A DNA stretch of 64,000 nt from Nitrosomonas communis (lineage in GTDB: Bacteria > Pseudomonadota > Gammaproteobacteria > Burkholderiales > Nitrosomonadaceae). Each line of letters starts with the position of its first letter. Position 1 is the first letter of the stretch. Position numbers and translations under genes: made by a program. The stretch is taken from positions 2,480,001-2,544,000 of the forward strand of contig NZ_CP011451.1 of NCBI RefSeq assembly GCF_001007935.1, given 5' to 3'. Below, in pieces: positions 1 through 64,000 of this stretch. The notes under the pieces are model-generated. The model saw only the letters and a program-made list of their open reading frames with translations. It searched no databases and was not told the origin of the DNA.

Positions 1-350
1 CGTATTCACAGTCTATATCGCACCTAAGGTTAATTTCTAGTTGCTCTTGTGTGCCTTCACCGTCTTACACACCGTCTTACATTGAAATTCTGAAGTAGCG
101 CGTCCAGGAAAATACCCGCATCAACTTTTTCCCGTTGGGGTACATGCACTTCGTGCTTTCACACAGCAAGTTGTACGTGCGCCATTCTGTCAGATTTTCT
201 ATCATGAATGGCGTATGTCGCTTGCTCGCATCCTTGTTTCATTTTAAAGAGACCAACTCGCACCCGAAATTGTTGCCATAGAGCAACCTAGGAAAAGGCC
301 GTTTTCCATCACAGGATTGCAGGCAATTTGGTCGCTTGACAGTAAATGTG

Positions 351-388
351 CACCGTAATGATGCAGTACCACCGTAATGATGCAGTAC
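351..388. repeat. Perfect 19-bp tandem duplication
   Basis: The unit CACCGTAATGATGCAGTAC occurs twice head to tail (351-369 and 370-388) with no mismatch. It lies in gene-free DNA about 80 bp before a dispersed-repeat copy. No function can be assigned from the sequence. Confidence 0.85.
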
Positions 389-464
389 TTGTTTTAATCA
401 TCTTTCCTTGCCCATATCTTTTTATGGGGTGGGGTATTTTGTCTTTTATCTATGTTCTTTCATA

Positions 465-558
465 GTAAATCGAAACTGACTTTGTCGGTTTCACCTTGCC
501 GTATGATTGATACTGTCTGCGGTTCGTCTTCGCGTCATTTTTGATTTGGAAATGGAAT
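465..558 (-). repeat. Dispersed palindromic-ended repeat, copy A
   Basis: Read on the minus strand, this segment closely matches 17441-17541, and its first half matches 44879-44930. Shared landmarks are CCAAATCAAAAATGACGC, CGCAGACAGTAT and AAGGTGAA-CCGACAAAGT. The ends form imperfect 14-bp inverted repeats: AAATCGAAACTGAC at 467-480 against GTCATTTTTGATTT at 534-547. Small size, no coding capacity and terminal inverted repeats suggest a MITE-like or structured-RNA repeat. This is inference. Confidence 0.7.
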
Positions 559-741
559 TACTCCGCGCATGAATTTCAATATGTCTTACATAAAAGTGGA
601 AGAATGATATTATCTATTCCGTTCCCACGTTATACATTTTCAATATTGCCATTCTAAAGAAATATGCGTAGAATCTTCGCAACCCTACCTAGTTTAGGGT
701 TTTCAAGAACAAAGAGTAATTTTCAAAAGGAGAAAGAAGAT

Positions 742-861
742 ATGGAAGAAAATAGAAGAGTAGATGAGGCTGGTTTGTTTAAAGTAGTTGCAGGTGCAAC
801 CATTGGTCTCATAATTGTAGGGCTAATCGTATGGTTTACTGGAGCGGGCGGCAAATACTAA
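742..861 (+). CDS. Small single-span membrane protein, 39 aa
   Basis: The start at 742 is preceded by AAAAGGAGAAAG, a strong ribosome site about 9 nt upstream. An earlier in-frame ATG at 664 has no such site, so the 39-residue form is preferred over 65. The protein has a charged N-terminus (MEENRRVDEAGLFK), one hydrophobic helix at about residues 15-34 (GATIGLIIVGLIVWFTG) and a short GGKY tail. That is the shape of a small accessory subunit of a membrane complex or a stand-alone membrane microprotein. The leader carries a perfect 7-bp hairpin (AACCCTA at 681-687, TAGGGTT at 695-701). I do not recognise the family. There is no neighbouring gene to suggest a partner. Confidence 0.6.
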   Translation: MEENRRVDEAGLFKVVAGATIGLIIVGLIVWFTGAGGKY

Positions 862-1745
862 TTAATCGCGTTTGGGAAAATACTCTATTTTTCCTAATCA
901 TCTCTTGGCGCATTTGTTGATTAGTATAAAGGTCAAGAAAGGTCTAATTGAACGCGTTATATTGGCTAGAAGTCGATGGTGGTATGACACGACTTCTAGC
1001 TACGTTAATCTGCTTACCTCTTCTAATTTCCACATAGATCAGTATCGATCATAATTTCTTATTAATAGTAATTTCTTAGCAGCCATTTGCGAGACACCTC
1101 TAATACTCATTAACCGCCTCAGAAGAGGCATCATAAAAAACAAGATGTGCATCTATCAACTTTATGACAAAGGTGCGACGGTAAACGATCTGCTTAGCTC
1201 TATCCATTATTTTTTACATAATAATCAATTTTGAGTCGCCGCTACCTTTAATTTGCGCGATCACCGACCTGCAAACAAGATTTTTTTGGCGTAAGTAAGG
1301 CAGTGACTCATCGATCTGCTGTGTGGCTGCCTAATTTCTCCTGAAGGCTGGATGACACGTGCGATCAATACCCTTGTCCGGGTCATCGCCAGACAATCTA
1401 TTTCCAAATCCTGGAACGCAGCAGTGTGTGAAGGCTATGGCTGGCGCGCCTTGTTTGAGGCGATCAGTAATGCTTGCTGGTGAGCCATTCAATCTAGTCA
1501 TCCACGATACGCTGGTTTCACGCTCATCGGTTCTACATCAATCCAAAAGGACGAGATACATTACATATCTTTGTATACTTTATTGGCGAAATTATTATGC
1601 ACAAATTGGTATCTACACATATTTTAATCCACTTTGAGCGATAGATTGCTATCCCCACTAAATATTGATATTAACAATAAAAGGGTAAGGCGCATCGGGT
1701 TAACAGTAACTTATTGGAATTATTATCATAAAATAAAATTCTGTT
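862..1745. other. Gene-poor region between small membrane protein and rimP
   Basis: Short open frames here have no ribosome sites and no recognisable protein content. Around 1310-1482 a plus-strand frame reads with some protein character (GWMTRAINTLVRVIARQS) but has stops on both sides and no start, so it may be a decayed fragment of unknown origin. A weak hairpin (GGGAAAATA / TATTTTTCC, about 875-897) follows the small membrane protein. A strong inverted repeat at 965-1000 is listed separately. Confidence 0.5.
965..1000. repeat. Perfect 11-bp inverted repeat
   Basis: GCTAGAAGTCG (965-975) and CGACTTCTAGC (990-1000) are exact reverse complements with a 14-nt loop. No T-run follows on either strand, so it is not a typical intrinsic terminator. 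It could be a protein-binding palindrome or an RNA hairpin about 100 nt after the small membrane protein gene. Confidence 0.6.
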
Positions 1746-1772
1746 TTGTTAGCAATTGAATATTGTTATAAT
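1746..1772 (+). promoter_or_regulatory. Candidate sigma-70 promoter for rimP-nusA-infB-rbfA
   Basis: A perfect -10 TATAAT (1767-1772) follows a TTGTTA -35-like hexamer (1746-1751) with a short 15-bp spacer. The predicted start near 1779 leaves a leader of about 47 nt before rimP. The surrounding DNA is AT-rich, which raises the chance of a false match. Confidence 0.45.
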
Positions 1773-1787
1773 AACCATAATGTCTGG

Positions 1788-1810
1788 TGGGCTTATTCAG
1801 CCCATTTTTT
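1788..1810 (+). terminator. Terminator-like hairpin just upstream of rimP
   Basis: TGGGCT (1788-1793) pairs perfectly with AGCCCA (1799-1804) around a TATTC loop, followed by six T residues. It ends 15 nt before the rimP start codon. It could end transcripts entering from upstream, act as an attenuator of the nusA operon, or stabilise the 5' end of the message. With a start near 1779 it would lie at the extreme 5' end. Confidence 0.6.
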
Positions 1811-1825
1811 ATTTGTGGCTAAGCT

Positions 1826-2257
1826 ATGACCTTATATGAATTACTAGATCCGATTTTAGCGGGAATGGGTTATGAATTGATAGATGTGGAGCAATCAGCA
1901 TCTGGTAGATTGTTAAGAATATTTGTAGATAAAGAGGATGGTGGTATTTCTATTGACGATTGTGTCGCTATTAGTAACCATCTTAATAAATTATTAGCAG
2001 TGGAAGGGATAGATTACAATCGACTTGAGATATCTTCTCCGGGTCTAGACAGACCTCTGACAAAGGAAAATGATTTTATCCGCTTTTCTGGGAAGTTAAT
2101 AAAAATTAAATTGCGAATAGCGCTACAAGGTCAAAAAAACTTTACTGGAAATATACGAGAAGTCAATGATGGAATATTAGGGTTAGAAGTTGAAGGAAGA
2201 TTGCTACATATTAAATTAGATAATTTAGAAAAAGCTCGGTTGGTTCCGGAACTATAA
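1826..2257 (+). CDS. rimP: Ribosome maturation factor RimP
   Basis: RimP assists maturation of the 30S subunit in the cytoplasm. The 143-residue product has the family's usual length and fold order: an N-terminal alpha/beta domain ([20 protein letters not shown], then [14 protein letters not shown]), the conserved [10 protein letters not shown] segment at about residue 70, and a C-terminal SH3-like barrel. It is the first gene of the rimP-nusA-infB-rbfA cluster, an order conserved across proteobacteria. nusA starts 32 nt downstream. A hairpin and candidate promoter lie just upstream. The Shine-Dalgarno sequence is weak (GTGG about 10 nt upstream). Confidence 0.95.
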
Positions 2258-2289
2258 CTATAGATGCATAAAAAATTGGCTGGAGGAAT

Positions 2290-3762
2290 ATGAGCCGCGA
2301 GATTTTGCTATTAGTAGATGCCTTGGCACATGAAAAAAATGTTGATAAAGCAATCGTTTTTACTGCCTTAGAAATGGCGCTTGCGTCCGCCACAAAGAAA
2401 CATTTTCATGAAGATATGGATGTGCAAGTTGTCATTGAGCGGGAAACTGGAAATTATCGGTGTTTTCGTAACAAACTAGTGGTTGCTGATGATGCTGTAG
2501 AGAACCCTGCACGGCAAATTTCTTTAAGCGAAGCATTACAGTATGATGCTGATATTAAATTAGGGGACCACATCGAAGAACCTTTAAAGGCAATAGAATT
2601 TGATCGTATTGGTGCTCAAGCAGCTAAACAAGTCATCTTTCAGAGAATTCGTGACGCAGAACGAGAACAGAATCTGAATGATTTTCTTGAACGTAAAGAG
2701 TATTTGATTGCCGGCACTATTAAGCGCATGGAGCGTGGCAATGCTATTGTGGAATCAGGAAGAATTGAGGCTATTCTTCCTCGTGATCAAATGGTTCCCA
2801 AAGAGAATTTGAGGGTTGGAGACCGCGTTCGCGCATATTTGCTTAGAGTTGATCGCTTAACAAAAGGGCCTCAATTAGTTTTATCACGTACTTCTCCTGA
2901 ATTCTTGATTAAATTATTTCAATTAGAAGTACCTGAAATTGAAGAAGGATTATTAGAAATTAAAATGGCAGCAAGAGATCCTGGCTCACGCGCTAAAATA
3001 GCCGTTAAATCAACTGATCCACGCATTGATCCAATTGGAACTTGCGTGGGTATGCGAGGTTCTAGAGTGCAGGCTGTGATAAGCGAGTTGGCGGGGGAGC
3101 GAATTGATATTATATTATGGTCGGAAAATCCGGCTACTTTTGTCGTTAATGCGCTTGCACCTGCCGAGATCAGCAGCATTATGGTCGATGAAGATAAACA
3201 TAGTATGGATATTATTGTCGATGAAGAAAATCTCGCGCAAGCAATCGGCCGCGGGGGGCAAAATGTACGCCTCGCGTCAGAATTAACGGGTTGGAATCTC
3301 AATATCATGACAGTAGAGGAATCACAGAAAAAGAATGAAGAAGAAACCTCTAGGATATGTAAGCTGTTCATGGAAAAACTTGGTGTTGATGAAGAAGTAG
3401 CGGATATTCTGGTAGAGGAAGGCTTTTCTACACTAGAAGAAATTGCTTACATCCCGCTTAATGAAATGCTTGAAATAGAAGCGCTTGATGAAGAAACGAT
3501 TAATAAACTACGCAATCAGGCACGTAATACTCTTTTAACTGATGCGATTGCTAGCGAAGGAAAATTTGAACACATATCTGGAGGACTACTTTCACTGGAA
3601 GGCATGGATATGCAACTAGTTCGTGAGTTAGCTGCCAAAGGTATTAACACTCAAGAGGAGCTTGCTGATCTTGCCGCAGATGATTTAGTCGAAATGACAG
3701 GGATCGATATTGAACGTGCTAATATGCTTATTATAAAAGCGCGAGAACCGTGGTTTAATTAG
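2290..3762 (+). CDS. nusA: Transcription termination/antitermination protein NusA
   Basis: NusA binds RNA polymerase and nascent RNA and modulates pausing, termination and antitermination. The 490-residue protein shows the full domain series: N-terminal polymerase-binding domain (1-125), S1 domain (about 135-200, including [16 protein letters not shown]), two KH domains (200-345, with [13 protein letters not shown] and [15 protein letters not shown]), and two C-terminal acidic helix-hairpin-helix repeats (365-490), as in E. coli. A good ribosome site (TGGAGG) precedes the ATG. It lies 32 nt after rimP and 124 nt before infB, so the genes are likely cotranscribed. Confidence 0.97.
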
Positions 3763-3886
3763 AATATATTTATATCGATCGTTTTGCTTTGAGCTTGAAA
3801 TTTTAACTGTCAATACCAATAACATAAGATTAAAACCAAAATAAGATTTGCGTTTTTGAAATGAATTTAGAGTAAAAAGGTTGCTG

Positions 3887-6547
3887 ATGACTCAAATGAC
3901 TGTAGAAAAATTTGCCAATGAACTGGATGTGTTGCCAGAAGCGTTACTTGACCAGCTTCTGGCTGCAGGCGTCAAGAAGCAATCGATAAGGGATATTTTG
4001 ACAGAAAAAGATAAAACACAGCTGCTTGACTATCTTCGTAGAGTACACGGCTCGATTGAATCCAAGAAGAAGATCACGTTGACTCGGAGGGAAACTACTG
4101 AAATACGACAGTCGGATGGAACTGGTAAAGCTCGGACTATTGAAGTCAAAGTCCGAAAAAAGCGTGTGCTCACTAAGCCAACTGAGCAAGAGGTTGAAAA
4201 AGAGGTAGTACTTGAAGCGGCGACTACTTCAGCCCCTGTTATTCCATCAGCATCTACCCGAAAACCAATAATTGATGCAGCGGAACAAGCCTTACGTGAG
4301 CAGGAAGCATTAAAACAAGCTGAATTAATTGCCCGTCAAGCAGCCGAGCTTAAAGAAAAGCAGGAAAAAAGAAGAAATATCATTGCTGAAGTTAAAAAAG
4401 AACCCAAAAAAGAAGAATTAATTCCAAAAAAAGAAGAGCCAACTCCACCATCTATCACGGAAGAGGTGCCAACTCAAATACCCGCACCCCAGTCAGAACA
4501 GGAATTAGCTGAGAGTGCCGAGCACAAGCCTGTTGTTAAAGCTGAACAGGAACTAGCTGAAAGTGCACAGCCTAAACCTGCTGTTAAAGCTGAAGATAAA
4601 ACAGAGAAGAAGAAAAAACCAGCTAAACAAGAAGAGTTATGGAAAGATGAGGTTGGCAAAAAACGCGAAGCTAAAATACGCGGTGATGTATCTGGCAATC
4701 AAGGTTGGCGTGTTCGCAAAGATAAGCAGCATGGTAAATCAAATTTAATTGAGGCGCAAATACAGCACGGGTTTTCTGCCCCTACCGAGCCAGTCGTGTA
4801 TGAAATTTTGGTACCAGAAACTATATCTGTTGCTGCACTTGCACAAAAGATGTCAGTAAAAGCGGCTGAAGTTATCAAAGTGCTGATGAAAATGGGTACT
4901 ATGGTAACAATCAATCAGATGCTGGATCAAGATACGGCCATGATCGTAGTTGAAGAAATGGGTCATATTGCAAAATATGCGGCACCTGATAGTCCGGAAT
5001 CTTTTCTTGAAGAAATTAAAACACCCGTGTCCGAACTGGAGATGGAGCCTCGTGCACCGGTAGTAACGGTAATGGGGCATGTTGATCACGGAAAAACCTC
5101 ACTATTAGATTATATTCGTAGAACACGTGTGGCAGGTGGTGAAGCTGGGGGAATTACACAGCATATCGGAGCCTACCATGTGGAAACCTCCCATGGGATG
5201 ATTACTTTTCTTGATACACCGGGGCATGAAGCATTTACTGCAATGCGTGCACGAGGCGCCAAAATTACCGATCTTGTAGTTCTTGTGGTCGCAGCTGATG
5301 ATGGCGTAATGCCTCAAACTATAGAAGCTATTCATCATGCTAAGGCAGCAAATATTCCTATTGTGGTCGCTGTTAATAAAATAGATAAACCTGAGGCAAA
5401 TTTTGAACGTATTAAGCAAGAACTCTCAAATCAAGGGGTTGTGTCAGAAGATTGGGGAGGAGAAACCATATTTGCACCTGTTTCAGCTAAAACCGGGCAA
5501 GGCATTGATGAGCTTCTTGAAAGCATTTTATTGCAAGCAGAGGTTTTAGAACTTAAAGCAGTCAGAAATGCGCCTGCAAAAGGAGTAGTCATCGAGTCAC
5601 GCTTGGATAAAGGACGTGGCCCAGTTGCTACTATATTAGTGCAATCTGGTACGTTAAGACGTGGTGATGTTTTATTGGCTGGTGCTGTATTTGGAAGAGT
5701 ACGGGCGATGCTGGATGAAAAAGGTAGCCCAATTGAAGAAGCTGGAACATCTATACCAGTAGAAATTCAAGGGTTATCTGATGTGCCGATAGCAGGTGAA
5801 ACAGTGATAGCGCTAGAAGATGAACGTAAAGCACGCGAAATTGCATTGTTTCGCCAAGGTAAATTCCGTGATGTGAAGCTTGATAAACGGCAAATTGCGA
5901 AGATGGAAGATGTTTTTGGTCAGAAAGAAGGGGCCAAAATACTCAATCTTATTATTAAAGCAGATGTGCAGGGTTCGTGTGAAGCATTGTCATATGCTTT
6001 GCAGAAGCTTACCACCGATGAAGTGAAAATCAATATTATTCATAGTGGTGTAGGTGCAATTATTGAGTCTGATATTAATTTAGCCCTTGCATCTAAAGCT
6101 GTCGCAATTGGTTTTAATACTCGTGCTGATGCAAGTGCTCGTAAGTTAATTGCTTCAACAGGTATTGATGTACACTATTATAACGTGATTTATGATGCTG
6201 TTGATGAGATTAAAAAAGCGCTTTCTGGCATGATGATGCCAGAACGTAAAGAAAGCATTATTGGCTTGGTTGATATCCGCGAGATATACCGTATTTCAAA
6301 GGTAGGTACGGTAGCTGGCTGTTATGTTTTGGATGGTGTAGTAAAACGTGACTCTCTTGTGCGAGTCTTGCGTGATGGTGTGGTAATTCATAGTGGTAGT
6401 CTTGATTCTTTGAAGCGCTTTAAAGAAGATGTGAAGGAGGTAAAGGCAGGGTTTGAATGCGGACTTTCACTTAAGAATTTTAATGATATCCAAGTTGGTG
6501 ACCAGCTAGAGATATATGAAGTTATTGAAACAGCACGTGTTTTATAA
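3887..6547 (+). CDS. infB: Translation initiation factor IF-2
   Basis: IF-2 is the GTPase that brings fMet-tRNA to the 30S subunit. The protein of about 886 residues has the IF2_N domain ([10 protein letters not shown] start), a long lysine/glutamate-rich linker (100-290), a second IF2_N-like segment (about 310-365), the G domain ([26 protein letters not shown]), then domains II-IV. I chose the ATG at 3887, about 9 nt after AAGG. The TTG at 3881 is too close to that site and the ATG at 3896 is also possible. The linker contains a 16-residue tandem duplication, listed separately. rbfA follows 17 nt downstream. Confidence 0.97.
4496..4591 (+). repeat. 48-bp imperfect tandem duplication inside infB
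   Basis: Two adjacent 48-nt units (4496-4543 and 4544-4591) encode [16 protein letters not shown] and [16 protein letters not shown]. The duplication keeps the frame and lies in the variable linker between the N-terminal domains and the G domain, where length variation is common. Confidence 0.8.
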
Positions 6548-6564
6548 CACCAGAAATAAATGTC

Positions 6565-6918
6565 ATGCCTAAAGATTATTCTCGAACACAGCGTGTTGCT
6601 GATCAGATACAGCGTGAATTAGCTGTACTGATTGAAACCGAAGTTAAAGATCCACGAGTAGGAAGGATCACTATTACTGGTGTAGAGGTAACACGTGATT
6701 ACTCACATGCCAAAATTTATTATACAAGTCTTGGTAATAAAGAAGATAGGGTTGCGATTGAGGAAGGTTTACAACATGCCAGTGGATTCCTGCGTAGCCA
6801 ATTATCAAGCAGAATTAGATTGAGAGTAATTCCTCAGCTTCATTTTATTTATGATGAATCAGTTGAACGTGGATTATATCTTTCACAATTAATAGATAAA
6901 GCAACAGGCAAAATCTAG
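6565..6918 (+). CDS. rbfA: 30S ribosome-binding factor RbfA
   Basis: RbfA is a KH-fold protein needed for late 16S rRNA processing and cold adaptation. The 117-residue length is typical. The family N-terminus (RTQRVADQIQRELAVLIETE), the conserved VKDPRVG motif (about residue 28) and the C-terminal PQLHFIYDESVERG segment are all present. It is the fourth gene of the infB operon and is followed by a 179-nt gap before truB. Confidence 0.95.
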   Translation: MPKDYSRTQRVADQIQRELAVLIETEVKDPRVGRITITGVEVTRDYSHAKIYYTSLGNKEDRVAIEEGLQHASGFLRSQLSSRIRLRVIPQLHFIYDESVERGLYLSQLIDKATGKI

Positions 6919-7023
6919 CCAATACTCTTTCACTTGGTATGATAGCCTCCGTCCAATTTATTTTTTAACTCAATAAATTACATAAGAAATTTAACTATAA
7001 AATATTTACTTTTGAGAAAAGTA

Positions 7024-7060
7024 GGTAAATAAGATTAGCTATTGCTGTAACTTATTTACC
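7024..7060. repeat. Perfect 10-bp inverted repeat between rbfA and truB
   Basis: GGTAAATAAG (7024-7033) and CTTATTTACC (7051-7060) are exact reverse complements with a 17-nt loop. The stem is AT-rich and has no clean T-run, so terminator activity would be weak. It lies about 38 nt upstream of the proposed AUU start of truB and could affect that message. Confidence 0.5.
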
Positions 7061-7097
7061 TTATACAATTTTTTCAAAGCTTACAGGAAGTTAACTT

Positions 7098-8015
7098 ATT
7101 AAACGTAATATTAGTGGTGTTTTATTACTCAATAAACCCTCTGGTTTAACATCTAATCAATCGCTACAAATCATCAAGCGTTTTTTCGGCGCTACAAAGG
7201 CAGGTCATACTGGCACACTTGATCCCATGGCTTCTGGTCTACTGCCTATTTGCTTGGGCGAAGCCACAAAATTCTCAGCCATGTTATTGAACGCAGATAA
7301 AACCTATCACGCCACACTGAAGCTGGGTTATCTCAGTTCTACTGGCGACGCAGAAGGGGAGATAATTGCAGCAGTAAGCGCAAAGTTGAATCACGAAAAA
7401 CTGAGTTTATTGCAAGTACAAGAAGTTTTGCAGACTTTTAAAGGGCACGTTAAACAAACACCTCCTATGTATAGTGCACTGAAATTTAACGGGAAACCTT
7501 TATATCACTATGCGCGAAAGGGTAAAGAAGTTGAAAGAAAAAGTCGGGATATTGTTATCTATGATTTATATCTGGACTCATGGATGGGGGATGAAATGTC
7601 GCTTGTGGTTCATTGTGGAACAGGAACCTATATACGTACATTGGCTGAAGATATCGGTAAGGCATTGGGATGGGGGGGGGCATATCTTACAAGTTTATGC
7701 CGTAGTCAGGTTGGGAATTTTAGGTTGCAACAAGCTTATCAGCTCGATCAATTTCAGGGTGCTTTCTCCTCTGAGTATGATGCTTATTTATATCCTATAG
7801 ATAGCCTCCTACAGAATTTTCCCTCCATTACGCTCAATGAAGCAGAATCTTTATTTTTATGTCAAGGGCAATGGATAAGGAATAAACATAAAATTGATTT
7901 GTCAGGCGGAACCCGCGTTAAACTATATGATAGTAGTGGATTATTTTTTGGGGTAGGGGAAATAACAGAAACTGGAGCAATCGCGCCTAAAAGGCTTATA
8001 TCGAATAAGATTTAG
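7098..8015 (+). CDS. truB: tRNA pseudouridine(55) synthase TruB, apparent ATT start
   Basis: TruB converts U55 of tRNAs to pseudouridine. The catalytic segment GHTGTLDPMASGLLP holds the nucleophilic Asp just before the first ATG of the frame (7227), so that ATG cannot be the true start. The frame is open upstream to a TAA at 7092-7094. Between the stop and that ATG there is no ATG, GTG or TTG. The family N-terminus (KRNISGVLLLNKPSG) begins directly after an ATT codon at 7098, which has AGGAAG 8 nt upstream. The simplest reading is an AUU start, giving 305 residues. CTT at 7095 and a base error at 7098-7100 are alternatives. TruB and PUA-like C-terminal parts are present. Confidence 0.85.
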   Translation: MKRNISGVLLLNKPSGLTSNQSLQIIKRFFGATKAGHTGTLDPMASGLLPICLGEATKFSAMLLNADKTYHATLKLGYLSSTGDAEGEIIAAVSAKLNHEKLSLLQVQEVLQTFKGHVKQTPPMYSALKFNGKPLYHYARKGKEVERKSRDIVIYDLYLDSWMGDEMSLVVHCGTGTYIRTLAEDIGKALGWGGAYLTSLCRSQVGNFRLQQAYQLDQFQGAFSSEYDAYLYPIDSLLQNFPSITLNEAESLFLCQGQWIRNKHKIDLSGGTRVKLYDSSGLFFGVGEITETGAIAPKRLISNKI

Positions 8016-8151
8016 AAAATTATATTATTAAGTAATATGATTTTCTAACTGTATGGAGTTATAAGTAATAAAATGAAGAGTATTTGCAGTCTAAAAAAGC
8101 AGTTTTAGTTTTAGGTTCAATTATTTTCCGGATTTTTTTCCATAACACAAA

Positions 8152-8180
8152 GTGTCAAAGGTATTTCAGTACGCTATAAT
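8152..8180 (+). promoter_or_regulatory. Candidate sigma-70 promoter of the ccm operon
   Basis: GTGTCA (8152-8157, 4 of 6 matches to TTGACA) is separated by 17 bp from a perfect TATAAT (8175-8180). The predicted start near 8187 gives a leader of about 20 nt before the ccmA ATG. It follows the 180-nt gap after truB, where a new transcription unit is expected. Confidence 0.6.
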
Positions 8181-8205
8181 ATTTAGTTTTAATTAATTGC
8201 TAACT

Positions 8206-8820
8206 ATGTTGCAAGGCAGCAATCTGGAATGCGCGCGCGGCGATCGCGTATTATTCAGTGGAATCAATTTTTCTATCAAACCTGGCGAATTGATGCAGGT
8301 GCGTGGGCCTAATGGTAGTGGTAAGACAAGCTTATTAAGAATGTTATGCGGATTGACTGTTCCAAGTTCAGGAGAGATTAATTGGAATGGCACCAGTATT
8401 CGATCTCTAGGTGCAGATTATTTTAGTATGATCACCTATTTAGGTCATTTGAGCGGTGTAAAAGATGAGTTGACCGCTATTGAAAATTTACGTATTACAA
8501 GCGCGCTTGCTGGGGTAGACATTGATGAAAAGATAGCCTATCAAGCCTTGCAGAAAATCGGCTTAGAAGAACGTGAAACCTTATTAGCTAAGGTATTATC
8601 GCAAGGCCAAAAACGGAGAGTCGCATTGGCGCGTTTGATATTAGTGAATACAAAGCTATGGATATTAGATGAACCTTTAACTGCATTGGATGTGTCCGCA
8701 ATTGAATTCATTAAAAATATAATAGAGCAATATTTGGCTCAAGATGGTATGGTGATACTGACAACGCATCAGGAAATTGATATTAGAGCTACCGTAACGC
8801 ATCAATTATACCTTTCTTGA
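8206..8820 (+). CDS. ccmA: Haem exporter ATP-binding protein CcmA
   Basis: CcmA is the ATPase of the CcmABCD complex, which releases haem-loaded CcmE during c-type cytochrome maturation. The 204-residue protein shows Walker A (GPNGSGKTSLLR, about residue 37), signature LSQGQKRRVALARL, Walker B LWILDEP, and the H-loop TTHQE. I chose ATG 8206 (MLQGSNLEC) because CcmA proteins begin this way. A TTG three codons upstream is possible. No clear Shine-Dalgarno is visible for either. It is the first gene of a nine-gene operon and ccmB starts 1 nt after its stop. Confidence 0.95.
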   Translation: MLQGSNLECARGDRVLFSGINFSIKPGELMQVRGPNGSGKTSLLRMLCGLTVPSSGEINWNGTSIRSLGADYFSMITYLGHLSGVKDELTAIENLRITSALAGVDIDEKIAYQALQKIGLEERETLLAKVLSQGQKRRVALARLILVNTKLWILDEPLTALDVSAIEFIKNIIEQYLAQDGMVILTTHQEIDIRATVTHQLYLS

Positions 8821-8821
8821 T

Positions 8822-9481
8822 ATGTTGACTTGGGTAATTCGGCGAGATCTATTATTGGCCATGCGCCGGCAGGCTGATGTATTAACGACATTATTTTTCT
8901 TTATTATTGTAGTAAGTCTGTTTCCACTTGGGGTGGGGCCAGAAATGAATACACTTCGCATCATGGCTCCGGGAATTGTATGGGTTGCGGCATTATTAGC
9001 GTCAATGCTTTCACTTGGACGTATGTTCTCTAACGATTATCTAGATGGAACGCTAGAGCAGATATTGCTTTCACCCACATCCTTGTCGTTATTAGTGCTA
9101 GGAAAAATGTTGTCACACTGGCTAATCACAGGAGTTCCACTCGTATTGATGGCTCCAGTATTGGGTATTCAATATGATTTACCTTTCAGCGCGCTGGTAG
9201 TATTGACATTATCATTATTATTGGGCACTCCTATACTGAGTTTAATTGGTGCTATAGGTGCGGCGCTTACTTTAGGGCTAAGAGGAGGCGGGGTATTAGT
9301 ATCCTTATTAGTACTGCCTTTATATATTCCTGTTCTTATTTTTGGAGCGGGCGCAGTCGAAGCCAGTACCGCAGGCCTGGGATTCGAGGCGCATTTCTCA
9401 TTACTTGGTGCTTTCTTGCTCGTATCCTTAGTTTTTGCGCCGTGGGCAACAGCAGCCTCCCTCAGGATTTCAATGGAATAA
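8822..9481 (+). CDS. ccmB: Haem exporter permease CcmB
   Basis: CcmB is the integral membrane partner of CcmA in System I cytochrome c maturation. At 219 residues it has normal length, with six predicted membrane segments and the family N-terminus (VIRRDLLLAMRRQADVLTTL). Conserved motifs include GPEMNTLRIMAPGIVWVAALLA and LFSNDYLDGTLEQ-like wording (MFSNDYLDGTLEQILLSP). It is tightly packed between ccmA and ccmC. Confidence 0.95.
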   Translation: MLTWVIRRDLLLAMRRQADVLTTLFFFIIVVSLFPLGVGPEMNTLRIMAPGIVWVAALLASMLSLGRMFSNDYLDGTLEQILLSPTSLSLLVLGKMLSHWLITGVPLVLMAPVLGIQYDLPFSALVVLTLSLLLGTPILSLIGAIGAALTLGLRGGGVLVSLLVLPLYIPVLIFGAGAVEASTAGLGFEAHFSLLGAFLLVSLVFAPWATAASLRISME

Positions 9482-9515
9482 CATTCAACTAAAAACTTAT
9501 AAACAAAAATCTAAT

Positions 9516-10256
9516 ATGTCGATAAACTGGTATAAATATGCTTCACCTGCAAGTTTTTATTTTCTGGCAGGTAAAATGATTCCGTATTTTTCTATTGCCG
9601 CTATAGCGTTGTTAATTATTGGTCTTTATATTGGTTTTTTTGTAGCACCGACTGATTTTCAACAAGGTGAAGCGTATCGTATTATTTTTATTCACGTGCC
9701 AGCTGCCTGGATGTCAATGTTTCTCTATGTAGTTATGGCATTTTGGGCGGGAGTTGGTCTTGCTTTTAATACGCGTCTTTCATCGATGATGGCGACAGCT
9801 ATCGCGCCAACAGGAGCCATGTTCACCTTTATTGCATTATGGACAGGAGCGTGGTGGGGTAAGCCAATGTGGGGAACATGGTGGGTATGGGATGCTCGAC
9901 TTACTTCAGAATTAATCTTATTTTTTCTTTATATTGGATTTATGTCGCTCCAGGCAGCTATTGATGATCCACGGCGAGCAGATAAAGCTGGTGCAATTAT
10001 CGCATTAGTAGGGGTAGTTAATATACCTATTATTTATTTCTCAGTTCAATGGTGGAATACATTACATCAAGGCGCCTCCGTCAGTATTGCTCAATCACCC
10101 AAAATGGCTACAGCAATGCTTGCAGGAATGTTAATTATGGCACTTGCCGCATGGATGTACTCCATTGCCATGATATTGATGCGAGCGCGCACTATTATAT
10201 TGGAGCGTGAGCGTCATACAGCATGGGTAGCAGAATTAAAGGGAATGACACGATGA
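9516..10256 (+). CDS. ccmC: Haem exporter protein CcmC
   Basis: CcmC carries the tryptophan-rich WWD haem-binding motif and attaches haem to CcmE on the periplasmic side. The 246-residue protein has six membrane segments, the WWD motif WGTWWVWDARLTSE (about residues 125-140) and flanking conserved histidines (FIHVPAAW and TLHQG). The frame is open further upstream to 9435, but the N-terminus MSINWYKYASPASFY from the ATG at 9516 fits the family. The end overlaps ccmD by 4 nt (ATGA), implying translational coupling. Confidence 0.95.
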   Translation: MSINWYKYASPASFYFLAGKMIPYFSIAAIALLIIGLYIGFFVAPTDFQQGEAYRIIFIHVPAAWMSMFLYVVMAFWAGVGLAFNTRLSSMMATAIAPTGAMFTFIALWTGAWWGKPMWGTWWVWDARLTSELILFFLYIGFMSLQAAIDDPRRADKAGAIIALVGVVNIPIIYFSVQWWNTLHQGASVSIAQSPKMATAMLAGMLIMALAAWMYSIAMILMRARTIILERERHTAWVAELKGMTR

Positions 10257-10450
10257 ATTGGAACAGCTGGTCAGAATTTTTTTCAATGGGTGGATATGGA
10301 TTCTATGTCTGGGGCTCATATCTGGTATCGTTTATTTGTATCGCAGGCGAAATTTGGATTTTATTAAATCGCCAGCGAACTTTGCAACAATATCCTGGTC
10401 AGAGAAACGAATTAAATATGAGAGAGAAAAAGAATGAAACCACGTCATAA
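10253..10450 (+). CDS. ccmD: Haem exporter protein CcmD
   Basis: CcmD is a small one-span protein that stabilises the CcmABC complex and helps release holo-CcmE. The 65-residue product has the family core [20 protein letters not shown] followed by a single membrane helix and a basic tail. Its start overlaps the ccmC stop by 4 nt and its end overlaps ccmE by 17 nt, so its reading depends on the operon. Confidence 0.93.
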
Positions 10451-10883
10451 AAAAATAGCTATTATCGCCGCAAGTGTTACTGCGCTAACTTTTGCTGCTA
10501 TTTTAGTATTGAATGTTTTTCAGAGTAATCTGGTTTTTTTCTTTAGTCCAAGCCAGGTTGTAGCCAAAGAAGCTCCTATAGGCAAAAATTTTAGAATTGG
10601 TGGAATTGTAGAAGAGGGCAGTTTAAAGCGCCAAGGCAGTAGCACGACTGTCAACTTTGCCGTAACAGATACTGCAGAAACAATAAAAGTCGTATATACC
10701 GGGATACTACCTGATTTGTTCAAAGAGGGTAAGGGTGTGGTAGCACAAGGGAAAATAACGGAGGATGGTATTTTTTATGCAGATGAAGTTCTTGCCAAAC
10801 ATGATGAAAATTACATGCCACCTGAGGCTGCAAGCGCACTAGAACAAGCAGCCAAAGCTCAGAAAGCCTCATTAGTTCAATAA
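10434..10883 (+). CDS. ccmE: Cytochrome c maturation haem chaperone CcmE
   Basis: CcmE is a membrane-anchored periplasmic chaperone that carries haem covalently on a histidine and passes it to CcmF. The 149-residue protein has an N-terminal membrane anchor (about 8-28), an OB-fold beta-barrel ([14 protein letters not shown] through YADEVLAKH) and the haem-binding motif HDENYMPP at about residue 122, where the His is the attachment site. It overlaps ccmD and precedes ccmF by 62 nt. Confidence 0.96.
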
Positions 10884-10945
10884 GAAAAAGCTTTTATCGA
10901 CAATTTCTTAATCTCAGATAATTTTTTAAGGGATAGCATTTCAAC

Positions 10946-12988
10946 ATGATTCCAGAACTTGGTAATTTTGCGCTAATACTTGCGATGTTATTAGCTTTGA
11001 TTCAAGGAACGTTGCCTCTTATTGGTGCCGCTCGCGGTATTCCTTCATGGATTGCTTTGGCTCGCCCGGTTGTACAAGGTCAATTCGTATTTATTGCCAT
11101 TGCATTTGGCTGCTTGGCTTACTCTTTTGTTAACAACGATTTTTCTGTGCACAATGTAGCTTCTCATTCTAATTCGGAATTGCCGCTGCATTTCCGATTT
11201 GCTGCTACCTGGGGATCGCATGAAGGATCATTGCTGCTATGGGTATTGCTGTTGGCAGGGTGGTCAGTTGCAGTCAGTGTATTTAGTCGTCAATTACCAG
11301 ACGATATGGTAGCGAGAGTTTTAGGTGTGCTAGGTCTGGTTAGTGTGGGATTTATATTATTCTTGCTATTTACTTCCAATCCATTTGATCGTCTTTTACC
11401 GGCAGCGTTTGAAGGGAGTGATTTGAACCCCTTGCTTCAAGACCCTGGTATGGTAATGCATCCTCCCATGCTTTATATGGGATATGTTGGCTTCTCGGTA
11501 GCCTTTGCGTTCGCTATTGCCGCTCTCCTCAGTGGCCAGTTAGATGCTGCCTGGGCCCGCTGGTCGCGGCCTTGGACAACGGCTGCATGGGTATTCTTGA
11601 CTATCGGTATTATGATTGGTAGTTGGTGGGCTTATTATGAATTGGGCTGGGGGGGATGGTGGTTCTGGGATCCAGTTGAAAATGCTTCCTTTATGCCTTG
11701 GTTAGTGGGTACCGCCCTCGTGCATTCTCTTGCCGTTACGGAAAAACGTGGCAGCTTCAAAAGCTGGACTGTGTTGCTTGCAATCATTGCATTTTCATTG
11801 AGTTTACTCGGAACATTCCTGGTTCGCTCTGGTGTGCTTACATCCGTTCACGCCTTCGCGACAGATCCTGCACGTGGCATATTCATCCTAGTTTATTTGG
11901 TAGTAATAATAGGTTTCTCTTTAGCGCTGTTTGCCTGGCGGGCACCCAAAGTGGGTTTAGGAGGAAGCTTTCAACTTGTTTCGCGCGAGACCATGCTTCT
12001 TGCCAATAATGTATTGTTGCTGGTTGCTGCTGGCAGCGTCATGCTGGGCACACTTTATCCATTACTTGTTGATGCATTGGGGCTTGGGAAGATATCAGTT
12101 GGGCCTCCCTATTTTGAGGCTATCTTTGTACCGTTAATGGCACCCGCTGTTTTTCTGATTGGAGTGGGACCCATTGCCAAATGGAAACAAGCAAGTTTAC
12201 CGTCCCTGGCAATTCGTTTGCGCTGGGCTTTTGCCGTGAGTTTAGTTTCCGCATTAATCGCGCCTTTTTTGATGAGTGAATGGAAACCGCTTGTTAGCTT
12301 TGGTTTGTTATTAGCTTTCTGGATTATTGCCAGCATTTTTGTCAATATCAAACACCGTTTACAAAACAGTGGGGAGAGTGGGTTATTTAGCAAGTTATCC
12401 CGACAATCTCGTAGCTACTATGGGATGCATTGTGCGCATTTAGGTATAGCCGTTTTTATCGTCGGCGTCACGCTAGTCAATGGTTATGAAACTGAAAAAG
12501 ATGTTCGTATGGAAATCGGTAATACTGTTTCAATTGGCGGATATACCTTCCGTTTTAATGGGACAAAAAACTTAACTGGGCCTAATTACAAATCAATTGA
12601 AGGTGATATCGATGTTCTGAAGAATGATAAGCAGATTAGGAAGCTATATCCAGAAAAAAGAACCTACAATGCTTCGGGTATGGCCATGACTGAAGCTGCC
12701 ATTGATACTGGTTTATTCCGTGACTTATACGTCGCATTAGGTGAACCTCTAGATAATAATGCCTGGATAGTCCGTGTCTATCATAAGCCTTTTGTAGATT
12801 GGATATGGTTGGGATGTTTCTTGATGGCATTAGGTGGAGTTTTATCTGTTACTGATCGTCGTTATCGTTACGGCATACGCAAAAAAAGCAAAACTGAAAT
12901 TACCTCAGAAACGACTGCTGAAAGTAATAAAGGTGCAACACCTACAGAAGCAGAGCCAATTATTGTGCCGGAGGTAAGAAAAGTATGA
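10946..12988 (+). CDS. ccmF: Haem lyase subunit CcmF
   Basis: CcmF ligates haem to the CXXCH motif of apocytochromes c. The 680-residue membrane protein has many hydrophobic helices, the WWD motif WGGWWFWDPVENASFMPW (about residues 232-250), the conserved HGSHEGS-type segment (ATWGSHEGSLLLWVL) and a late periplasmic domain. The C-terminus carries a polar tail rich in Glu, Thr and Lys. Its stop overlaps the ccmG start by 4 nt (ATGA). Confidence 0.96.
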   Translation: MIPELGNFALILAMLLALIQGTLPLIGAARGIPSWIALARPVVQGQFVFIAIAFGCLAYSFVNNDFSVHNVASHSNSELPLHFRFAATWGSHEGSLLLWVLLLAGWSVAVSVFSRQLPDDMVARVLGVLGLVSVGFILFLLFTSNPFDRLLPAAFEGSDLNPLLQDPGMVMHPPMLYMGYVGFSVAFAFAIAALLSGQLDAAWARWSRPWTTAAWVFLTIGIMIGSWWAYYELGWGGWWFWDPVENASFMPWLVGTALVHSLAVTEKRGSFKSWTVLLAIIAFSLSLLGTFLVRSGVLTSVHAFATDPARGIFILVYLVVIIGFSLALFAWRAPKVGLGGSFQLVSRETMLLANNVLLLVAAGSVMLGTLYPLLVDALGLGKISVGPPYFEAIFVPLMAPAVFLIGVGPIAKWKQASLPSLAIRLRWAFAVSLVSALIAPFLMSEWKPLVSFGLLLAFWIIASIFVNIKHRLQNSGESGLFSKLSRQSRSYYGMHCAHLGIAVFIVGVTLVNGYETEKDVRMEIGNTVSIGGYTFRFNGTKNLTGPNYKSIEGDIDVLKNDKQIRKLYPEKRTYNASGMAMTEAAIDTGLFRDLYVALGEPLDNNAWIVRVYHKPFVDWIWLGCFLMALGGVLSVTDRRYRYGIRKKSKTEITSETTAESNKGATPTEAEPIIVPEVRKV

Positions 12989-13509
12989 CCCGGTTCTTAT
13001 TGCCGCTTGCGATATTCTCTGTTTTAGTTGTATTTCTTGGGGTTGGCTTGACATTGAATCCACGGCAGGTACCGTCCCCTCTTGTGGACAAACCCGCACC
13101 TGTATTTCAGCTGCATCATTTGCATGATCCAGATAAAACTCTAATGTCGCAAGATAATCTGGGGAAAGTATGGTTGTTGAATGTCTGGGCTTCCTGGTGT
13201 GTCGCTTGCCGTGATGAGCATCCTTTGCTTGTACAATTAGCGAAAGCAAAAATAGTACCGATATATGGGCTGAACTACAAAGATCAGCGAGATACCGCCA
13301 TACAATGGCTTAAGCAATATGGTGACCCTTATACAATCAGTATCGTTGATGCCGATGGGAGAGTGGGTATTGATTATGGCGTGTATGGTGTCCCTGAAAC
13401 ATATATCATTGATAAGCAGGGAATAATACGTTACAAACATATTGGACCTGTGACAGTAAAATCGCTGGAAGATAAAATTCTTCCACTGATAAAAGAGTTG
13501 CAAGGATAA
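12985..13509 (+). CDS. ccmG: Thiol:disulfide interchange protein CcmG/DsbE
   Basis: CcmG is a membrane-tethered periplasmic thioredoxin that keeps apocytochrome c cysteines reduced before haem attachment. At 174 residues it shows an N-terminal signal anchor (1-25), the thioredoxin active site WCVAC (about residue 71) in NVWASWCVACRDEHP, and the cis-proline loop YGVPETYIID. It overlaps ccmF by 4 nt and ccmH starts 5 nt after its stop. Confidence 0.96.
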   Translation: MTRFLLPLAIFSVLVVFLGVGLTLNPRQVPSPLVDKPAPVFQLHHLHDPDKTLMSQDNLGKVWLLNVWASWCVACRDEHPLLVQLAKAKIVPIYGLNYKDQRDTAIQWLKQYGDPYTISIVDADGRVGIDYGVYGVPETYIIDKQGIIRYKHIGPVTVKSLEDKILPLIKELQG

Positions 13510-13514
13510 ATTCG

Positions 13515-14048
13515 ATGTATAAATTTGAAGTAGCAGCAAATAGTTTTATATTGCAAAACCGTATTGATCATTATTCTACATTTATAAAACAGCTTATTGC
13601 TGTTCTCTTTGTGGCGTTGGTACCATTGATTAGCTTTGCTAATGAAGCGGTACCGGTTGCAGAAGATCCCGTACTGGAAAAACGCTTGATTAACTTATCA
13701 GAAAATCTACGTTGTCTGGTATGCCAAAATGAATCTCTCGCTGGCTCTCGTGCTGATTTTGCCAATGATTTAAGGCGAGAAATGCGAGAGCAGATGAAAG
13801 CAAATAAAAGTGACGAAGAAATCATCGATTTTTTAGTTGCCCGTTATGGTGACTTTGTTCTTTATAACCCACCATTCAAAACTACCACACTGTTGTTATG
13901 GTTTGGCCCACTTATTTTATTTTTGGGGGCAACAATAGGTTTATTTATTTATTTAAGACGGCGTCGCACACAATTGGAAGATTTTCCACTATCGGAAAGT
14001 CAGCGCTTAGAGGCCGAAGCTTTAATAAATAAAACTAATAAGGAATAA
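13515..14048 (+). CDS. ccmH: Cytochrome c maturation protein CcmH
   Basis: CcmH is a periplasmic redox protein that acts with CcmG and CcmF on apocytochrome c. The 177-residue product has a signal sequence (about 25-42), the redox motif CLVCQNESLAGS with its CXXC, a three-helix domain (MREQMKANKSDEEIIDFLVARYGDFVL), then a C-terminal membrane helix. This is the short N-terminal type of CcmH. The TPR part is the separate downstream ccmI, as in many betaproteobacteria. Confidence 0.94.
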   Translation: MYKFEVAANSFILQNRIDHYSTFIKQLIAVLFVALVPLISFANEAVPVAEDPVLEKRLINLSENLRCLVCQNESLAGSRADFANDLRREMREQMKANKSDEEIIDFLVARYGDFVLYNPPFKTTTLLLWFGPLILFLGATIGLFIYLRRRRTQLEDFPLSESQRLEAEALINKTNKE

Positions 14049-14050
14049 GT

Positions 14051-15388
14051 ATGACTTCTTTTTGGGTTGTTGCTGGAATTTTTATTGTTGCTGCATTAAT
14101 GTTTGTTCTTCCCACTTTGTTGAGGAAAAGACAAGATAAGATTGAGCTATTAGAGCGGGAAACTGCGAATATTGCGATTTATCGTGACCAGCTTGCAGAA
14201 TTGGATAACGATTTACGTAATGATATTTTATCTAAGGAGCAATACGAAAAAAGTAAGCAGGAATTACAAAAAAGAATGTTGCAAGATTTGGCAACATCAT
14301 CAAAAAACCCGGCAACTTCTTCCATGATAAAAGGTCAGGGGGTTGTGACGTCAGTTGTAGTTATATTTGCAGTTCCTTTAACTGCAATATCGTTATATAT
14401 GGTTCTGGGTGATACACGAGGTTTACTACCACAATCTCAGTTAGCCAGTGTAACGCAATCTCACGCACAGGACATGGCAGGAATGCCATCTAGCCATAGC
14501 GAAATTAAATCTGTTGTGGATAATTTGGTTGCTCGTCTAAAAGAAAATCCAGGAGATATAGAAGGCTGGGTAATGCTAGGCAGAACCTACGCTATTATGG
14601 GTCAATATCAGGAAGCCAGTGCAACTTATGCTAAATTAACCGAAATAATCCCTGATAGTGCACAATTGTTGAGTGATTATGCAGATGTACTTGCCATGAC
14701 AAATAACGGAAGTTTGATAGGCAAACCTGCTGAATTAATTAATCAAGCACTTAAGATCGATCCGAATTATCCAAAAGCACTTGCACTAGCAGGTACGGTT
14801 GAATTTGAACAAAAAAAATATGATCAGGCTGCAGCTTTTTGGGAGAAATTGTTGAGTGTTATTCCAGCTGATTCACAATTGGCTCAATCCGTCAATGAGA
14901 GTATTGCTCAGGCAAAGTCACTGGCGAGCGAAGGGAAAGACTCAGCTCCAATGCAGTTAGCAAAAAATTCAAATATCGATACAGATTTGCCTGTTGAGAA
15001 AAACCAGCAATCACAATCTGATAAATCGGATAACACTGCCAAAGCAGCTACCATCACTGGAACCGTTTCGCTTAGCCCTGCATTAGCTAGTAAGGTATCC
15101 CCAAATGATACAGTGTTTGTTTTTGCACGAGCTAAAACTGGGCCTAAAATGCCATTGGCGATTTTAAAACTGACTGTAAAGGATTTACCCACTACCTTTA
15201 CATTAAATGATGATATGGCGATGACGCCTACCATGAAGATGTCTAGTTTTCCAGAAGTAGTCATAGGTGGAAGGATAACAAAATCAGGCCAGGCTGTTCC
15301 AGCCAGTGGTGATTTAGAAGGGTTTAGCAAACCGGTAAAACTGGGTGATAAAGATATTGCCGTGGTGATTGATCAAGTAATTCCCTAA
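14051..15388 (+). CDS. ccmI: Cytochrome c biogenesis protein CcmI (TPR protein)
   Basis: CcmI presents apocytochrome c to the CcmF/H haem lyase. The 445-residue protein has two membrane helices (about 3-23 and 98-118) flanking a cytoplasmic coiled-coil-like loop rich in Glu and Lys. A periplasmic TPR region follows (GWVMLGRTYAIMGQYQEA and YPKALALAGTVEFEQKKYDQA), then a C-terminal beta-rich domain (TVSLSPALASKVSPNDTVFV) typical of the longer CcmI/CycH proteins. It is the last gene of the operon, 2 nt after ccmH. Confidence 0.93.
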   Translation: MTSFWVVAGIFIVAALMFVLPTLLRKRQDKIELLERETANIAIYRDQLAELDNDLRNDILSKEQYEKSKQELQKRMLQDLATSSKNPATSSMIKGQGVVTSVVVIFAVPLTAISLYMVLGDTRGLLPQSQLASVTQSHAQDMAGMPSSHSEIKSVVDNLVARLKENPGDIEGWVMLGRTYAIMGQYQEASATYAKLTEIIPDSAQLLSDYADVLAMTNNGSLIGKPAELINQALKIDPNYPKALALAGTVEFEQKKYDQAAAFWEKLLSVIPADSQLAQSVNESIAQAKSLASEGKDSAPMQLAKNSNIDTDLPVEKNQQSQSDKSDNTAKAATITGTVSLSPALASKVSPNDTVFVFARAKTGPKMPLAILKLTVKDLPTTFTLNDDMAMTPTMKMSSFPEVVIGGRITKSGQAVPASGDLEGFSKPVKLGDKDIAVVIDQVIP

Positions 15389-15427
15389 TACCAGCCTCTT
15401 GTTAAATACGAGATTTTAACTACTCCA

Positions 15428-15892
15428 ATGATACTTGAACCAGCTCCAGATTTTGAACTTAAGGCTACTGGTGAGAAAACATTTCGCCTATCAGCCTCTT
15501 TGGGTAAGAATATCGTGATTTATTTTTACCCTAAGGATGATACACCAGGCTGTACCGATGAGAGTCTGCAATTTCGAGATCTCTATGCTAGATTTAAAGA
15601 GCTCAATTGTGAAATTGTTGGGATTTCACGAGATAGCATAAAGTCTCATGACAGTTTTAAGGAAAAATTATCATTGCCTTTTGATTTGCTGAGTGATCCA
15701 GATGAAACCGTATGTGAACTTTATGGTGTCATTAAGATGAAAAACATGTATGGCAAGCAAGTACGAGGTATAGAGCGCAGTACTTTTGTAGTTGATACCA
15801 AAGGGATATTACAAAAAGAATGGCGTGGAGTGAAAGTACCCAGCCATGCTGAAGAAGTTCTTTCGGTTATTAAGGAACTAGAAAAAAGTTAA
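15428..15892 (+). CDS. bcp: Thioredoxin-dependent peroxiredoxin (Bcp/PrxQ)
   Basis: Bcp reduces hydrogen peroxide and organic hydroperoxides in the cytoplasm using thioredoxin. The 154-residue protein has the peroxidatic site YPKDDTPGCTDES (Cys about residue 42) and the active-site-region segment GIERSTFVVD. The usual resolving Cys five residues after the peroxidatic one is not present (GCTDESLQF), so it probably works as a 1-Cys or alternative-Cys enzyme. It starts 39 nt after ccmI with a weak ribosome site and could be cotranscribed with the ccm operon. It converges on mdh with only 7 nt between. Confidence 0.93.
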   Translation: MILEPAPDFELKATGEKTFRLSASLGKNIVIYFYPKDDTPGCTDESLQFRDLYARFKELNCEIVGISRDSIKSHDSFKEKLSLPFDLLSDPDETVCELYGVIKMKNMYGKQVRGIERSTFVVDTKGILQKEWRGVKVPSHAEEVLSVIKELEKS

Positions 15893-15899
15893 ATAAAAT

Positions 15900-16883
15900 T
15901 TAAGGCAATAGATGCTTGATTGCGTTTTTTTCTTCTAAAAGCTCTTTATAGGTAGTAAGCATCTTTGCTTGAGATATTTCATTTATTTCTAACCCTTGAA
16001 CAATCGTGTAATCGCCATTCTTACAAGTGACAGGGAAGCCATAAATTACCCCCTCTTGAATTCTATAGCTTCCATCAGAAGGAATTCCCATTGTGACCCA
16101 ATCATGTTCTCTTGTACCAATGATCCAGTCGTGAAGATGATTAATTATTGCATTAGCAGCGCTGCCTGCACTCGATAACCCTCTTGCTTCAATTACTGCG
16201 GCACCACGATTCTGAACGGTAGGAATAAAATAATCCTCTATCCAGGATTGATCCTTAATAAGATGGATGACCTTCTTGCCATTGATTTCAGCATGACTGA
16301 GGTCAGGAAACTGTGTAGAAGAATGATTACCCCAAATAATCATTTTGCTGATGCTTGATACTGACTCCTTTAATTTTGCTGCTACTTGATACAAGGCGCG
16401 ATTATGATCAAGTCTAAGCATGGCAGAAAAATTACCGGGTGATAAGTTAGGGGCATTTTTCATTGTAATATAAGTATTAGTATTGGTTGGATTGCCAACA
16501 ATCAGTACTTTTACATTACGATTTGCAACTTTATCAAGGGCTTTACCTTGAGTGCTGAATATTTCTGCATTTACGGTGAGTAGCTCTTTTCGCTCCATTC
16601 CTTTAGTGCGGGGGCGGGCGCCCACTAAAATAGCGATATCCACCTCATTGAAAGCAACTAACGGATCATCTGTTGTGATGACATTTTTCAAAAGAGGAAA
16701 GGCACAGTCATACAATTCCATGACTACACCATCAAGAACATGTTGAGACTGAGGGAGGTCAAGGAGATGTAAGATAATAGGCTGATCATTACCCAGCAAA
16801 TCACCAGCCGCTATCCGGAATAACAGGCTATAACCAATATGACCGGCTGCACCTGTGATCGCAATGCTAACAGGAGGTTTCAT
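15900..16883 (-). CDS. mdh: Malate dehydrogenase (NAD)
   Basis: The enzyme interconverts malate and oxaloacetate in the TCA cycle. The 327-residue protein belongs to the longer MalDH class common in betaproteobacteria. Visible motifs are the dinucleotide site [12 protein letters not shown] (residues 10-21), substrate arginines in [27 protein letters not shown], and the catalytic His in [11 protein letters not shown]. It stands alone on the minus strand, convergent with bcp. Confidence 0.95.
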
Positions 16884-17178
16884 TCTTTAGCTCATCAAAG
16901 GAGGTTATCACTCATAATAAAAAAATTGAGGATTTATAAATACACTCTCTTTATTATACTAGGAGTCTGCTATCCTTACTCTCAGATTTAGGATAATAAT
17001 TTAATTCGAAAACTTTGCATGTTTAAAACTGAATTTATCGTTTACTTGAATTATTTACAAACTCGTCAGAAAATGAATCGAAATAGCTCTCCTTAACTAG
17101 ACAAACTAAGAATAAATTAAACTTTGAAAAGGTAGTTATCAAGCCCAGACAGCCTGATCAGTAGTAATTTAAAAAACA

Positions 17179-17227
17179 CGGTGTACAGATGCAAGCTATG
17201 GAGGTAGCGGCTTGCAAAAGTACACCG
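17179..17227 (+). other. Nested two-stem hairpin
   Basis: CGGTGTAC (17179-17186) pairs perfectly with GTACACCG (17220-17227). Inside it TGCAAGC (17190-17196) pairs perfectly with GCTTGCA (17210-17216). No T-run follows. The next element is AAAGGAG and a tiny open frame at 17261, so it may be a leader or cis-regulatory RNA structure. Function unknown. Confidence 0.6.
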
Positions 17228-17260
17228 CCAATTTCCTATCAATCAATAAAGGAGCTACAA

Positions 17261-17323
17261 ATGAGTTACAAATATGATTCAGTTTATAGAAATGCATTCA
17301 ACAAAACCACATTAGCAACTTAA
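17261..17323 (+). CDS. Possible 20-aa peptide with strong ribosome site
   Basis: An ATG at 17261 lies 7 nt after AAAGGAG and encodes MSYKYDSVYRNAFNKTTLAT before a TAA. The ribosome site is better than that of many real genes nearby, and a structured hairpin precedes it. The peptide may be a leader peptide, a microprotein, or the surviving N-terminus of a truncated gene. I do not recognise it. Confidence 0.3.
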   Translation: MSYKYDSVYRNAFNKTTLAT

Positions 17324-17370
17324 GAATACTACAGTTAAAGTATCCAACTTTCTCTATGATGTTAGCAATT

Positions 17371-17400
17371 GTACTAAGGTACAGGCGTACTAAGGTACAG
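17371..17400. repeat. Two 14-bp direct repeats
   Basis: GTACTAAGGTACAG occurs at 17371-17384 and again at 17387-17400. Each unit contains a GTAC...GTAC palindrome. It adjoins the dispersed-repeat copy B. Confidence 0.75.
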
Positions 17401-17440
17401 GTATAGTAATTAATAAAGCCATATTTAGATGAGGAAGAAG

Positions 17441-17541
17441 TTATTCTATTTCCAAATCAAAAATGACGCAAAGGCGAGACGCAGACAGTATAAAAATTAA
17501 TATGGCAACAAGGTGAAGCCGACAAAGTTAATTTTGATTTA
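17441..17541 (+). repeat. Dispersed palindromic-ended repeat, copy B
   Basis: It matches copy A (465-558, opposite strand) along its whole length with scattered substitutions and a few indels. Terminal arms are AAATCAAAAATGAC (17454-17467) and GTTAATTTTGATTT (17527-17540), imperfect inverted repeats of each other. Between them lie GACGCAGACAGTAT and AAGGTGAAGCCGACAAAG. There is no open frame. It ends about 40 bp before the DUF2726 gene. Confidence 0.7.
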
Positions 17542-17581
17542 CAAGAGTACAGTAATAATCATTCGGGACTAGCGTATCTAA

Positions 17582-18088
17582 ATGGAATTACAAAATATTA
17601 TTATCATCGGTTTTGCTAGCTGTTTTGTTTTAATCCTTTTATTAAAAATCTTTTATAAAAAAAGCGATCGCGTCTATTACCATACTAAAGCTTTATTTAC
17701 TCCTGCCGAAAGGTCTTTTTTTGGAGTACTTTCCCAAGCTGTGTCCAATCAATATTTAGTTTTTGGTAAAGTACGTATTGCAGATGTTGTCGGGATTAAA
17801 AAGGCCTCAAATAATAGTGTCAGGCAAATAGCTTTTAATAAAATGGCTAGTAAGCATTTTGATTATGTACTTTGCACTAAAGATACTTTGTCAGTTGTAG
17901 CAGTTATTGAACTTGATGATAAAAGCCATTTAAAAGAAAAAACGATTCATAGAGATTCACTTGTTGAAAATATATGTAGAAACGCTGATTTAACATTGAT
18001 CCGCTTTAATGTTAAAGCCAGCTATCAAATTTCAGCTATTAAAAATAAAATAACGGCTTCTCTAAATTCTTCTCACGATGAGCTATGA
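17582..18088 (+). CDS. DUF2726 domain protein, membrane-anchored
   Basis: The 168-residue protein has an N-terminal membrane helix (about 5-23), a basic stretch, then a DUF2726 domain: LTPAERSFFGVL, RIADVVGI, and the nuclease-like core FDYVLCTKDTLSVVAVIELDDKSH. The ELDD.SH wording resembles the PD-(D/E)XK-like active site of this family, so a DNA- or RNA-processing role is possible but unproven. It stands alone, preceded by repeats and followed by 0.5 kb of non-coding DNA. No clear Shine-Dalgarno is present before the ATG. Confidence 0.75.
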   Translation: MELQNIIIIGFASCFVLILLLKIFYKKSDRVYYHTKALFTPAERSFFGVLSQAVSNQYLVFGKVRIADVVGIKKASNNSVRQIAFNKMASKHFDYVLCTKDTLSVVAVIELDDKSHLKEKTIHRDSLVENICRNADLTLIRFNVKASYQISAIKNKITASLNSSHDEL

Positions 18089-18605
18089 GAAAATAATCTT
18101 AATGCAATAAATACCACATAAGCCTGCTTAAGAAAACCTGATTCAGCAAACGTGATATAAGCTACATTACAATTTATTGTCAGCACCTCGTTATAGCTAC
18201 ACTTTTCTTTATGGTATACAGATGATGAATTAATCATCATTCCAATTTTATTACTACTTCAAGCAGAAGCGTATAACCTTTTGACCATTCAGCACCGTGT
18301 TTGATAAAAATATTTGATTAAGTATAATTAAGTTTAGCAAAGAGTGTTTACTCTCTTATGCTTTAGGTAAAAAACGAGATAAATACTACTTGTGCGGACA
18401 ATGCAATAAGTTGCGGTACTATTGTATTTTGAGGCTGCCTAACTCGACGGAATGTATTCAAGTACTGTATATGAGTCAAGAACGGCCAGAGCAGCTAAAT
18501 TTGATACGCACTTTTCTGTCTAAAAGCGGTTTGTACTCATTCTGCTGCATTTCGGATTGCCAGAAACCTGGCTGAAAATAGTCAGCCAAACCTTGGGAGA
18601 GTACT
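18089..18605. other. Non-coding region before treZ
   Basis: No supported gene is visible. A perfect 7-bp hairpin, TGGCTGA (18569-18575) with TCAGCCA (18582-18588), lies directly upstream of the treZ ribosome site GGGAGAG. It could affect access of ribosomes to that site. Confidence 0.5.
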
Positions 18606-20540
18606 ATGAATAGTTGCTCTAAGTTAACCGAAATATCGAATAAGGAAGGGTTTGACCTCTCCAACCACTCAGCCGAAAGGGTGCATCTTGGGGCATGGGT
18701 TAGTCAGGAGGGGGTATGGTTTCGTTGCTGGGCACCCAAGCCGGCTAAGGTTGAGGTAATACTCGAAGAGAACGAGCAAGGATATCCTCTCACCAAAGAT
18801 TCTAACGGCTATTGGTCGGGGTTGGTTCCAAATGCTTCGGCGGGCATGACATATCGCTATCGATTGGATGGAGAGCAATGTCATCCAGATCCCTGTTCAC
18901 GATTTCAACCACAGGGTCCTCACGGACCTTCATTAATCGTAGATTCTGGTGCCTATGCATGGAGAGACCAAGGTTGGCCAGGAGTCAGGATGAGAGGGCA
19001 AGTCATCTACGAAATGCATGTAGGAACCTTCACCCCAGGCGGCACATTTGACTCTGCCATCACTCAATTGGATGCCTTGAAAGATCTCGGGATCACGGTC
19101 ATTGAAGTAATGCCGGTGGCGGAGTTTCCAGGACGATGGAATTGGGGTTATGACGGAGTCGGGCTTTACGCACCTTCCCATGTCTACGGTGATCCCGAGG
19201 CGTTGAAACGCTTTGTGGACGAGGCCCACCAACGGGGGCTTGGTGTCATTCTCGACGTTGTATACAACCATCTAGGACCGGATGGTAATTACCTCCCGGA
19301 GTTCAGCGATGAGTATTTCACCGACCGCTATAACAATGAATGGGGCCAGGCGATCAACTTTGACGGGCCCGGATCACGGGAGGTGCGGGAATTTTTTGTT
19401 AATAACGCCTGTTATTGGATCGAGGAATATCACCTGGATGGGTTACGCCTGGATGCGGTCCATGCCTTTCAGGATGCCAGCCCCATGCATATCATTGCTG
19501 AGCTATCTCAGACGGCCAGAAAGGTGGCAGGCACACGGTCGATCATTCTGGTGGCTGAATGCGAAGCTCAGTGGGTGCGGACCATTCAACCGATCGCGCA
19601 GGGTGGGTGGGGGCTCGATGCCGTGTGGAGTGAAGACTTTCATCACACGACTCGCGTGGCTGCTACTGGTCGCAGCGAAGGCTATTTCACTGATTACCGC
19701 GGCTCACCGCAGGAATTGATCTCCTGTGTGAAGCGCGGGTTTCTCTACCAGGGCCAGCGGTACCAGTGGCAAAAAAAACCAAGAGGCACTATGGTGTCGC
19801 ATGAACCAGCCGAAGCATTCGTATTTTTTCTGCAAAATCATGATCAGGTTGCCAATCAGTTGCGGGCGGATCGGCTGCATACCAAGACTAGTCCGGGTGT
19901 TTGTCGTGCCTTGACCACGCTGCTGCTACTTGCTCCGCAAACCCCCATGCTCTTCATGGGGCAAGAGTTCGGAGCCTCCACTCCCTTCCACTACTTTGTC
20001 GATTTTCCTCCCGGCAAATTGGCCGAGGATATCTATCAGGGCCGCAAGGAATTTCTCGCGCAATTTCCCAGTTATGGCTCACCGGCTGCACAAGCAGCGA
20101 TCGTCGACCCCTCCGATCCCTCAGTCTATGATCGTTCGCGTCTGAACCTGTCCGAGCGAGAGCACCATGCCGAGTGGTACGCCTTGCATCGGGATCTCCT
20201 TCGCCTCCGACGCGAGGATTCGGTGATTGCGCAACAAGCGCGAGAGGCAACCGATGGGGCCGTATTAAGCCCTTGGGCATTTCTTTTGCGGTACATGGGA
20301 CATGATGGGAACGACCGCCTGCTACTCATCAATCTAGGGGCTGATCTGCTCTATCAACCTGCGCCGGAGCCCCTGATAGCTCCTCCTGCCGGGCGTTCCT
20401 GGTCATTCGTCTGGTCGAGTGACGCCCCTTGTTACGGAGGTCCGGGTGTCATTGAGCCCTTGACTGAGCAGGGCTGGAGGTTACCCGCAGAGTCTGCGGC
20501 CCTATATACTGCCGTACCAGGTGAAGCCAGAGTCGATTAA
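18606..20540 (+). CDS. treZ: Malto-oligosyltrehalose trehalohydrolase (TreZ)
   Basis: TreZ releases trehalose from maltooligosyl-trehalose by cleaving the alpha-1,4 bond next to the trehalose end. The 644-residue protein has an N-terminal CBM48-like beta domain (VWFRCWAPKPAKVEVIL), a GH13 barrel (DVVYNHLGPDGNY; DGLRLDAVHAF with the nucleophilic Asp; LVAECE with the acid/base Glu; FLQNHDQVANQ) and a C-terminal domain with DUF3459-type residues. The start has GGGAGAG upstream. Base composition and codon use look clearly GC-richer than the flanking genes, which suggests acquisition by transfer. The usual partner TreY, which makes the substrate, is not in the window. Confidence 0.92.
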   Translation: MNSCSKLTEISNKEGFDLSNHSAERVHLGAWVSQEGVWFRCWAPKPAKVEVILEENEQGYPLTKDSNGYWSGLVPNASAGMTYRYRLDGEQCHPDPCSRFQPQGPHGPSLIVDSGAYAWRDQGWPGVRMRGQVIYEMHVGTFTPGGTFDSAITQLDALKDLGITVIEVMPVAEFPGRWNWGYDGVGLYAPSHVYGDPEALKRFVDEAHQRGLGVILDVVYNHLGPDGNYLPEFSDEYFTDRYNNEWGQAINFDGPGSREVREFFVNNACYWIEEYHLDGLRLDAVHAFQDASPMHIIAELSQTARKVAGTRSIILVAECEAQWVRTIQPIAQGGWGLDAVWSEDFHHTTRVAATGRSEGYFTDYRGSPQELISCVKRGFLYQGQRYQWQKKPRGTMVSHEPAEAFVFFLQNHDQVANQLRADRLHTKTSPGVCRALTTLLLLAPQTPMLFMGQEFGASTPFHYFVDFPPGKLAEDIYQGRKEFLAQFPSYGSPAAQAAIVDPSDPSVYDRSRLNLSEREHHAEWYALHRDLLRLRREDSVIAQQAREATDGAVLSPWAFLLRYMGHDGNDRLLLINLGADLLYQPAPEPLIAPPAGRSWSFVWSSDAPCYGGPGVIEPLTEQGWRLPAESAALYTAVPGEARVD

Positions 20541-20569
20541 CGCAGTATTAAGAAGAGGAGTTAAATAAC

Positions 20570-22624
20570 GTGGTGATGAATACGACAGTACGTAGTGATC
20601 CCATCATATTAACCATTCCACATGATCAGCTACCCAACATCAATACCTTTCTTACCAAGGAATGGTTAGTAACGAACGGGCTCGGTGGCTATGCCTCCTC
20701 GACATTGCTGGGGGCTCCGACGCGACGTTATCATGGGCTGTTCATACCGGATCTGCCGGCACCTTGGGGGCGAACGGTTCTGATTCCCCGACTTGACGAA
20801 GAAATCATTACCGACGGAGAGTCTCTGCTCATCAGCGGGATAGAATATGAAGATGGACGGTTGGTGAGCGACCTCCCGCGACTGCTCACAGAATTCTGCC
20901 GCGAATGGCAGACGCCGGTCTGGCGCATAGCAGCCAAGGGACGGCGCTTGGAAAAGCGCATCATCATGCCCCACGGTGACAACTCGGTATATGTGGAGTA
21001 TCGTTTGCTCGAGGGTGAACCGCTGCAGCTCCGGCTCCGGCCATTCCTGACCTTCCGCACACTCAGCGCACAGATCAGTGAAAGTTGCCAGCCGGCCTTT
21101 CCGCCAACTCTCCTTGATGGACGCTTTGAACTCTGGCTTTGCGAAGATGTTCCACCATTACGCATGTGCGTCAGATCGCCAAAGCAGCAATTTAGCTTTA
21201 GGATGGACACAGTCACAAGTCGCGGTGTTTGTTACCGCGTTGATCGGGATCGGGGATCCGAATACGTCGAGGACTTGTCAAGCCCTGGCTATTTCACCGT
21301 CGAGCTGACACAGGGCCAACCTGTGTCATTCGTGGCCAGTACCGAATCCTGGGACCGGCTTGAATATGAAGCGCAGGACATCATCGACGCAGAAGCTCAG
21401 CGGCTGAGTGCCTTACTGGTGCACATCGATGAATCAGAAAAGGACAATATGGAACGATGGCTGACGTTGGCAGCAGACCAATTCATCGTTATTCCCGCAT
21501 CTCGCGTTGACGTGCACGCGCCGCACGCATCCGCTGACGAACCCTGCACGGTTATCGCCGGGTATCACTGGTTTACTGATTGGGGACGCGATACTATGAT
21601 CAGTCTCGAAGGGTTAACTCTTTGTACCGGCCGTTACCGAGAAGCTCGATCTATTCTGCGAACGTTTGGTCAATATGTACGAGATGGCCTGTTGCCAAAT
21701 CTCTTTCCGGAAGGAAAACGTCAAGCCCTCTACCATACAGTGGACGCTACATTATGGTATTTCCATGCTCTGGACCGTTATTACCAGATAACCGGTGACC
21801 GCGAAACGTTATTGACACTGTATCCCGTGTTGATCTCTATAATCGACCACCATGTGAAGGGAACACACTTCGGCATCAAGGTTGACGAACATGACGGGCT
21901 TCTGCATGCTGGTGCAGAGGGCTATCAACTGACTTGGATGGACGCCAAGGTAGGCGATTGGGTCGTAACGCCTAGGCGCGGTAAGCCGGTTGAAATCCAG
22001 GCGCTCTGGTATAACGCGCTGCGCTGTATGGCCGATTGGGGGTCAGTGGTGGGTAATTCTTCTGAGCGGTGGACAGGCATGGCCAGCCACGCGGCGCAGG
22101 CATTCAATCGCCGTTTCTGGGATCATGATTTGGGATACTTATTGGATGTCATTGACGGAGAGCAGGGTGATGACAACAGCCTGCGTCCGAACCAGATCCT
22201 GGCCATCTCACTTCCTCATCCTATTTTAGAAGAAGCGAAATGGCGCCCGGTGCTCGATGTAATAGCAGGCCGATTGTTGACTCATGTAGGGTTGAGAAGC
22301 CTGGATCCAGCCCATCGGAATTACAAAGGTACGTATTTCGGCGATCTTCGCGCAAGAGATGCAGCCTATCACCAAGGCACGGTCTGGGCTTGGTTGATCG
22401 GCCCCTTCCTCGACGCATGGCTTAAAACTCACGGAAACCTTACCATGGGTCGCCAGATGCTCGAGGGATTTAGAGCACACCTCCTTGATGAAGGCATTGG
22501 TACTATAAGCGAGATTTTTGACGCGGATCCCCCTTATTATCCCCGTGGCTGCATCGCACAGGCCTGGAGTGTAGCAGAAGTACTGCGAGTCTGGCAAAAG
22601 ACTAAAGAAGCGACTGTTGGTTGA
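20570..22624 (+). CDS. Glycogen debranching enzyme-like protein (amylo-alpha-1,6-glucosidase)
   Basis: The 684-residue protein has an N-terminal bacterial/archaeal GDE_N domain (TKEWLVTNGLGGYASSTLLG, then TRRYHGLFIP) and a C-terminal GDE_C (alpha/alpha-barrel, GH133-like) domain with WFTDWGRDTMISLEGL, NLFPEG and GTVWAWLIGPFLDAW. Such enzymes hydrolyse alpha-1,6 branch points of glycogen, or act on related glucans. GTG at 20570 is favoured because GAGGAG lies 9 nt upstream. GTG 20573 and ATG 20576 are alternatives. It follows treZ by 29 nt and shares its higher GC, so the two form an imported glucan-to-trehalose operon. Confidence 0.88.
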   Translation: MVMNTTVRSDPIILTIPHDQLPNINTFLTKEWLVTNGLGGYASSTLLGAPTRRYHGLFIPDLPAPWGRTVLIPRLDEEIITDGESLLISGIEYEDGRLVSDLPRLLTEFCREWQTPVWRIAAKGRRLEKRIIMPHGDNSVYVEYRLLEGEPLQLRLRPFLTFRTLSAQISESCQPAFPPTLLDGRFELWLCEDVPPLRMCVRSPKQQFSFRMDTVTSRGVCYRVDRDRGSEYVEDLSSPGYFTVELTQGQPVSFVASTESWDRLEYEAQDIIDAEAQRLSALLVHIDESEKDNMERWLTLAADQFIVIPASRVDVHAPHASADEPCTVIAGYHWFTDWGRDTMISLEGLTLCTGRYREARSILRTFGQYVRDGLLPNLFPEGKRQALYHTVDATLWYFHALDRYYQITGDRETLLTLYPVLISIIDHHVKGTHFGIKVDEHDGLLHAGAEGYQLTWMDAKVGDWVVTPRRGKPVEIQALWYNALRCMADWGSVVGNSSERWTGMASHAAQAFNRRFWDHDLGYLLDVIDGEQGDDNSLRPNQILAISLPHPILEEAKWRPVLDVIAGRLLTHVGLRSLDPAHRNYKGTYFGDLRARDAAYHQGTVWAWLIGPFLDAWLKTHGNLTMGRQMLEGFRAHLLDEGIGTISEIFDADPPYYPRGCIAQAWSVAEVLRVWQKTKEATVG

Positions 22625-22753
22625 ATAAAGTTAAATAGGTTCAGGGAAAAATTCGCTTGCTCCTTCCTTTGGCACACAGAGGTGATCCTAAGCGGCATCG
22701 AAGTCGTATCGGAATTTAGAAATGGGTTAATCACACATTTAAGAGGTACTACT

Positions 22754-23092
22754 ATGACTCATTTGACTGATCCCAAAATGAAAGAATGTGTAGAAGCCTG
22801 TAATTAATGTTATCAAATGTGCTTGCATGAAGCGATGAATCACTGTCTTGAATCAGGCGGTGAGCATGTTGTACCAGACCATTTCCGCCTGATGATGAGT
22901 TGCGCTGAAGTTTGCCAGACTTCAGTCAATCTTATGCTGATCCATTCGCCTTTTAGCCACCAGCTCTGTAGAGTATGCGCTGATGTTTGCGAGGCCTGTG
23001 CCAGCAATTGTGAAAAAATAGGTATGAGTGATTGCGCAAGAGTTTGTCGTGAATGTGCTAAAAGCTGCAGAGCGATGGCTGCAAAAAAATAA
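22754..23092 (+). pseudogene. Cys-rich four-helix copper-binding protein, nonsense mutation
   Basis: Codons from ATG 22754 read MTHLTDPKMKECVEACN, then TAA at 22805-22807, then continue in frame with CYQMCLHEAMNHCL and many further Cys pairs to 23092. The pattern of CXXXC repeats (CAEVC, CRVCADVCEACASNC, CARVCRECAKSC) matches the DUF326/Csp-type copper-storage four-helix bundle. A single base change, such as CAA or AAA to TAA, would explain the stop. Restart at ATG 22817 could give a shortened product of 91 residues but has no ribosome site. The first ATG has AAGAGG upstream. The gene follows the treZ pair and may use the same message. Confidence 0.75.
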
Positions 23093-23608
23093 TTAAGCTT
23101 TGACATGTGTAAGTTAACCAGGCCAATCTTTGCCTGATGCATCGCCATTAACATGCAACCTTAAAAGCCTAATGGCTAATTCCGGGATTGCTTATACTTT
23201 TTAGGTATATTTCTTTCCGCTATATTTTAATCTTCTATTTAACATAATATACATTATACGCAGTATTATTTATAGGTTATTAGGCTTCTTTCCGTGAAAT
23301 GGTTTTTCAGTTAGCCAGATGATGGCAAAGCAAACGTAGTCCCCGATCGACACTTAAGTCAATTAGGCGTTTTTCTCGACCTCAGCATATCGATAATATT
23401 TACGACGCTTAGATGGCTTACGAGTGGCTCGAATAAACCAGTAAACGCTATAAAGTTTTGCCTCCAGCAAAACCTCGAAGGAATCTCCCAATATTTTAGA
23501 GTTTAGAGAATGAATCAAGAGGATGTGTATGTCGCAAGGATGTCATAAGGGCGTAATACTGAACCGTATAATAGTCAATACATAGTATCTTTTTTGTGTA
23601 GCTTCTTC

Positions 23609-23673
23609 GGTGCCAGCGTTTTTCCTTCTTCCTAAGGCCGTCTCCTAAGGCCTTACTGGCACCTCTCTTTTTT
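23609..23673 (+). terminator. Large terminator-like stem-loop, plus strand
   Basis: GGTGCCAG (23609-23616) pairs with CTGGCACC (23656-23663). An inner stem AAGGCC (23634-23639) pairs with GGCCTT (23649-23654). A T-rich stretch (CTCTCTTTTTT) follows. No plus-strand protein gene lies directly upstream, since the copper-protein relic ends 500 bp earlier, so it may end an unannotated RNA. Confidence 0.55.
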
Positions 23674-23714
23674 CTTTGATGATTCCTTGGTTATTTGCTC
23701 CGGCTTCTCGTTGG

Positions 23715-23744
23715 CTTTGATTGTCTTTGATTGTCTTTGATTAT
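23715..23744. repeat. Three tandem 10-bp units
   Basis: CTTTGATTGT is repeated at 23715-23724 and 23725-23734 and followed by CTTTGATTAT at 23735-23744. Such runs are prone to slippage. No function is visible. Confidence 0.8.
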
Positions 23745-24054
23745 TTCAGGTGGGGTTTTATCAATTACATTTAAGCGCAGTTTATAGCCGAAATATAGCG
23801 CTAAGAGGGGTATAAAAAAGATAAAGTATAGCAAGCTATGAGTTCACACCTCTTAAGCTTTTATGAAGCGCGAAACGCTGCGGTTTATGTCAGCAATCAA
23901 AAACGTGATTTTGCACTTCTCACTCCGTTTAAGGAACCGCGCATGATGTGTTTTAGGTTGCGTTTAAGTCTCCTTTAACTCCTTTATTTACAGCTATATT
24001 TAAACTTTCTTGGAAATACTAAGTCATAACAAGTAATCCTGGTATACGGGATTA

Positions 24055-24112
24055 CGGTACACAACTGCTAATGTTCTTCTCTCTCTCCCCTAAGCTGCTG
24101 TGTACCGGTTTT
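24055..24112 (+). terminator. Terminator-like hairpin 1 of a related pair
   Basis: CGGTACACA (24055-24063) pairs perfectly with TGTGTACCG (24099-24107), followed by GTTTTCTTTC. The loop is long and pyrimidine-rich. The 3' arm with its tail (CTGCTGTGTACCGGTTTTC) resembles that of the next hairpin 75 bp away. Confidence 0.5.
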
Positions 24113-24136
24113 CTTTCATAGCTTTCTCCATTTTTA

Positions 24137-24187
24137 ACGGTGCAGAGCTTAGTTTATAAATCACCTTCCTGCTGTGCACCGTCTTTT
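24137..24187 (+). terminator. Terminator-like hairpin 2 of a related pair
   Basis: ACGGTGCA (24137-24144) pairs perfectly with TGCACCGT (24175-24182), followed by CTTTTC. The 3' arm (CTGCTGTGCACCGTCTTTTC) is clearly related to hairpin 1. Its T-run lies on the plus strand, opposite to lipA, so it is not the lipA terminator. Confidence 0.5.
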
Positions 24188-24304
24188 CGATGTGTTGCTA
24201 ATTTTTTATATAGCCCCTACTCACATGATTTAATATACCCAAGTATTCTATTAGGTCTACTCAGGCCTTCCAATCAAAGTATTATATCGAACGCAGTCAA
24301 AAAG

Positions 24305-25249
24305 CTATTTCACCCCTACTTCATGTGCTTGTTGATCGGCATGATAACTGGAACGCACCATGGGACCACAGGCAGCGTTACTGAAGCCCATTTCTATGGC
24401 TATACGCTCAAACTCCTTGAAGCCTTCGGGTGATACATACCGCATGACAGGCAAGTGTCCGATGCTGGGTTGTAGGTATTGGCCGATGGTGAGCATATCG
24501 ACATTATGTTCACGCAAATCTCGTAACACCTCAATAATTTCACTATCGGTTTCTCCCAGTCCTAACATTAAACCGGATTTAGTAGGAATAGCTGGAAAAG
24601 CAGCTTTAAAATCTTTCAGCAATTTTAACGAATGCGCATAATCGGCACCCGGTCGGCATTGCTTATATAAACGTGGCACTGTTTCAAGGTTATGATTGAG
24701 CACATCGGGAGGACACGCAGATAATTTTTCCAACGCAACCGACAATCTGCCACGAAAATCCGGCACTAGAAGTTCAATTTTAGTCAGTGGAGAATGAGCC
24801 CGGATCTCACGCACGCAATCGACAAAGTGTTGTGCTCCACCATCGCGCAAATCATCACGATCCACACTGGTGATCACGACATATTTAAGCTTCAATGCTG
24901 CGATAGATTTTGCCAGATGTAATGGCTCTTCAGCATCAGGTGGTAAGGGTCTGCCATGCGCCACATCACAGAAAGGACAACGCCGGGTACAAAGATCGCC
25001 CAAAATCATAAAAGTGGCCGTTCCTTTACCAAAGCATTCGCCAATATTAGGACAGGAAGCTTCCTCACACACCGTATGCAATTTATGCTCCCGCAGCAAG
25101 CGTTTAACTTCGGTATAAGTCTGACTATTAGATGAGCGTACCCGTATCCATGATGGCTTGCGCAGTATCTCACTAGGCTGTTGAGCAGTTATTTTGATTG
25201 GATTGCGCGCTGTTTTAGCAATCCCTCTTTCGTGCCTATCAGTGGTCAT
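24305..25249 (-). CDS. lipA: Lipoyl synthase LipA
   Basis: LipA is a radical-SAM enzyme that inserts two sulfurs into octanoyl groups bound to lipoyl domains. The product of about 314 residues has the auxiliary cluster motif [12 protein letters not shown] and the radical-SAM motif CTRRCPFC, as in the family. I chose ATG 25249 (MTTDRHERG), which lies just after the lipB stop with GGGAG upstream. A TTG at 25276 would overlap lipB. Together with lipB it forms the endogenous lipoate pathway. Confidence 0.96.
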
Positions 25250-25253
25250 GGCG

Positions 25254-25910
25254 TTAGATATTACTCCCTTCAGCAAGTTTTAATTGTAGTTTTTTGATCA
25301 TTTTCAGGCCTAGCACTTCCATTTCATCATCAATGCCCAGATTTTTTGTCTGGGTGACACGCATCCCCGCATAACCGCATGGATTGATTGCAGAAAAAGG
25401 GGTTAAATCCATGTCTACATTCAATGCAATACCATGGTAGCAACAACCATTTTTAATTTTTAATCCTAATGAGGCAATCTTGGCATTACTTACATAAACG
25501 CCCGGCGCATCTACGCGGCCCTCTGCATGCACGTGATATTCTTGTAGCAAGTCTATCACAGCCCTCTCCATCTTTCTGACTAACTCCCTTACATTCAGCT
25601 TCAAACGGCGCAGATCAAGTAATAAATAGGTGATGAGCTGTCCTGGACCATGGAAAGTAATTTGCCCGCCACGGTCGGTTTGGATAATCGGGATATCATT
25701 CTGATACAGCAAATGCTCCGGTCTGCCGGCAATACCCTGGGTATAGACTGGCGAGTGCTGCAGCAGCCAGATTTCATCAGGTGTATACTCAGTACGATGA
25801 GCGGTAAACTCCTTCATAGCATGCCAGGTTACGAGATAATCTACCGTACCCAGCTCTCTTATTTTCATGGCCAACGATACCTGTTCTGGCCTAAACCGTA
25901 AATTTTCCAC
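25254..25910 (-). CDS. lipB: Octanoyltransferase LipB
   Basis: LipB moves octanoyl from acyl-carrier protein to lipoyl domains of 2-oxoacid dehydrogenases and the glycine cleavage H protein. The 218-residue protein has the conserved [14 protein letters not shown] segment, the Lys of [22 protein letters not shown], and the NPCGYAG motif. The Cys nucleophile lies in the NPCGY motif. It follows ybeD by 12 nt and precedes lipA. Confidence 0.96.
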
Positions 25911-25922
25911 TTTATGGGAACT

Positions 25923-26189
25923 TCAAAATACCAGCATGACCATGGGGTGATCATGAAGCTCCTGATAGAGTGCATCAAGTTGCGCGCGTGAAACCGCCCA
26001 AATCGTACAGGTTATACATAAATAGTTACCATTCTTGCTCGCTCTTACTTCCAGTGCACTTTCCTCAAAATCTGGTGCATGAGTTTTGACAATATTCAGT
26101 ACCGTTTCAGTAAATCCCTGCTGTGCTCGACCCATAATCTTGATGGGAAAGTCACAAGGATATTCAATAAGCGAAGGCTGCTCTGTCAT
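25923..26189 (-). CDS. ybeD: YbeD/DUF493 family protein
   Basis: This 88-residue protein has the typical DUF493 pattern: YPCDFPIKIMG near the N-terminus and SKNGNYLCITCTI in the middle. The fold is a small ACT-like alpha/beta domain. The family sits beside lipB in many proteobacteria and may be regulatory, but its role is unproven. It lies between the aminotransferase gene and lipB, on the same strand. Confidence 0.9.
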   Translation of the reverse strand: MTEQPSLIEYPCDFPIKIMGRAQQGFTETVLNIVKTHAPDFEESALEVRASKNGNYLCITCTIWAVSRAQLDALYQELHDHPMVMLVF

Positions 26190-26221
26190 AGTCTGTGTAA
26201 CCGTTTATATCCCGAAACTCA

Positions 26222-27091
26222 CTATTCTGATAAAACGGCAGAATTTCCAGCACGCATCGTACTTGCCTTATATTGCTGATAAAGCTGGTTAAGTTGCTTG
26301 AACATAGCTCCTGGTTTGCCATCCCCAATGGCTTTCCCATCAAGTGATACAATTGGCATGACTTCTCTGGTGGAAGAAGTCAGCAGCACTTCATCCGCTG
26401 TACGAAGCTCCCCTTCTGCGATTTCTCTTACCTCATGGGGAATGGCGTGGGCTTGAGCTAATTCCAGCACGACATCATACGTTATCCCTGGCAACATCAA
26501 ATGGCTCTTGGGGGGGGTTAACAATACATTATTTTTTACGATAAAAATATTACTGGCGGCACCTTCAGTTAAAAAGCCGTCACGCACAAGAATGGTCTCC
26601 ATAGCCCCCGCATCAATCGCCAGTTGACGCAGCAAGACATTCGGCAGCAATGAGATAGCCTTGATATCGCATCTCCCCCACCGATTATCGGAAGCAGTAA
26701 TGGCCGGCACACCCGTCAACAATAGCTCCTGGGGTGGAACTAACAATGGGTTGCTCATCATGAACACAGTAGGAGAAACACCCGCCGGAAATGCATGATC
26801 ACGCTTGGCTACCCCGCGCGTGATATGCAGATAGAGATATTGATCATCAGCAGCATTACCGGCAATGATCTGCCCGATAAGAGTATGCCATTGTTCATTC
26901 GTGTGGGGATTGTTAAGCCGGATGCCATTCAGGCTATGTTGCAAGCGAGCCAGGTGCTCTTTGAGGCGAAATGGCTTGCGCGAGTAGACCGGGATGACTT
27001 CATAAACCCCATCACCAAAAATGAATCCTCGGTCTAGTACCGGTACATAAGCCTCTTCAATCGGCATAAACTTACCATTAAGGTAAATCAT
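26222..27091 (-). CDS. dat: Class IV aminotransferase (D-amino acid aminotransferase-like)
   Basis: A PLP-dependent fold-type IV enzyme, probably converting D-alanine and 2-oxoglutarate to pyruvate and D-glutamate. The 289 residues show DRGFIFGDGVYEVIPV at the N-terminus, the PLP-Lys segment IKAISLLPNVLLRQ (about residue 150), the Glu of EGAASNIFIV and the SSTREVMPIV loop. The gene lies just after dacA and before ybeD in a cluster linking D-alanine metabolism and lipoate synthesis. Branched-chain or aminodeoxychorismate activity cannot be excluded. Confidence 0.85.
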   Translation of the reverse strand: MIYLNGKFMPIEEAYVPVLDRGFIFGDGVYEVIPVYSRKPFRLKEHLARLQHSLNGIRLNNPHTNEQWHTLIGQIIAGNAADDQYLYLHITRGVAKRDHAFPAGVSPTVFMMSNPLLVPPQELLLTGVPAITASDNRWGRCDIKAISLLPNVLLRQLAIDAGAMETILVRDGFLTEGAASNIFIVKNNVLLTPPKSHLMLPGITYDVVLELAQAHAIPHEVREIAEGELRTADEVLLTSSTREVMPIVSLDGKAIGDGKPGAMFKQLNQLYQQYKASTMRAGNSAVLSE

Positions 27092-27106
27092 ATTTTTTTC
27101 CAGGAA

Positions 27107-28246
27107 TTAATTAAAGAGCATATGGAGGCTATCCCAGGCGCGCCCAAAAATACCGGCTTCACCTATCGTTTCCAGGGAAACGAGTGGATAAGCTGCGATT
27201 TCCTGATCACCCAGGCTGAATTTAACGGTACCCACTTCTTGCCCTTGATTGATAGGGGCAATCACGGGTTGCTTATATTCCATTTTAGCCTTTATTTTTT
27301 CAGCCTGCCCTTTGGGCAAGGTAAAATAGATATCACGATCAAACCCTACCTTGAGCGTATTCTGTGCCCCTTTCCAGATTTGCAGAGCAGTAATTTCCTG
27401 ATCCTTTTTATAGGGATGCGCCGTATCAAAGAACTGATAGCCGTAATTCAATAAACGTTGACTTTCCTTGGAACGTGCATTAGCTGAGGCAGTTCCCATC
27501 ACGACTGAAATCAACCTGCGCTCATCCCGTTGGGATGACGTAATCAAACAGTAACCAGCAGCCACCGTCCAGCCTGTCTTCATGCCATCTACCGTAGGAT
27601 CCACCCACAGCAATCGATTACGATTGGGTTGAGTAATGCCATTGTAGGTATACTCACGCAGTGAATAGAGAGGATAAAACTCTGGAAACTCACGAATAAT
27701 AGCGGCCGACAACAATGCAAGATCGTGTGCCGTGCTGTAATGTTTGGGATGGGACAATCCAGTCGAATTGGTGAAATTCGTATTGATCATTCCCAAACGA
27801 GCCGCTTCCTCATTCATCTTATGGGCAAACATATCTTCAGAACCCGCAATCAGTTCGGCCAGCGCAACACAGGCATCATTTCCGGATTGCACGATCATGC
27901 CACGAATCAATTCATCCACCGTTACCGGCTTATTGGGTTGAATAAACATGCGAGAACCCACCATTTTCCAGGCTGCTTTAGAAACGGGAACCACTTGATC
28001 CAATTTGATACGGTTCTGCTTTAGCTCGGAAAAAATCACATAAGCTGTCATCAGCTTAGTTAGTGAGGCTGGCTCAAGGCGCTCATGCTCATTTTGACTG
28101 ATCAGTGTTTTACCGGTGTGAAAATCAACGAGTATGTAAGATTTTGCTGCGACAGACAAGGTAGGCTGCTGTGCAAAAACAGGAAATACTGCCAAACATA
28201 GCACTAACCAAAGAATGCTCTTCATAAGAATACGTAAAAATTTCAT
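27107..28246 (-). CDS. dacC: D-alanyl-D-alanine carboxypeptidase (PBP5/6 type)
   Basis: A low-molecular-weight penicillin-binding protein that trims the terminal D-Ala from peptidoglycan pentapeptides in the periplasm. About 379 residues: signal peptide ending near FPVFA-QQP, the active-site SLTK (ASLTKLMTAY), SGN in VQSGNDACVALAE, KTG in DGMKTGWTVAAG, and the C-terminal PBP5_C beta-domain with an amphipathic membrane anchor. The frame extends to 28270, but MKFLRILMKS from 28246 gives a better signal peptide. It leads the minus-strand cluster to lipA. Confidence 0.93.
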   Translation of the reverse strand: MKFLRILMKSILWLVLCLAVFPVFAQQPTLSVAAKSYILVDFHTGKTLISQNEHERLEPASLTKLMTAYVIFSELKQNRIKLDQVVPVSKAAWKMVGSRMFIQPNKPVTVDELIRGMIVQSGNDACVALAELIAGSEDMFAHKMNEEAARLGMINTNFTNSTGLSHPKHYSTAHDLALLSAAIIREFPEFYPLYSLREYTYNGITQPNRNRLLWVDPTVDGMKTGWTVAAGYCLITSSQRDERRLISVVMGTASANARSKESQRLLNYGYQFFDTAHPYKKDQEITALQIWKGAQNTLKVGFDRDIYFTLPKGQAEKIKAKMEYKQPVIAPINQGQEVGTVKFSLGDQEIAAYPLVSLETIGEAGIFGRAWDSLHMLFN

Positions 28247-28786
28247 TATAGCTTGCTCATCAAAATTCATAAACTGACTACATCGAACGGATTTTTTAAT
28301 TTAATTTGTCAGACAGGGAACAACACAATATTTCTTGGTGAATAACTGGAGAGAAGAGGAAACTTGCTTGAGTAATCTAAGAAATTCACGAATATCCAGC
28401 TTAAATCATGAGTAAACGCGGATTGGATTTGACTATCCATAGCTGCAGTTTTGAAATACAAAAAGGGTATGATAACAAATAATATTGGCTGTCATCTCAA
28501 ATTCTCTGATGCGATGCACTACTATAGAGGAATGAAGATTAACGCTACCTGAATGGCAAAATAAAGACAGTACGGATTCTCTTGGCCCGGAGGATTTCAT
28601 CGGCAGGTTTCTTGCCAAAGAAACAACATATTGTCCTTCATCTCTTGGATATAAAACAATCCGGACGGCAACCGCAGCAAGGTATGTGCACGCATGCGTC
28701 TGCTCTCTTACCGAAAGGTGGATTGGTCAGTAGCATGGCAAGACTATGTCCCGCTAACTACTTTAGCTCTTTTTTCTGTACTATTT
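28247..28786. other. Intergenic region containing an hsdM relic
   Basis: Between dacC and the amidohydrolase gene. The left part (28271-28540) holds no supported gene and presumably carries the dacC promoter on the minus strand. The right part is a decayed methyltransferase fragment, listed separately. Confidence 0.6.
28556..28762 (-). pseudogene. Relic of a type I methyltransferase gene (hsdM)
   Basis: On the minus strand the sequence encodes TNPPFGK (28724-28707), then within a few codons AHTLLRLPSGLFYIQ and a shifted frame with FFGKKPADE. The intact hsdM at 30382-31962 has VTNPPFGK, about 75 residues later VHTLLRLPTGLFYAQGVK, then FFDKKPASE in the same order. The relic therefore has an internal deletion of roughly 210 bp and at least one frameshift, and it lacks both ends. 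The wording differs enough to indicate a diverged second copy, not a recent duplication. Confidence 0.7.
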
Positions 28787-30193
28787 TCATGGTAATAAAT
28801 CGCGTCTGATTCGAGTGGCAGCCTTCTGCGCCGCTTCCATAATGCTCTCAGGATCCACGTCCACCAGTTCTCCTTTTCTTTTCAAGGATTGTCCGTCGAC
28901 AAATACCCACTCAACATTCACAGGCTGGCCGTTAAAAACGATCTGATTGACCCAATCAAAGCTCGGAGCAAAGTTGATATTTCCCGGATTGATGATAATT
29001 AAGTCGGCTTTTTTACCAGGTGTCAGGGAGCCAATGCGATCAAACATATCCAACAGCTTGGCTCCATCCACCGTGGCCATACGCAGCACGTCAGCAACCC
29101 GAGGAAATATGCCAGCTTGAAGCGATATGGCGCGTTGCAACCCCAGTGCAGCGCGCATGTCGTTAAACATATCACTCGTGTCATTCGTTCCACCATCAAT
29201 GCCTAGACCTACTTGAACACCAGCCTGTTTCAGCTCAGGCAAGCGGATGACCCCAGAAGCTAGTCGCATGTTACTAAGCGGATTATGCAAGATACGCACA
29301 TCATGTTCAGCCAGGATATTAATTTCTTGATCAGTGAGGTGTATCCCATGAGCTCCAAGCAGATCTGGCCCCAGTGCATTAGCCTCTTTTAGCACATCAA
29401 ATGCTTTATCTTCACGTTGCGCAATGTTCTCAAGCAAATGCACATGCAGTTTTACGCCCAATTCCTTGGCCAGCTTAGACATTGCAATAAGATCGGATCG
29501 AAATGCCTCCGAAGGGTGTGAAGCCACTTGAAAAGTGGCTCTGGGATTGGGGTCAATCATTGTCTGCTTGACAAGCTTCATGTCAGCTATGCTGGTAGGA
29601 TCAGCGGTACCAAGATGCGCGAACACAAACCGCAATCCAGAGTCACTGAGGGCACGAATATTCCCCCGTACGAACTGGGGTGTAAAGGCATGCGACCAGT
29701 CGACCGTTGTGGTGATTCCTGTGTTAATCAGATCCAGGGTACTGAGCCTAACTCCAGCGTAAGCCTCGGTTTCAGTAAGCGTAATACTAGGATTAAACAG
29801 TGGGAACACACAAGCATCTAGCCAGCCAATGAGGTTTTTGTCAGTGCCACAGCCACGGATGAGTGATTGCCATAAGTGATTATGCACGTCAACAAAACCA
29901 GGCATGACAATTTTGCCCGTCGCATCCACAACCTGAGCACCACTCTCCTGCAAGTTTTTACCTACCTGAGCGATCTTGTCTCCATTCAGCAAAATATCGG
30001 CATTCTCGACAATTCCTAACTCACCTGTGCCTATCGTAGAATCCATGGTGAAGATAAGGGCAGCGCCACGAATCAGAGTCTTTGAAGGTGCCGCTTGTGC
30101 CAATGCACAGAAGGAACCCACTACAACGCTCAGCATGAAGGAACCCAGAATCACAGAATACCAGCGCTTATATTTCAATATCATTTCACTCAT
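28787..30193 (-). CDS. Exported metal-dependent amidohydrolase (TrzA/AtzA-like family)
   Basis: The 468-residue protein belongs to the amidohydrolase superfamily related to chlorohydrolases, guanine deaminase and S-adenosylhomocysteine deaminase. Metal and catalytic motifs are visible: DVHNHLW (HXH), LHVHLLEN, GAHGIHL and GLGIDGGTNDT with the metal Asp. It has an N-terminal signal peptide (ILGSFMLSVVVGSFCALAQA), which would send it to the periplasm and is unusual for this mostly cytoplasmic group. The substrate is unknown; an N-heterocyclic or aminated compound is likely. It stands alone, separated from hsdM by 190 bp. Confidence 0.8.
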   Translation of the reverse strand: MSEMILKYKRWYSVILGSFMLSVVVGSFCALAQAAPSKTLIRGAALIFTMDSTIGTGELGIVENADILLNGDKIAQVGKNLQESGAQVVDATGKIVMPGFVDVHNHLWQSLIRGCGTDKNLIGWLDACVFPLFNPSITLTETEAYAGVRLSTLDLINTGITTTVDWSHAFTPQFVRGNIRALSDSGLRFVFAHLGTADPTSIADMKLVKQTMIDPNPRATFQVASHPSEAFRSDLIAMSKLAKELGVKLHVHLLENIAQREDKAFDVLKEANALGPDLLGAHGIHLTDQEINILAEHDVRILHNPLSNMRLASGVIRLPELKQAGVQVGLGIDGGTNDTSDMFNDMRAALGLQRAISLQAGIFPRVADVLRMATVDGAKLLDMFDRIGSLTPGKKADLIIINPGNINFAPSFDWVNQIVFNGQPVNVEWVFVDGQSLKRKGELVDVDPESIMEAAQKAATRIRRDLLP

Positions 30194-30381
30194 CTCTAGC
30201 CGTTGATGTGAGATTACCTAACAATTTGGATGTATTTATGAGCTTATGATCCGCTTTTATCGTATACCTCCTAGTCAACCCAACTTCTGAACCGTCCCAG
30301 CACCGCTTCCTAATAAGCCATAGCCAGATCAATTATGAGGATGGTCACAGTTACGACACAGTAATGTAGAAGTTGGCCACA

Positions 30382-31962
30382 TCATAGTCCTTCCCCTTTT
30401 GAGAAAACATCGACATCATTGAGAATCTCACGAAACTGTTCTAGGGCTGCCTCCAGATCCTCTACAATCTCCTGTGCAATCACATCCGGCGCTGGCAGAT
30501 TGTCTGAATCCGACAAAGATTCATCCTTCAGCCAGAAAATATCCAGGTTGATCTTGTCGCGCTTGATCAGCTCCTCATAATCAAAGGCACGCCAGCGACC
30601 GTTTACTCCCTCTCCTTCTGGGTTGGGGTGAGGGGCATTACCTCTCTTCTTCCCTTTCACCGTCATTCCGGCCTCCGAGCCGGAATCCATTTCTGGACAC
30701 CACGTGGGTGTACGGTTAAACCTGTTCTCAGGTTTGAAGCATTTCACAAACTCATCCAGATCTGCCCGCTTCAAAGGATTCGTTTTCAGCGTGAAATGCA
30801 TGTTAGTGCGCAAGTCGTAAATCCACAGTTTTTTAGTCCAAGGCGTCTCAGAAGCAGGCTTCTTGTCGAAAAACAGTACATTTGCTTTCACTCCCTGCGC
30901 GTAAAACAAACCGGTCGGCAAGCGCAGCAAGGTATGCACATCGCACTCATGCAGCAGTTTGCGGCGGATGGTCTCACCCGCCCCGCCTTCGAACAGCACA
31001 TTATCCGGCACCACCACAGCAGCGCGACCGTTCTGCTTGAGCAGGGTTTTGACGTGCTGAACGAAGTTGAGCTGCTTGTTCGAGGTGGTCGTCCAGAAAT
31101 CGCCGCGCTCGACGATGTCGCGCTCACGGCTCGCCTTGCCATCCTCGCCCACGATGGTAGTACTGCTCTTCTTGCCGAACGGCGGATTGGTGACCACCAG
31201 GTCGAAGCGGTCGCCGGGGTCGGCGGCTAGCGAGTCAGACACTACAATGGGTTCGAACTCCTGGCTGCCGATACCATGTAGCAGCATGTTCATGGCGCAT
31301 AGCCGCGCCGTGGCCTGTACCAGCTCCCAGCCCTTGAAGGTTTCTTCCTTGAGCTGCTTGCGCTGATCCTTTGTCATGTGCGGATTGTGCTTCACCACGT
31401 AATCGTGCGCCGCTAGCAGAAAGCCGCCGGTACCGCAGGCCGGGTCACTCACGGTCTCGCCGAGCTTCGGGACCATAACGTCGACAATGGCCTGTATCAG
31501 TGGACGTGGGGTGAAATACTGACCGGCACCGGACTTGGTGTCCTGCGCGTTCTTTTCCAGCAGGCCCTCGTAGGCATCGCCCTTCACGTCGGCACTCATC
31601 GACACCCAACTTTCCTTGTCGATCAGATCCACGATCAACCGGCGTAGCTTGGCTGGGTCTTGGAATTTATTTTGTGATTTATTAAAAATCAGCCCGAGCA
31701 AGCCTTTCTGATTGCCCAGCGCTTCAAGAGTGTGGCGGTAGTGGTCGAACAGCTCGTCACCGTCTTTTTTAATCAGACTCAGCCAGTCATAACCTTCAGG
31801 TACGGGACTCTTTTGGTGGTATGGTGCTTTGGTGCGCTCATCGGCCATCTTGAGAAATAGCAGATAGGTAAGCTGTTCGACATAATCACCATACGACATG
31901 CCGTCGTCGCGCAGCACGTTGCAGTAATTCCAGAGTTTTTGGACGATGGAAGATGTATTCAT
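30382..31962 (-). CDS. hsdM: Type I restriction-modification DNA methyltransferase HsdM
   Basis: HsdM methylates adenine in the target site and, with HsdS, forms the core of the type I enzyme. The 526-residue protein has an N-terminal HsdM_N helical domain, SAM motif DPACGTGGFLLAAHDY (about residue 175), catalytic motif VTNPPFGK (about 258), and C-terminal LDIFWLKDESL. Residues of about 415-452 are an extra insert made of two repetitive elements read in frame (SGSEAGMTV and APHPNPEGEGV). It is the last gene of the island, 18 nt after the helicase, so the modification subunit is encoded downstream of hsdR and hsdS, an unusual order. Confidence 0.95.
   Translation of the reverse strand: MNTSSIVQKLWNYCNVLRDDGMSYGDYVEQLTYLLFLKMADERTKAPYHQKSPVPEGYDWLSLIKKDGDELFDHYRHTLEALGNQKGLLGLIFNKSQNKFQDPAKLRRLIVDLIDKESWVSMSADVKGDAYEGLLEKNAQDTKSGAGQYFTPRPLIQAIVDVMVPKLGETVSDPACGTGGFLLAAHDYVVKHNPHMTKDQRKQLKEETFKGWELVQATARLCAMNMLLHGIGSQEFEPIVVSDSLAADPGDRFDLVVTNPPFGKKSSTTIVGEDGKASRERDIVERGDFWTTTSNKQLNFVQHVKTLLKQNGRAAVVVPDNVLFEGGAGETIRRKLLHECDVHTLLRLPTGLFYAQGVKANVLFFDKKPASETPWTKKLWIYDLRTNMHFTLKTNPLKRADLDEFVKCFKPENRFNRTPTWCPEMDSGSEAGMTVKGKKRGNAPHPNPEGEGVNGRWRAFDYEELIKRDKINLDIFWLKDESLSDSDNLPAPDVIAQEIVEDLEAALEQFREILNDVDVFSKGEGL
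30608..30636. repeat. G/C-rich interspersed repeat inside hsdM
   Basis: The stretch CCCTCTCCTTCTGGG through GGTGAGGGGC resembles the well-known proteobacterial intergenic repeat that, when translated, gives PHPNP..GEG. Here it is read in frame in hsdM as APHPNPEGEGV. It lies next to the REP-like palindrome at 30661. Confidence 0.6.
30661..30689. repeat. REP-like palindrome inside hsdM
   Basis: CGTCATTCCGGC (30661-30672) and GCCGGAATCCA (30679-30689) flank a 6-nt loop. The same palindrome occurs at 37288-37314 and, degenerate, at 36739-36765 within hsdR. In hsdM it translates as part of MDSGSEAGMTV. Confidence 0.75.
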
Positions 31963-31980
31963 TCTTGATGCTTAATCCTG

Positions 31981-33402
31981 TTAATGCGAAGGGTTCAATA
32001 TCTGTAAACTCGAACAAATGACAAGTGACTTTGAGCCTCTAGTCATTGCAACATACAAATTCCGCATATCAAGATTAGTCGCATTCAAAATGACAGCAGC
32101 TTCCGCCTCCAACCCTTTCAAGAGAAGAGTGCTTCCGACTGCACGCCTAGGGAGCGGGCGACCCTGCATTCGATTTTGTTCACGAGCCTGAGTCGCAGCT
32201 TCGTAAAAGGATAGGCTGGGCGTATTAATACAGGCATATAATGCTTTGATACATGCTCTTAGCACCGCTGGTCTAAAAACACGCACTCCCCCTTCTTTAT
32301 TTATCGCCACAAGTAGGTCAAGAACACCGCGATATGTGGGCTTTCGTACAAAATCAAGCGCCGCCCTTTCTACCTCAGAAGGCTCCTTGCGGGCAGCGCC
32401 TCTACTCAAAATATCTACTCGCCGCACCAAATCAGTTGCTCCAACGTTAGTCATTATACTTTGAGCAAAGTTTGCAATCTGAACAAGAGAGCCATCACGC
32501 TCTAGATTTAGATTGCGGGCAAATGTAACGAGGTCTCGCAAATCAACCGCTTCCACTGTCACAGCACCTGGCACTGAGCTAGCAATACGATGCCTGCTAT
32601 CGGCGTTAACACTGTCCCCAATAATCAGAACATGCCCATTATCGCCTGGGGGCTTTATCCTGGCAGCTTTCAGCATCCTCGCATGGTTATCTACTCCATC
32701 AAGTGGAATCCATTGCACTTGCGCCGGCGCAGTACTGAGGTCTATTTGTTCACCAGCTAATAGCTTTCGCCGAACATCAAGAAGCCATTCCCCCAGGCCC
32801 ACAGCTCCCGCATTTATCCATCTCCAAGGCCTATTGAGCTCACCTGCAAGCGGAAAATGTTCACAGACATGCTTTTCCCAATTAGCCAAGGCATCGGAAC
32901 CAAACCCAAAAATCGCCTGGAGTGGATCACCAAGCGCACATGTAGGTAGTGCCTGCGCTGCGTAAAAGACAATTGCATGTTGCCGGACAGAGCAGTCCTG
33001 ATACTCATCAACAACCAGGTGCGCATAACTGGCAGTGAGAATGTCATTAATATGCCCTCCCTTTAGTAGCGTGATTGCCGCATTCCTAATTTGCGGGTAG
33101 TCTTGTCCTGGATTTACTAGATGCAGTATTTCCTTCTCCAGTTTTGCTCTAGCCGGAAACATAGAAACCAGCCTAATTGCCCATCCGTCGATAGTTGCTA
33201 ATCGATATGTGCTTGAAGGAACACCCTCCCTGTTCAGACGATCTCGTAGCGCAACTACACCCGCATTGGTGTGTGTAAGAACAAGAATTGGTTTGCGATT
33301 ACCATGGCGCTTTAGTGCTTCGCTAATGAGGTGCGTTTTCCCACAACCGGCAGGAGCGGAGATTGTTCCTCGATTTATTTTCAATAAGTCGATCTCACTC
33401 AC
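31981..33402 (-). CDS. UvrD/Rep-type helicase, GajB-like
   Basis: A superfamily 1A helicase of 473 residues. Motifs: Walker A SAPAGCGKTH (residues 15-24), Ia LVLTHTNAGV, Walker B LVVDEYQDC (about 128), motif III ALGDPLQAIFG, and the C-terminal LLLKGLEAEAAVI plus LYVAMTRG. It lacks the long insert domains of UvrD, like GajB of Gabija systems (about 490 residues). The start is GTG 33402, which overlaps the end of the upstream nuclease gene by 8 nt (GTGAGTGA), a strong sign of coupled translation. Assignment to Gabija is inferred from the pair, not proven. Confidence 0.85.
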   Translation of the reverse strand: MSEIDLLKINRGTISAPAGCGKTHLISEALKRHGNRKPILVLTHTNAGVVALRDRLNREGVPSSTYRLATIDGWAIRLVSMFPARAKLEKEILHLVNPGQDYPQIRNAAITLLKGGHINDILTASYAHLVVDEYQDCSVRQHAIVFYAAQALPTCALGDPLQAIFGFGSDALANWEKHVCEHFPLAGELNRPWRWINAGAVGLGEWLLDVRRKLLAGEQIDLSTAPAQVQWIPLDGVDNHARMLKAARIKPPGDNGHVLIIGDSVNADSRHRIASSVPGAVTVEAVDLRDLVTFARNLNLERDGSLVQIANFAQSIMTNVGATDLVRRVDILSRGAARKEPSEVERAALDFVRKPTYRGVLDLLVAINKEGGVRVFRPAVLRACIKALYACINTPSLSFYEAATQAREQNRMQGRPLPRRAVGSTLLLKGLEAEAAVILNATNLDMRNLYVAMTRGSKSLVICSSLQILNPSH

Positions 33403-35104
33403 CAGCGTTGTCCACCCAGTTAAATATTCGATTAATTACCTCTCGAAATCCTTCCTCAGATTTTTCAAGATCAGGACCAACAATGTCACGACCCACGATC
33501 TCCATCGTACTCACGGTCTTAAACCATGAGGATTTTTTGGATTTCGCCGCCTTGGCAAGAATAGATCTATTCTCCTGAGTTAACTCACATTTGCATACCA
33601 ATAAGTCTTTTTTTCCGTCTGTCGCTGATTTAATATGGTCATTAATAACATTCTCTCCCTTAAGTTCAACCGCCAGTTCAATAAGTTTCAGGACTGCACC
33701 ATCAGAGAGGCTTATGAATATCTCATCTTCAAGCGCCCGACCTTTACGCCAAGCAATTACCTCTCCCCCGTCATTCGAGAATTCCTGTTCAAGCTCCGGA
33801 GCTAGATGTGCATCATCATCACGAAGCACAGCGGTTCGATATCCAAGTGACTGAAGAGACTTGGCGCGTTTAAATAAGAGGGTGCCGGTTCCATCGACTA
33901 ATCCCACGCCTTGCGCTGCAATCGATGGTCCTCCATTCACAATTCTGTGTTGGTCTAGCCCACGGATGAGTCCAACCTCGCTGGCACCCTCACAAACAAA
34001 AACGGATCGCGCAAGAAAAGCGTTTGGATATAAACGGATAGTGCCTTGAATATCGTCGTCAATGCCTACACAGCGTAATACGTGACGATCCTCTAGTCTC
34101 CGCATGGCATATAGCTGGGTACCCCTCAATTCGCGTAGTGCCACCGGTGAATGAGTCGTCACAAATAACTGAAGAAGCGGCTCCTTTTCCTTGGCGCCCA
34201 ATGAGTCCAGCAATCGAATAATGCGATGTGGCTCAAGACCATATTCCAACTCATCTACCAGAATAACTGTCGACTGCACTGCAGCCTTACGTTGAAGCCC
34301 AGCAATCAACAAACGCGTAGAACCGATTCCAAGAGAACGTAAAGGTATTCCGCTTTGATCATGGAGTGAAATTGTTCCCCCACCAACAGATACAGAATGA
34401 ATATCAAGCAAAGCTTTAACGTTGCCTCCGACCGGAATTCCAAGTTCTTTTGCTACTAACGTGACAGTGCTGAGCGTTCCTGCAAGTTGCTCTCCCGCTT
34501 CGTTCCCAAACGTAGCTCTTGCATCACGGACAATTTTTGCCAGTGCCGCTGACGCAGCAGCGCGTTCCTCTGATACGCGGTTCAAGACCGACCCCTGGCG
34601 CCAACTTAAGTTGTAATCCGCTATCGCTCCAATACGCGTCGGAGCAATTCGAACCCTGTCGTTCCAGCCAAGATTTCGTGTTTGATTTAGAGCCGCTGCC
34701 CGTTCTGAAACCAAAATCCATGATGGGTCAAGATCGCCACCAACCGTAAGTTGTATCGTCAGCACCGTCTCTAAGCCTGCTTCTGGCTCATCTTCAATCT
34801 CTCCAGTTGTCTTATTGAAACTTCTGAGGTACAGGCCGTATGTTTCAATACTTTTGAGGCTATCTTCGAGCTCCCCAATAGTCACTGCTATGAGTATTGG
34901 CTCTTCAACATTAAGTCTATAAAAATCTGTATCTGTGAATTGCGGGTTACGGCGCGCTCCGACGCAAAGGTCTATCGCATCTAATAGAGTGGACTTGCCA
35001 CTATCACCTGGCCCTATCAAACAATTCACACCATCTGACGGCATCCAATCTAGACACCTGATCCCACGAAAGTTTCTTATTTCAATCTTGCGAATACGCG
35101 CCAT
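33395..35104 (-). CDS. OLD-family ATPase/TOPRIM endonuclease, GajA-like
   Basis: The 569-residue protein has an N-terminal ABC-type ATPase (IEIRNFRGIR, Walker A GPGDSGKST at 31-39, later LGIGSTRLLIAGL and Walker B VILVDELEYGLEP at about 300, H-loop TTHSP) and a C-terminal TOPRIM nuclease domain (SVFVCEGASEVGLIRGL with the metal Glu, AVLRDDDAH with the acidic cluster). This is the class 2 OLD architecture, in which an OLD gene precedes a UvrD-like helicase, as in Gabija. GajA is about 580 residues, so size and order fit. It starts 15 nt after hsdS and overlaps the helicase gene by 8 nt. Confidence 0.87.
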   Translation of the reverse strand: MARIRKIEIRNFRGIRCLDWMPSDGVNCLIGPGDSGKSTLLDAIDLCVGARRNPQFTDTDFYRLNVEEPILIAVTIGELEDSLKSIETYGLYLRSFNKTTGEIEDEPEAGLETVLTIQLTVGGDLDPSWILVSERAAALNQTRNLGWNDRVRIAPTRIGAIADYNLSWRQGSVLNRVSEERAAASAALAKIVRDARATFGNEAGEQLAGTLSTVTLVAKELGIPVGGNVKALLDIHSVSVGGGTISLHDQSGIPLRSLGIGSTRLLIAGLQRKAAVQSTVILVDELEYGLEPHRIIRLLDSLGAKEKEPLLQLFVTTHSPVALRELRGTQLYAMRRLEDRHVLRCVGIDDDIQGTIRLYPNAFLARSVFVCEGASEVGLIRGLDQHRIVNGGPSIAAQGVGLVDGTGTLLFKRAKSLQSLGYRTAVLRDDDAHLAPELEQEFSNDGGEVIAWRKGRALEDEIFISLSDGAVLKLIELAVELKGENVINDHIKSATDGKKDLLVCKCELTQENRSILAKAAKSKKSSWFKTVSTMEIVGRDIVGPDLEKSEEGFREVINRIFNWVDNAGE

Positions 35105-35119
35105 ATTTAAAACCGTTTC

Positions 35120-36535
35120 TTATATATTTGCTTTGCATACAAAAGAAGAGTGCAAAATGCTTTGTCGAAGAATATCGGCATGCTGGAGGTTGGCATCCAT
35201 CTGGGCCTCAATTTTGCTCATGAGCGAGAAGCGGCGATCGATCTCAGCAACAATTCGGTATTGTTCAGTGAGTGGCGGTAGCAAAATAGGGTATGCTTCG
35301 ATGGCGGCTTGGTCGATCTTTGGCATCGTGCCAGATATTCCTTGGGCACGGCCCTTGAAGTAGCGACGTCCGAAATCGCTTTGCAAAGCAAGTTCGACAT
35401 ATCTTGGGACAACAAGCTGACAAACTCGGATTCTTATCAGCAAATCTGGAATGAAAGCGAATTTCTCCGGGCCGCTATAAAGAGAGGCTGTACCTACCAA
35501 CTCTGGCGTGTTCGATCTCTCAACATAGATGTCACCAGGCATTGCCCATAAATCAGCGACCTTCGCAGGATTAGCTACGGTTCGCTTGGTATTTGCTTCC
35601 GAGAAATCGCCTTCGGTGACAGCACTTAAAGTAAAAGCACGGAGTCCATTTGGATCGGTGGTTGCTTTTGCTGAATGTCCATTACGCAAGGGCTCACGCA
35701 ATAAATCACTTACCGATGCCCACACCCACCCCTCCGGCAGTTTAGGCAGGTCGGTGGTGTCTGGTGCAACGAGTTCTTTGTATTTGCCCTTGCCCTTCCA
35801 CTGGCTGCAGCGGGTTTCGAGGATGCGTTGCAGGAGTTGCTCGCCGGTCTCAAAACTGCGGCCTTCGCGGCGGGCACGTTCGGCTTCGGTTTCGACGAGA
35901 CGACCTTTGACGGCGGCTTTGAGGACGGCGGCTTTGTAGCGCTTGAGGTTGGCCTTGACGTGCTTGAGGATGGCGACAGCTTCGTCAAGGCGAGAGAATT
36001 GTTTTTCGATTTCCGCGACAATGCGTTTTTGTTGATTGAGGGGCGCGAGTGGAATCTTCAGTGAATTAATCTTTTTCTGATTCAACGAAGATTGATTCAC
36101 AGCGTGCTGCGCTATCTTCATAAATGTTCCGTTGCGACGATAAAAATTCAACAGATAGTGCAGATAGTAAGGATCAAGAAGTTCTCTCTTGGTACGCAGA
36201 AGTAGAAGATTCATGCCGTGGAGCAACCGCTTGTGGCTGGTTACGACAGCAGTCTTTCCCAAATGTAGATCACTGTTGATATGGCTGAAAAGAATGTCAC
36301 CGCGCCGAAGCAGGAACCTTTCCTTCTTCGATTCTTCTAACTCACGGACGTAGCGTACTCGCTCAAAATCTACGAATCCGTTTGAGATCGTCTCAATACG
36401 AGTGATAGGAATTCCAGGGGGTTCCTTCTCTTGCACGCATGTTAGTCCATTGGTAATTCGCTCAAGCACGTCGCCAAGCTCAGTAACGGTCCAGCTGGCT
36501 GGCAGTGAAGCTTGTGTAATTTCTGTTTTCATCAT
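35120..36535 (-). CDS. hsdS: Type I restriction specificity subunit HsdS
   Basis: HsdS recognises the bipartite target DNA. The 471 residues show two target-recognition domains: TRD1 (about 10-150) and TRD2 (about 250-400). Each is followed by the conserved helical spacer (PLNQQKRIVAEIEKQFSRLD at about 170 and PLTEQYRIVAEIDRRFSLM at about 420). The C-terminus ends at LRQSILHSSFVCKANI, shorter than many HsdS proteins, which continue with a GKLV-type tail. hsdR stops 8 nt upstream and the GajA-like gene starts 15 nt downstream. Confidence 0.93.
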   Translation of the reverse strand: MMKTEITQASLPASWTVTELGDVLERITNGLTCVQEKEPPGIPITRIETISNGFVDFERVRYVRELEESKKERFLLRRGDILFSHINSDLHLGKTAVVTSHKRLLHGMNLLLLRTKRELLDPYYLHYLLNFYRRNGTFMKIAQHAVNQSSLNQKKINSLKIPLAPLNQQKRIVAEIEKQFSRLDEAVAILKHVKANLKRYKAAVLKAAVKGRLVETEAERARREGRSFETGEQLLQRILETRCSQWKGKGKYKELVAPDTTDLPKLPEGWVWASVSDLLREPLRNGHSAKATTDPNGLRAFTLSAVTEGDFSEANTKRTVANPAKVADLWAMPGDIYVERSNTPELVGTASLYSGPEKFAFIPDLLIRIRVCQLVVPRYVELALQSDFGRRYFKGRAQGISGTMPKIDQAAIEAYPILLPPLTEQYRIVAEIDRRFSLMSKIEAQMDANLQHADILRQSILHSSFVCKANI

Positions 36536-36543
36536 GAAGCCAT

Positions 36544-39405
36544 CTATGCTGCTAACGTCTCGTTCAGTTCTTCAATGATTGCATTCAGCTGATCGCCGAA
36601 CAGCTGATACACTTTGCCGAGCCCGCCATGTTGCGTAAATGGTGGCAACTCGAAATCATCTGGCTCGATGCTGAGGTTAGCAGCGATGTGGTCACGGATC
36701 ATTTCGAGCCAGTGGGATTGTTCGCGGGTGAAAGGCTCTGGATTCCGGCCTTCGCCGTAATGACGGCCCTGAGTGGCTACCCAGGCATTAAAGTTGGCGT
36801 TGACACGTTCGGGGAACGGGATGAGTTCGTTGTCCTGGTGCATGGCAAAGCGCACCAGTGAAACCAGATCAGTGAGGATGCGGCGGCCAGAGGCGCCTTT
36901 GACTTTGGATTTTTCCAACGTAGCGTAGGCGTTCCACAGTTGCGATTCGTTCCACAGATACGGCGGCTTTTCAATAGCATCAGCGAGTTCTTTCACGGCC
37001 TCGAAGGTGAGGCGCTGTTTGTAAGGTTTGCTGTAGAGCACCTGCAAGGCGGTGATTTCGTCCTTGTGCGCTTGAATGAATTGCTCGAAGGATTGGACCA
37101 CACCCTTGGCGCGGTCGAGGGCTTCGGGCAAGAAGCCAACGTCGAGGACTTCATCGGCACTGATGATGTCGATGACGACTTCGTTTTTCTTTTTGATCTC
37201 AGTGAGTAGCGCGCGTAGTTCTGGATTGTAGAGTGGCTTTATTGCATCCTGGATGATACGCATACGGGCTTCGTTTATCTTGGCTTCTGGATTCCGGCTT
37301 TCGCCGGAATGACGGCTTGTCTCACCCTTATCTTCTACAGTAAAAAGAGAAGGAACTATGTCAGGATTGAGCGATTGAATAATGTTGTGGGCAAGATCTT
37401 TGAGGCTGTAACCACCATTGAGCTGCCGAATTTTTTGATCATCTTCGGGTTTGAGACGATGTTCCATACGTGCCAGGCGGACAGCGAGCGAGGTCAGCAC
37501 ATCGTCTTCAGTGTTGCCGAAGGCGACGGCCTGTATGAGTTTTTCGAAGCTGACGGTGGGCTTCTGTTCCATCGGGCGCGAGTCGGTCTTGTCCTGCTCG
37601 CAGACGCCGACAGCGTCGACGATGACGAAGTGGTCCTTGGCCTGGGCGTCGGGAGTAACGCTTTGCAGGTCGTCAGGCTTGATGACGCGCACGCCACGAC
37701 CTTTCATCTGCTCGAAGAAAGCGCGGGATTTGACCGCGCGCATGAACATGATGACTTCCACTGCCTTGATATCGGTGCCGGTAGCGATCATATCCACTGT
37801 GACAGCGATGCGTGGCATGGGGCTGGTGCGAAATTCATTGATGAGGTCTTTCGGTTTCGTGCCCCCTGCCCCATAGCTGCGGTAAGTGATCTTCTGGGCA
37901 AAATCGTTACCCTTGCCGAATTCCTCACGCACGATCTCGACGATATTTTCCGCGTGCGCATTATCCTTGGCAAAGATAAGCGTCTTGGGAACCCAGCTGC
38001 GGCCAGGGAAAATTTCGGTGAACAGTTTATCACGATAAGTCTGGATAATGGTGCGGATCTGGTCCGGGGCGACCACATTGCGGTCTAGCTGGTTTGGGTC
38101 GTAGCTGAAATTGTCGTCGAGCTGTTCCCAGCGCTTTTTGCGTGTGTCGCGTTCCATGATCTGCACTGCGTAGCCGGATTCCACCTTCGAACCTTTTTCA
38201 GTGATCTGGGTGCGGATGCGGTAGACGTCATAGTTGACGTTGACGCCGTCGGCCACAGCCATTTCATGATTGTATTCCATCACCAGGTTCTGGTGGAAGA
38301 AACCGAAGGTTTGTTTGCTGGGCGTGGCAGTGAGGCCGATGAGGTAAGCGTCGAAGTACTCCAGCACCTGCGCCCATAGGTTGTAGATGGAACGATGGCA
38401 TTCGTCAGTCACGATAATATCGAAGGTTTCAATCGGGATAGCCGGATTATACTCAATCGGTTCCGGTCGTTTGAACAGGCCACCGAGCTTGTCCACTGAT
38501 TCTTCCTCGAGGTCTTCCGCCAGTTCCTTGCCTTTGAGCATGGCATACATACGCTGGATGGTGCAGATGCATACGCGCGCGGTGGTGTCGATTATATTTG
38601 AATGTAAGCGTTGAACGATGTATTCCTCGGTGAACTTGAAGTTGTTGTAGGGCGAAGCGTATTGCTGGAATTCCTTGAGCGTTTGGTCGCCAAGGTTGCC
38701 GCGGTCGACCAGGAACAGTACCCGCCGGGCGCCAGCGAATTTGATCAGACGGTAGATGAACGAGATAGCAGTAAAGGTTTTGCCAGAACCAGTAGCCATC
38801 TGAATGAGTGCGCGTGGACGATTTTCCTTAAGTGATTGTTCCAGATTCTGGATGGCTTTGATCTGGGCAGGCCACAGCCCTTCTTCCCTGAGCAGTGGCA
38901 TCTGTTGCAGGCAAGCAAGAAAAGTGCTGCCCGTTTGATAATACTGCGGCAGGCTCTGCTGTACAGTGTGTGCTGGTGGATTAGGTGGATTGTTCAGCCA
39001 TTCCGCTAGCAGTCCAGGTGTATGGAATGCAAATACTGACCTCGAACGTGGAGCGGGATCAAGGCCATTGGTAAAGCGGTTTTCATTTCCCGTCGATTGA
39101 TACGAGAACGGCAGTGGATTGCTCCAGCGTGGCAGACCATCCGGCAAACCTTGCGTGTATTTGTCCGATTGCGTTTCAACGCCGGTGAGAGTTACGCCTG
39201 CTTTCTTGGCTTCGATTACCCCTACTGCTTTACCATCGATATACAGCAGATAATCTGCAAAACCATATCCAGTTTTCAGTGGAAATTCGCGAATGGCTAA
39301 GCCGCGTACGGCATGGATATTAACTTTTTCTGCATCGCACACCAACCAGCCTGCTGCCGTCAGCAGACGATCGATATTCTCCCTTGCGTGTTGTTCCAGT
39401 GACAA
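36544..39405 (-). CDS. hsdR: Type I restriction endonuclease subunit HsdR
   Basis: HsdR translocates and cuts DNA that lacks methylation. The 953-residue protein has an N-terminal PD-(D/E)XK nuclease (GYGFADYLLY, GVIEAKKAGV), an SF2 translocase (MATGSGKTFTAISF; IVTDECHRSIYNLW; GLTATPSKQ; MKGRGVRVI) and a C-terminal helical domain that docks on HsdM. Two REP-like sequences are read in frame, at about residues 698-706 and 880-889. The start is TTG 39405, without Shine-Dalgarno, and a TATAAT -10 box (39419-39414) lies so close that the message could be nearly leaderless. It is the first gene of the island. Confidence 0.94.
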   Translation of the reverse strand: MSLEQHARENIDRLLTAAGWLVCDAEKVNIHAVRGLAIREFPLKTGYGFADYLLYIDGKAVGVIEAKKAGVTLTGVETQSDKYTQGLPDGLPRWSNPLPFSYQSTGNENRFTNGLDPAPRSRSVFAFHTPGLLAEWLNNPPNPPAHTVQQSLPQYYQTGSTFLACLQQMPLLREEGLWPAQIKAIQNLEQSLKENRPRALIQMATGSGKTFTAISFIYRLIKFAGARRVLFLVDRGNLGDQTLKEFQQYASPYNNFKFTEEYIVQRLHSNIIDTTARVCICTIQRMYAMLKGKELAEDLEEESVDKLGGLFKRPEPIEYNPAIPIETFDIIVTDECHRSIYNLWAQVLEYFDAYLIGLTATPSKQTFGFFHQNLVMEYNHEMAVADGVNVNYDVYRIRTQITEKGSKVESGYAVQIMERDTRKKRWEQLDDNFSYDPNQLDRNVVAPDQIRTIIQTYRDKLFTEIFPGRSWVPKTLIFAKDNAHAENIVEIVREEFGKGNDFAQKITYRSYGAGGTKPKDLINEFRTSPMPRIAVTVDMIATGTDIKAVEVIMFMRAVKSRAFFEQMKGRGVRVIKPDDLQSVTPDAQAKDHFVIVDAVGVCEQDKTDSRPMEQKPTVSFEKLIQAVAFGNTEDDVLTSLAVRLARMEHRLKPEDDQKIRQLNGGYSLKDLAHNIIQSLNPDIVPSLFTVEDKGETSRHSGESRNPEAKINEARMRIIQDAIKPLYNPELRALLTEIKKKNEVVIDIISADEVLDVGFLPEALDRAKGVVQSFEQFIQAHKDEITALQVLYSKPYKQRLTFEAVKELADAIEKPPYLWNESQLWNAYATLEKSKVKGASGRRILTDLVSLVRFAMHQDNELIPFPERVNANFNAWVATQGRHYGEGRNPEPFTREQSHWLEMIRDHIAANLSIEPDDFELPPFTQHGGLGKVYQLFGDQLNAIIEELNETLAA
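36739..36765. repeat. Degenerate REP-like palindrome inside hsdR
   Basis: TGGATTCCGGCCTTCGCCGTAATGACG differs from the copy at 37288-37314 by two bases. It is read in hsdR as RHYGEGRNPE. One arm base change (GGAAT to GTAAT) weakens the palindrome, suggesting an older insertion. Confidence 0.65.
37288..37314. repeat. REP-like palindrome inside hsdR
   Basis: TGGATTCCGGC pairs with GCCGGAAT plus GACG around a short loop. It is the reverse complement of the hsdM copy at 30661-30689. Translated, it gives RHSGESRNPE, the typical protein signature of such repeats when they sit in genes. Confidence 0.75.
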
Positions 39406-39495
39406 TTTTTATTATTATATGGTAAGTATATCATCAAGTCATGAGCGGCAAGACAATAGCATAAAAAGCTGTCACTCAGCTAGTCTTTCTACAAT

Positions 39496-42400
39496 TTACT
39501 CGCGCACTGTTTCCCAGAACTTCTGCAGGCGTTTGACGGATACCGGGTAAGGCGTTTTCAATTCCTGAGCAAACAGGGAAATGCGCAGCTCTTCGATCTG
39601 CCAGCGGAATTCGGTCAGATTGGGGTCGCTGATACCTGCCTTGCGATGTTTTTCCAGGCGCTGCAGGTATTGATTCCATAATGCCGCGATACTGACGGCA
39701 TGCTGGCCGTCGCGTGAGGGGTTGCTGGCGTATTTATCGAGGCGCAAGACCATGCCTTTCAGATAACGTGTCAGATGCGGCAGTCGCTCCCAGTTGGTTG
39801 CATGTAGAAAGCCGGGATAAATCAGGTGATTGAGTTGATCGGTCAGTTCAGTCTTGAGGCGAGGATTGCTGATCGTGCTGGCAGCCAAACGTTGTTTCAG
39901 CGTCTGGTATTCCTGTGCGATATCCTGGATGAGTCGGGCGACAGCATCAGTTACGGGACTGAGGCGTAACCGCGCACGCTGTTTCTGGGCGTTAAATTCG
40001 CTTTCGCTACGTGGCAGTTGGTCATCACCGATGAAGGCGCGGTCGCTGATGGCAGCGAGCATGTCGCGTTTGAGCGTTTCCGGATCGATCAGGGTGCTCA
40101 ACTGCATAATCGCCTGTTTATGCCCCGGCAGGTTTTTCTCAAGCTGCTTCATCCTGTCTTTAAGTTCGAAGCTCAATAATCGCCGCACTCCTGCCCGCAT
40201 GTTGCTTGCGGCAGCGTCACGAGTATCGAACAGGCGTATGGCGACATGATCGGTCTGATCGACCAGGGCGGGATAGCCGGTAATTTGTTTGCCTGCGCGC
40301 GTGAAGGTGATCTCTTCGGGCAGATCACCAAAATCCCAGCGCGTGAGCTGATCGCGCTCGATACTGATTTGCTCGGCTGTGTCTGACTGGGCAAAGGTCA
40401 ACTGTGCGGCTTGCCCCAATTGCGCCTGCAATTCTGTGAGATTGCGGCTCATGGCGAGCTCCTTTCCGGCATCATCGATGACTTTGTAATTCATCTGCAA
40501 ATGCAGCGGTAAAGGTTTGTCGTCCCAACTGTCGAGCGGCACTTTAATACCTGTTTGGCTTTGGATAAAGCGGGCCAGCGCTTCTGACAGCAGCATGGGT
40601 TCTGCTGGTTCCTGCTGCTCCAGAAAACGGGTGACATAGTCGGGCACGGGTACCAGATTGCGCCTGATCTGCTTGGGCAGCGATTTGAAATACCAGGTTA
40701 TTTTTTCCCGTACCAGTCCCGGTACGAGCCAGTCAAACTGCGCTATAGTTAACTTGTTGAGAAAAGGCAGCGGTATGGTGATGGTCACGCCATCCAGTAC
40801 GTGTCCTGGTTCAAATCGATAGTTTAAGGGGAATGCGTGGCCATCAATATTAAGCGTTTCAGGGAATTGCACTTCGGTAATGCTGCCTGCTGCATGGCGC
40901 ATGAGGTAATCACGCGTTAGATAAAGCAGCTGCGGATTGGTTTGTTCCGCCTGCTTGCGCCATTTTTCAAAAGCTGCCCCGCCATAGATGTCTGCCGGAA
41001 TAATGGCATCGTAAAACGCAAAAATTTCCTGCTCATCAACCAGCACATCCTGCCGGCGTGCCTTGTGCTCGAGTTCTTCGATGGTTTCAATCAGCTTGCG
41101 GTTGTGCTCGAAGAATGGCGCTTTGGTTGCGTATTCCCCTGCGACCAAGGCATTGCGGATAAAGATCTCGCGTGCTTCCTTGGGATTGATCCGACCATAC
41201 GCCACGCGCCGTTTCGGCACAATCGTCAAGCCATAGAGTGTGACACGCTCATAAGCGGCGACTTGGGCAGGCTGCTTTTCCCAATGAGGATCAAAATAAT
41301 GTTTTTTACAGAGCCTGCCAGCGATGTTTTCCAGCCAGGAGGGATCGATGGCGGCCACGCAGCGGGCATATAATTTGGCGGTTTCAGTCAGCTCCGCCGC
41401 AACGATCCATTTGGGTTTGGCTTTTTTCAGTGATGAGCCCGGAAAAATCGAGAATTTGATACCGCGCGCGCCGAGGTATTCGCCTTCGCTTTCAGATTTG
41501 AAGCCAATATTACCGAGCAGTCCTGCCAGCAAGGCGCGGTGGATTTCATCATAATTTGCCGGTACCTGATTCGGTTTGAATCCCAGTTCCATCACCAGAG
41601 TATGCAATTGCCCGTGAATTTCACGCCATTCACGCATGCGCCGATGCGAAATGAAATGCTCCTGGCACTGGGCGATCAGTTTTTTGTTGGATTTTTTATG
41701 CTTGAGCTGCTCATCAAAAAATTCCCATAGCTTCAAGAAACTCAGAAAATCCGAGCGCTCATCACGAAAAGGTTCATGCGCGCGGTCGGCTGCTTCCTGC
41801 TTTTCGAACGGCCGGTCGCGCGGGTCTTGCAGGCTGAGGGCGGATGCGATGATCAGTATCTCGCTCAGACAGTTCTCCTGTTTTGCCGCCAAAATCATGC
41901 GCGCAATTTTCGGGTCGATTGGAAATTTGGCCAGGCGCCAGCCGATCGCGGTCAGTGCATTGTTGTCATCGACTGCGCCCAGTTCAGTCAGCAGTTGATA
42001 ACCATCCGCGATCATGCGTGGTAGCGGTGGCTGAATAAATGGAAAGTTTTCCACATCGCCGATCTTGAGCGATTTCATGCGCAAAATCACAGCCGCGAGC
42101 GATGAACGCAGAATTTCCGGGTCGGTAAACTCGGGACGCGCGCGATAATCTTCTTCCCCATACAGACGCACGCAGATGCCACTCATCACCCGCCCGCAGC
42201 GCCCGGCTCGCTGATTAGCGGAAGCCTGGGAAATCTTTTCGATCAACAGCTGCTCGACTTTATTGCGGTAACTGTAACGGTTAACGCGCGCCAGACCCGT
42301 ATCGATCACATAACGGATGCCTGGCACCGTTAGGGAGGTCTCCGCTACATTGGTAGCCAGTACGATGCGCCGCATGTTACCGGGCTTGAACACGCGTTCC

Positions 42401-43257
42401 TGCTCAGCAAATGATAAGCGTGCAAACAATGGCAGGATTTCCACCCCTGCCCCGCCGCCCGGACGGCTAAAAGCATGTTTGCGCAAGGATTCAGCGGTTT
42501 CTCTGATTTCCCGTTCACCCGGCAGAAAGATCAGGGTATCGCCCGGCCCTACCCGCATCAGCTCATCGACTGCATCGATAATCGCCTGTTGCAAGTCCAC
42601 CTCTTCCTCATCTTCAGAAGCCAACGGACGATAGCGTACTTCCACCGGATACAGCCGGCCGGATACTTCGATCACCGGCGCATTATGAAAATGCCGGGAA
42701 AAACGTTCTGCGTCGATAGTGGCAGAAGTCACAATCAGCTTCAGATCAGGCCGTTTTACCAGTATCTGCTTGAGATAGCCCAGCAGGAAATCGATATTGA
42801 GGCTGCGCTCATGCGCTTCATCGATGATAATAGTGTCATAAGCGCGTAACAGCGGATCACCTTGCGTTTCTGCCAACAGAATACCGTCTGTCATCAGTTT
42901 GATATAAGTATCCTTGCTGACACTGTCGGAAAAGCGCACTTTATAACCTACCGCATGACCAAGCGGGCTATTCAGCTCGGAAGCAATTCGCATCGCTACC
43001 GTGCGGGCGGCAATGCGGCGCGGCTGGGTATGCCCGATCAGCCCGGCTACCCCACGCCCAAGCTCGAGGCAGATTTTGGGTAATTGGGTGGTCTTGCCTG
43101 AACCGGTCTCACCACACACAATGACCACCTGATTCGCCTCAATGGCGTGTGCGATTTCTTCGCGCTTGCCAACGACAGGCAACTCTTCTGGATAGGTGGG
43201 TTTGGGCAGATTGGCTAGACGCCGATCCAGCTCAGTGACAGCAAGTGGTAATTTCAT
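39496..43257 (-). CDS. hrpA: ATP-dependent RNA helicase HrpA
   Basis: HrpA is a large DEAH-box helicase involved in mRNA processing and rescue of stalled ribosomes. The protein of about 1253 residues shows GETGSGKTTQLPKI (motif I), DEAH in IIIDEAHERSLN, SAT, TNVAETSLT, QRAGRCGR (motif VI), the helicase-associated domains, and the long DUF3418 C-terminal domain, matching full-length HrpA. MKLPLAVTEL from 43257 fits the family start. A frame extension to 43290 would run into the tandem duplication. It stands alone between hsdR and the thioesterase gene. Confidence 0.95.
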   Translation of the reverse strand: MKLPLAVTELDRRLANLPKPTYPEELPVVGKREEIAHAIEANQVVIVCGETGSGKTTQLPKICLELGRGVAGLIGHTQPRRIAARTVAMRIASELNSPLGHAVGYKVRFSDSVSKDTYIKLMTDGILLAETQGDPLLRAYDTIIIDEAHERSLNIDFLLGYLKQILVKRPDLKLIVTSATIDAERFSRHFHNAPVIEVSGRLYPVEVRYRPLASEDEEEVDLQQAIIDAVDELMRVGPGDTLIFLPGEREIRETAESLRKHAFSRPGGGAGVEILPLFARLSFAEQERVFKPGNMRRIVLATNVAETSLTVPGIRYVIDTGLARVNRYSYRNKVEQLLIEKISQASANQRAGRCGRVMSGICVRLYGEEDYRARPEFTDPEILRSSLAAVILRMKSLKIGDVENFPFIQPPLPRMIADGYQLLTELGAVDDNNALTAIGWRLAKFPIDPKIARMILAAKQENCLSEILIIASALSLQDPRDRPFEKQEAADRAHEPFRDERSDFLSFLKLWEFFDEQLKHKKSNKKLIAQCQEHFISHRRMREWREIHGQLHTLVMELGFKPNQVPANYDEIHRALLAGLLGNIGFKSESEGEYLGARGIKFSIFPGSSLKKAKPKWIVAAELTETAKLYARCVAAIDPSWLENIAGRLCKKHYFDPHWEKQPAQVAAYERVTLYGLTIVPKRRVAYGRINPKEAREIFIRNALVAGEYATKAPFFEHNRKLIETIEELEHKARRQDVLVDEQEIFAFYDAIIPADIYGGAAFEKWRKQAEQTNPQLLYLTRDYLMRHAAGSITEVQFPETLNIDGHAFPLNYRFEPGHVLDGVTITIPLPFLNKLTIAQFDWLVPGLVREKITWYFKSLPKQIRRNLVPVPDYVTRFLEQQEPAEPMLLSEALARFIQSQTGIKVPLDSWDDKPLPLHLQMNYKVIDDAGKELAMSRNLTELQAQLGQAAQLTFAQSDTAEQISIERDQLTRWDFGDLPEEITFTRAGKQITGYPALVDQTDHVAIRLFDTRDAAASNMRAGVRRLLSFELKDRMKQLEKNLPGHKQAIMQLSTLIDPETLKRDMLAAISDRAFIGDDQLPRSESEFNAQKQRARLRLSPVTDAVARLIQDIAQEYQTLKQRLAASTISNPRLKTELTDQLNHLIYPGFLHATNWERLPHLTRYLKGMVLRLDKYASNPSRDGQHAVSIAALWNQYLQRLEKHRKAGISDPNLTEFRWQIEELRISLFAQELKTPYPVSVKRLQKFWETVRE

Positions 43258-43291
43258 GAAAAACTTAATGACAGAAACTTTATGACACAAC

Positions 43292-43483
43292 TAAAGACAC
43301 AACGAAGGCAAGCATTAACAATCAGCTTGCCGAATTAAAGAATTAGACAGTTAACAGCCATTACGATTCTCTGCTTACGATGACCGTTAAAGACACAACG
43401 AAGGCAAGCATTAACAATCAGCTTGCCGAATTAAAGAATTAGACAGTTAACAGCCATTACGATTCTCTGCTTACGATGACCGT
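43292..43483. repeat. Perfect 96-bp tandem duplication with hairpins
   Basis: Positions 43292-43387 are repeated at 43388-43483 without an obvious difference. The right copy includes the last codons and stop of the thioesterase gene; the left copy is a displaced duplicate. Each copy holds a hairpin, GGCAAGC with GCTTGCC (43307-43331 and 43403-43427), which could act as a weak terminator for the thioesterase gene on the minus strand. Confidence 0.9.
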
Positions 43484-43933
43484 TTCTTTTTGATTACTCA
43501 ATGTGCCCTGTTCAATAATTGCTACGGTCAATCTGGAAATCGCTACACGCTTGCCAGTGGCTTCTTCGGTGATATCCGTCTGCCAGACCTGAGTGCGACG
43601 ACCGATATGCAGCGGGGTACATACCCCGATGACATTGCCCTTCGTGACCGCTCGGATATGATTGGCATTGATATCAAGCCCAACTGCGCGATATTTCTCC
43701 GGATCGATCGTCATCCAGGCTGAGACACTGCCTAATGTTTCTGACAAGACGCAGCTTGCACCACCATGCAAAATCCCAAACGGTTGGGTTGTCCTTTTAT
43801 CCACCGGCATCCTAGCTGTTAGAAAATCAGGGCCAATTTCGGCAAAACGGATGCCGATATGCGCACCCATATTAGCGTTGCGCAGCCCTTCCAGATAATC
43901 GAGTGTGTAATCCTTGAACCAAATCATGCTCAC
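43457..43933 (-). CDS. Hotdog-fold acyl-CoA thioesterase (PaaI/YdiI-like)
   Basis: The 158-residue protein belongs to the PaaI/YdiI thioesterases. It has the active-site segment TTQPFGILHGGASCVLSETL, where the Glu is the expected catalytic residue, plus GLDINANHIRAV and IGRRTQVWQTDI. Substrates may be aryl- or acyl-CoA such as 1,4-dihydroxy-2-naphthoyl-CoA; the real one is unknown. GTG 43933 is favoured because AAAGGA lies 6 nt upstream; ATG two codons later is also possible. The gene's end lies within the 96-bp tandem duplication. Confidence 0.88.
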   Translation of the reverse strand: MSMIWFKDYTLDYLEGLRNANMGAHIGIRFAEIGPDFLTARMPVDKRTTQPFGILHGGASCVLSETLGSVSAWMTIDPEKYRAVGLDINANHIRAVTKGNVIGVCTPLHIGRRTQVWQTDITEEATGKRVAISRLTVAIIEQGTLSNQKETVIVSRES

Positions 43934-44123
43934 TGGTTTTCCTTTATTGATTGATCGTTTAAAAATTTAAAAGCGTTCTATACCGCAACTCTGCTAAACC
44001 GAATATTATAAAGGCAATGATCAAATCGACAGGTCACTTTGTTATAGCCCTGCTTTTCAGGTTGGCATGAGAATCTCTGAGCAGCCTGTTACAACTAAGA
44101 CAAATCATTCAGGAGCGAGCGAT

Positions 44124-44864
44124 ATGATGGAAGGTACGATTTTCATCGGAACATCCGGCTGGTCATACTCTCACTGGCGAGACCTATTCTACCCGCCGGG
44201 TTTTTCCCAGAAAGAATGGCTGTACTATTATGCAAAATACTTTAAAACTGTCGAGATCAATAATTCGTTCTATCAATTGCCTGATAAAAAAACATTGCTG
44301 CGATGGTATGACATAGTCCCTAAAGACTTTATCTTTACCGTCAAAGCCAACCGTTACATCACTCACATACAAAGACTAAACGATCTGGAGCAAAGTACGT
44401 ATACTTTCCTGGAACGAATACGCATCCTGGAAGATAAACTAGGGCCCATTTTGTTCCAGCTCCCGCCTCGCTGGCATTTCAATCCCGAGCGCTTGTCTGC
44501 TTTTCTGGAGACGCTCAGCAATGATTTCAGATATGTCTTTGAATTTCGCGACCCTAGCTGGCATAACGCACAAACTTATCAACTGCTCTCAATGCACAAG
44601 ACAGCTTTCTGCATCTTTGATCTGGATGGTTTTCTTTCACCCAGGGAAGTGACCACTGATTTTATTTATGTGCGACTGCATGGCCCAAACGGTCCTTATG
44701 AGGGCAGTTATAGCAAATGTTCTTTATCTGACTGGGCAGCTACTTTTGCTAACTGGTCAGCGCGCGGTCATACCGTCTATTGCTATTTTGATAATACCAA
44801 AAGCGGTTATGCCGCTGTACAAAATGCGCTAACCTTACAAACTATGCTGCATAGAACCGAATAA
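44124..44864 (+). CDS. DUF72 family protein
   Basis: The 246-residue protein has the DUF72 TIM-barrel pattern: FIGTSGWSYSHWRDLFYP at the N-terminus, TVEINNSFYQLP, FTVKANRYITHI, LGPILFQLPPRW, FEFRDPSW, YVRLHGPNGPYEGSYS and a late YCYFDNTKSGYA. The function is uncertain; the family is sometimes linked to nuclease or lyase activity. ATG 44124 is chosen because AGGAG lies 8 nt upstream; an earlier ATG at 44067 has no such site. It precedes dinB by 77 nt, with a dispersed-repeat fragment between them. Confidence 0.9.
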   Translation: MMEGTIFIGTSGWSYSHWRDLFYPPGFSQKEWLYYYAKYFKTVEINNSFYQLPDKKTLLRWYDIVPKDFIFTVKANRYITHIQRLNDLEQSTYTFLERIRILEDKLGPILFQLPPRWHFNPERLSAFLETLSNDFRYVFEFRDPSWHNAQTYQLLSMHKTAFCIFDLDGFLSPREVTTDFIYVRLHGPNGPYEGSYSKCSLSDWAATFANWSARGHTVYCYFDNTKSGYAAVQNALTLQTMLHRTE

Positions 44865-44878
44865 TTGCAACCAGGGTG

Positions 44879-44930
44879 AATTCCATTGCCAAAGCAAACC
44901 TGACGCGAAGGCGAGCCGCAGACATTAATA
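44879..44930 (+). repeat. Dispersed repeat, partial copy C
   Basis: The sequence from ATTCCATTGCCAAAGC through TGACGCGAAGGCGAGCCGCA and GACATTAAT matches the 5' half of copies A and B. The 3' half is missing, replaced by the dinB start region. The truncation suggests an older insertion or a deletion at the dinB boundary. Confidence 0.55.
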
Positions 44931-44941
44931 GCTGATAAACA

Positions 44942-46105
44942 ATGAATTACTTATCCCGTCGTATCGCTCACCTTGATATGGATGCATTTTTTGCGTCTGT
45001 TGAGCTGCTGCGTTATCCGCAATTACGCGGGTTGCCTGTGGTCATTGGCGGGAAATCAGAGCATAAGCCGGTGCGACTGGAAGATGGAAGCCTGCGTTTC
45101 TCACGGTTACGTGATTATGCAGGTCGGGGTGTGATCACGACAGCCACTTATGAAGCGCGTGCAGTTGGCGTATTCTCTGCAATGGGCCTAATGAAAGCGG
45201 CACAACTTGCTCCCGATGCCATTTTGCTGCCAGTTGACTTTGATGCGTATCGCCATTATTCGCAGCTGTTTAAAACTGCCGTGGCAAGCATTACGCCGCA
45301 AATCGAAGATTCCGGCATCGACGAAATTTATATTGACCTTAGCAGTCTGCCAGAGGATAGCTTGACGCTGGCGAAACGTATCAAACAAGCAGTATGCGAT
45401 GCCACCGGTCTCACCTGCTCAATTGGGATTACGCCGAATAAAATGCTCTCGAAAATGTGCTCCGATTTTGAAAAACCAGATGGCATCACTATTCTGGATC
45501 TGTCTGATATTCCGGAACGTATTTGGCCACTACCAGTACGTAGGATCAATGGCATTGGCCCCAAAGCAGAAAAGAAACTGGCATTGCTCGGCATTTCGAT
45601 CATCGCCGAGCTGGCCCAGGTCGAATTAAGTTTGCTTCAGGCACACTTTGGTCGCGGCTACGCAACTTGGCTCTTTGAGGTCGCGCATGGTATTGATCAT
45701 CGTCCAGTCATGACTCGTTCGGAACCTAAATCGATCAGCCGGGAAACTACTTTTGAGCATAACCTTCATCCACGCCATGATCGCACTGCTTTATCGGAAG
45801 CACTTACCGCCCTGTGTACACGTGTTGCACAAGATCTGAAAAGTAAAGGCTACCTTGGTCGAACCATTAGTATTAAATTGCGCTTCGAAGACTTCCATAC
45901 TGTCACGCGAGATATCACCTTGTCTACGTTCATTGCCGATCCTATTGCTATCCGCCAGGCTGCGCGGGAATGTCTACGGCGTGTACCCCTGGAAAAAAAG
46001 CTGCGATTGCTTGGCGTACGGGTCAGTATGCTGTCTTCTACCCACTCGCTGCAGGTAGCGAATGTGTTAACTCAGGGCGAATTGCTCCTTGAATTCCAGG
46101 AATAG
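44942..46105 (+). CDS. dinB: DNA polymerase IV (DinB)
   Basis: DinB is a Y-family translesion polymerase. The 387-residue protein has the catalytic motifs LDMDAFFASVE (residues 11-21) and SGIDEIYIDLS (about 122), thumb helix-hairpin-helix INGIGPKAEKKL, and a little-finger domain (ISRETTFEHNL). It lacks the C-terminal beta-clamp motif as far as I can judge, since it ends LTQGELLLEFQE. There is no LexA box visible upstream, so SOS control is not supported by the sequence. Confidence 0.94.
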   Translation: MNYLSRRIAHLDMDAFFASVELLRYPQLRGLPVVIGGKSEHKPVRLEDGSLRFSRLRDYAGRGVITTATYEARAVGVFSAMGLMKAAQLAPDAILLPVDFDAYRHYSQLFKTAVASITPQIEDSGIDEIYIDLSSLPEDSLTLAKRIKQAVCDATGLTCSIGITPNKMLSKMCSDFEKPDGITILDLSDIPERIWPLPVRRINGIGPKAEKKLALLGISIIAELAQVELSLLQAHFGRGYATWLFEVAHGIDHRPVMTRSEPKSISRETTFEHNLHPRHDRTALSEALTALCTRVAQDLKSKGYLGRTISIKLRFEDFHTVTRDITLSTFIADPIAIRQAARECLRRVPLEKKLRLLGVRVSMLSSTHSLQVANVLTQGELLLEFQE

Positions 46106-46337
46106 CCATCATGAGGTCACCCATTCAAATTTTCTGTTAATTCTGTTAATTAAGCGAATTGATTCCTATTCCTTGTTTATGCCTTTATCATTATCTCAGG
46201 GAATAATTGTCGTGTTTCCATTTACTACCGATGGGTACGTTAAATTTGTTATTTCCTTGTTAAATATGACCTATAAAGTTCGAAAGAGTATAATAACCGC
46301 TCCAAAAGTTATAAATAAGCAGGTTTGTCAATATTTT

Positions 46338-48449
46338 ATGTCTAAAAAACTTTTTCAGAGAACACCGGTACTTGATGGTAACGACCTTAATGCTAAACGT
46401 GAAGAGATACGATCTTATTTTCATACTACGCTGGATTATTACGAGCAGCTTTTTGAAACGTTACGTAACGATGAAGCTTATTACGTTAAGCCGATCACGC
46501 TGAGGCATCCTCTGATTTTTTATTTGGGACATACTGCTACTTTCTTCACTAATAAACTGATTCTGGCCGGCTTGATTACTGAGCGAATTAATCCCAAAGT
46601 GGAATCAATGTTTGCAGTCGGCGTCGATGAGATGAGCTGGGATGATTTGGATACGACTCATTATGATTGGCCATCCGTAGAAGAAGTGATGACATACCGC
46701 CGTACCATGCGCAGTATCGTCGATAAGCTCATCAGCGATACGCCCTTGACTCTGCCGATTACCTGGGAAAGCCCCTGGTGGACCATTATAATGGGTATCG
46801 AGCACGAGCGTATCCATCTGGAAACCTCTTCGGTATTGATTCGCCAACATGCACTGCAATACGTTCAACCCCATCCTGCCTGGCAGCCCTGTCGCAAAAG
46901 CGGAACTGCCCCGGAAAATCAATTGGTGGCTGTGCCGGCTGGCAAGGTGCAGATCGGTAAAAGCAACACCGATCCTGTTTTTGGATGGGACAATGAATAT
47001 GGCCACCATTCAGCGAAAATCCAGACATTCCAGGCAGGCCGTTATCTGGTGAGCAACCAGGAGTTTCTTGCTTTTGTTGAAGCCAATGGTTATGGCGTAG
47101 AGGATCACTGGGAAGAGGAAGGCCGTGGCTGGTTAAAACATACGCGTGCGCAATACCCTACCTTCTGGCTAAAACAAGGCAATGAATGGTATTTTCGCTT
47201 GATGACTGAGGAAGTGCCGATGCCCTGGGATTGGCCAGTAGAAGTCAATTTTCATGAAGCCAAGGCGTTTTGTAACTGGAAAGCGAAAACCAGCGGCCTA
47301 CCGATACGTTTACCAACCGAAGATGAGTGGTACCGATTGTATGATGTAGCCAATTTATCTGAGGTACCTCACAATGCTCCAGCCGCTGGCAATATTCATC
47401 TCGATTATTATGCTTCGAGTTGCCCCATTAATGAGTTTCCTCAGGGTGAATTCTTCGATATCGTAGGGAACGTTTGGCAATGGACAGAAACACCCACCTA
47501 CCCATTTGAGGGGTTCGAAGTTCATCCACACTATGATGATTTCACAACGCCTACTTTTGATGATCGGCATAATCTCATCAAAGGCGGCTCCTGGATTGCC
47601 TGTGGTAATGAAGCACTGAAGGCATCGCGCTATGCCTTTCGCCGGCATTTCTTTCAACATGCCGGATTTCGCTATATCGTTACTGATACGCCTGCCTTCC
47701 AGCCCAGCTCTCATTATGAGACAGACAAATTGCTGTCCGAGTATGCCGAATTTCATTATGGCGATACGTATTTCGATGTGCCCAATTTCCCGGCTGCTTT
47801 GGCTAAGCTAGCTATTTCTGCCATGGGCAATCGACCCGCACATAAGGCGCTTGATTTGGGATGCGCCTCAGGGCGAGCCACCTTTGAATTGGCCAAACAT
47901 TTCGATCATGTAACAGGTGTCGATTTCTCTGCACGTTTTATCAATCAAGGCGTGCAGCTCGTTCAACAAGGGGTGCTGCGTTATACTCTAACCGATGAAG
48001 GCGAGCTGGTTTTTTACAAAGAGCGTTCGCTCGCAAACCTGGGGCTGGATGATGTTAAGCATAAGGTTGAGTTCTTTCAAGGGGATGCTTGCAATCTCAA
48101 ACCCATTTTGACTGGTTATGATCTTATCCTTGCAGCTAATCTGATCGATCGTTTATATGATCCGGCCAAATTTCTGGCAAACGTACACAGCCGGGTCAAT
48201 CCTGGCGGATTGTTACTGCTTGCCTCCCCTTATACCTGGTTAGAAGAGCATACTAAGCGGGAAGCATGGATCGGTGGATTTAAGCGGGATGGGGAAAGCT
48301 TCACTACATTGGATGGTTTGAAAGAAATACTGGGCAGTCATTTCAGACTGATTCAAGGTCCACAGGAAGTTCCCTTCGTCATCCGTGAAACTAAACGTAA
48401 ATTTCAGCATACATTATCAGAGGTAACGATCTGGGAGAAAATCGCGTGA
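46338..48449 (+). CDS. ovoA: 5-histidylcysteine sulfoxide synthase / mercaptohistidine methyltransferase OvoA
   Basis: OvoA is an iron enzyme that joins histidine and cysteine through oxidative C-S bond formation, the first step of ovothiol biosynthesis, and then N-methylates the thiohistidine with its C-terminal domain. The 703-residue protein has a DinB-like N-terminal domain with the iron motif HERIHLE (HX3HXE) at about residue 157, an FGE-sulfatase domain (150-450, with GNVWQWTETP and GGSWIACGNE), and a SAM methyltransferase domain (ALDLGCASGRATFELA). ATG 46338 (MSKKLFQRTP) fits the family start, although the frame is open further upstream. It overlaps the next gene by 4 nt. Confidence 0.93.
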   Translation: MSKKLFQRTPVLDGNDLNAKREEIRSYFHTTLDYYEQLFETLRNDEAYYVKPITLRHPLIFYLGHTATFFTNKLILAGLITERINPKVESMFAVGVDEMSWDDLDTTHYDWPSVEEVMTYRRTMRSIVDKLISDTPLTLPITWESPWWTIIMGIEHERIHLETSSVLIRQHALQYVQPHPAWQPCRKSGTAPENQLVAVPAGKVQIGKSNTDPVFGWDNEYGHHSAKIQTFQAGRYLVSNQEFLAFVEANGYGVEDHWEEEGRGWLKHTRAQYPTFWLKQGNEWYFRLMTEEVPMPWDWPVEVNFHEAKAFCNWKAKTSGLPIRLPTEDEWYRLYDVANLSEVPHNAPAAGNIHLDYYASSCPINEFPQGEFFDIVGNVWQWTETPTYPFEGFEVHPHYDDFTTPTFDDRHNLIKGGSWIACGNEALKASRYAFRRHFFQHAGFRYIVTDTPAFQPSSHYETDKLLSEYAEFHYGDTYFDVPNFPAALAKLAISAMGNRPAHKALDLGCASGRATFELAKHFDHVTGVDFSARFINQGVQLVQQGVLRYTLTDEGELVFYKERSLANLGLDDVKHKVEFFQGDACNLKPILTGYDLILAANLIDRLYDPAKFLANVHSRVNPGGLLLLASPYTWLEEHTKREAWIGGFKRDGESFTTLDGLKEILGSHFRLIQGPQEVPFVIRETKRKFQHTLSEVTIWEKIA

Positions 48450-49636
48450 GTGATTTATTCGACCGCGATATCAAACGGATCGGAACGAATAGCACCAAGT
48501 TTGATGGGCGTCTGAGTACCTTCGGCAATGCCAATGTGATGCCGTTGTGGGTGGCCGATATGGATTTCGCTGCCCCTGCCGAAATCACGCATGCTCTGAT
48601 TGGACGGGCTACCCATCCTATCTACGGTTATACGCTTATCCCGGAGAGCCTCTACCAGTCGCTCATCGACTGGTTATGGCTGCGCTATCAGTGGAAGGTA
48701 GAACGTGAGTGGATTATTCTCAGCCCTGGCGTAGTGCCCTCGATAACGACGACGACTATGGCACTCACTCAAACAGGTGAGCAAGTCATCATACAGCCAC
48801 CGGTGTATTTTCCCTTTTTTTCGGCAGTCACCAAGACAGACAGACAATTGATACTCAATCCTTTGCATCTGGCAAAGGGTCGATACACGATCGATTTCGA
48901 CCAACTGGAGCAGATCGGTACTAATGCGCGCATGCTGCTATTCTGCTCTCCCCACAATCCTGTGGGAAGAGTGTGGAGCAAATCTGAGTTAACGCAGCTT
49001 ATTGAAATGGCTGGCAGACATAACTGGGTGATTATTTCGGATGAAATTCATGCTGATCTGGTTTATCCAGAAAACCCGCATCGCCCCCTCGCAAGTCTGA
49101 CTGAAAATCCAGAAAATATCATTACGGCTATAGCACCAAGCAAGACTTTCAATATTCCAGGACTTCATCTGTCTGCCTTGATCGTACCGAATAAAATACA
49201 TCGTACTGCTATCACGCATTTTTTTGACATGATGCATATCAGTGCAGCTAATCCCTTCAGCATGGTGGCATTTGAAACGGCTTATCGGAGCGGAGCAACC
49301 TGGCTGAACGAATTGATGCTGTATCTAAAAAATACACGCGATCAGGTTGATGGCTACCTGGCCGAACATCTGCCAGACATTCAATTAATTAAACCTGAAG
49401 GAACCTATTTACTTTGGCTGGATTGCCGCGCCCTGAATATGAACGATAAGCAGCTTAAGCATTTTTTTGTGCATGAAGCTGAAGTCGGATTAAGTCCTGG
49501 CGCTTTATTTGGGAAAAACGGCAGCGGTTTCATGCGCATGAATATTGGCACGCCCCGCCACAATATTATGACAGCACTTGAAAATATTAGAAAAGCTTAC
49601 AAGCGGGTAAAGGTAAGATCAGGAAGAATATTATAA
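48446..49636 (+). CDS. PLP-dependent C-S lyase, OvoB-like (MalY/PatB family)
   Basis: The 396-residue protein is a fold-type I PLP enzyme of the MalY/PatB group, with the FCSPHNPVGRVW loop, the ISDEIHADL segment and the PLP-Lys in APSKTFNIPG. In ovothiol pathways such an enzyme (OvoB) cleaves the histidylcysteine sulfoxide to 5-thiohistidine. The GTG start overlaps the ovoA stop by 4 nt (GTGA), which strongly supports this role over a generic cystathionine beta-lyase. OvoA then methylates the product, so the two genes can form a complete pathway to ovothiol A. Confidence 0.85.
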   Translation: MSDLFDRDIKRIGTNSTKFDGRLSTFGNANVMPLWVADMDFAAPAEITHALIGRATHPIYGYTLIPESLYQSLIDWLWLRYQWKVEREWIILSPGVVPSITTTTMALTQTGEQVIIQPPVYFPFFSAVTKTDRQLILNPLHLAKGRYTIDFDQLEQIGTNARMLLFCSPHNPVGRVWSKSELTQLIEMAGRHNWVIISDEIHADLVYPENPHRPLASLTENPENIITAIAPSKTFNIPGLHLSALIVPNKIHRTAITHFFDMMHISAANPFSMVAFETAYRSGATWLNELMLYLKNTRDQVDGYLAEHLPDIQLIKPEGTYLLWLDCRALNMNDKQLKHFFVHEAEVGLSPGALFGKNGSGFMRMNIGTPRHNIMTALENIRKAYKRVKVRSGRIL

Positions 49637-49641
49637 AACGA

Positions 49642-50040
49642 CTATCGTTGTAATTTACCGAGAAACATGGCGATATTGGAGTTGTTCCATGGCAGGATAT
49701 CTTCGTCTCTCAAAAGATCAGGAAATTTCCTGGCTGGCATGTCACAGGCTTCCTCATCGCCAATCAGCATCACCTTCATTTTGGCTTCAAAAGCACAGCG
49801 CAGTTCCCATAATTGTCCATCAGCCCGAATGGTATTGGGGGTGATGAGACCAATTGCCCCATTACACCCTCTAACCTTTTCCCGGCATTCTTCTTTCCAT
49901 GCGCTCTCCCATGATCTCTTTTCGGGCATGAAGACACATGTGATTTCAGGACTCTCTTTGTTTATCTGCTCTATAAGCTTATCTCTAAGCTCAGCATCCT
50001 TGAGTGCAAAGCTGACGAAAAGCTGATTCGTTGGTTCCAT
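49642..50040 (-). CDS. Stand-alone TIR-domain protein
   Basis: The 132-residue product is almost entirely one TIR-like domain: QLFVSFALKDAELRDKL at the start, a middle GAIGLITPNT strand-loop, and WELRCAFEAKMKVMLIG, where the Glu in CAFE is in the position of the NADase catalytic residue. The ending PWNNSNIAMFLGKL resembles the DUF1863/ThsB-type TIR family. Bacterial TIR proteins often cleave NAD or make cyclic-ADP-ribose signals in phage defence. ATG 50040 is chosen because GGGAGGAG lies 5 nt upstream; the longer frame to 50142 is disfavoured. No partner effector is adjacent. Confidence 0.7.
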   Translation of the reverse strand: MEPTNQLFVSFALKDAELRDKLIEQINKESPEITCVFMPEKRSWESAWKEECREKVRGCNGAIGLITPNTIRADGQLWELRCAFEAKMKVMLIGDEEACDMPARKFPDLLRDEDILPWNNSNIAMFLGKLQR

Positions 50041-50131
50041 TTTGCTCCTCCCTGATTTGTTTTCAGCAAGGGATACCCATCTATCCCTTGTAGATTCTTT
50101 CCTAACTGGACGGAATATAGCATTCAGCCAA

Positions 50132-51547
50132 TTAAGCGTCAACGCGCAGGCGTTGCAGTAATCCTATACCCAGGCTCGCCATTACCACAGAAACAATAGG
50201 ATTAAGCACATTCAAGAAAGCATAAGGAGCATACTCTAATACTGAAATACCGAGTGTTGCTGCATAAAAAGCGCCTGCCGTAGTCCATGGAATCAACGCT
50301 GTTGTCATCGTCGCTCCTTCTTCTACCGAGCGAGAAAGCATCGCACTATCCAGTTGGGCTTTATGATAAGCGTCCTTAAATAATTGACAATTCAGAATGA
50401 TCGAAATATACGCTTCCCCCATTCCTATATTGCTGATAAATCCAGACACTATCGTCGTGACGATGAGCGTGCGCACACGCTTAATACGTAAAATTACATG
50501 TTCAAGAATAACGGAAAGAAATTTTGCGTGGTGCAAGATACTGCCTAACGCCAACGCCATAATCGATAACAACAAGGTCCAGGCCATGCTATAAATTCCC
50601 CCACGACCAAGCAAGGAATCGATATGGTCTATGCCTGTGCTACCAGGCTGATTGAGCCAGAGTGCGTTTAATACCTCGATGAAGTTTCTTTCTTGATAAA
50701 AAATGGCAATCACCATGGCCAATACGATACTGCATGACATGCTTATTGCCGCAGAATAATTTTTGATACTCATGCCCAACATGCACAACAATGGTAACGA
50801 CGTGACCCATAGATTTAATTGGAATGTGCTTGTTAGCACAGTTTGAATCGCTGTTATCTCCTCTGCAGGCAGTGCATAGTCTTCATATTGAAGCCCTACA
50901 AAGATAAATAGGATAAGCGTCAGTATAAAGGCTGGGATGGTAGTATATAGCATGGCATAAATGTGGCGATAGAGGTTGGTGCCAGCGCTGATGGCGGCGA
51001 GATTCGTTGTATCTGACATAGGTGATAATTTGTCACCAAAGGTTGCGCCTGACACAATCATGCCCGCTACGATAACCAGCGGAATACCGATCGCCTCTGC
51101 AATACTGATGAGTACCACCCCTATCGTTCCTACCGTTCCCCAGGAAGTGCCCGTTGCCAGTGACATGAGACTACATAAAATTAATCCGATTGCAAGAAAT
51201 ACTGTAGGGTTGAGTAATTCCAGTCCGTAATACAGAAGACTGGCAATTGTGCCACTGTGCATAAAACTTGCGATGATCATTCCAACCAGGATAAAAATGT
51301 AAATAGCAGGCAGCGCGTGACTGATACCCGTATTCATCATATGCTGAATATCAGTGAAAGTATGGCCCAGCATAGCTGAATGGATACCTACCCATAGCAA
51401 GCATATGAAAATGATGGTATGAATATGGATCTCCAGCACAAAGAGTCCCAGCGAGATCATTAAAAACACACCAAGCAAACAAATAATGGCTTGGAGAATA
51501 GAGGGTTCTTTGCGATCTTCTTGTTTAAGAGAATTAGTCTGTGTCAT
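50132..51547 (-). CDS. nhaC: Na+/H+ antiporter NhaC family
   Basis: A polytopic membrane transporter of 471 residues with about 11-12 hydrophobic segments. Family wording includes SLMSLATGTSWGTVGTIG, GATFGDKLSPMSDTTNLA and IPWTTAGAFYAATLG, all typical of NhaC. It probably exchanges sodium for protons across the inner membrane, and some relatives move organic anions. It lies upstream of the TIR gene on the same strand, about 92 nt before that start, and could share its message. Confidence 0.9.
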   Translation of the reverse strand: MTQTNSLKQEDRKEPSILQAIICLLGVFLMISLGLFVLEIHIHTIIFICLLWVGIHSAMLGHTFTDIQHMMNTGISHALPAIYIFILVGMIIASFMHSGTIASLLYYGLELLNPTVFLAIGLILCSLMSLATGTSWGTVGTIGVVLISIAEAIGIPLVIVAGMIVSGATFGDKLSPMSDTTNLAAISAGTNLYRHIYAMLYTTIPAFILTLILFIFVGLQYEDYALPAEEITAIQTVLTSTFQLNLWVTSLPLLCMLGMSIKNYSAAISMSCSIVLAMVIAIFYQERNFIEVLNALWLNQPGSTGIDHIDSLLGRGGIYSMAWTLLLSIMALALGSILHHAKFLSVILEHVILRIKRVRTLIVTTIVSGFISNIGMGEAYISIILNCQLFKDAYHKAQLDSAMLSRSVEEGATMTTALIPWTTAGAFYAATLGISVLEYAPYAFLNVLNPIVSVVMASLGIGLLQRLRVDA

Positions 51548-52034
51548 TTTTGTTCAGTTATTGATCAATCTAATCAGTTCTTGTGTGCTGCAGCTTGTAT
51601 CTTAAGCATGATTCGCATCACCACTGATTTTAAAACAGAGAAGTTGAAGGCGAAATTTGCCAATGATTTGCCAATGAACAGTAGTCATGAAGCTCATCCA
51701 GGCACAAGCTATCAAACACCCATGTAAAAGCTTTTAAATACTCATGACATCTTATTATTTAATTCTAATCTGTCTTTTCAAAAAATAATAAATTTCCTGT
51801 TACGCAAATATACCCATCAAAATTTCTTGCGCACTGAGAACAGCAAGGTGTAGTATTTTTTTATAGTAAATTTAAGAAGAATGAGGGAAACCAAAAGTCA
51901 TTACTTGTATTTTCGTGAATAGCTGTGAATAGCTTAATAGAAACTATGCTATTAATAGCTACTTTCAAGTTGAATCTTATCACTTAAGGATCTGTTGACA
52001 TTAGCTGCTCTTTAATTGAATAAAGGAGATGGAT
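51548..52034. other. Intergenic region between nhaC and the hybrid kinase
   Basis: Divergent promoters for nhaC (minus) and the kinase (plus) must lie in this 0.49-kb AT-rich stretch. I see no supported gene. The kinase ribosome site AAAGGAG is at 52021-52027. Confidence 0.5.
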
Positions 52035-53747
52035 ATGACACAAAGAATTGCCCACGTTGATGATGATCCTGATATTCGAGATACTGTTCGTCAAATCCTA
52101 AAAAAGCACGGCTATGAGGTCGACAGCTATCACACAGCGAATGATTTTCTCAACTCATTGAATGATCCTGCTGTAATTCCTGATTTGGCTATTCTTGATG
52201 TCATGGTTGAATCAATGGATGCAGGCTTGAATACCTATGTAGAATTGCACAACCGTTTCCCTAAAATGCAGGCAATTTTTATGACTTCACTCGGTGATAT
52301 GATTTTGCCTTATTTCGAAAATAAGTCACAAGAACAGCAATTTAACCTGGACGGGAAAAAAGAAGGTGAACAAAAACTAAGTGATGAAATATTAAGAGAT
52401 AATATTCGCTGGTTCATCATTTTTCGATGGGCTGTCATTGGTGCACTGATTCTTTTTCAGATCGTAGCTCTGATAGCATCTGAGGAACTTACTCAACTGG
52501 GAATCAGAGAACAGCAAGTTTGGCCGCTTGCGATTACCGTCATTTTGAGTGCCGCCAATTTTGCGTATATTTATGCATTGGATTTTTGCCAGCCTTTAAA
52601 ATACAACTCACCTTCAATCAACATTTGGCTGCAGATCATTGTTGATTTATTATGTTTATCGATAGTTGTGCATTATGTAGGCAGTACCGCAACGCCTGCT
52701 CCCTTCTTCTATATCCTCCATATTGCCTTAGCATGCATCTTTTTCTCGGCGCTGGAAAGCTTATTTGTTGCAATCATAGTTTCCGCGATGTACACGATTG
52801 TTTTACTCGTTGAAAATGAAATGTTCTATCAAGTATCACAATCAATTCTTATCGATCCACGCTTTTCGAATGAAAGCTTACAAAAAGGTAGAGTTCTAGT
52901 ATGGATGATTGCACTCGATACTTTATTTTTTATTGTATGGTATGTTGTCTCACGCCTTACACTCGTTGTTCGAAAGCATGAGCAATATCTCCGGGATGCC
53001 TATGATCAAATCAATCAAGCCCAAATTGCAAAAGATCAGTACGCTATGTTAGTGACGCATCAACTTAAGGCACCGCTTGATGCTATCCGTAGCAAAATTA
53101 ATCTGGTCAAAGAGGGATATTGTGGAGAGGTGTCGCGTGAAATTGAAGATGTGCTAACCAGAATTGATAAACGTGGACATAATATGTCAAATTTAATCCT
53201 GGATGTACTCAGGCTTGAAAGACTAAAAACCGCTGGGAGAAATACCAATGCAATGGGATACGTTGATATTTCAGCAACGATTAATAAGTGCATTGATAAA
53301 TTAGAACCAGTAGCAAATGCCAGAAATATTAAAATAAAATTATCGATGCAAAATTTTTTTGCCTTTGGTATTCCAGATCAGATAGAAATATTATTTGAAA
53401 ACATCATTGCCAATGCGATTACTTATTCTTATGACAATACAGAAATTAATATTACTTCTATCATTGAACTGTCAGATAACTTAGCAAGCGTAACCATTAC
53501 TGATCATGGAATTGGCATTGAAGCAAAGGATTTACCGAATATTTTTGACGAGTATTTTTATTCTCCAAGAGCGGTGATGCATAATCAGTCATCTAGCGGC
53601 ATTGGCCTGTCACTCGTCAAAATTGCCGCAGCTAACAATAATCTACAACTTAAAGTTGCCAGTGCACCAGGCTTGGGAACAGCATTTTCTGTGATTTTCC
53701 CGAATATACAATTTTTAAGGGAGAATCATAACGCTTCTGCATATTAA
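52035..53747 (+). CDS. Receiver-histidine kinase fusion protein
   Basis: About 570 residues. The N-terminus is a response-regulator receiver (DDD at 9-11, phospho-acceptor Asp 55 in LAILDVM, Thr 84 in IFMTS). After residue 98 it changes to a membrane sensor kinase with about six hydrophobic helices (110-310), a HisKA domain (LVTHQLKAPLDAIRS with the phospho-His) and an HATPase domain (NIIANAITYSYDN; DHGIGIEAKDL; SSGIGLSLVK). The receiver lacks its last helix and the conserved Lys. ATG 52035 is 7 nt after AAAGGAG; the ATG at 52029 is too close to it. There is no output regulator gene nearby. Confidence 0.85.
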   Translation: MTQRIAHVDDDPDIRDTVRQILKKHGYEVDSYHTANDFLNSLNDPAVIPDLAILDVMVESMDAGLNTYVELHNRFPKMQAIFMTSLGDMILPYFENKSQEQQFNLDGKKEGEQKLSDEILRDNIRWFIIFRWAVIGALILFQIVALIASEELTQLGIREQQVWPLAITVILSAANFAYIYALDFCQPLKYNSPSINIWLQIIVDLLCLSIVVHYVGSTATPAPFFYILHIALACIFFSALESLFVAIIVSAMYTIVLLVENEMFYQVSQSILIDPRFSNESLQKGRVLVWMIALDTLFFIVWYVVSRLTLVVRKHEQYLRDAYDQINQAQIAKDQYAMLVTHQLKAPLDAIRSKINLVKEGYCGEVSREIEDVLTRIDKRGHNMSNLILDVLRLERLKTAGRNTNAMGYVDISATINKCIDKLEPVANARNIKIKLSMQNFFAFGIPDQIEILFENIIANAITYSYDNTEINITSIIELSDNLASVTITDHGIGIEAKDLPNIFDEYFYSPRAVMHNQSSSGIGLSLVKIAAANNNLQLKVASAPGLGTAFSVIFPNIQFLRENHNASAY

Positions 53748-53919
53748 TGTTTTATACCAAAGATAAGCAAACTAAGCAGAAAATAGGTAAAATTTAGGAT
53801 ATTGATGGATTTTAAATGCTGACTACTTTGAATTCTATCAGAATAATATTTTATGCAAATTATCGAGAAGGTTAAGATTCTCTCCAGTTGTATCACAACA
53901 CCCAACGCTTTGTAAGTTT

Positions 53920-53948
53920 TGGACAAATAATCTATTAAAAGGTAAAAT
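53920..53948 (+). promoter_or_regulatory. Candidate promoter for rpsO-pnp
   Basis: TGGACA (53920-53925, 5 of 6 to TTGACA) and TAAAAT (53943-53948, 5 of 6 to TATAAT) are separated by 17 bp. The predicted start near 53955 gives a 45-nt leader before rpsO. Confidence 0.6.
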
Positions 53949-53999
53949 TCTGGGTTCTTGAAATAGAGTTAATTAACAAAACTGGAGAAAATTAATTAT

Positions 54000-54269
54000 A
54001 TGGCAGTTACAACCGAGCAAAAAGCCCAGGTGGTGCGTGATTATCAAAGAGCCGCAGGCGATACGGGATCTCCTGAAGTACAGGTGGCACTTTTGACTAC
54101 TCGTATTAATGATTTGATCAATCATTTCAAAACACATGTTAAGGATCATCATTCTCGCCGCGGCTTACTTAAAATGGTCAGTCATCGACGTAAATTACTG
54201 GATTATTTAAAAAAGAAGAGCAACGATCGTTATCTAGCGCTAATTGAGCGCCTTGGTTTACGCAAATAA
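54000..54269 (+). CDS. rpsO: 30S ribosomal protein S15
   Basis: S15 binds 16S rRNA and helps organise the platform of the small subunit. The 89-residue length is exact for the family. Motifs [36 protein letters not shown] and [13 protein letters not shown] are all present. In many bacteria S15 represses its own translation through a pseudoknot in its leader, and the 45-nt leader here could serve that role. pnp follows 134 nt downstream, a conserved pairing. Confidence 0.97.
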
Positions 54270-54403
54270 TTAATTTATTAGCTTTCTTCCCTAAGTCAGA
54301 GAAATTTTAAGTAATCGTTTAATTAAACAATAAAAATGAGTTATCAAGTAGGGAAATAGCCAATCAAACAAGGATGATTACATCAATAAAGAAGGATTGC
54401 TAA

Positions 54404-56512
54404 TTGGAACTAATAAAGAAGAGTATTACCTACGGTCGCCATAGACTTACTTTGGAAACCGGAGAAATTGCGAGACAAGCTCATGGTTCAGTGATAGTTT
54501 CGTTGGATGATACAGTCGTATTGGTGACTGTCGTCGGAGATAAAAGTACCAAACCTGGGCAAGATTTTTTTCCGTTGACCGTTGATTATCAAGAAAGATT
54601 CTATGCTGCAGGTCGTATTCCCGGAAGTTTCTTTAAACGTGAGGGGCGCCCTTCCGAGAAAGAAACACTTACTTCAAGATTGATCGATCGTCCTATTCGG
54701 CCATTATTTCCTGCTGGCTTTTATAATGAAGTGCAAGTGGTTGCAACCGTTTTATCAGCTGAAGTTGAAGTGGATGCTGATATCGCAGCAATGATTGGTG
54801 CTTCCGCTGCGCTAGTACTTTCGGGTATTCCCTTTGATGGTCCTATTGGGGCCGCCCGTGTTGGTTATATCAATAATGAATACGTACTCAATCCAACTAC
54901 CACCGAATTAAAAGAAGCTCAGCTTAACCTGGTTGTTGCTGGAACACAGCAAGCGGTCTTAATGGTTGAATCAGAAGCAATGGAATTATCTGAAGAGATC
55001 ATGCTAGGCGCCGTTATGTTTGGTCATGAGCAGATGCAAGCAGTCATTAATGTCATTAATGAATTTGTTGATGAAGCTGGCGTTACTGCATGGGATTGGA
55101 AACCAGCTGAAAATGATCCGGTATTAATTGAAAGCATTTCACAATTGGCAGAAGCAGATTTGCGAAATGCTTTTCAATTAAAACAAAAGCAAATTAGAAA
55201 CGAAACCATTAAAGAAGTTTGGCAACGCGTCTACACAGAATTAGGTGTCGGCGCTGAAGAAGGTCCTGATGAGCAGTCCGTCAGAGAAATCGGCTTTGAA
55301 CTCGAAGCCCGCATTGTTCGTAGTCAGATTCTTGATGGAGAAGCGCGTATAGATGGACGTGGCACAAGAACTGTGCGCCCTATCTCGATACGCCATGGTG
55401 TACTTCCACGAACACATGGCTCAGCATTATTTACACGAGGTGAGACACAAGCGCTGGCCGTGGCCACATTAGGAACAGCACGCGATGAGCAGAAATTTGA
55501 TACCCTACAGGGAGATTATACCGAACGCTTCATGCTTCATTACAATATGCCTCCTTTTGCTACAGGAGAAATTGGGCGTGTCGGTACGCCAAAGCGACGC
55601 GAAATAGGCCATGGTCGTCTCGCAAAACGTGCATTGGAAGCAGTGCTTCCTCCACCTGAAGAATTTGGTTATTCGTTAAGAGTCGTTTCGGAAGTGATGG
55701 AATCCAATGGTTCCAGCTCTATGGCTTCGGTTTGTGCTGGTTGTCTTGCATTGATGGATGCAGGCGTTCCCTTGAAAGCGCATGTGGCAGGTATTGCCAT
55801 GGGGCTGATTAAAGAAGGGAACCGCTTTGCTGTGCTTACCGATATTCTTGGTGATGAAGATCACTTGGGCGATATGGATTTCAAAGTGGCAGGTACTGAG
55901 AAAGGTATTACTGCACTGCAAATGGATATAAAAATTCAAGGGATTACCAAAGAGATTATGCAGGTAGCCTTACTACAGGCGAAAGAAGGCCGCTTGCATA
56001 TCCTGGATATCATGAAGAACGCTCTTCCCGCTACCCGGGAAAACATTTCGACTCACGCTCCGCGCATTATCAAATTTAAGATTAATCCGGAGAAAATTCG
56101 TGATGTGATCGGTAAAGGGGGCGCCGTCATCCGTGCACTCACTGAAGAAACTAATACGACCATAGATATCAGTGATGACGGCACAGTTACGGTTGCCTGC
56201 ATTAATAGTGAGGGCGGGGAGCTTGCAAAGAAACGTATCGAGGATATTACAGCAGAAGTAGAAGTAGGTAAGATATATACAGGCGTAGTATTAAAATTGC
56301 TCGATTTTGGCGCAATTGTGAGTATATTGCCTGGAAAAGACGGCTTGCTGCATATTTCTCAAATTGCTCATGAGCGTGTTGAAGACGTAGCTACTCATCT
56401 TAAAGAAGGACAAACTGTGCGAGTAAAAGTCTTGGAGGCTGATGAAAAAGGTCGGCTCCGTTTAAGCATGAAAGCGGTTACTGAGGTCGAAACAGAGATT
56501 GTACCTTCCTAA
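54404..56512 (+). CDS. pnp: Polyribonucleotide nucleotidyltransferase (PNPase)
   Basis: PNPase degrades RNA 3' to 5' with phosphate and is part of the RNA degradosome. The 702 residues contain two RNase PH domains (first: [16 protein letters not shown], second: [22 protein letters not shown] with the active-site [15 protein letters not shown]), a KH domain ([15 protein letters not shown]) and an S1 domain ([19 protein letters not shown]). The start is TTG 54404, placed 7 nt after AAGGA; there is no suitable ATG. A strong hairpin follows. Confidence 0.96.
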
Positions 56513-56551
56513 TACAATATTAGTCTTATTCTAATGTAACTCCAAATTTGT

Positions 56552-56602
56552 CAAAGTAAGCGTTACCATATTTGAAGTAAATATAAGATAACGCTTACTT
56601 TG
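56552..56602 (+). terminator. Strong hairpin after pnp
   Basis: CAAAGTAAGCGTTA (56552-56565) and TAACGCTTACTTTG (56589-56602) are perfect 14-bp reverse complements, with an inner ATATTT/AAATAT stem. The T-run after it is short (TGTCTTTG), so it may act as a bidirectional terminator or RNA stabiliser. Confidence 0.65.
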
Positions 56603-56778
56603 TGTCTTTGATTATTCAAATTTTCTAGGCATTTCCTACTCTTCGTCATCCGCCTGCTATTAAGATAAATACCAATAAAGCAGCTACAGGAGTGAGGGGG
56701 CAAATATAAAACGCTTTAATTTCCTGGATTCATTAATTGATGACTCGTTCTGGTGAGGATGGCGTTGCTTTGTAAATA

Positions 56779-56793
56779 ACGTGAGTTCGACAT
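56779..56793. repeat. Solo IS982-type end next to ISAs1
   Basis: ACGTGAGTTCGACAT at 56779-56793 is identical to the left end of the IS982-family element at 59357-59371, and the AT-rich flanks are alike too (TGTAAATAACG / TTAAATTAACG). It abuts the ISAs1 left inverted repeat exactly, sharing one T. This suggests that ISAs1 inserted into, or recombined with, an older IS982 copy. Confidence 0.7.
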
Positions 56794-56842
56794 CAGGGCA
56801 ATCGCGCTTAAATTATCCCAATCACCCGGAGTAAATACTCAT

Positions 56843-56965
56843 CCGACATTCCGCACCCCCGTTCGCAATTATCTGAATTTTCTTGAGATATTTTTTCATA
56901 CCCATTTTTTTGGAAAAATTAATGAAGAATTATCAGTGAGTTATGAAAAGGGTGCGGAATGTCGG
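56843..56965. repeat. 16-bp inverted repeat at ISAs1 3' side
   Basis: CCGACATTCCGCACCC (56843-56858) and GGGTGCGGAATGTCGG (56950-56965) are perfect reverse complements 91 bp apart. The right arm lies in the last codons of the transposase. It could form a long-range RNA stem or represent an internal duplication inside the element. Confidence 0.75.
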
Positions 56966-58050
56966 CTCATTATCCCATCCGGCTTTTAAACGCTTGGTCT
57001 TGATGCCAACCCTGGATGTTTTTTCGGCCTTGATCAGATTCAGGGCGATATGCCGGATCACAGCCAGATTCGCAGCACTATGCCCCTTGCGAGTCCGATT
57101 GCTGTCTTTATCAAAGGCGATATCAAGCACCCAGTGCAAATTGTTCTCTATCGCCCAATGCGCCCGCACCACACGCTCTAATCGCTCCGGATCATTCGCA
57201 TCAAGGCTACTGATGAAATAGCGTATTTCCTCGGTCACTTTGTTATCGGTTTCTCTTGTGGCGGTAATGGCAATAATGCTTCGTAAGCTTTTCCAGTCAT
57301 GCCGTTCCTGGAGCCAGGCTATATCGGCTGTTGCTCGAATTGAGCGGGTTTCAATTCGACCATGCTCACCTTCATAGCTAACCGAGGTGACTGCCGGCGA
57401 TAAAGATGACGTGAAAAATGTTTTCACATCGTCGTGTAGATTGCCCTGATTGCCTTTCAGGCTAAACACATAGTCACCGCCTTGCTGTTTAATCTGTTCG
57501 GCAATTTTCTTCTGGCAGCCCATGGCGTCGATCGTAATCACTGCCCCTGCGATATCAAGCCTTGAAAGCAATTTGGGAATGGCAGTGATTTCATTTGATT
57601 TGTCATCGACTTTAACCTGGCCTAATACCAGATTGTTGTGCTGAGCCCAAGCGCTGACCATGTGGATGGCGGCTTTTTTTGAAGCCTGGTCAAGGCTACG
57701 TCTTAAACACTTGCCATCTATCGCAATCACTTCGCCTTCGGTGAGGCTGGCCAGGTCAGCTAACCCAACGGGAAAAACAAACGCTGAACTGCTCGGTATC
57801 AATGGCGGCGTAAACTTCCCCGAAGGTATCGTGCGAAGGGTTGCCATGCTCCAAGCCCAGCAACTCGGTAAACCATGCCTCTTTTGCCAAGCCAAATTGT
57901 TCAATGGCAACCTACATCTGCACCACAAACCGTAGCGCAGATACTGATAAAGAAAATAGCTTGTAGCGGATGTTTCTTTTGTCTGTTTACTCGAGGATCT
58001 TGAATGCTCGAAAAGTGATGGATAATGGAAGGTGTTGGCTTTGCTATCAT
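56933..58050 (-). pseudogene. ISAs1-family transposase, frameshifted
   Basis: The canonical N-terminus is read from ATG 58050: FSSIQDPRVNRQKKHPL, then FFISICATVCGADVG. A shift near 57915 moves the protein to another frame (VAIEQFGLAKEAW, GLEHGNPSHDTFGEVYAAID). A second shift near 57760 moves to the frame that runs to 56933 with the DDE core (GEVIAIDGKCLRRS, ITIDAMGCQKKIA, HWAIENNLHWVLDIAF). All parts are recognisable, so the element was complete until recently, but it cannot make a full transposase. A long open frame from 58060 is only an artefact of these shifts. Confidence 0.9.
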
Positions 58051-58201
58051 CTAAAATCAAAATGAAAGTGTTATTACCTTATGTAAATTCTATTTTCAAG
58101 CACTTTTAAGCGCGATTGCCCTGAAGTAAGTACGATGTGACAGAGTAATAAATTTTTAAAAGTGCTATTATATTTTTTTAGCACGAATTTAATAGGTAAA
58201 T

Positions 58202-58531
58202 ATGATAACCCCGACTAAAACTTCTTCCAATCTTCCCTCAAAAAGTGATGAAACTGGTACTAAAGAAGAAAAGATAGATCTTTCTAATCCAGCCCCTGAA
58301 AACGATAAAACTGAATCCGACATGATGCTACCGCATGAACGTGATCAAACTCCAGCTGCGGCTGGCACAATGGGCGCCGGGAATGAGCAATCACGAGAAG
58401 TTATCAAGCAAGCATACGATGATACTAAGGAAGGATTAAAAGATACTGATCACCGAGGAATACCTTCAGACATCGACGCCTCAGATCCTGCATCACAATC
58501 TCTGACAGATGATATACGCAAGAATAAATAG
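58202..58531 (+). CDS. Small hydrophilic conserved protein, 109 aa
   Basis: The protein is rich in Lys, Glu, Asp, Thr and Pro and has no hydrophobic segment, so it is probably disordered. The segment LPHERDQTPAAAG followed by REVIKQAYDDTKEGLKDTD resembles a small family of uncharacterised betaproteobacterial proteins, but I cannot name it. The start lies 80 bp after the ISAs1 end, so the promoter may sit in that gap. A weak AATAGG upstream serves as ribosome site. Confidence 0.55.
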   Translation: MITPTKTSSNLPSKSDETGTKEEKIDLSNPAPENDKTESDMMLPHERDQTPAAAGTMGAGNEQSREVIKQAYDDTKEGLKDTDHRGIPSDIDASDPASQSLTDDIRKNK

Positions 58532-59060
58532 TAGGTAGTTAAATTTTTCTTCTAATTTATGAAAGGAAGATCCGGGGCAAGATAGATTTATTTCACCAAC
58601 ATCAACCTTGAATAATTACTTTCAAGCCTTGATTGAGCACTTTTTTTGCGGGTATCACTGACTCACGGAAAACGTTCAGTATTTCTACTGCCATTGCTTG
58701 AGAAGGTGCCGAAATTTCGGTATGGTTTGAGCCAACTTCGCGATTAACCAACCCACTAGACACCATCGCACAGTGAGCTGTATCAAATTACCTGCGTTTC
58801 GGATTTAGTGAAAACAACGAATTAATACCCTCTATAATTCATTCTCCGCGCATTACATTCATTCCAAGTACATATAAAAACCCTAGGCACATCAAATAAT
58901 CGCTTGTAGCCCATCCCAGTAGGTTTATTTGAGACCATCCATAAATATTAAACCCAAGTTCGCTCGAATTTATTAGCAAACGACTTGAAAGCTTTTAACT
59001 GCCTCAAGCTCTGGCTTACGGGGTCTATATAAGAGAATTAATTGCGCCGCTCATGATTAT
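58532..59060. other. Region between small hydrophilic gene and DoxX relic
   Basis: Mostly non-coding. A minus-strand relic at 58602-58787 is listed separately. Outside it I see no supported gene or clear structure. Confidence 0.5.
58602..58787 (-). pseudogene. Unidentified protein relic
   Basis: A 61-codon minus-strand frame reads with strong protein character, including DTAHCAMVSSGLVNREVG, NHTEISAP and LNVFRESVIPAKKVL, but a stop (58790-58788) closes it on the 5' side and no start with a ribosome site exists. It looks like the C-terminus of a lost gene. I do not recognise the family. Confidence 0.4.
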
Positions 59061-59258
59061 TTGAGGAACCTAGCACGATTTGGCGGTTTACTCATTATTG
59101 GTAACATGATGTTTGCCATAATGCTTGCTCATCACAGTCAATTATTTACATTAACAAATACCGGTGGCTGGGCTCTAGAATTACAAGCTTTCTTTTTACA
59201 TACAGGACTAGAAGTATTTTTCCTTGGAACTCGCAGAATCACAATTAAGCCAGACTAG
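59061..59258 (+). pseudogene. C-terminal relic of a DoxX-family membrane protein
   Basis: The frame encodes LARFGGLLIIGNMMFAIMLA, then NTGGWALELQAFFLHTGLEVFFLG, which matches the last two helices of DoxX-type quinol or terminal-oxidase-associated proteins. The first half of the family's usual 130-140 residues is missing, so this is a remnant. TTG at 59061 gives 65 residues but no ribosome site is visible. It lies between two insertion sequences. Confidence 0.6.
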
Positions 59259-59356
59259 AGAAAATCAAACTAAGTTTAAGTATGTTCACATAAAAAAGAA
59301 TACGTTTTAGATCATTTCAATTGTATCTACTAAAAAATTAAATACACTTTAAATTA

Positions 59357-60228
59357 ACGTGAGTTCGACATAAGAAAAGCTGTAAAAGAAACCTGAATTC
59401 CTTATGATGAAATGGTTTTGCAAAAGAATTTCATCATGAGAGGAGTCAGATTTCCATGGATACTACAACGATTTTTTGTGAGAGTGACGAATTTTGTAAA
59501 GAGTTTGAGCCGCAATGGGAGCAGCACTTATTAGAGTCATCGCTGAAACAGCGTCGGCGGCAAGGAGCGCTGTGTCTAAGCGAAATCATGACCATCATGG
59601 TCGGGTTTCATCTGTCCGTCTACCGGACATTTAAGCCCTATTACCTGAATTACGTGTTGAGGTATCAGCGGGGTTATTTTCCAGGGTTGGTGAGCTATAA
59701 ACGCTTTGTTGAGCTATTGCAAGGTAGCCTGGTACCTTTGTGCTGCTTTCTGACCAGCCGCTTTGGGCAATGCAGTGGAATCAGCTTCATCGATTCGACC
59801 AAAATTAGCGTATGCCACAATCGCCGCATTGGGTCACATAAAGTAATGGCAGAGTTTGCTGCTCGGGGAAAGACCAGTGTGGGTTGGTTTTATGGGTTCA
59901 AGTTGCACCTGGTCATTAATGACCAAGGGGAATTGCTGGGAGTCAAAATCACGGCGGGCAATGTGGATGACCGTGACCCGGTACCAGAGTTGACGCGCTC
60001 CTTATTTGGCAAACTCTTTGGTGACCGGGGTTATATCTCGCAGTCACTCTTTGAGCAACTTCGGGAGCAAGGCGTGCAGCTCGTCACCAAGGTACGCAAG
60101 AACATGAAAAACAAGCTGTTGCCACTGTTTGACAAGCTGTTGTTACGTAAACGCTCGATTACTGAGACCGTCAATGATCCATTGAAGAATATCTCGCAAA
60201 TCGAGCATTCCCGCCATCGCAGCCCAGT
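59357..60228 (+). mobile_element. IS982-family element, right end lost
   Basis: The left end ACGTGAGTTCGACATAAG starts at 59357, and the transposase gene begins 100 bp later. Similarity to IS982 transposases stops near 60228 (after SRHRSPVN), and no matching right inverted repeat is found before the DUF3422 gene. The element is therefore truncated at its 3' side. Confidence 0.8.
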
Positions 60229-60412
60229 TAACTTAATAGGTGATTTAACCACATTCCAATTTCTAGCAATGAAACAACTATCCGACGTCATTGCGCGATG
60301 CCATGCACATGGAATAAAAATATACACGCCCTCCCCTCCAACTCAGAAATCCAGGATTATTTATTTTTCACCCGTCGGCGCAGACGCCTTACTCCGAAAT
60401 AAACGATCGTGA
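59456..60412 (+). pseudogene. IS982-family transposase, C-terminally truncated
   Basis: The 318-residue frame matches IS982 transposases for its first 255 or so residues. The DDE catalytic residues are visible: Asp in SFIDSTKI, Asp in GNVDDRDPV and Glu in QIEHSRHRSP. The C-terminus after residue about 257 is foreign sequence (LIGDLTTFQFLAMKQL...) that runs into the end of the DUF3422 gene on the other strand. The ribosome site GAGAGGAG precedes the ATG. It may still be expressed but has no matching right end to act on. Confidence 0.85.
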
Positions 60413-61709
60413 GTATTACTGGAATTGCAATACCAGTGATTAATTCCACATTAATAGCATATCCTGCAGCTTTCGCTGCCTTAAGCCCATAGCCTACTAT
60501 ACCAAGCAAATAGTAACTCAGTACGACCACTGATAATCCTTCTACAGTCTCCTGCAGCCGCAATTGTAAACGTGCACGATTATCCATAGATTTCAATAAA
60601 TCACGGATTTGTGATTCCGTGGAAATATCGACGCGTGTACGCAGCATGGATGAAGCGCGTGTTACCCGTAGAGAAAGCGTCTCCAAATGTGAGCGAACGA
60701 TATCGAAAGTTCCCATTGCCGAAGTCACACGCTGTTTTCTAAACTCATAAAGCATCTGCAACCCTTCGATACGCTCTTCTCTCAATTCAGCGATACGCTG
60801 CTGCATGATAGCGTAATACGTCTGTGATGCACCAAATCGATGGCTAGTCTGGGCAGAGATTTTCTCGATTTCGGAGGTTAATCTTGTCAATTCCCCTAAG
60901 AGACGCTGCTCATCTTCAATTCCGGGCAAATCATTACTAGTAATCAGCTCTGATAAGCGGTCATCGTAACGCTCCAACTGAGGAACTATCCTACGCATGA
61001 GTGTCAATGGCAGTATGGTGAGCATACGATACGTCTCAATTTCCAGCAAACGTTGCACCAGCCTTCCAACCTGACGGCTCCGGAGATTATCATCATGAAT
61101 CAAGATTCGGCTAAAACCATCTGCATGAATTTGATTGTCGCTCCAAACACTGGCGCTGCCTCCTGATACTTTGGAACCAATCACGGTATTGGATGCAAAT
61201 AGACTAGCTAGCTCACTTAGACTACGGCTAGGACGAGATCGATCATCCAGTGCAATATGCGTCGCAACCAACACTTCACCGGGCAGGCTGGCTAACCAAT
61301 CTGGTGGTACAGAGGTAATGGCTGGTCTAGCAAAAGGAATATCGAACGGACCTTTACAATAAACTGTATAGGTAGAATATTCGGTATGGCGTTCCCAACG
61401 TAGACGAAAATCTCCAAAGTCGGTACTGAACTGATCAAAGTGAGCATTAGGTGGAAAAATATCGTAACGATGACAAAGTTGAACCAATAATTGGCGCTCC
61501 TGATCGACCCATTGCCGATCAGACAAAAGTACCAAATGAGATAGTTGGGCAGGAATACTCACCAACTCATAAACATCCGCATTAAGCTCAGCATGAAGAT
61601 CGTGTCGTTCTGAGTATTCCGGAAGACCTAAGGGGTGCTTACCGAGCAAAGCGTGCTTATTAGTCATTGTTTGTGAAGCCAAAGGAGGAAAATCCATATT
61701 GCTTAGCAT
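60357..61709 (-). CDS. DUF3422 family membrane protein
   Basis: The 450-residue protein has the DUF3422 pattern: an N-terminal domain (HPLGLPEYSERHDLHAELNA), a central helical, coiled-coil-like region (about 230-390, rich in Leu, Glu and Arg), then two C-terminal membrane helices (LSVVVLSYYLLGIVGYGL and ITGIAIPVILTIVYFGV) and a basic tail RRLRRRVKNK. This fits an inner-membrane protein with a large cytoplasmic part. The function is unknown. Its 3' end lies against the truncated IS982 element but the coding sequence appears complete. Confidence 0.85.
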   Translation of the reverse strand: MLSNMDFPPLASQTMTNKHALLGKHPLGLPEYSERHDLHAELNADVYELVSIPAQLSHLVLLSDRQWVDQERQLLVQLCHRYDIFPPNAHFDQFSTDFGDFRLRWERHTEYSTYTVYCKGPFDIPFARPAITSVPPDWLASLPGEVLVATHIALDDRSRPSRSLSELASLFASNTVIGSKVSGGSASVWSDNQIHADGFSRILIHDDNLRSRQVGRLVQRLLEIETYRMLTILPLTLMRRIVPQLERYDDRLSELITSNDLPGIEDEQRLLGELTRLTSEIEKISAQTSHRFGASQTYYAIMQQRIAELREERIEGLQMLYEFRKQRVTSAMGTFDIVRSHLETLSLRVTRASSMLRTRVDISTESQIRDLLKSMDNRARLQLRLQETVEGLSVVVLSYYLLGIVGYGLKAAKAAGYAINVELITGIAIPVILTIVYFGVRRLRRRVKNK

Positions 61710-61782
61710 TCCTGAAATTTATGAATATCTAAAATAAAGATTACCATATATTGGTTAAAGCGATATTTCAGTATCTCCTGCT

Positions 61783-61821
61783 AGTTAAAAGAATTTTCTA
61801 ATGGAAAATTCTGAATTAACT
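61783..61821 (-). terminator. Hairpin after hslO (minus strand)
   Basis: AGAATTTTC (61790-61798) pairs perfectly with GAAAATTCT (61804-61812), with outer AGTTAA/TTAACT. Read on the minus strand it lies after the hslO stop and is followed by TTCTTTTAACT, a possible intrinsic terminator in an AT-rich setting. It also precedes the DUF3422 gene. Confidence 0.45.
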
Positions 61822-61999
61822 ATCAGAGTTTAACAACAGGTGGGATGAATGTAGTTTGAGTTTATATCTGATAAATAATTAATTTTGTGTCTGTTCTTAA
61901 CACCACAACTGCAAGGTAGATAGTTTTTAAATGGTTTTTTTAGACTATACCAGCAGTGTAACTCATGCCGTTCATAGCATATTCGCAGAACATGATCTC

Positions 62000-62854
62000 T
62001 CAATGTATTGTCGGCCCGGCTTCACGAAAGATGGCGTCTATAGCTAGCGCGTCAAAACGGTATTCGCGATTGCAGATGTCGTCATGTACGACAACTTCGC
62101 CACATTCCTGCAAAATAGCATTAACTTCTGAACGGCCTAAAGACTGCAGCATATTATAGATTTTGGCTGGATCTTCGTGACAGCCGTAGCTGACCTTCTG
62201 AGCTTCAAAAATGCGGATGGCTTCTTCCGTAAACAAGCGAGTAAGAATTTCTTCAGCAGTTAATCTGAACATAGGCTGGTCTTGCACCGTTGCGGCAAGT
62301 GCTTCTATACGAGTCCATCCATCTGGATCCTGTTGATCGGCGGTGGGAAGCTTCTGCAGCAGGATGCCGAAGATGGCATTATCTGATGTCGTCAGGAACA
62401 AACGTGAAGGAAGCTGTTCAGACTGCTTGAAATAGTGCTCAAAGACTTCGGCAATCGTGTCACCATCAAGCGGCACAATGCTCTGGTAAGCCTCGCGCAT
62501 GGACAACATGTCCAAGGTCAGCACTAGCTGACCATGCCCCAGTAAATCAGGTACTGGTAACATTCCTACCTGAGGTACATGTTTAGCCATCCCGCGCAAA
62601 TGAAGACTTTCATCGCAGTCGATAACTAACATAGGAACCGGACCATCACCTTTTAGCTGCACGGTTAGGCGTCCAAGTTGCTTGAGATTACTACTCAGTA
62701 AAAGCGTAGTAGCGCTCATATCTCCAAGTAGCTGGACGACGGATGCCGGATAATTCCGATCTTGCAGCATTTGCTGCCATACGCTATCAAGATGCACCAC
62801 TGCACCCCGTATATCCAGATTCTCTAATAGAAAACGCTGTACGTAGTTGTTCAT
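62000..62854 (-). CDS. hslO: Hsp33-type redox chaperone with altered zinc cysteines
   Basis: Hsp33 is a cytoplasmic holdase switched on by oxidation of a C-terminal zinc centre. The 284-residue protein has the full chaperone core (QRFLLENLDIRGAVVHL, GDGPVPMLVIDCD) and linker. The C-terminal switch is changed: where the family has CXC it reads GCHEDP, and where it has CXXC it reads HDDIC, so two of four zinc Cys are replaced. A new Cys appears in ILQECGEV. The protein may use a different ligand set or be constitutively active. The sequence is otherwise intact. Confidence 0.88.
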   Translation of the reverse strand: MNNYVQRFLLENLDIRGAVVHLDSVWQQMLQDRNYPASVVQLLGDMSATTLLLSSNLKQLGRLTVQLKGDGPVPMLVIDCDESLHLRGMAKHVPQVGMLPVPDLLGHGQLVLTLDMLSMREAYQSIVPLDGDTIAEVFEHYFKQSEQLPSRLFLTTSDNAIFGILLQKLPTADQQDPDGWTRIEALAATVQDQPMFRLTAEEILTRLFTEEAIRIFEAQKVSYGCHEDPAKIYNMLQSLGRSEVNAILQECGEVVVHDDICNREYRFDALAIDAIFREAGPTIH

Positions 62855-63736
62855 TTTAATGATTCCTTTGCAATGCTATTTAAATCTGTAAAGTTACTAA
62901 TTTACGATATCACTTAATCAGATAAATATCTGTTTATGTTTTTTGTGGATAAGTTTGTGAGTAATTTGTAAATATTGATACCAGGATGGTTATCCTTAAT
63001 AATATTTACTCATTGGATTAAGATTTAAATATATGATTTTAATGAATTAATTATAATTATATTATATGCTGAGGCGAATTTAATTGAAGTGATGAGTATT
63101 ATTTAACAAATTGTGGATTATTTCATAATGTCAATATTATTTTAGAAGCCAACTAGAGAATTTCATGTGCTAAATATTAGAAATACTAATCCTGCTTTAA
63201 ATAAAATTGAGTAACTGCTTATGGTTATATTGAATTATAGGACATGGCTAGCTCAATAGTGATGAAGAGAGATAACATTAATCCAACATACCGATAAATA
63301 AATAGAGACAATATAGGCCCCCTGCTCGACTAAGTTTGACTTGGCTTTTTTTCTTAATTCAAAAGTTTTAAATAAATCAATGTTAACCTGTTCCAGCACA
63401 CCTTGTGACTAAATAGTATTGCAACCCAAGAACTTCTTGCATGGTATTACCGTAATGCTATGCCTACTGAACTGTGTGGGTAAGTGTGACAAGCTGAACG
63501 TTCGGGTAGTTCAGTTTTGTTACACTGATGTAGTTGAAGTGGTACTGGATATTTCAACCAAACTTCATTTTGCTGGTATCAAGCTAATGCGCCTGATGCT
63601 GCAAAGTTCTAGTGATAATAGAAAGCAACAATAAGTTAGTTTTTTAGCAGAACAATTTCATACTTTGGCAAAATAATACTCCCTATTTTAGAGAAGAAAT
63701 CGCTCACCCTGAATCTCTTTTTTGTAAGATAGTATA
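62855..63736. other. AT-rich region with DnaA-box-like sites
   Basis: About 880 bp of strongly AT-rich DNA. It contains a perfect DnaA box on the minus strand (TGTGGATAA at 62944-62952) and a one-mismatch box (TGTGGATTA at 63112-63120), with two weaker matches between. Toward the right is a terminator-like hairpin (63330-63352). A TTG-started frame at 63419-63634 lacks a ribosome site and protein character, so it is not called. No dnaA or dnaN gene is adjacent. Confidence 0.55.
63330..63352 (+). terminator. Terminator-like hairpin without an upstream gene
   Basis: CTAAGT (63330-63335) pairs with ACTTGG (63339-63344, one G-T pair) around a TTG loop, followed by CTTTTTTT. No plus-strand protein gene precedes it in the 470 bp back to hslO, so it might end a small RNA. 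Confidence 0.5.
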
Positions 63737-64000
63737 ATGAATCATCATCTGAAAAAAGCTTTCTTTGAAACTCAAGCTAAGACGCAACAAGAGCGCGTCA
63801 AGCAAACCGACCGATCTGTCCAAACCAGTCAGTCCGACAGTCAGGCGGAGATGTTTGCCAATCGTTTACGCAAAAATCTGAAGAAACTAACGAGATGGGC
63901 CAAACAGAATCAGGTGTATTGCTACCGATTATACGATGCTGATTTGCCGGAATACTCGGTAGCAATAGACCTTTATCAAGGTGAGCAAACCTGGGTCAAT
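63737..64000 (+). CDS. 23S rRNA methyltransferase, RlmK/RlmL C-terminal type (partial)
   Basis: The gene is cut by the window end after 88 codons. After a Gln/Ser/Thr-rich N-terminus of about 38 residues it enters the RlmK domain with [20 protein letters not shown], then [19 protein letters not shown], which matches the C-terminal half of RlmL (RlmKL). The in-frame stop at 63725-63727 shows that it starts here, so the THUMP/RlmL half is absent or encoded elsewhere. It probably methylates G2069 of 23S rRNA. Confidence 0.8.

What the first reader, a model, noticed from the sequence alone, without database searches (positions are those of the whole stretch)
30382..39405. Gabija-like OLD/UvrD pair nested inside a type I restriction-modification operon
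Transcription order on the minus strand is hsdR, hsdS, OLD ATPase/TOPRIM, UvrD-like helicase, hsdM. Gaps are 8, 15, -8 and 18 nt, so the five genes look like one operon. The middle pair matches GajA/GajB in order, size (569 and 473 aa) and motifs (Walker A GPGDSGKST, TOPRIM CEGASE and RDDD; helicase GCGKT and DEYQD). Systems nested in hsd loci are known (for example prrC in EcoprrI). A Gabija module between hsdS and hsdM would be a distinct arrangement. It could couple the two defences: if phage inhibits restriction, the nested module stays as second layer, and hsdM at the end may tie its expression to that of the module.
Basis: partly seen in the sequence, partly recalled or inferred. Interest (0 to 1): 0.75.

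Follow-up and report, generated by a model that had tools for sequence, protein, structure and literature searches.

The report
Gabija cargo in restriction operon slot
A DNA-restriction operon of a probably ammonia-oxidising bacterium carries a second anti-virus system (Gabija type) in a spot, just before its last gene, where related operons carry many different defence genes, so the pairing looks like one exchangeable cargo among many rather than a special partnership.

Summary
In detail: on the minus strand hsdR, hsdS, a GajA-like gene, a GajB-like gene and hsdM lie head to tail (gaps 8, 15, -8, 18 nt). Both middle proteins match PADLOC GajA/GajB models end to end; they are a divergent branch, though PDB profile searches rank GajA and GajB first, by a narrow margin. 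The five-gene order was not seen again: none of 38 other loci of this branch that I examined is nested in an hsd operon. What recurs is the slot. Of 45 related operons with all three hsd genes (window included), all have the order hsdR-hsdS-hsdM; 42 have 500 nt or more between hsdS and hsdM, only 5 between hsdR and hsdS. At least 33 of the 42 hold recognisable cargo: DarTG, short Argonaute, retron, DRT, CBASS cyclase, Schlafen, Fic, PIN, other nucleases. Two syntenic same-genus loci keep flanking DNA at 92-95% identity but differ in hsdS and cargo. Best reading: a hypervariable defence-cargo slot now holding Gabija, a second layer by co-inheritance; direct coupling is unproven. Embedding in type I operons is already known (PrrC, tgvAB, DarTG2, Campylobacter rlo/mlo).

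The parts
36544..39405 (-). hsdR, type I restriction/translocation subunit, first gene; HSDR_N, ResIII helicase and EcoEI_R_C domains; nuclease and helicase motifs present
35120..36535 (-). hsdS, specificity subunit; hypervariable except the central stretch
   Evidence: 40-43% protein identity to hsdS of the two syntenic loci whose hsdR/hsdM are 93-96% identical
35717..36056 (-). central conserved stretch of hsdS, the only DNA of the exchanged block found alike in the two syntenic same-genus loci (87-90%)
33395..35104 (-). gajA-like gene: ABC ATPase plus C-terminal TOPRIM nuclease domain, catalytic-type residues intact (E372, E376, D429, D431, K529)
31981..33402 (-). gajB-like gene: compact UvrD-type superfamily 1 helicase, overlapping gajA by 8 nt
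30382..31962 (-). hsdM, N6-adenine methyltransferase subunit, last gene
31963..35119 (.). cargo slot between hsdS and hsdM, here holding gajA-gajB
   Evidence: 500 nt or more at this position in 42 of 45 related operons
31948..36545 (.). block (hsdS plus cargo) that differs from the two syntenic same-genus loci; flanks are 92-95% identical in DNA

Best explanation
This is a type I restriction-modification operon of the architecture hsdR-hsdS-[variable slot]-hsdM. The slot between hsdS and hsdM is a hypervariable place where mostly co-directional defence, toxin or nuclease genes are gained, lost and exchanged; in this genome it holds a divergent but intact Gabija module. Shown: the genes, their order, the recurrence of the slot, the diversity of cargo, and different content at a syntenic locus of two relatives. 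Inferred: one transcript starting before hsdR makes all five proteins; HsdR2M2S restricts unmodified DNA; GajA/GajB act as a separate second layer on phage DNA that escapes it, probably on DNA ends left unattended by the host's AddAB-type enzyme. The cargo is replaced, with or without hsdS, by homologous recombination in the conserved hsdR and hsdM flanks. The link between the two defences is co-inheritance and shared expression, not a demonstrated physical or regulatory coupling.
For: 45 of 45 complete operons (window plus 44) have the order R-S-M; the S-M gap is at least 500 nt in 42 of 45, the R-S gap in 5 of 45 (Fisher 3.7e-16, not corrected for relatedness). In the 40 operons resolved by ORF calling, 65 of 73 slot ORFs of 150 aa or more lie on the operon strand. 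Cargo identities. Exchange at one syntenic locus: DNA identity of 92-95% ends at window 36546 (hsdR stop) and resumes at 31947/31948 (codon 5-6 of hsdM), with different hsdS and cargo in L057 and L058. Of 78 pairs of occupied operons with HsdM at least 85% identical, 14 share a cargo protein. Third-position GC: hsdR 0.61, hsdM 0.65, hsdS 0.50, gajA and gajB 0.40, so the cargo and its host genes have different composition. Occupied slots also on plasmids of other classes and phyla, 6 of 8 examined. Gabija identity. AddA/AddB-like genes in the genome.
Against: No expression or phage data. The related operons come from one order and are not independent, so the Fisher value overstates. Nine of 42 occupied slots hold nothing I could name. 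The PADLOC PDC families matched by several cargo genes were themselves found by embedding in immune systems, so calling them defence genes is partly circular. Cargo and hsdS do not always move together (L060/L061/L062 share cargo at 95-97% with hsdS at 40-44%), so a single 'hsdS plus cargo' cassette is not general. The R-S junction also holds inserts in 5 of 45. The composition of gajAB is ordinary for this window (23 other genes: third-position GC 0.295-0.587, median 0.448), and it is hsdR and hsdM that lie outside that range, so composition does not show that gajAB arrived last.
Confidence: 0.72

Rival explanations
1. Dedicated coupling: the Gabija module is a guard of this RM system, triggered when phage blocks restriction, or fed by the DNA ends that HsdR makes, in the manner of PrrC with EcoprrI.
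For: Precedent: prrC in EcoprrI (PMC12707154 and PMC3874165, passages); tgvAB alone protects 10-100-fold less than the full five-gene cluster against several phages (PMC11411939, passage). Gabija in P. aeruginosa acts on linear DNA that RecBCD does not reach (PMC12407980, abstract and passages), and HsdR would make ends. PMC12255303 states that Gabija is activated by Ocr (passage).
Against: The pairing was not seen again in 38 other loci of this Gabija branch; relatives of the operon hold mostly unrelated genes in the slot; gajAB and hsdR/hsdM differ in composition. [quoted passage not shown] In PMC12407980 cos-only ends without end-binding proteins were not targeted. In the Rousset paper the passages I saw (12 of 16 places) concern PARIS, not Gabija, as the Ocr sensor.
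Confidence: 0.13
2. Chance insertion: gajAB landed in the operon once and its position has no meaning.
For: The five-gene order is single in my sample; gajAB and hsdR/hsdM differ in composition.
Against: The same position is occupied in 42 of 45 related operons, by many gene types, mostly co-directional; all five genes are intact and tightly spaced.
Confidence: 0.1
3. The pair is not Gabija but another OLD ATPase plus UvrD-type system with a different mechanism, lumped by PADLOC under the GajA/GajB names.
For: A single-sequence phmmer search finds no GajA or GajB in the PDB; NCBIfam has no model that passes its cut-off; the closest fold for the GajA model is Thermus OLD 6p74 and for the GajB model UvrD/PcrA, with GajB at rank 25; in the profile searches OLD 6p74 (2.4e-15) and UvrD (6.3e-12) come close behind.
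Against: PADLOC GajA and GajB models fit end to end; with alignment profiles the best PDB sequences are GajA (4.6e-16) and GajB (2.2e-13) respectively; a gajB-like ORF lies next to the gajA-like ORF in 25 of 27 genome loci.
Confidence: 0.12

Closest known systems
Gabija (GajA/GajB; OLD-type nuclease with UvrD-like helicase)
   Same: Two adjacent genes in the same order, ATPase-TOPRIM then UvrD-type helicase, similar lengths, catalytic motifs intact, profile matches
   Different: Divergent branch (PADLOC PDLC04168/PDLC04173 type): no single-sequence match to solved GajA/GajB; here inside an hsd operon
EcoprrI with PrrC (E. coli)
   Same: Accessory defence gene inside a type I RM operon
   Different: PrrC is an anticodon nuclease held by the type I enzyme and released when phage T4 Stp inhibits it; nothing of the sort is shown here; other cargo, type IC operon
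tgvAB in the V. cholerae VPI-2 type I operon; DarTG2 in the EPEC RRDM island
   Same: Two-gene defence modules embedded in a type I RM operon; RRDM authors call the place a potential recombination hotspot
   Different: There the insert lies between hsdS and hsdR (RRDM), or in a place likened to rloF between hsdR and hsdS (tgvAB); here between hsdS and hsdM with hsdM last
Campylobacter jejuni hsd loci with rlo and mlo genes
   Same: Intervening ORFs between hsdR-hsdS (rlo) and hsdS-hsdM (mlo) in a hypervariable region (PMC5183652, passage)
   Different: Described there within one species; Gabija not mentioned in the passages I saw; homology of the operons not tested here

Membership tests
Gabija | GajA: N-terminal ABC ATPase with Walker A/B and H-loop | tested here: met
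   AAA_21 6.6e-24; G31, G33, K37, D284-E285, H318 invariant in 19 aligned sequences, window included
Gabija | GajA: C-terminal TOPRIM with acidic residues and lysine | tested here: met
   OLD-like_TOPRIM 23.5 bits, just over cut-off 23.2; E372, E376, D429, D431, K529 invariant in 19
Gabija | GajB: UvrD-like SF1 helicase encoded next to gajA | tested here: met
   UvrD-helicase 1.7e-13; 8-nt overlap; motif I and II residues invariant in 19
Gabija | Full-length match to curated GajA and GajB profiles | tested here: met
   PDLC04168 residues 1-566 of 569; PDLC04173 residues 3-471 of 473
Gabija | Closest solved structures are GajA and GajB | tested here: inconclusive
   By sequence profile yes, narrowly; by Foldseek 6p74 OLD ranks above GajA and UvrD ranks above GajB; single-sequence search finds neither
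Gabija | GajA4-GajB4 complex, DNA nicking, phage protection | not testable with these tools
   needs biochemistry and plaque assays
Type I restriction-modification | HsdR, HsdM and HsdS all encoded and intact in one locus | tested here: met
Type I restriction-modification | Methylation and restriction activity | not testable with these tools
   needs methylome and plasmid restriction assay
MADS (methylation-associated defence system) | MAD2/MAD3/MAD5 equivalog scores | tested here: not met
   NCBIfam MAD2 125 bits against cut-off 720, MAD3 44 against 420, MAD5 31 against 400
PrrC-type guard of a type I enzyme | Anticodon nuclease homology, or activation by RM inhibition | tested here: inconclusive
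   no PrrC among the 25 best listed PADLOC matches of either middle protein; activation not testable here
Defence genes embedded in a type I operon | Module inside the hsd gene cluster, co-directional | tested here: met

The most novel reading that the evidence does not exclude
Type I RM operons of the hsdR-hsdS-x-hsdM kind, from Pseudomonadota to Actinomycetota and Bacillota, carry a dedicated docking slot for second-layer defence modules. The slot would be a standing device: cargo is swapped in and out by recombination in hsdR and hsdM, is expressed only together with restriction, and is safe because no HsdR activity can appear before the last gene, hsdM, is made. Cargo would then act as backup or guard when a phage defeats restriction, Gabija being one interchangeable example.
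Probability: 0.22. Interest if true: 0.72.

Novelty: new variant of a known kind. Interest (0 to 1): 0.47.

Why it matters
It replaces a one-off curiosity with a testable rule: one fixed position in a type I operon architecture that occurs in several phyla is filled in 42 of the 45 operons examined in this order, and the fill changes between close relatives. That makes the slot a trap for finding new defence genes (nine of 42 occupied slots hold nothing that I could name) and a natural experiment on whether restriction and a second defence work better when expressed together. It also warns against reading function into a single nested pair.

Tried and rejected
Operon coupling from promoter and terminator scans: chance-level counts, no use. 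MADS membership because HsdM, GajA and HsdS hit MAD2, MAD3, MAD5 models: rejected on NCBIfam cut-offs. Phage carriage: no match in 50,697 phage records; a first scan of viral contigs with the single protein found none, a second with the alignment found 7 relatives, none nested. 'hsdS and cargo always move as one cassette': rejected. 'gajAB is a recent foreign arrival': I held this from its difference to hsdR and hsdM and dropped it after comparing 23 other window genes, where gajAB is ordinary and hsdR/hsdM stand out. Composition against the whole genome: not possible. The link through RecBCD was checked in the genome: no RecB above cut-off, but a RecB-like ORF below it (AddA-like by my reading) beside a gene over the cut-off of TIGR03623, which I recall as AddB-like. 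Streptococcus thermophilus: the passages that I read (12 of 18 places) put Gabija in the same island as R/M systems and do not describe nesting (PMC11514479).

Limits of samples. Gabija loci: 28 found besides the window (two, 26 genomes), 27 fetched and read; one, in G588, split over contigs, was not. Several end at contig ends; in two of the 27 (L043, L055) no gajB-like ORF was found next door. HsdM loci: 79 other genomes matched, one locus each from 60 was fetched; the 19 left out were mostly fragments, contig-edge or below about 50% identity. Of the 60, nine (L108-L116, HsdM 41-43%) belong to another operon type and were dropped from the counts, and seven more lacked at least one hsd gene. 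Among the 45 counted, some genes are cut or partial (hsdR in L090 and L095, hsdS in L107). Four of the 45 besides L107 (L064, L090, L095, L105) were placed by tblastn only, and their slot ORFs are not in the 73. Plasmid records with related HsdM: 8 of 67 read, chosen near the top of the list for different genera; with related GajA: 4 of 314 read. Cargo ORFs sent to Pfam: 50 (of the first 40, 14 had no match at 0.01); to PADLOC: 20 (2 without match at 0.001, and several of the other matches partial or weak).

Full report
What is there. On the minus strand of the window, five intact genes follow one another: hsdR 39405-36544, hsdS 36535-35120, a gajA-like gene 35104-33395, a gajB-like gene 33402-31981 and hsdM 31962-30382, with gaps of 8, 15, -8 and 18 nt. 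PADLOC and Pfam agree on all five assignments; in NCBIfam no model passes its curated cut-off for any of the five. The genome is a single 4.07 Mb contig with two equal-scoring matches to the AMO family (PF02461). One genome labelled 'same order' (G107) has a contig of the same length, with the gajA hit at the same place, as the Hydrogenophaga sp. PBL-H3 plasmid NZ_CP044976.1. I therefore take the source to be a probably ammonia-oxidising member of Burkholderiales (the order of Hydrogenophaga is recalled); no call names it.

Is the pair Gabija? PADLOC models PDLC04168 (GajA, 570 positions) and PDLC04173 (GajB, 471 positions) fit end to end with E 1.7e-231 and 1.2e-190; the lower-numbered GajA/GajB models among the 25 best listed fit only in parts. 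A single-sequence search of the PDB finds PtuA and an OLD nuclease but not GajA, and nothing for GajB, so this is a divergent branch. With a 19-member alignment as profile, the five best PDB sequences are all GajA (4.6e-16 to 1.4e-15), closely followed by Thermus OLD (2.4e-15) and PtuA (1e-14); for the helicase the four best are all GajB (from 2.2e-13), followed by UvrD (6.3e-12). The predicted GajA fold (best model mean pLDDT 79, the other four 62-74, a middle stretch below 50) matches the Thermus OLD nuclease first and Gabija GajA chains next, at TM-scores of only 0.42-0.49. The predicted GajB fold (mean pLDDT 87) matches UvrD/PcrA first, with GajB at rank 25. ATPase, TOPRIM and helicase residues are invariant across the 19 aligned sequences, window included. 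I file the pair as a divergent Gabija module.

Does the arrangement recur? I looked at 27 further loci of this gajA branch from genomes. None has an HsdR, HsdS or HsdM homologue in the stretch held (about 8-22 kb; blastp 1e-4); the same five queries do find the hsd genes in the operons below. A gajB-like ORF is adjacent in 25 of the 27. Seven loci from viral contigs are likewise not nested; one has a 26% methyltransferase match on the other strand about 6.6 kb away. Four annotated plasmids show the pair without hsd genes in 5-kb flanks. So 0 of 38. The branch is on 314 of 72,556 plasmid records, 189 of them Klebsiella.

What recurs is the slot. I then asked what lies around close relatives of the window's HsdM. 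Of the window plus 51 loci with HsdM of about 54-96% identity (L057-L107), 45 have all three hsd genes. All 45 have the order hsdR-hsdS-hsdM. Between hsdS and hsdM at least 500 nt intervene in 42 (median of all 45: 2072 nt, maximum 7092); in two (L066, L076) hsdS and hsdM overlap directly, and one (L107) has 270 nt beside a partial hsdS. Between hsdR and hsdS only 5 of 45 have 500 nt or more (Fisher 3.7e-16, relatedness not corrected). In the 40 operons resolved by ORF calling, 65 of 73 slot ORFs of at least 150 aa point the way of the operon; one of the eight others is an integrase (L077). Nine more distant loci (L108-L116) were not counted; there hsdM comes before hsdS.

What fills it. By Pfam and PADLOC, with my grouping of related ORFs: DarTG in L061, L063, L069; short Argonaute with a SMEK protein in L067; retron III-A reverse transcriptase with PRTase-CE in L089; DRT UG17 reverse transcriptase with SLATT_5 in L085; CBASS-type cyclase in L092; AbiEi/AbiEii plus a PDC-S28 helicase in L094; PDC-S28 in L057; a PDC-S06 ABC protein in L080; GIY-YIG/DUF4357 (PDC-S14) in L060-L062; a 97-aa GIY-YIG protein or a relative in L068, L070, L071, L072, L075; YhcG-type (PDC-S02) in L065; PDC-M11A in L091; PDC-M36A in L077; Fic in L086; Mrr type IV in L073; a HerA-like protein in L096; Schlafen/AlbA_2 or a relative in L064, L083, L102, L104, L106 (also in L067, L085); PIN in L074, L084; HipA-like in L081; PLD in L103; and Gabija in the window. 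That is 33 of 42 slots. In L058, L078, L079, L088, L090, L095, L100, L101 and L105 I name nothing. The PDC families were found by others through embedding in immune systems, so those names are partly circular. On eight plasmids with related HsdM, an annotated ORF stands between hsdS and hsdM in six: a DUF262 protein in Gemmobacter, a GIY-YIG protein in Streptomyces, a HIRAN protein with a hypothetical one in Rhodococcus, hypothetical proteins in Pusillibacter (Bacillota; two more between hsdR and hsdS), AAA ATPases in Roseomonas and Pantoea (no hsdR-like gene annotated in the stretch for these two). Vibrio campbellii has 51 nt there, and Methylomonas has no hsdS annotated.

How it changes. Two same-genus genomes hold the operon at the same place, with the same upstream neighbours. 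Their DNA is 92-95% identical to the window up to position 36546, in the stop codon of hsdR, and again from position 31947/31948, codon 5-6 of hsdM; L057 lacks about 335 nt within hsdR. Between these points only the centre of hsdS (35717-36056) is alike, at 87-90%. The cargo there is an 841-aa helicase or a 685-aa unknown protein instead of gajAB. Pair comparisons show that hsdS and cargo can also change separately: L060, L061 and L062 share cargo at 95-97% with hsdS at 40-44%, whereas L065 and L070 share hsdS at 81% with different cargo. Of 78 pairs of occupied operons with HsdM at least 85% identical, 14 share any cargo protein (60 aa or more, E 1e-6). In the window, third-position GC is 0.61 for hsdR, 0.65 for hsdM, 0.50 for hsdS and 0.40 for both gaj genes, so the cargo and its host genes differ in make-up. 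Against 23 other window genes (0.295-0.587, median 0.448), gajAB is ordinary and hsdR and hsdM are the outliers. The difference thus speaks for separate histories, not for a late arrival of gajAB.

How it probably works. Shown: gene order, intact motifs, slot recurrence, different content at a syntenic place. Inferred: one transcript from before hsdR (spacing only; promoter and terminator scans are at chance); classical type I modification and restriction; an independent Gabija layer. In P. aeruginosa, Gabija acts on linear DNA kept from RecBCD by phage end-binding proteins (PMC12407980, a preprint, abstract and passages). This genome has no RecB above the curated cut-off, but a RecB-like 1156-aa frame (AddA-like by my reading) next to a TIGR03623 gene (recalled as AddB-like). 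Ends made by HsdR could therefore be contested between AddAB and GajA, but that is a guess. Because type I restriction needs HsdR, HsdM and HsdS together (also stated in PMC11411939), an operon with hsdM last can tolerate insertions ahead of hsdM: a polar insert would silence the system rather than kill the cell. That is my suggestion for why the slot lies there.

What is known. Embedding in type I operons is an established idea: prrC in EcoprrI (PMC3874165 and PMC12707154, passages), tgvAB in V. cholerae (PMC11411939, passages), DarTG2 in the EPEC RRDM island with the remark that the site may be a recombination hotspot (PMC12255303, passages), rlo and mlo genes in Campylobacter (PMC5183652, passage; rloA/rloB also PMC2928727, passage). 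For the tgvAB case the evidence on coupling is mixed: the embedded pair alone protects less than the full cluster against several phages, but a figure legend says defence does not depend on HsdR restriction. [quoted passage not shown] it may already describe this slot. Ten paper searches listed no paper whose title, abstract start or passages that I read describe Gabija between hsdS and hsdM, or the S-M slot as a rule in this operon type; several lists were cut, and the library lacks most subscription papers.

Verdict. The larger and better supported finding is the hypervariable cargo slot. I score it as a new variant of a known kind, of moderate interest.

Noticed in passing
window 37197-37532 (inside hsdR): A stretch of hsdR that includes the repeat-like peptide RHSGESRNPE (37285-37314); about 335 nt of it is absent from L057, where hsdR is read as two ORFs, and the pairs L071/L074 and L092/L094 also break alignment in the last third of hsdR. 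It may be a hotspot for small repeat insertions.
   Followed up: partly
window 30607-30654 (hsdM, C-terminal part): HsdM carries a stretch (residues 437-452) that looks like a translated interspersed repeat in frame; many HsdM relatives align only to about residue 425.
   Followed up: partly
window 30382-31962 and 36544-39405: hsdM and hsdR have higher third-position GC (0.65, 0.61) than all 23 other window genes compared (at most 0.587), so the hsd operon rather than gajAB is the compositional outlier.
   Followed up: partly
L068, L070, L071, L072, L075: A roughly 97-aa GIY-YIG protein (77-90% identical between loci) lies in the slot of five same-genus operons.
   Followed up: partly
L058:9757-11811 (+) and L078:6500-7921 (-): Large cargo ORFs (685 and 474 aa) without a Pfam match at 0.01 or a PADLOC match at 0.001; good candidates for unknown defence genes.
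   Followed up: partly
L117:7986-11142 (IMG/VR contig): A viral-labelled contig carries gajA with the gajB match spread over two ORFs.
   Followed up: no
G000:C1:3461956-3467225: RecB-like 1156-aa frame below the RecB cut-off beside a TIGR03623 gene; RecB not found above cut-off.
   Followed up: partly
plasmid collection: This Gabija branch matches 314 plasmid records, 189 of them Klebsiella and 198 predicted conjugative, so it moves widely; the 4 read lie outside hsd operons.
   Followed up: partly
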